A stretch of 13,282 bases of DNA. It comes from Butyriboletus loyo (Eukaryota; Basidiomycota; Agaricomycetes; Boletales; Boletaceae). Shown one piece after another: positions 1 to 13,282 of this stretch. Location: contig JBBPSI010000411.1 in the NCBI GenBank assembly GCA_038093515.1, positions 1 to 13,282 of the forward strand, in the 5' to 3' direction. Position 1 is the first letter of the stretch, and each line of letters starts with the position of its first letter. Made by a program: the position numbers and the translations under genes. The notes beneath the pieces are model-generated. The model was not told the origin of the DNA. It made no database searches and saw only the letters and a program-made list of their open reading frames with translations.

Positions 1-1
1 C

Positions 2-886
2 TCAGCCTTCGCACGGGAATTAGCAAGGCTGCTAAAATACGACCTCGCCCTATCCTCAGCATATCATCCCCAGACGGACGGCGAGACAGAAAGGGTCAAC
101 CAGGAGCTGGAGACCTACCTCCGCATCTTTTGCGATGGACGCCCTGACAGATGGGCCAGCATACTCCCCATGGCGGAGTTTTCACACAATTCGACCACTC
201 ACTCGGTGACTGGCAAGACGCCGTTCTCGCTTATGATCGGCTATGAACCACGCGCGTACCCGGCGTTAGGACGGACATTCCTACCGGCATTAGAAGCAAG
301 GCTCTCGGACTTAGCCGCAAGTCGAGAAGAAGCCTCGGAAGCACATGACAAGGCACGGCGCCTCATGAAAGAGCGGATCACAACAAAGTTTAAACCCTGG
401 AAGGTTGGAGATAAAGTTTGGCTAGAAGGCCGCAACCTCCGTCTCAGGTACCAGTCGCGCAAGCTTGCGCCGAAACGGGAAGGCCCCTTTGAGGTGGCCC
501 AAGTAATATCCCCAGTCGCATTTCGCCTGCGACTCCCGCCCACCTGGAAGATACATGACGTCTTCCACGCCTCTCTCCTGTCGTCTTACAGAGAGACCCC
601 AGAGCACGGCCCCAACTACACGAACCCGCCCCCAGACACCATAGAAGGCGAAGAGGAGTACGAAGTAGAAAAGATCCTCTCGCATAGAGGCACCAGAAAT
701 CGGAGACAGTACTTGGTCTCCTGGAAAGGCTACTCCGCCGCCGAAAACACCTGGGAACCAGAAGGGAATTTGGACAATTCCATGCCGTTGCTGCGAGCAT
801 ACAAGGCTCGCCACCAGAAGGACTTCCCCGCGTCCACCCGCTCCCTCATCATTGCCGCCGCCACTTCCGCCGCCGCCGCCGTCTAG
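2..886 (+). CDS. Ty3/gypsy Pol, C-terminal part (integrase plus chromodomain), element 1
   Basis: The frame is open from the first base of the window, so the gene is 5'-truncated by the window edge and its start is not visible. It carries the end of the integrase catalytic core (YHPQTDGETERVNQ, with the catalytic Glu codon at 89-91), the GPY/F-like C-terminal domain (around 440-540, including KLAPKREGPF), the VFHASLL motif, and a chromodomain at about 650-815 (EEYEVEKIL, LVSWKGY, NTWEPEGNL). In chromoviruses the chromodomain guides integration to marked chromatin. It ends in an alanine-rich tail (TSAAAAV) not found in element 2. It is about three quarters identical by eye to the matching part of element 2. 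No break is seen. Confidence 0.95.
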   Translation, partial: SAFARELARLLKYDLALSSAYHPQTDGETERVNQELETYLRIFCDGRPDRWASILPMAEFSHNSTTHSVTGKTPFSLMIGYEPRAYPALGRTFLPALEARLSDLAASREEASEAHDKARRLMKERITTKFKPWKVGDKVWLEGRNLRLRYQSRKLAPKREGPFEVAQVISPVAFRLRLPPTWKIHDVFHASLLSSYRETPEHGPNYTNPPPDTIEGEEEYEVEKILSHRGTRNRRQYLVSWKGYSAAENTWEPEGNLDNSMPLLRAYKARHQKDFPASTRSLIIAAATSAAAAV

Positions 887-914
887 AGTTTGATCGAACC
901 AGGAGTTTCGATCT

Positions 915-928
915 TGTACGGGGGGTAA
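915..928 (+). other. Polypurine tract of element 1
   Basis: The stretch tgtacggggggtaa lies directly before the LTR start TGTTACAG. It matches the position and G-rich make-up of a plus-strand primer site. Element 2 has the same GGGGGTAA-TGTTAC arrangement. Confidence 0.75.
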
Positions 929-1183
929 TGTTACAGTTTTACCCCTAAGCGTACCCCGCCACTCGTTTTCCCACGCTCACGCGTCCCCGCCGCCCCCGCC
1001 GTCTCGCGATGCCGCCCATCGCCCGCTCCCTAGTCGCCTAGTGGACGTTATCCACTTCCCGGTCGCTCCTGCGAGTCTCTGTGCCGTTGCACCGAGATAG
1101 CCCCTGTCTTCTCGCCCCGTCGGGCCGGACCCACAGCTGAGCTGTCGCGTCCCTCTTTTCTTAACCAATGACATTTGTTACAT

Positions 1184-1200
1184 CACGTGACTAGCACGTG
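1184..1200 (+). promoter_or_regulatory. Paired CACGTG E-boxes in the LTR of element 1
   Basis: Two perfect CACGTG palindromes start at 1184 and 1195, inside TCACGTGACTAGCACGTGAT. This is the binding core of bHLH factors such as the Cbf1/Pho4 type. A near copy of the pair lies upstream of the TATA box in the LTR of element 4. Regulatory use is inferred. Confidence 0.45.
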
Positions 1201-1454
1201 ATTAGATTACGACGCGTCAGTACCTTCGCGTCGAGACCCGTATCCAAGGGCTCCGCCGTTCGCGCACCCTTCGCCCTGTGGGGCTCGCCTCATGGACATC
1301 GTCACTTCGCCTTCAGCTCTTCCTATTCGCTGACGATGTCGCCATCTTACTCGGAGCTTCGCTCCCTCGTTACCGGCACTTTGCCGCTTCCTTCTTTCGC
1401 CGCTATGACTCGGACGGACTCATAGCCCTTTGCCCTCGCTGCCACGCACAGCTC

Positions 1455-1485
1455 GGTCTGTGCACGATACCCTTCAGTATATAAG
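1455..1485 (+). promoter_or_regulatory. LTR core promoter, element 1
   Basis: GGTCTGTGCAC at 1455-1465 is followed by TATATAAG at 1478-1485. The 11-mer and its 23-nt start-to-start distance to the TATA box recur in all four LTRs of the window. Confidence 0.6.
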
Positions 1486-1746
1486 ATCGTACTTAGAGTA
1501 GTACGAGTTCTTTAGCTAATTCTACGCATCTACCAAGTGCCTAGCAATCTAGCTTATACCCCATCTGCCGATAGAGCCGATAAGCCTCAGCTCGATCTCG
1601 TCTGGTCGCCACCATACGACATCTCGCCGACACTTGCTCTGCAGAAGCCCGATAGCGTCGTCTACGCGAGTCGGCCATCTTCCCGATTAGGCTCGAGCCC
1701 CTATTCAAGTGCTCGCTGCTAGTTGTTTCGCACTCCAGCGTAACAC

Positions 1747-3510
1747 AAACTGCTCGCAGTCATTCACGCATTAGAAGAATGGTGACACTACCTGCGAGGT
1801 ACTGGTCACCAGGTCGAGATTCTCACCGACCATAAGAATCTCACGTATTTCCGCCAACCAAACAAGTTGTCTCGCCGACAAGCGCGTTGGCTCATGTTCC
1901 TGCAGGACTTCGACCTGCATTTCCATCACATTCCAGGGACGCAGATGGGACCTGCCGACGCCCTGTCCCGACGAGACAATGTTGACACCTCTACCGACAA
2001 CCAGGAGGTCACCCTCCTCCCCGAAAACCTGTTCGCCAGAAAGATCGATGTCGCTCTCGCCGAAAAGATTGCCGCCTCGACTCCCAGTGACCCAATGATC
2101 AAGCGGTGCATGCAGGCTCTCTACGAAGACTCCCCCCTCTTCCCCAAAATGAATGCTGGGGACTGGGACTTCGACGGTAAAGAGCTGTATTTTCGCAAGA
2201 AACGCTACATCCTGGAGGCGGCCTGTGTCGACCTCATCCGATCCCTCCATGAGAGCCCAGCTGGGGGTCATGGTGGTATATTCCGCACCCAGAATCTGGT
2301 GCAACGTGATTACTGGTGGCCTGGCATGGCTAATCTGGTCCGCCGCTTCGTTTCCAGCTGTGCCATATGTCAGGCGCATAAGGTTAATACTCACCCCACC
2401 ATGCCCCCTCTCACCCCTCTGGCCAGCGTGGCCTCTCGTCCTTTTGAGCAGGTCTTGGTCGACCTCATCACCGGCCTCCCTCCCTCTTTGGGTTATGATT
2501 CAGTCATGGTCGTGGTAGACCATGGGCTTACAAAGGGGGTAATTTATTCCCCTTGCAACAAAGATATCGACGCAGCAGGAGTCGCCAGATTATTTTTCAA
2601 AACTGTCTTCCTCCGTTTTGGCCTACACTCCCGCTGCATCTCAGACAGAGGCCCACAGTTCGCATCCGCTTTCGCTAGAGAACTCGCGAGACTTCTCAAT
2701 TACGATCTCGCCCTCTCCTCCACATATCACCCACAGACCGATGGTGAAACGGAGCGAGTCAACCAAGAACTGGAGACGTATCTCCGGATCTTCTGCAATG
2801 GACACCTGGAACGATGGGCCGAGCTGCTCCCTATGGCCGAGTTCTCCCACAACTCGATGACCCACTCCTCGACCAACGTGACTCCCTTCTCTCTGATGGT
2901 TGGCTATGAGCTGAGATCGTATCCTCCAATCGGAAAGATGTTTCTCCCCGCCCTCAAATCCAGACTCTCGGAACTCATGGGAGCCCGAATGGAAGCTCTA
3001 GAAGCCCATGAGAAGGCACGGCAATTAATGAAGGAACAGATCTCGTCCAAGTTCTGCCCATGGAAAACTGGAGATAAGGTTTGGCTAGAAGGACGCAACC
3101 TTCGACTCAGGTACCCGTCGAAGAAGCTCGCCCCTAGACGGGAAGATCCGTTCAAAATTGCCCAAGTCATCTCCCCTGTGGCGTACAGGCTCCGACTACC
3201 GCCGACCTGGAAGATCCATGACGTCTTCCATGCCTCCCTCCTGACTCCTTATCATGAAACGGCGGAACATGGTCCCAATTTCACAAACCCTCCTCCGGAA
3301 GAAATAGACGGAGATGAAGAGTACAAGATCGATCGGATCTTGTCCCACCGCGGTTCAAAGGGACGCTGTCAATTCCTTGTGTCCTGGAAAGGGTATTCCA
3401 CAGCAGAAAACACCTGGGAACCAAACGGGAACCTGGTCCATGCGCAGGCCTTGCTCAAGGCTTATAAACTGCGCCACCCGAAGGATTTTCCCTCCCCATC
3501 TTCGCAGTAA
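1747..3510 (+). pseudogene. Ty3/gypsy Pol fragment: RNase H end, integrase, chromodomain (element 2)
   Basis: The frame begins at the junction with LTR 1 in the RNase H domain (LLAVIHALEEW, then TDHKNLTYF and the HHIPGTQMGPADALSRR motif). An in-frame TGA at 1783-1785 sits where an Arg is expected, consistent with CGA to TGA. From 1786 the frame is open to the TAA at 3508-3510. The integrase has the zinc-binding HHCC region (about 2240-2375, ending CAIC), then the DD35E triad: Asp 2461-2463 (VDLITGLP), Asp 2644-2646 (SDRGPQF) and Glu 2752-2754 (TERVNQ), with 35 residues between the last two. A GPY/F-like domain and a chromodomain (about 3312-3475, with LVSWKGY and NTWEPNGNL) follow. The gene cannot be complete because it lacks its 5' half here. 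Sites and fold look intact. Confidence 0.9.
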
Positions 3511-3519
3511 CACTCGAAA

Positions 3520-4758
3520 ATGGCCATTCCTCCTGCTGAAAACAACGCCCCACTCCCAGCTCAGCCTCCCGTCCGCTCCTCTCATCTCCCAGTCTCCTCT
3601 CGCCGAGTCCTCTATGCCGCAGTCCTCGAAAACCCTGTCGCTACGTATGCCCTAGAGCAACGTATGGATTTCACTGGGGATTACGTCCTTCGTACCCTTG
3701 CCAGTCTTTACCGTTCTTATGCCCTCGCCCGTACCGTCCACACCCGCCTTTGTCCTGACAACCAACCACCGGTATACGCCACCGCCCTAGAGACCTCCTT
3801 GATGGAGGCTAGGGGGTACACCCTGGATATCCTTCACACTGAAGGGTTCGGGTACGTCGTGGATCAACTCCTCCCGGGTATTCTTGCGCCCGTTCTCCGC
3901 CCCATCCTTGTTGCTCTCGCTCCTAGGGAGAGAGAGTTTTATTTTCAGTCCAACAACCGCATCGGGTTTCTTCGCCCCACCGCTCGCGGCCCCAATCCCC
4001 CTCCTCGTCCTGCCGCGGAAGGATCTCCTCCACCACTACCTGTTCCTGCGCCACCCACAAGAGATTCTCCTGCGACCACTCTGGTAGCAGACTCATCCCG
4101 AGAGACCACTGGCGAGTCGTTAGAGTCCTTTTGGACTGACGTCAATGAGTCCCAGGTCGCTCGTCGACACTCCCCTCTACCACCTCGAACTATGCATCGC
4201 CAACCTCGCCAGACACTTCTCCAGGTTGGATCTGTCCTGGGATCGGTCACCCTCACCGCCGCAGGAAGAAGGATCGCCAATAGGGCCTTTCGCTCCGTCA
4301 CCCCCCAACTGTCCACTCGTCACGGGACCCCCGCCATCCAGCTCATTCCTCAAGTCACCTCCCCCGCCGCAGCAATGGCTGGTTCTTCCAACTCCTCATA
4401 TGGAGCCCCGCCTCCCTACCTCGCCAATCACGGGACTCGTGATGCCCCCATCGTCCTCGACAACAGATCCCCTGTCGGCAGCCCTCACCCTGCTCGACCT
4501 CGCCTCGTCCGCCTGCAACTTTGCTTCAAATGCGGCACCATCGGCCACTTTCGTAGGGAGTGCCCCAACTACACATGTCCCTTCTGCCACCGCATTGCCC
4601 CAGGTCATATTCAGGAGTTTTGCCCAGAACGGATATGCGGCCTCTGCGGTGCCATTGGCCATATCGTCACCAACTGCACATTCCGGGATGACGTCTGGGC
4701 AGATTTCAATGCCAATGACGCTTACAACTACGACGTCAACGAGGGGAAGTCTCAGTGA
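3520..4758 (+). CDS. Third ORF of element 2: protein with three C-terminal CCHC-type zinc knuckles
   Basis: A 412-codon ORF fills the space between pol and the polypurine tract. Its ATG has a good context (aaaATGg) and lies in the same frame as pol, three codons after the pol stop. Residues 1-150 look like a folded, mostly helical domain that I do not recognise. Residues about 155-320 are rich in Pro, Ser, Arg and Thr and probably disordered. The C-terminus has CFKCGTIGHFRREC (335-348), CPFCHRIAPGHIQEFC (353-368, longer C-to-H spacing) and CGLCGAIGHIVTNC (373-386). Such knuckles bind single-stranded nucleic acid and are usual in Gag, which lies upstream of pol rather than downstream. Element 1 has nothing here: its pol stop is only 42 bp from the LTR. 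It could be a displaced nucleocapsid-like gene or a captured host gene. There is no signal peptide or membrane segment, so it is not envelope-like. Confidence 0.75.
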   Translation: MAIPPAENNAPLPAQPPVRSSHLPVSSRRVLYAAVLENPVATYALEQRMDFTGDYVLRTLASLYRSYALARTVHTRLCPDNQPPVYATALETSLMEARGYTLDILHTEGFGYVVDQLLPGILAPVLRPILVALAPREREFYFQSNNRIGFLRPTARGPNPPPRPAAEGSPPPLPVPAPPTRDSPATTLVADSSRETTGESLESFWTDVNESQVARRHSPLPPRTMHRQPRQTLLQVGSVLGSVTLTAAGRRIANRAFRSVTPQLSTRHGTPAIQLIPQVTSPAAAMAGSSNSSYGAPPPYLANHGTRDAPIVLDNRSPVGSPHPARPRLVRLQLCFKCGTIGHFRRECPNYTCPFCHRIAPGHIQEFCPERICGLCGAIGHIVTNCTFRDDVWADFNANDAYNYDVNEGKSQ

Positions 4759-4796
4759 AGGGAGCATTCAAGTTGTGGAGTCGGAGTCTCCACCAT

Positions 4797-4809
4797 GGGA
4801 AGGGGGTAA
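4797..4809 (+). other. Polypurine tract of element 2
   Basis: gggaagggggtaa lies directly before the LTR start TGTTACGG, the same arrangement as in element 1. Confidence 0.75.
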
Positions 4810-5235
4810 TGTTACGGTAGTGGTCTACTTTTTCTCTCCATTACCGTTGGGACTGTTACATTCACCTAGCCTTTTGCTAGTTCCACTTGAACGGTAACAA
4901 CCGTTCCTACTTAGTCATCACTTCTCGCGCACAGACGCGCTTTCTTTCATACTCCAGAATCTTCTGGAATATTCCTTCCACATTTGTAGTTTCCTTCTCG
5001 TGTCTCAATTAGGAACATGGTCTGTGCACAGACTCCAGTAGTATAAAGACCCGGTCTTTACACTATGTACATTATCTAGTTCTACGCAGATACCTGCTAG
5101 CAATTAGTTCACTTCCAGACTCTTAGTGTGCGCACTAAGACATAGTCTGAGACTTCGCCCAGAATCGTCTCCCGAGTCTCGAGGCCACTCCAGAGTGCCT
5201 TCTCGCTGTTCTGATTGTTAGTGCCCAGCGTAACA
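4810..5235 (+). repeat. 3' LTR of element 2 (426 bp)
   Basis: It begins TGTTACGG after the polypurine tract and ends CAGCGTAACA. The LTR of element 3 is similar along most of its length and almost equally long (434 bp), so the two belong to one family. An inverted repeat AACGGT-AACA-ACCGTT lies at 4890-4905. The right flank is the interrupted gag of element 3. The last CpG before a 3.6-kb CpG-free stretch is at 5229-5230, inside this LTR. Confidence 0.88.
5019..5048 (+). promoter_or_regulatory. LTR core promoter, element 2
   Basis: GGTCTGTGCAC at 5019-5029 is followed by TATAAAG at 5042-5048, with 23 nt between the two starts. The transcript start is expected shortly downstream. Confidence 0.6.
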
Positions 5236-5836
5236 CTTGGCAGCAACAAGTTGGAATTCTGAGATGAGCATCTCATAGCCATCTTCAGCATCCTCTTTGT
5301 CCTGTTTGAGGTTCCCCATATCAATCCAGGCTTTTTCAGTAATGTTGAACAGGTGAAAGGCCCATTTGAAATCAGCACAGAAAATGTTGAAGGTTTTCTG
5401 TGCAGGAGTGAGGTTTCCATCAAGGATTCCCCTTAGCCATCCTTTCAAGAAGGTCCTTCCTTTCCCCACACTCATCTTGTTGGTGCATGTTGTAATTTTT
5501 GTGTTATTGTTATTGAAGATGGTGGGGTTGATTGTGAAATAGGCTCTCATAGAAAGAAGCCATTAGGCTGCATCTTCATTTTTCCCATTAAAGTTCACAG
5601 GTATTTGAGCTTTAACTTCCAACACCATTTCTTTGTCATCATCATCAAGGAGAGGTGGGAGAGTGTTATATGAAGGGGATTGGGAGGGGAGATCCATGAG
5701 GGGTATGTAGGGTAAGGTAATCACTGTCATAGCTTTCAGAAGGATCAGACTCATTTCCATGTCCTTGTCCCTCATCTGCAGGTGGGTCTCCTGAGTAGAA
5801 CTCTTCTTGGATGGGTTGAGAATCAACAGAATCCAT
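5236..5836 (-). pseudogene. Ty3/gypsy gag remnant, element 3
   Basis: A likely start ATG at 5836-5834 opens an acidic N-terminus (MDSVDSQPIQEEF). Around 5680-5830 the reading passes from that frame to the next one, marking a frameshift. The second frame gives the capsid-like part, including PVNFNGKNEDAA, then an in-frame TAA at 5563-5565, then WLLSMRAYFTINP, KMSVGKGRTF and ADFKWAFHLFN, the pattern of the retrotransposon Gag domain (an F-x-G start, a WL-Y-N helix, then a KMS-G-G helix). It ends abruptly after FQLVAAK where the element 2 LTR begins. No zinc knuckle is reached. The frameshift, stop and truncation make it nonfunctional. The gag assignment rests on motif layout. Confidence 0.75.
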
Positions 5837-5962
5837 GATGATCAGTTCAGGAGAGGGGACTTGATAGGAGGATCCAATGCATTTTCATGGGGGTAGTAAT
5901 AGTGGGTGAGGGGGATCATCTTTACTGTTGAAGAGCAGAAGCAAAGGGGAAGATCTTTTTTT

Positions 5963-6396
5963 TGTTACACCTGTGCTGCTAACAACTAGACTTCAGGTAG
6001 TACTCTGGAGTAGCTACCAGACTCTTTGAATGGAATCTCAGTCTATGTCCAAGTACACACTTAGAGGTTGGAGTGATGGAGTTGCTAGCAATTATATTGC
6101 ATAGAACTAGATAGGGTTACAAGTACAGAGCACCTGGTATTTATACTGATGGAACATGTGCACAGACCATGCCAATTGGTAAGTACATAGAGTCATAATG
6201 AGTCTGACCAAGTTGTTATGAGTTGAGTGATCAAAAGGAAAACAGCTCTAGAATGATCTAGAATGAAGTGGAAATGGTATCTGAAAGAAGAGAGATATGA
6301 CTAAGCAGAATGGCTAAGTCACTCATGAATAAGAGGTGCAGCCTCAGGCAAAAAGGGAGTCCATAGGGAAAAAGAAAGAAAGGAGAAATCATAACA
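5963..6396 (-). repeat. 5' LTR of element 3 (434 bp, minus strand)
   Basis: On the minus strand it starts TGTTATGATT at 6396 and ends CAGGTGTAACA at 5963. It aligns with the element 2 LTR over the promoter (GGTCTGTGCAC, TATAAA), the downstream TATCTAGTTCTA and TGCTAGCAA motifs, and the TTGTTAG and GTAACA end. It contains no CpG, whereas the element 2 LTR has many, so many differences look like CG to TG or CA. Confidence 0.82.
6139..6168 (-). promoter_or_regulatory. LTR core promoter, element 3
   Basis: On the minus strand GGTCTGTGCAC (6168-6158) is followed by TATAAAT starting at 6145, again with 23 nt between the starts. The promoter core survived although the rest of the element decayed. 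Confidence 0.55.
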
Positions 6397-7597
6397 GGTA
6401 TGGTACCAATGATGAAGCTGCACAGCAGATGGATATGGATAGATAACAGGCTCATATCAGATGTGAGAGTGAAGGATATGTTTGGGACACCAGAGCAGGA
6501 TGATTGGTGTGCATATTTGTTGTTTTACTGACATGGGTGAGCATGCAGAGTTGATCAGAAGTGTGAGGGAGGTCTTGGGATGGAGCATGGAGCATGTATG
6601 ATGATGGGGCTTATGGTAACTTGGACTGCAGACCCTTTTCTTTTTCTTTGCAGTGCATGTAGGACATATCTGCTCACTAGTCATTGTATGTTTCTTTCTC
6701 TGCTGTTCATTTTTCTTGAGGGCTTTTGGTCACATCAGGACCAATACATTTCATCTGTCAAGTGTTGAATGCTCAAACATTGAGCCAAAATTGTGGGGAC
6801 TGTTAAGGGCTCAATTTGGATTGGGAACAGTGCCCCTATTATCTTGGTTGCACATTTTCTATGGGTTGTCTTCTGCTATGAGGGAATAACCAGAAGGGGC
6901 TGGGTTGGAACATTCAGTTCAAAATGTGGTGCCAGGGACAGGCAGTGTACACATTTATAGCAGTGGTGAGAATTTGCTTCTTCAACTGTATATAGTTCTG
7001 CAGTCACATGAATGAAGCATCATGATCTTGATGTTCATGTTCTTCCATTGGTTGGTACTGCAGTTTCAATGCATGAGCTCCACAGGATACTGGTAGTTTC
7101 ATTTGTCATATAAATTATCCTATGCCCATCTTTGAGAGAACATCCTTTTTGATCTACCAAACATGGTCAACAAAAGGTGATCAGAAAATCAGTATTTCTC
7201 CAGGCCCACCCCTCACTGCATATACTTTTCAATTGAGTGAAAAACTCAGCACCATCTGGAAACATCAACTGGCACATACTGTAACATTACTCCAGTTCTC
7301 AATACCATGATTTTGCAGGAAAATATGTGATTGGCTGGGAAATGACATGTAACAGAATGTTAAAGAACTTTGATGAATGTTTTGGAAGGTACAAAGATTG
7401 GACTTTGTGGAAAAACAGAAGGAAAAGGAAGATTCTGGGTCAGGCCAGACTATCAGTACAAATGCAGGGAAAGCAAACAGATTACAGGAAAAGAGAAAAA
7501 AAGGATAGGGTAAGTCATCTGGCAAGTCATAACAATTTAGCTGTGCATTGGCCTATGCTATAAGACAAGTTAGTATGTAGAAGGTTATGTCACTTCA
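6397..7597. other. Unassigned CpG-free block between element 3 and the micro-exon gene
   Basis: No complete gene can be supported here. Open stretches on the plus strand read like protein but are not joined by clear splice sites: 6653-6889 (with LWGLLRAQFGLGTVPLLSWL), 7122-7300 (MPIFERTSFLIYQTW) and 7319-7509. CpG is entirely absent, as in the flanking old DNA. A possible reading is a decayed intron-containing host gene or an unrecognised old transposon. Confidence 0.4.
7319..7509 (+). other. Possible exon of an unidentified plus-strand gene
   Basis: The segment is bordered by a good acceptor (ATTTTGCAG, ending 7318) and a perfect donor (GATAGG then GTAAGT at 7510). Between them one frame is open and encodes a basic peptide, starting KYVIGWEMTCNRMLKNFDE and including WTLWKNRRKRK. 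I do not recognise the protein. The phase does not join simply to the open stretch at 7122-7300; a weak donor near 7235 would be needed. It would be convergent with the micro-exon gene. Confidence 0.25.
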
Positions 7598-10488
7598 CTA
7601 CCTACACAAAGGGTGCTGCTTTATTATGTCCATGACAAGGTCCACTTTTTCATCTTCAGATTTGGTGGCAAAATGTTTGGATAAGATCTCATCCAGTTTC
7701 TTTGATATCTGAGCAGATACCCCAGATGCTTTATACCTTTCTTCTGCTAAGGCAAAGGGATTTTCAGATTTATTTTGAACCAGAGTGAAGGAATATTGAA
7801 GAAGTAGTATAAGGCCTATGAAAATATATTGAAGTTATGAAAATTCAAAATGAATTGACTTACCAATGCCATGTTGCAGAACCTTTGTCTCAGTGTTGGT
7901 TCTCTTTTTGATCTGAAATATATAAAGAGTTAATACAGTAAATATAATTTCATGATTGTACATGCCACCATGGTCTTTGCCTCTGTTGGTTGAAGAGAAC
8001 TCTGAAATGAATGAAACTGTTGTAGCAAATAGCTAGTATGATCAAATTAAATGATTTACCAGGGAGGACTGAGGGTTGGTGACAATCTGCATGATGTCAG
8101 TTGCAATATAAAGACCTTCAAACTAAACACTGACACTCTGGTCAAATTATGAGTACAATATTTAAACAATCACATAGATGTCTTACCTTCTAAATGTAGA
8201 CAAAGCATAAAATTAAATAACACAAATAAGATTACAAGGCAAAATAAACTTACATCCTATAGGAATGATAATCAATTCATAGCTGCATAACTATTACAGT
8301 AGCAGGATAATACTTACCAGCTAAGTATGGCAGAAGTTTGAAATAATAGGGTTATATTAAAATTTCAGAATAAATAGAGATTTCATGAACATGCTGCATA
8401 TTTCAATTGTGAATGAGATCACTTACATTCTATTGAAAAGGAAACATGAGAGGCAGGCATGCATATATTAGTAATACACATTAGAATAATATATCATGTG
8501 ATTTACCTTCTGGAAGGAAGAGTAAAATGGGCAGATAAATCATTCATTCTCCAATGTCAGGTCAGATCACTCACTGCCTGTCAATGAGAAAGCAAGAAAA
8601 TTAATGAACATGAATTAATCAGCAATCAACATTTTCACATGAATAAAAAGATGCTCACAAACTGGTATCCAAAGAGCCATAGAAGCAGACAGGTCAACCA
8701 TCAGAGAGATCAGCAACAGCATCTGACCTAGAGTCCATATGAAACCACATACCTTCTGTGAAATAAAGAGCAGCAGGGAGGATACTTCTTATCAGAATGT
8801 TTATTTTAGATCCACATCAGACCGCTTACTTCCTATCAGTGGAAGAGAACAAAGAGAGTTCATTAACAGTGTTCTTCTTTGAAATCTATATTAGATTACT
8901 TACTTGCTATGAAGGTAAATGAGCAAGAGGGATGCTCATGAGAAACACTACATTTTAAATTCACATTGCATGACTTACTGCCTATTAATGGGAGAGAAAT
9001 GGGGGGAATGCTCATCAGCACTATCTCCAAATTCACATCCAGCCACTTACATGCTATCAATTGGGGGAAATAGGAGGAATGAATGGTCATCAGCACCATT
9101 CCCATTCTAATTCACATCCAGCCACTTACATTCTGTCAATGGTGGGAAACAGGAGAAATGATCATCAGCACCATTCTCATTCAAACTCACATCCAGCCAC
9201 TTACAAGCTATGTATCAATGGGGGAAATGGGAGGAATGGTCATCAGCCCCATTCTTGTTCCAATTCACATCCAGCCACTTACATCCTATCAATGGGGAGA
9301 AATAGGAGGAATGGTCACCATCAGCACCATTCTCATTCCAATTCACATCCAGCCACTTACAGCCTATCAATTGGGAGAAATAGGGGGAATGGTCATCAGC
9401 ACCATTCTTGTTCCAATTCATATCCAGCCACTCACAAGCTATGTATCAATGGGGGGAAATAGGAGGAACAGTCATCAGCACTATTCTCATTCCAATTCAC
9501 ATCCAGCCACTTACAGGCTATCAATGGGTGGAAATAGGAGGAATGGTCACCATCAGCACCATTCTCATTCCTGTTCACATCCAGCCACTTACATCCTATC
9601 AATGGGGAGAAATAGGAGGAATAGTTATCAGCACTATTCTCATTCCAATTCACATCCAGCCACTTACATGCTATCAATTGGGGGAAATAGGAGGAATGAA
9701 TGGTCATCAGCACCATTCCAATTCTAATTCACATCCAGCCACTTACATTCTATCAATGGTGGGAAACAGGAGAAATGATCATCAGCACCATTCTCATTCC
9801 AACTCACATCTGGCCACTTACAAGCTATGTATCAATGGAGAGGAATGGTCATCAGCACCATTCTCATTCCAATTCACATCCAGCCACTTACACCCTATCA
9901 AAGGGAGGAATGGTCATCAGTACCATTCTCATTCCAATTCACATCAAGCCACTTACATCCTATCAATGGGGGGAAATAGGAGAAATGGTCACCATCAGCA
10001 CCATTCTCATTCCTATTCACATCCAGCCACTTACAAGCTATGTATCAATGGGGGGGAATACAAGGAATGGTCATCAGCACCATTCTCATTCCAATTCATA
10101 TCCAGCCACTCACAAGCTATGTATCAATGGGGGGAAATAGGAGGAATGGTCATCAGCACTATTCTCATTCCAATTCACATCCAGCCACTTACAGCCTATC
10201 AATTGGGAGAAATAGGGGGAATGGTCATCAGCACCATTCTCATTCCAATTCACATCCAGTCACTTACATCCTTCAATGGGGAGAAATAGGAAGAATGGTC
10301 ATCAGCACCATTCCCATTCCTATTCACATTCAGCCACTTACAAGCTATGTATCAATTGGGAGAAAGAGGAGGAATGGTCATCAGCACCATTCTCATTCCA
10401 ATTCACATCCAGCCACTTACACCCTATCAAAGGGAGGAATGGTCATCAGTACCATTCTCATTCCAATTCACATCAAGCCACTTACATC
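7598..10488 (-). CDS. Intron-rich gene with 31 single-codon micro-exons (3' part, unknown function)
   Basis: The 3' end has four ordinary exons: 8060-8122 (63 nt, FEGLYIATDIMQIV), 7969-8001 (33 nt), 7864-7912 (49 nt) and 7598-7815 (218 nt, 73 codons open including TAG). Introns are 8002-8059, 7913-7968 (weak GTGGCA donor) and 7816-7863. The frame stays open across all four. Upstream, from 8187 to 10488, 31 triplets each lie between an AG acceptor (YAG in all but one) and a GT donor, separated by introns of 61-106 nt. None is a stop codon, and the predicted peptide is Leu-rich and amphipathic. The 5' end is lost to element 4, so the start is unseen. Intron lengths such as 61, 62, 67 and 76 nt mean the frame exists only after splicing. 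The C-terminus (ENPFALAEERYKASG, SKKLDEILSKHF) looks helical and charged. No known domain was recognised and no signal peptide is visible in this part. It may be a decayed or silent gene, given the CpG loss. Confidence 0.62.
8123..8981 (-). other. Diverged part of the micro-exon chain (11 codons)
   Basis: Eleven triplets lie at 8979 (A), 8904 (Q), 8830 (E), 8753 (K), 8659 (F), 8575 (A), 8507 (K), 8427 (N), 8318 (L), 8254 (D) and 8187 (K), given by lowest coordinate. Introns between them are 8907-8978, 8833-8903, 8756-8829, 8662-8752, 8578-8658, 8510-8574, 8430-8506, 8321-8426, 8257-8317, 8190-8253 and 8123-8186. Donors are GTAAGT, GTAAGC, GTATGT, GTGAGC, GTGAGT, GTAAAT or GTAAGA, and every acceptor is TAG or CAG. 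Branch-like sites include TACTAAT in the 8430-8506 intron and CTGAC in 8510-8574. The intron bodies do not resemble one another, yet the acceptor-to-donor spacing is always 3 nt. Confidence 0.65.
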
Positions 10489-10521
10489 CTATCAATGGGG
10501 AGAAATAGGAGGAATGGTCAT
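8982..10521 (-). repeat. Tandem array, about 75-bp monomer = one intron plus one codon (20 copies)
   Basis: Monomers are 65-79 bp and mostly over 85% alike by eye. On the minus strand each reads GTAAGT donor, CTGAT branch-like site, a pyrimidine-rich stretch (CCATTCCTCCTATTTC), a TAG acceptor and then one triplet. Triplets by lowest coordinate are 10486 D, 10421 G, 10342 L, 10268 D, 10193 A, 10114 L, 10035 L, 9957 D, 9892 G, 9822 L, 9747 N, 9668 H, 9593 D, 9515 P, 9436 L, 9361 A, 9283 D, 9205 L, 9130 N and 9051 H. Donor variants GTGAGT occur at 9435 and 10113, and one acceptor is AAG (10271). The order H-N-L occurs twice, 617 bp apart, and L-G-D twice, about 529 bp apart, so groups of monomers were duplicated together. 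The array is cut by element 4. Long ORFs on either strand through it are by-products of the repeat. Confidence 0.9.
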
Positions 10522-10588
10522 CGTTATAATCGTATCTCTTATAACTATCTTTTGCATTCGGACTTCGTCATATTTCTCTTTCAAAGGT

Positions 10589-10608
10589 CACGTGACTTAG
10601 CGCACGTG
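10589..10608 (+). promoter_or_regulatory. Paired CACGTG E-boxes in the LTR of element 4
   Basis: CACGTG occurs at 10589-10594 and 10603-10608. The context TCACGTGACT-TAG-CACGTGAT is shared with LTR 1, with 3 extra bases between the boxes. It lies about 250 bp upstream of the TATA box. Confidence 0.45.
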
Positions 10609-10817
10609 ATCGTGGGATTATACATGTGACCACAGGCTGACTAAGCATATGATGTCATGGTCCAGACTGGCCCAGACTCTATGACATCACGCCTCATGTA
10701 TTTAATCTCCGTTTGCTTCTCTTCTTTTTGATCACCGTCGACTTCTATTTCTCATCATCGTCGACCCGTGACTCACTTCGTATATACTTGTATAGTAACT
10801 AGTCTCACGCACTGCTT

Positions 10818-10847
10818 GGTCTGTGCGCATTCCCTTGTAATATAAAA
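10818..10847 (+). promoter_or_regulatory. LTR core promoter, element 4
   Basis: GGTCTGTGCGC at 10818-10828 precedes TATAAAA at 10841-10847, with 23 nt between the starts, as in the other three LTRs. Confidence 0.6.
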
Positions 10848-11015
10848 GGGCTTGTGGTTGCGGCTAGGATTCCCTAGCTTTAACCACTTGTCTATTCGCT
10901 GGCAACAGTTGAGAGATTAAGGTCTGAGCTATTCCTCATTACCATCGCCAGTACTTGTGTAGTACTGCAACAGTTGCGGAACCCCGTGTGCCTTGATAAC
11001 TTCGTTGTCATAACA

Positions 11016-11641
11016 CTTGGTTAAAGCTTCTGATACACACCCGGTTCCCAGGGCAGGGATAGTTTCGTTTCCACGCACATACCAGTATGCTACCACTTGA
11101 AGGGGCAGCTTTTCCGCTTAGGAAACCATACCCGGAATCCAGGGTTAAGGATCGTCACTGGGCGTTCACCAGTTTTCAATTTCGTTTCACCCCCGCGCCT
11201 TTAGGGGAGCTCCTCGGAAGAGCAGAACTTGTGTCTCAGCAGTAGCACTTGTAAATTCATTCTCAGACGCTCCCTTTGGAGTTGTTAGTCCGCGTCAGGG
11301 TCGAGCCTGATTTGCGAAGTGCGACTTAGGGACCCCCAAATCCCTTTGGCTGAGCAATTCTCCAAGTAGTCCCTGTGGTAACACGGGAGGTAGAAGAAAA
11401 AACCCTTCGTCATCATTTGTCAAATAGTAGTAAAAAAGTTTTTACCTGTATCGGTTCATTATCGAACCAAACTTCGTCGGAGATACTACCTCCGTTCGAA
11501 AAAATATTTCTTTCGCTCTACTTGCTGTAGAATTCCCCAGAGTTCCTTTGGAAGATAGGGGACAGTAAGGAAGACTATATCTCGTAGCTTCTTTTTTGTT
11601 TTGCTGAAGAAAACCGGTTTTTGCTGAAGAAAAAATTGCCG
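11016..11641 (+). other. Leader of element 4 (untranslated, with presumed primer-binding site)
   Basis: The first TGG after the LTR, at 11018 (TGGTTAAAGC), is a candidate start for a tRNA primer-binding site, but I could not match a specific tRNA. Self-priming is the alternative. No long ORF was found in this part. A 15-bp direct repeat, ttttgctgaagaaaa, stands at 11599-11613 and 11619-11633, just upstream of the small ORF. Confidence 0.5.
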
Positions 11642-11884
11642 ATGAACTACTTTGGAATTTTCATCTTTACCACAATCGCCGCCTACATCGTTTTCGTCAC
11701 CACTCTCGTAATCGCGCTTAAAGTTTTTAACACAATCGTCGCAAAACAAACACAACCTTACACCATCACCCTATCCTTTAACCGAAACAAATTCACCGCC
11801 AAACTTTCCTTCCCTACCGTACAGCACCCCCAAGGCGACGGTGAATTCTCCGATCACGAGTGGGACCAACAAACTTGGAACTAA
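11642..11884 (+). CDS. Small ORF in the element 4 leader, predicted single-pass membrane protein
   Basis: The ORF is 80 codons plus TAA, starting at the first ATG of the frame (MNYFGIFIF); an earlier TTG at 11621 is in frame but less likely. Residues about 3-30 form one uninterrupted hydrophobic segment (FGIFIFTTIAAYIVFVTTLV and a few more), long enough to cross a membrane. The rest has alternating polar and hydrophobic residues (YTITLSFNR, KFTAKLSFP) suggesting beta strands, and an acidic end (EFSDHEWDQQTWN). Codons often end in C, as in the following gag, which supports real coding use. It ends 54 bp before the gag ATG. It may act as an upstream ORF that tunes gag translation, or encode an accessory membrane protein. 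No relative was recognised. Confidence 0.5.
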   Translation: MNYFGIFIFTTIAAYIVFVTTLVIALKVFNTIVAKQTQPYTITLSFNRNKFTAKLSFPTVQHPQGDGEFSDHEWDQQTWN

Positions 11885-11938
11885 ATCAATCTGGGTTCAG
11901 AAACTTCGGAGGATTTCCCGGTAGACAACGAGAAAAGA

Positions 11939-13134
11939 ATGTCAGATCCAGGGCCTTCCCACACTCCACATGCCCCCGCCCCAGGATTCGATGACCAAAC
12001 CCTGCGCGCCCTCTTCGCGCAGTGGATGGAAAAAGATCAGCAAGGAGGAATTTCAAAGAAGGTTGCTGACCCAGGAGAATGGGACGGCGATCGGGAAAAG
12101 TTCCACCACTGGTGGACCTCCCTCAAGGTCTGGGTCTCCGTCAATAACTGGAAGACCGACAAACTCCGGACTGTGGCAGTTCTTAGCCGCATTAAGGGAA
12201 AGGGTCAGGACTTTTCCCAAATCCTCTTAGAAGACTACGTCACCGACGAGGAAAAATACATCGACCCCAAAGATAGACCTAGGGGAAAAAAGGGAGATCT
12301 GGCATGGCCCGAATGGGATACCCTTCAGGACACCATACGGAGTCACTTCCAGATCGACGTCTTGGCACATCAGGCGTTGATCAAATTAACGGCCCTTACC
12401 CAGGGTCAACAACAAATCGATGGATTCCTCGAGAGGTTCAAGGTCCTCTATCGTCAATCGGAGTGCGAGCCGAAACATGCGGTCGAACTCCTCAAGCGTG
12501 CTGTAAAGTACGAAGTATACAAGCAGGTTTGCTTGACCGTCGACGAAGATACGTTGACGGATTTCTCCCTCCTTACAGAGGAAATTCGGAGGATGGGCCG
12601 AGTCTTCGAACAGATGCAGGCCGAAAGGGGAAACGGGCAAGCCCGACAATGGCGCCCTTATTCCCAACAGCCGCAACGTAGTTACCCGGCTCCTAAAGGA
12701 CCTCCTCCCGGCTATACTGCTGTCGGGACTCAACCAGGGCGTGGCGCCCCGATGGATCTCAGCGCCCAGCAATCAGGTCCCGAAACTAGGACTTGTTTTG
12801 GCTGCGGCAACGTCGGGCACATCCGCCCCAATTGTCCCAGAACCCTAACCGTCGGGACAAAGCCGGTTCCAACGCTCGCCCGAAAGTACGGCAGCAATGG
12901 ATTCAGCAAGCCGATGGAACTTACGTACAAGGATGGGTTCCAGTCAACTCCGCGGAGGTAACCCCTCCAAACAATTATCAGTCAAGGCCTTTACCGGCAC
13001 CACCTGTGGTTGGAGCACCACAACAAGGAGAAACCTCCCAGCGCGCCGCGTATATGGGAGAAGACGCTAGAGCTTACTGGGCGGACTTGTTCGCTTGTGA
13101 AGCAAAGGAAAAGGCCGCGCGGTCTTTAAAATAG
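11939..13134 (+). CDS. Gag polyprotein of element 4 (with one apparent -1 frame change)
   Basis: The ATG at 11939 opens a Ty3-type Gag: a Pro-rich N-terminus, then the capsid-like domain (FHHWWTSLKVWVSV, WPEWDTLQDTIRSHF, DGFLERFKVLYRQSE), a basic linker, the PMDLSA motif, and the zinc knuckle CFGCGNVGHIRPNC at residues 286-299. In that frame the ORF stops at 12961. The -1 frame from about 12840 continues with better protein (DGTYVQGWVPVN, EDARAYWADLFACE) to a TAG at 13132-13134. I see no slippery heptamer at the first change, so a one-base deletion or a sequencing error near 12836-12850 is the simplest reading. Full length would be just under 400 residues. Gag forms the particle in which reverse transcription takes place. 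Confidence 0.85.
13125..13131 (+). promoter_or_regulatory. Candidate -1 ribosomal frameshift site TTTAAAA
   Basis: In the gag frame the codons are TCT-TTA-AAA-TAG, so T-TTA-AAA fits the X-XXY-YYZ slippery heptamer exactly and touches the gag stop. The -1 frame is open from there to the window end. A 5-bp inverted repeat, CTTAG (13143-13147) with CTAAG (13159-13163), could form a weak downstream stem. Confidence 0.55.
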
Positions 13135-13282
13135 AGAAGTCGCTTAGTGCAGGGGTGTCTAAGGGACGGAACAATATTTCTTCTTCTTTTCGAAATTCTT
13201 TCTCTTCACTATCCACATTTTCGGACTATAACGTAGACGGAAATGAACTTTTAGATAAGGAACCTGAGTTGTCGATTAGTTC
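13131..13282 (+). CDS. Start of pol, element 4 (partial)
   Basis: The frame that is -1 relative to the gag end is open from 13131 to the window edge, about 50 codons, rich in Ser and acidic residues (FRNSFSSLSTFSDYNVDGNE). The protease motif is not reached. Assignment to pol rests on position and on the frameshift signal. Confidence 0.5.
   Translation, partial: MEKSLSAGVSKGRNNISSSFRNSFSSLSTFSDYNVDGNELLDKEPELSIS

What the first reader, a model, noticed from the sequence alone, without database searches (positions are those of the whole stretch)
7598..10488. A gene built from a chain of at least 31 single-codon exons
Seen: on the minus strand, 31 consecutive triplets each lie exactly between an AG acceptor (YAG in all but one) and a GT donor. 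None is a stop codon, and they run in frame into four longer exons ending at a TAG (7598-7600). Intron lengths vary and are often not multiples of 3, so a continuous frame exists only after splicing. Known: micro-exons down to 1-3 nt are documented in eukaryotes, and genes made mostly of micro-exons exist (schistosome MEGs, aphid bicycle genes), but their exons are usually longer. Inference: splicing in 5' to 3' order could work, since each step joins one codon to the growing exon and leaves the next GTAAGT donor intact. I know of no described fungal gene with this many one-codon exons.
Basis: partly seen in the sequence, partly recalled or inferred. Interest (0 to 1): 0.92.

Follow-up and report, generated by a model that had tools for sequence, protein, structure and literature searches.

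The report
Fungal gene spliced codon by codon
A family of mushroom GTPase genes appears to carry a run of about 40 to 60 consecutive exons that are each one codon long, and the codons in the middle of the run vary far more than the introns around them; if RNA confirms it, this is a new way to build a variable stretch of protein.

Summary
The window copy has 32, not 31, consecutive single-codon exons (10488 to 8135, minus strand), then four longer exons. It is the 3' half of a gene whose 5' half is cut off at 10522 by a gypsy-like element. Paralogs in the same genome (relatives are Boletales) show the whole gene: a GTPase (Pfam MMR_HSR1), 41-44 one-codon exons, then C-terminal exons, open from ATG to stop (C46: 52 exons; C6: 55 exons). 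A splicing search with no exon-length preference gave only 3-nt exons in the C46, one C159 and the window chains (41/41, 43/43, 31/31) and nearly only 3-nt exons elsewhere. At the two conserved ends of the chain both splice sites are kept (AG 276/276, GT 275/276 plus one GC) and no triplet is a stop, although intron bodies of the 3' end fall to 63% identity between paralogs. This argues strongly against one giant intron. The middle is a tandem array of a 72-nt intron plus one NNT codon, whose first two bases are saturated with variation (p about 0.67) even between units with identical flanking introns. I read it as a splice-assembled hypervariable linker in a GTPase family. No transcript was available; splicing is inferred.

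The parts
10486..10488 (-). single-codon exon 1 of the window copy, GAT (array); its upstream intron is cut at 10522 by a retroelement
10421..10423 (-). single-codon exon GGT (array)
10342..10344 (-). single-codon exon CTT (array, ACATAG acceptor)
10268..10270 (-). single-codon exon GAT (array; the one AAG acceptor)
10193..10195 (-). single-codon exon GCT (array)
10114..10116 (-). single-codon exon CTT (array)
10035..10037 (-). single-codon exon CTT (array)
9957..9959 (-). single-codon exon GAT (array)
9892..9894 (-). single-codon exon GGT (array)
9822..9824 (-). single-codon exon CTT (array)
9747..9749 (-). single-codon exon AAT (array)
9668..9670 (-). single-codon exon CAT (array)
9593..9595 (-). 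single-codon exon GAT (array)
9515..9517 (-). single-codon exon CCT (array)
9436..9438 (-). single-codon exon CTT (array)
9361..9363 (-). single-codon exon GCT (array)
9283..9285 (-). single-codon exon GAT (array)
9205..9207 (-). single-codon exon CTT (array)
9130..9132 (-). single-codon exon AAT (array)
9051..9053 (-). single-codon exon CAT (last of the array)
8979..8981 (-). single-codon exon GCA (conserved 3' chain)
   Evidence: AG and GT kept in the 10 rows with data
8904..8906 (-). single-codon exon CAA (conserved 3' chain)
8830..8832 (-). single-codon exon GAA (conserved 3' chain)
8753..8755 (-). single-codon exon AAG (conserved 3' chain)
8659..8661 (-). single-codon exon TTT, Phe in all 11 rows
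8575..8577 (-). single-codon exon GCA (conserved 3' chain)
8507..8509 (-). single-codon exon AAG (conserved 3' chain)
8427..8429 (-). single-codon exon AAT, Asn in all 11 rows (one row, L014, has a GC donor here)
8318..8320 (-). single-codon exon CTG, Leu in all 11 rows (CTG or TTG)
8254..8256 (-). single-codon exon GAT, Asp in all 11 rows
8187..8189 (-). single-codon exon AAG (conserved 3' chain)
8060..8086 (-). 27-nt exon, IVTNPQSSL in this copy
7969..8001 (-). 33-nt exon; its donor (GTGGCA, or GCATGT 3 nt further) is ambiguous here, both keep frame; in L016 and L017 a GTATGT donor follows the same ATG
7864..7912 (-). 49-nt exon
7598..7815 (-). last exon, 218 nt, ends TAG; open in the 12 loci in which I read it; dN/dS 0.47 among near copies
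8983..10522 (-). hypervariable tandem array: unit = intron of about 72 nt plus one NNT codon
10523..13282 (+). gypsy-like element that cuts off the 5' part of this gene copy (gag-like ORF 11885-12961; Pfam gag and CCHC matches below cut-off)

Best explanation
This is one 5'-truncated copy of a multi-copy GTPase gene family in a fungus whose nearest named relatives are Boletales. A run of about 41 to 58 consecutive single-codon exons encodes the linker between the G-domain part and the C-terminal helical part. The introns in the run are short (48-106 nt in the window; the first of the run about 125-150 nt in copies that have it), each has its own donor and acceptor, most have a branch-site-like motif, and all lie in phase 0, so intron-defined splicing can add one codon at a time (inferred). 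The run has a conserved 5' end (15 codons), a conserved 3' end (12 codons) and a middle tandem array of intron-plus-codon units. The array changes in length between copies, and the first two bases of its codons have diversified to saturation while the introns stay nearly uniform. The likely result is a GTPase whose linker is hypervariable in length and sequence between gene copies. By analogy with the repeat arrays of fungal NLRs it may be a recognition surface (inferred, weak). Because all sites are phase 0 and NNT is never a stop, array units can be gained, lost or skipped without breaking the frame.
For: Shown: a splicing search with no length preference, run on 15 loci, gave exons of exactly 3 nt in 41/41 (C46), 43/43 (C159, L009), 31/31 (window), 22/22 (C158), 20/20 and 23/24 (C8, two stretches), 11/11 (C152), 53/54 (C159, L010), 58/59 (C149), 42/43 (C6), 49/51 (C111), 20/22 (C337), 21/22 (C75), 19/21 (C395, overlaps C75) and 16/19 (C254); for C6 a re-run with lowered site thresholds and a length term gave 44/44. 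Splice sites at 12 conserved 3' units x 11 loci: AG 131/131, GT 130/131 plus one GC, stops 0/131 (1 cell without data set aside), with intron-body identity 0.627 between near copies and the two far paralogs. At 15 conserved 5' units x 10 loci: AG 145/145, GT 145/145, stops 0/145 (5 cells set aside: 2 where L009 has lost a unit, 3 past the L029 contig end). Open frames: C46 copy, 52 exons, 529 aa; C6 paralog, 55 exons, 533 aa; the L009 copy reads open through the chain and its last exon is open. Long exons dN/dS 0.47, 0.42 and 0.50. GTPase: MMR_HSR1 23.7 and 23.4 bits against a cut-off of 21.9. Array codons: p 0.647, 0.723 and 0.023 at positions 1-3 against an intron mean of 0.06 in 88 units; codon p 0.674 in 72 pairs with zero differences in both flanking introns. 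Genome-wide, the three-donor chain pattern occurs 118+102 times against 0+11 for the reversed control; the places listed (contigs C6 to C149 only) all lie at family loci.
Against: No RNA evidence. No database protein matched the chain-and-C-terminal segment at E<=10. Similarity of the conserved 3' peptide to linkers of full-length relatives is not significant (P 0.15; the other three peptides 0.45-0.91). 8 of 35 window introns lack a CTRAY motif within 8-62 nt of the acceptor. A few array units are 1 or 2 nt (C111 and C149; C159 copy L010), which would shift the frame if used. The window copy itself has lost its 5' half. All sites are phase 0, so skipping the whole chain would also leave an open frame. 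Absence of stops alone is weak evidence: it occurs in 21% of random draws of intron columns.
Confidence: 0.85

Rival explanations
1. The whole region is one long (several kb) intron containing a minisatellite; the AG-NNN-GT motifs are repeat consensus, not exons.
For: 20 of the 32 window triplets lie in a tandem repeat; skipping the chain also keeps the frame because all sites are phase 0; no transcript is available.
Against: The 27 conserved end units are not part of the tandem array and keep both splice sites in 275 of 276 cells (the other has a GC donor), while intron bodies of the 3' end fall to 63% identity. Read by eye, deletions in the L009 and L012 copies left an acceptor or removed a whole unit.
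Confidence: 0.08
2. The chain is real, but the codon hypervariability is diversifying selection on the protein acting on ordinary mutation, as in fungal NLR repeats.
For: Changes at positions 1-2 of NNT codons change the amino acid; fungal NLR repeats show concerted evolution with positively selected codons (PMC4986451, abstract and passages).
Against: The codon-to-intron difference ratio is about 62 in 724 pairs of near-identical units, extreme for selection alone; the ACATAG-acceptor sub-lineage keeps CTT in 15 of 17 units although its introns differ as much as others (p 0.062).
Confidence: 0.5
3. The chain is real, but the codon diversity comes from a targeted process (local hypermutation or non-templated junction repair when units are gained).
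For: Codon identity is flat with respect to flanking divergence, even at zero differences; off-length units affect the same spot; the frozen ACATAG sub-lineage suggests a cis requirement.
Against: No known fungal enzyme for it (recall); nearly all array units are exactly 3 nt (150 of 154), so selection must at least filter; a few recent duplicates keep their codon.
Confidence: 0.35
4. Introner-like elements: a mobile intron inserted repeatedly at codon boundaries of an older uninterrupted exon.
For: Near-identical introns separated by single codons; introner-like elements are known in fungi (PMC4457414, PMC9860276, search listing and abstract starts only).
Against: DNA searches and the listed pattern hits found these introns only at family loci; codon strings of different copies do not look, by eye, like one ancestral peptide; no excess of identical adjacent codons, 23 of 141 against 20.8 expected, as target duplication would give.
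Confidence: 0.1

Closest known systems
Micro-exon genes of schistosomes (MEGs) and aphid bicycle genes (features recalled)
   Same: Many very short in-phase exons; expanded, fast-evolving gene family
   Different: Here the micro-exons are exactly one codon each, 41 or more in a row, and make only about 8% of the coding sequence of the C46 copy; the host gene is a GTPase; the repeat unit is an intron plus one codon
Isolated 3-nt exons (Drosophila homothorax, PMC7392893; two 3-nt exons in Dactylellina lipS, PMC5639578)
   Same: Single-codon exons do occur
   Different: One or two per gene in these examples, not dozens in series
Recursive splicing / zero-nucleotide exons
   Same: Stepwise regeneration of a donor directly after an acceptor; a conserved TAG|GTAATT zero-exon lies in the first chain intron in 10 of 10 loci
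   Different: In the chain each step leaves one codon in the mRNA
Hypervariable repeats of fungal NLRs (Podospora het-d/het-e, PMC4986451)
   Same: Tandem units homogenised by exchange with hypervariable codons; multi-copy family; length variation
   Different: There the units are protein repeats; here the unit is an intron and the protein need not show a repeat; no NOD or WD/ANK/TPR domain passes Pfam's cut-off
Introner-like elements
   Same: Near-identical spliceosomal introns in multiple positions
   Different: Found here only in one gene family and in tandem
Boletales G-domain proteins (MMR_HSR1)
   Same: Same GTPase and C-terminal region (best hit 68% identity to a Butyriboletus protein over 72% of the query)
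   Different: The linker after the WFPH motif is built by the one-codon chain

Membership tests
Boletales MMR_HSR1 G-domain proteins | Pfam MMR_HSR1 match above its cut-off, with P-loop and TKxD motifs | tested here: met
   23.7 and 23.4 bits against 21.9; GRANAGKT and FTKWD or FTKCD in the models; the window copy itself lacks this part
Boletales MMR_HSR1 G-domain proteins | Homologous C-terminal region after the linker | tested here: met
   Alignment with P0003, P0004 and P0007; a search with the chain-and-C-terminal segment alone gave no hit at E<=10, so this similarity is seen only in the whole-protein alignment
Micro-exon genes (schistosome MEG type) | Most of the coding sequence lies in micro-exons (definition recalled) | tested here: not met
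   41 x 3 = 123 nt of a 529-codon frame in the C46 copy
Micro-exon genes (schistosome MEG type) | Many symmetric in-phase very short exons | tested here: met
   41 of 52 and 44 of 55 exons are one codon, phase 0
Aphid bicycle genes | Secreted protein with paired CYC motifs (recalled) | not tested
   No signal-peptide tool; CYC motif not searched
Introner-like elements | Same intron dispersed in unrelated genes | tested here: not met
   DNA searches and the listed pattern hits fall at family loci only; the tools skip very common words and truncate lists
Introner-like elements | Target-site duplication at insertion | tested here: inconclusive
   Indirect test only: adjacent identical codons 23 of 141 against 20.8 expected, P 0.32
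Fungal NLR | NOD (NB-ARC or NACHT) domain and WD/ANK/TPR repeats | tested here: not met
   Only MMR_HSR1 passes its cut-off; NB-ARC 18.7 bits against a cut-off of 23.5 in the C6 protein
Recursive splicing | Acceptor directly followed by donor, conserved | tested here: met
   TAG|GTAATT in the first chain intron in 10 of 10 loci
Recursive splicing | Stepwise splicing intermediates | not testable with these tools
   No RNA data

The most novel reading that the evidence does not exclude
The array is a dedicated diversity generator. Each unit is a complete intron carrying one NNT codon, so it cannot be a stop and cannot shift the frame. The two variable bases of each codon are altered by a targeted process that depends on the adjacent acceptor. 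The spliceosome assembles, and may combinatorially sample, the codons into a recognition linker that differs between gene copies, individuals or even transcripts.
Probability: 0.25. Interest if true: 0.98.

Novelty: categorically new. Interest (0 to 1): 0.94.

Why it matters
It sets an extreme, natural test of how small and how numerous exons can be, and whether intron definition alone can splice dozens of one-codon exons in order. It shows a tandem repeat whose product need not be a protein repeat, because the repeated part is intron. The decoupling of codon and intron variation makes the choice between diversifying selection and targeted mutation directly testable by sequencing. Standard annotation is likely to miss such genes: of 120 related database proteins, 105 carry a W-F-P-type motif and 75 of these end within 30 residues of it, the point where the chain begins here (24 run 90 residues or more), so the architecture may be hidden in other Boletales genomes. 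I rate it categorically new because, although each ingredient has a precedent, I found no described gene built as an array of intron-plus-one-codon units in the listings of my searches (open-licence PMC papers only).

Tried and rejected
Tried without result: two region searches of the protein database for the chain-encoded and C-terminal segment (no hit at E<=10); similarity of the chain peptides to linkers of 23 full-length relatives (best P 0.15, the other three 0.45-0.91); Rfam (none). Five weaker GTPase loci in the same genome (C20, C385, C209, C31, C218) show at most one AG-NNN-GT match each in the fetched stretch, no chain. Higher-order repetition of codons along arrays is not significant (lags 1-8, lowest P 0.076). 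Rejected: pure minisatellite in one giant intron (conserved ends); chance; dispersal as a small transposon (copies align over 6.7-8.6 kb within the fetched stretches). The strong statement that codons are fully independent of their surroundings had to be weakened: units with an ACATAG acceptor keep CTT (15 of 17), and TGACAG units favour GCT (10 of 19). The reversed-pattern control was not empty (11 on one strand).

Off-length exons of the unconstrained search: those in C6, C75, C395, one of C8, one each of C111, C337 and C254 turn out to be one-codon exons with weak sites that the search passed over; a further one in C337 comes from the zero-exon site; GGGTC and GGCT in C254 are unresolved; the 1-nt units in C111 and in the C159 copy L010 and the 2-nt unit in C149 look real. 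A 2-nt case in C8 lies at the junction with an LTR-like sequence. Rows dropped: 329 chain units were cut to 111 with 72-nt introns and 88 array-like ones; 158 units passed the array filter and 149 with both flanks. In one search the C149 locus entered once (L027; the overlapping L011 left out); loci without the needed region were left out (11 loci for the 3' end, 10 for the 5' end). C75 and C395 overlap in sequence; they are in different conservation tables but both in the list. In one search the pattern missed the last exon of L016 and L017; I read both as open afterwards, but they are not in the dN/dS. Structure: AlphaFold of a database relative (P0003; pLDDT 77.6) puts part of its linker in a low-confidence loop (319-340), and Foldseek finds only weak whole-chain matches to dynamin-like, IRG and G-alpha proteins, so no function is read from it.
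Full report
What is in the window. On the minus strand, 32 triplets from 10488 to 8135 each lie exactly between an AG and a GT, followed by exons of 27, 33, 49 and 218 nt ending at TAG 7598-7600. The joined reading is open (423 nt). The 10 other loci aligned do not share its acceptor, while AGT 8137-8135 with a GTCAG donor is present in 11 of 11 loci, so I prefer AGT plus a 27-nt exon. A splicing search with no preference for exon length (1-30 nt allowed) gives 31 of 31 three-nt exons; 100 dinucleotide shuffles give 7 chains, at most 2 such exons each, and a top score of 60 against 217.

The window copy is half a gene. The similarity to other copies stops at 10522, where an element with a gag-like ORF begins (11885-12961; Retrotrans_gag 18.2 and CCHC 16.5 bits, both below Pfam's cut-offs). 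In other copies of the same genome (30.3 Mb, 420 contigs, no name given) the upstream part is a GTPase. The protein search found 521 relatives; 120 were listed, and the named ones among them belong to Butyriboletus, Imleria, Chiua, Rhizopogon, Boletus, Suillus, Pisolithus and Leucogyrophana. These are Boletales (looked up for three; the rest recalled). The best is 68% identical over 72% of the query, in Butyriboletus roseoflavus. That the window's own fungus is of this order is inferred. MMR_HSR1 passes its Pfam cut-off. At least 12 loci carry the P-loop exon.

Intact genes. The C46 copy (L012) has 52 exons, 41 of them single codons, and reads open from ATG to TAG, 529 aa. A deep paralog on C6 (L020) has 55 exons, 44 of them single codons, and reads open for 533 aa. 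In that run a length term and lower site thresholds were used, while the unconstrained run gave 42 of 43 with one 18-nt exon. One C159 copy (L009) reads open through 43 single-codon exons and its last exon is open. Other copies carry defects: one stop in a GTPase exon of the other C159 copy, L010; a frame break in the C149 copy, which has the longest chain, 58 of 59 exons of 3 nt; truncation at contig ends or by LTR-like elements.

The unconstrained search over 15 loci gave three-nt exons in 41/41 (C46), 43/43 (L009), 31/31 (window), 22/22 (C158), 20/20 and 23/24 (C8), 11/11 (C152), 53/54 (L010), 58/59 (C149), 42/43 (C6), 49/51 (C111), 20/22 (C337), 21/22 (C75), 19/21 (C395) and 16/19 (C254). 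The exceptions are accounted for in Tried and rejected.

Why the chain is not a decayed repeat. The 12 units at the 3' end and 15 at the 5' end are not part of the tandem array. Aligned over 11 and 10 loci, they keep AG in 131/131 and 145/145 cells and GT in 130/131 (the other is GC, a usable donor) and 145/145; no cell is a stop. One cell and five cells without usable data were set aside. Intron bodies in the 3' alignment are 92% identical among near copies and 63% identical between near copies and the two far paralogs; the figure was not computed for the 5' end. Zero stops in 12 random intron triplet columns happens in about 21% of draws, so the absence of stops alone is weak; splice-site retention is the strong part. 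Phe, Asn, Leu and Asp at four positions are invariant in 11 of 11 loci, the Leu through CTG and TTG. Taken together, the 3' chain codons are not more conserved than introns at positions 1 and 2 (88-89% identical among near copies, introns 92%). The aligner could favour motif-to-motif matches, but the unaligned chains give the same result. Long exons evolve with dN/dS 0.47 (last exon, near copies), 0.42 (near to far) and 0.50 (GTPase exons 5-6).

The hypervariable middle. Array units of the modal length (88 of 111 with a 72-nt intron) share an intron with a mean pairwise difference of 0.06 (highest single position 0.45). The triplet positions give 0.647, 0.723 and 0.023. Of 328 pairs of units with identical introns, 281 have different triplets. 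Among 158 array units of 9 loci the codon matches in 16 of 91 within-array and 31 of 238 between-array pairs with identical introns, against 0.111 expected. With both flanking introns considered (149 units), codon positions 1-2 differ at p 0.674 in 72 pairs with no flank difference and at 0.679 in pairs with more than 12. The third base is T in 155 of 158 units, although T to C would be silent in every NNT codon. The exon is exactly 3 nt in 150 of 154 donor-anchored array units; of the other four, one reads as the triplet AAG, one lies at an LTR-like junction, and two are of 1 and 2 nt. Against full decoupling: units with an ACATAG acceptor keep CTT in 15 of 17, TGACAG units favour GCT (10 of 19), and some recent duplicates keep their codon. 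Pairs are not independent, and the introns may be homogenised by exchange, so the ratio of about 62 is relative to homogenised introns. It still cannot come from relaxed constraint alone; it needs selection for change, extra mutation at that spot, or both.

Mechanism. Shown in sequence: the introns are short and each has its own sites (48-106 nt in the window, up to about 150 nt for the first intron elsewhere); CTRAY branch-like motifs occur in 27 of 35 window introns; all chain sites are phase 0. The first chain intron also holds a conserved TAG|GTAATT, a zero-nucleotide exon, in 10 of 10 loci, which suggests recursive splicing there. The product would be a GTPase with a linker of roughly 40-60 residues after the WFPH motif, variable in length and sequence between copies. 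In full-length relatives without evidence of a chain (P0003, P0004, P0007; intronless reading frames on short contigs, probably transcripts, inferred) the same place is also variable, and in a model of P0003 part of it is a low-confidence loop. A recognition role, as for the repeat arrays of fungal NLRs, is an analogy (PMC4986451, abstract and passages).

Limits. No transcript or proteome was available; no database protein matched the chain-and-C-terminal segment; peptide similarity to relatives is not significant. The alternative of one long intron also keeps the frame and can only be closed by cDNA. The genome-wide pattern search lists only the first places (contigs C6 to C149); those all fall at family loci, and the total is 220 against 11 for the reversed control.

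Literature. Single 3-nt exons are known: an alternatively spliced one in Drosophila homothorax (PMC7392893, search listing and abstract start) and two in duplicated Dactylellina lipS genes (PMC5639578, one passage). [quoted passage not shown] Searches for single-codon exons, fungal and basidiomycete microexons, recursive splicing in fungi, introners, micro-exon genes and Boletales GTPase expansion returned nothing like a serial chain in the titles and abstract starts listed; subscription papers and preprints are mostly not held.

Noticed in passing
L012 about 2256-2396 and the same intron in L009, L010, L015, L020, L021, L022, L027, L028, L029: A TAG directly followed by GTAATT (zero-nucleotide exon, recursive splice site) is conserved in the first chain intron in 10 of 10 loci, including the deep paralogs.
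   Followed up: partly
database proteins P0001-P0120: Of 105 related proteins with a W-F-P-type motif, 75 end within 30 residues of it, where the chain begins in this genome; annotation may be failing at the same place elsewhere, or short forms are real.
   Followed up: partly
window 10522/10523; L022 about 5701; L014 gene-strand about 3450: In at least three copies an LTR-type or gypsy-like sequence abuts the one-codon array, cutting the gene inside the array.
   Followed up: partly
L011 about 2250-3455: The duplicated segments extend over 6.7-8.6 kb in the fetched stretches and seem to carry a ubiquitin-specific-protease-like gene beside the GTPase gene (domain read by eye, not searched).
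   Followed up: no
array units with ACATAG acceptors, e.g. window 10344, 10116, 10037, 9824, 9438, 9207: This sub-lineage of units has a longer acceptor end and a nearly frozen CTT codon (15 of 17), unlike the bulk of units.
   Followed up: partly
window 1786-3510 and 2-886: Two chromodomain gypsy-type integrase regions on the plus strand; for 1786-3507 Integrase_H2C2 and Chromo pass Pfam cut-offs; 2-886 was read by eye and not scanned.
   Followed up: partly
contigs C75 and C395: The chain-bearing parts of these two contigs give the same scores over the same query stretches, so they may be one locus split or duplicated by assembly.
   Followed up: no
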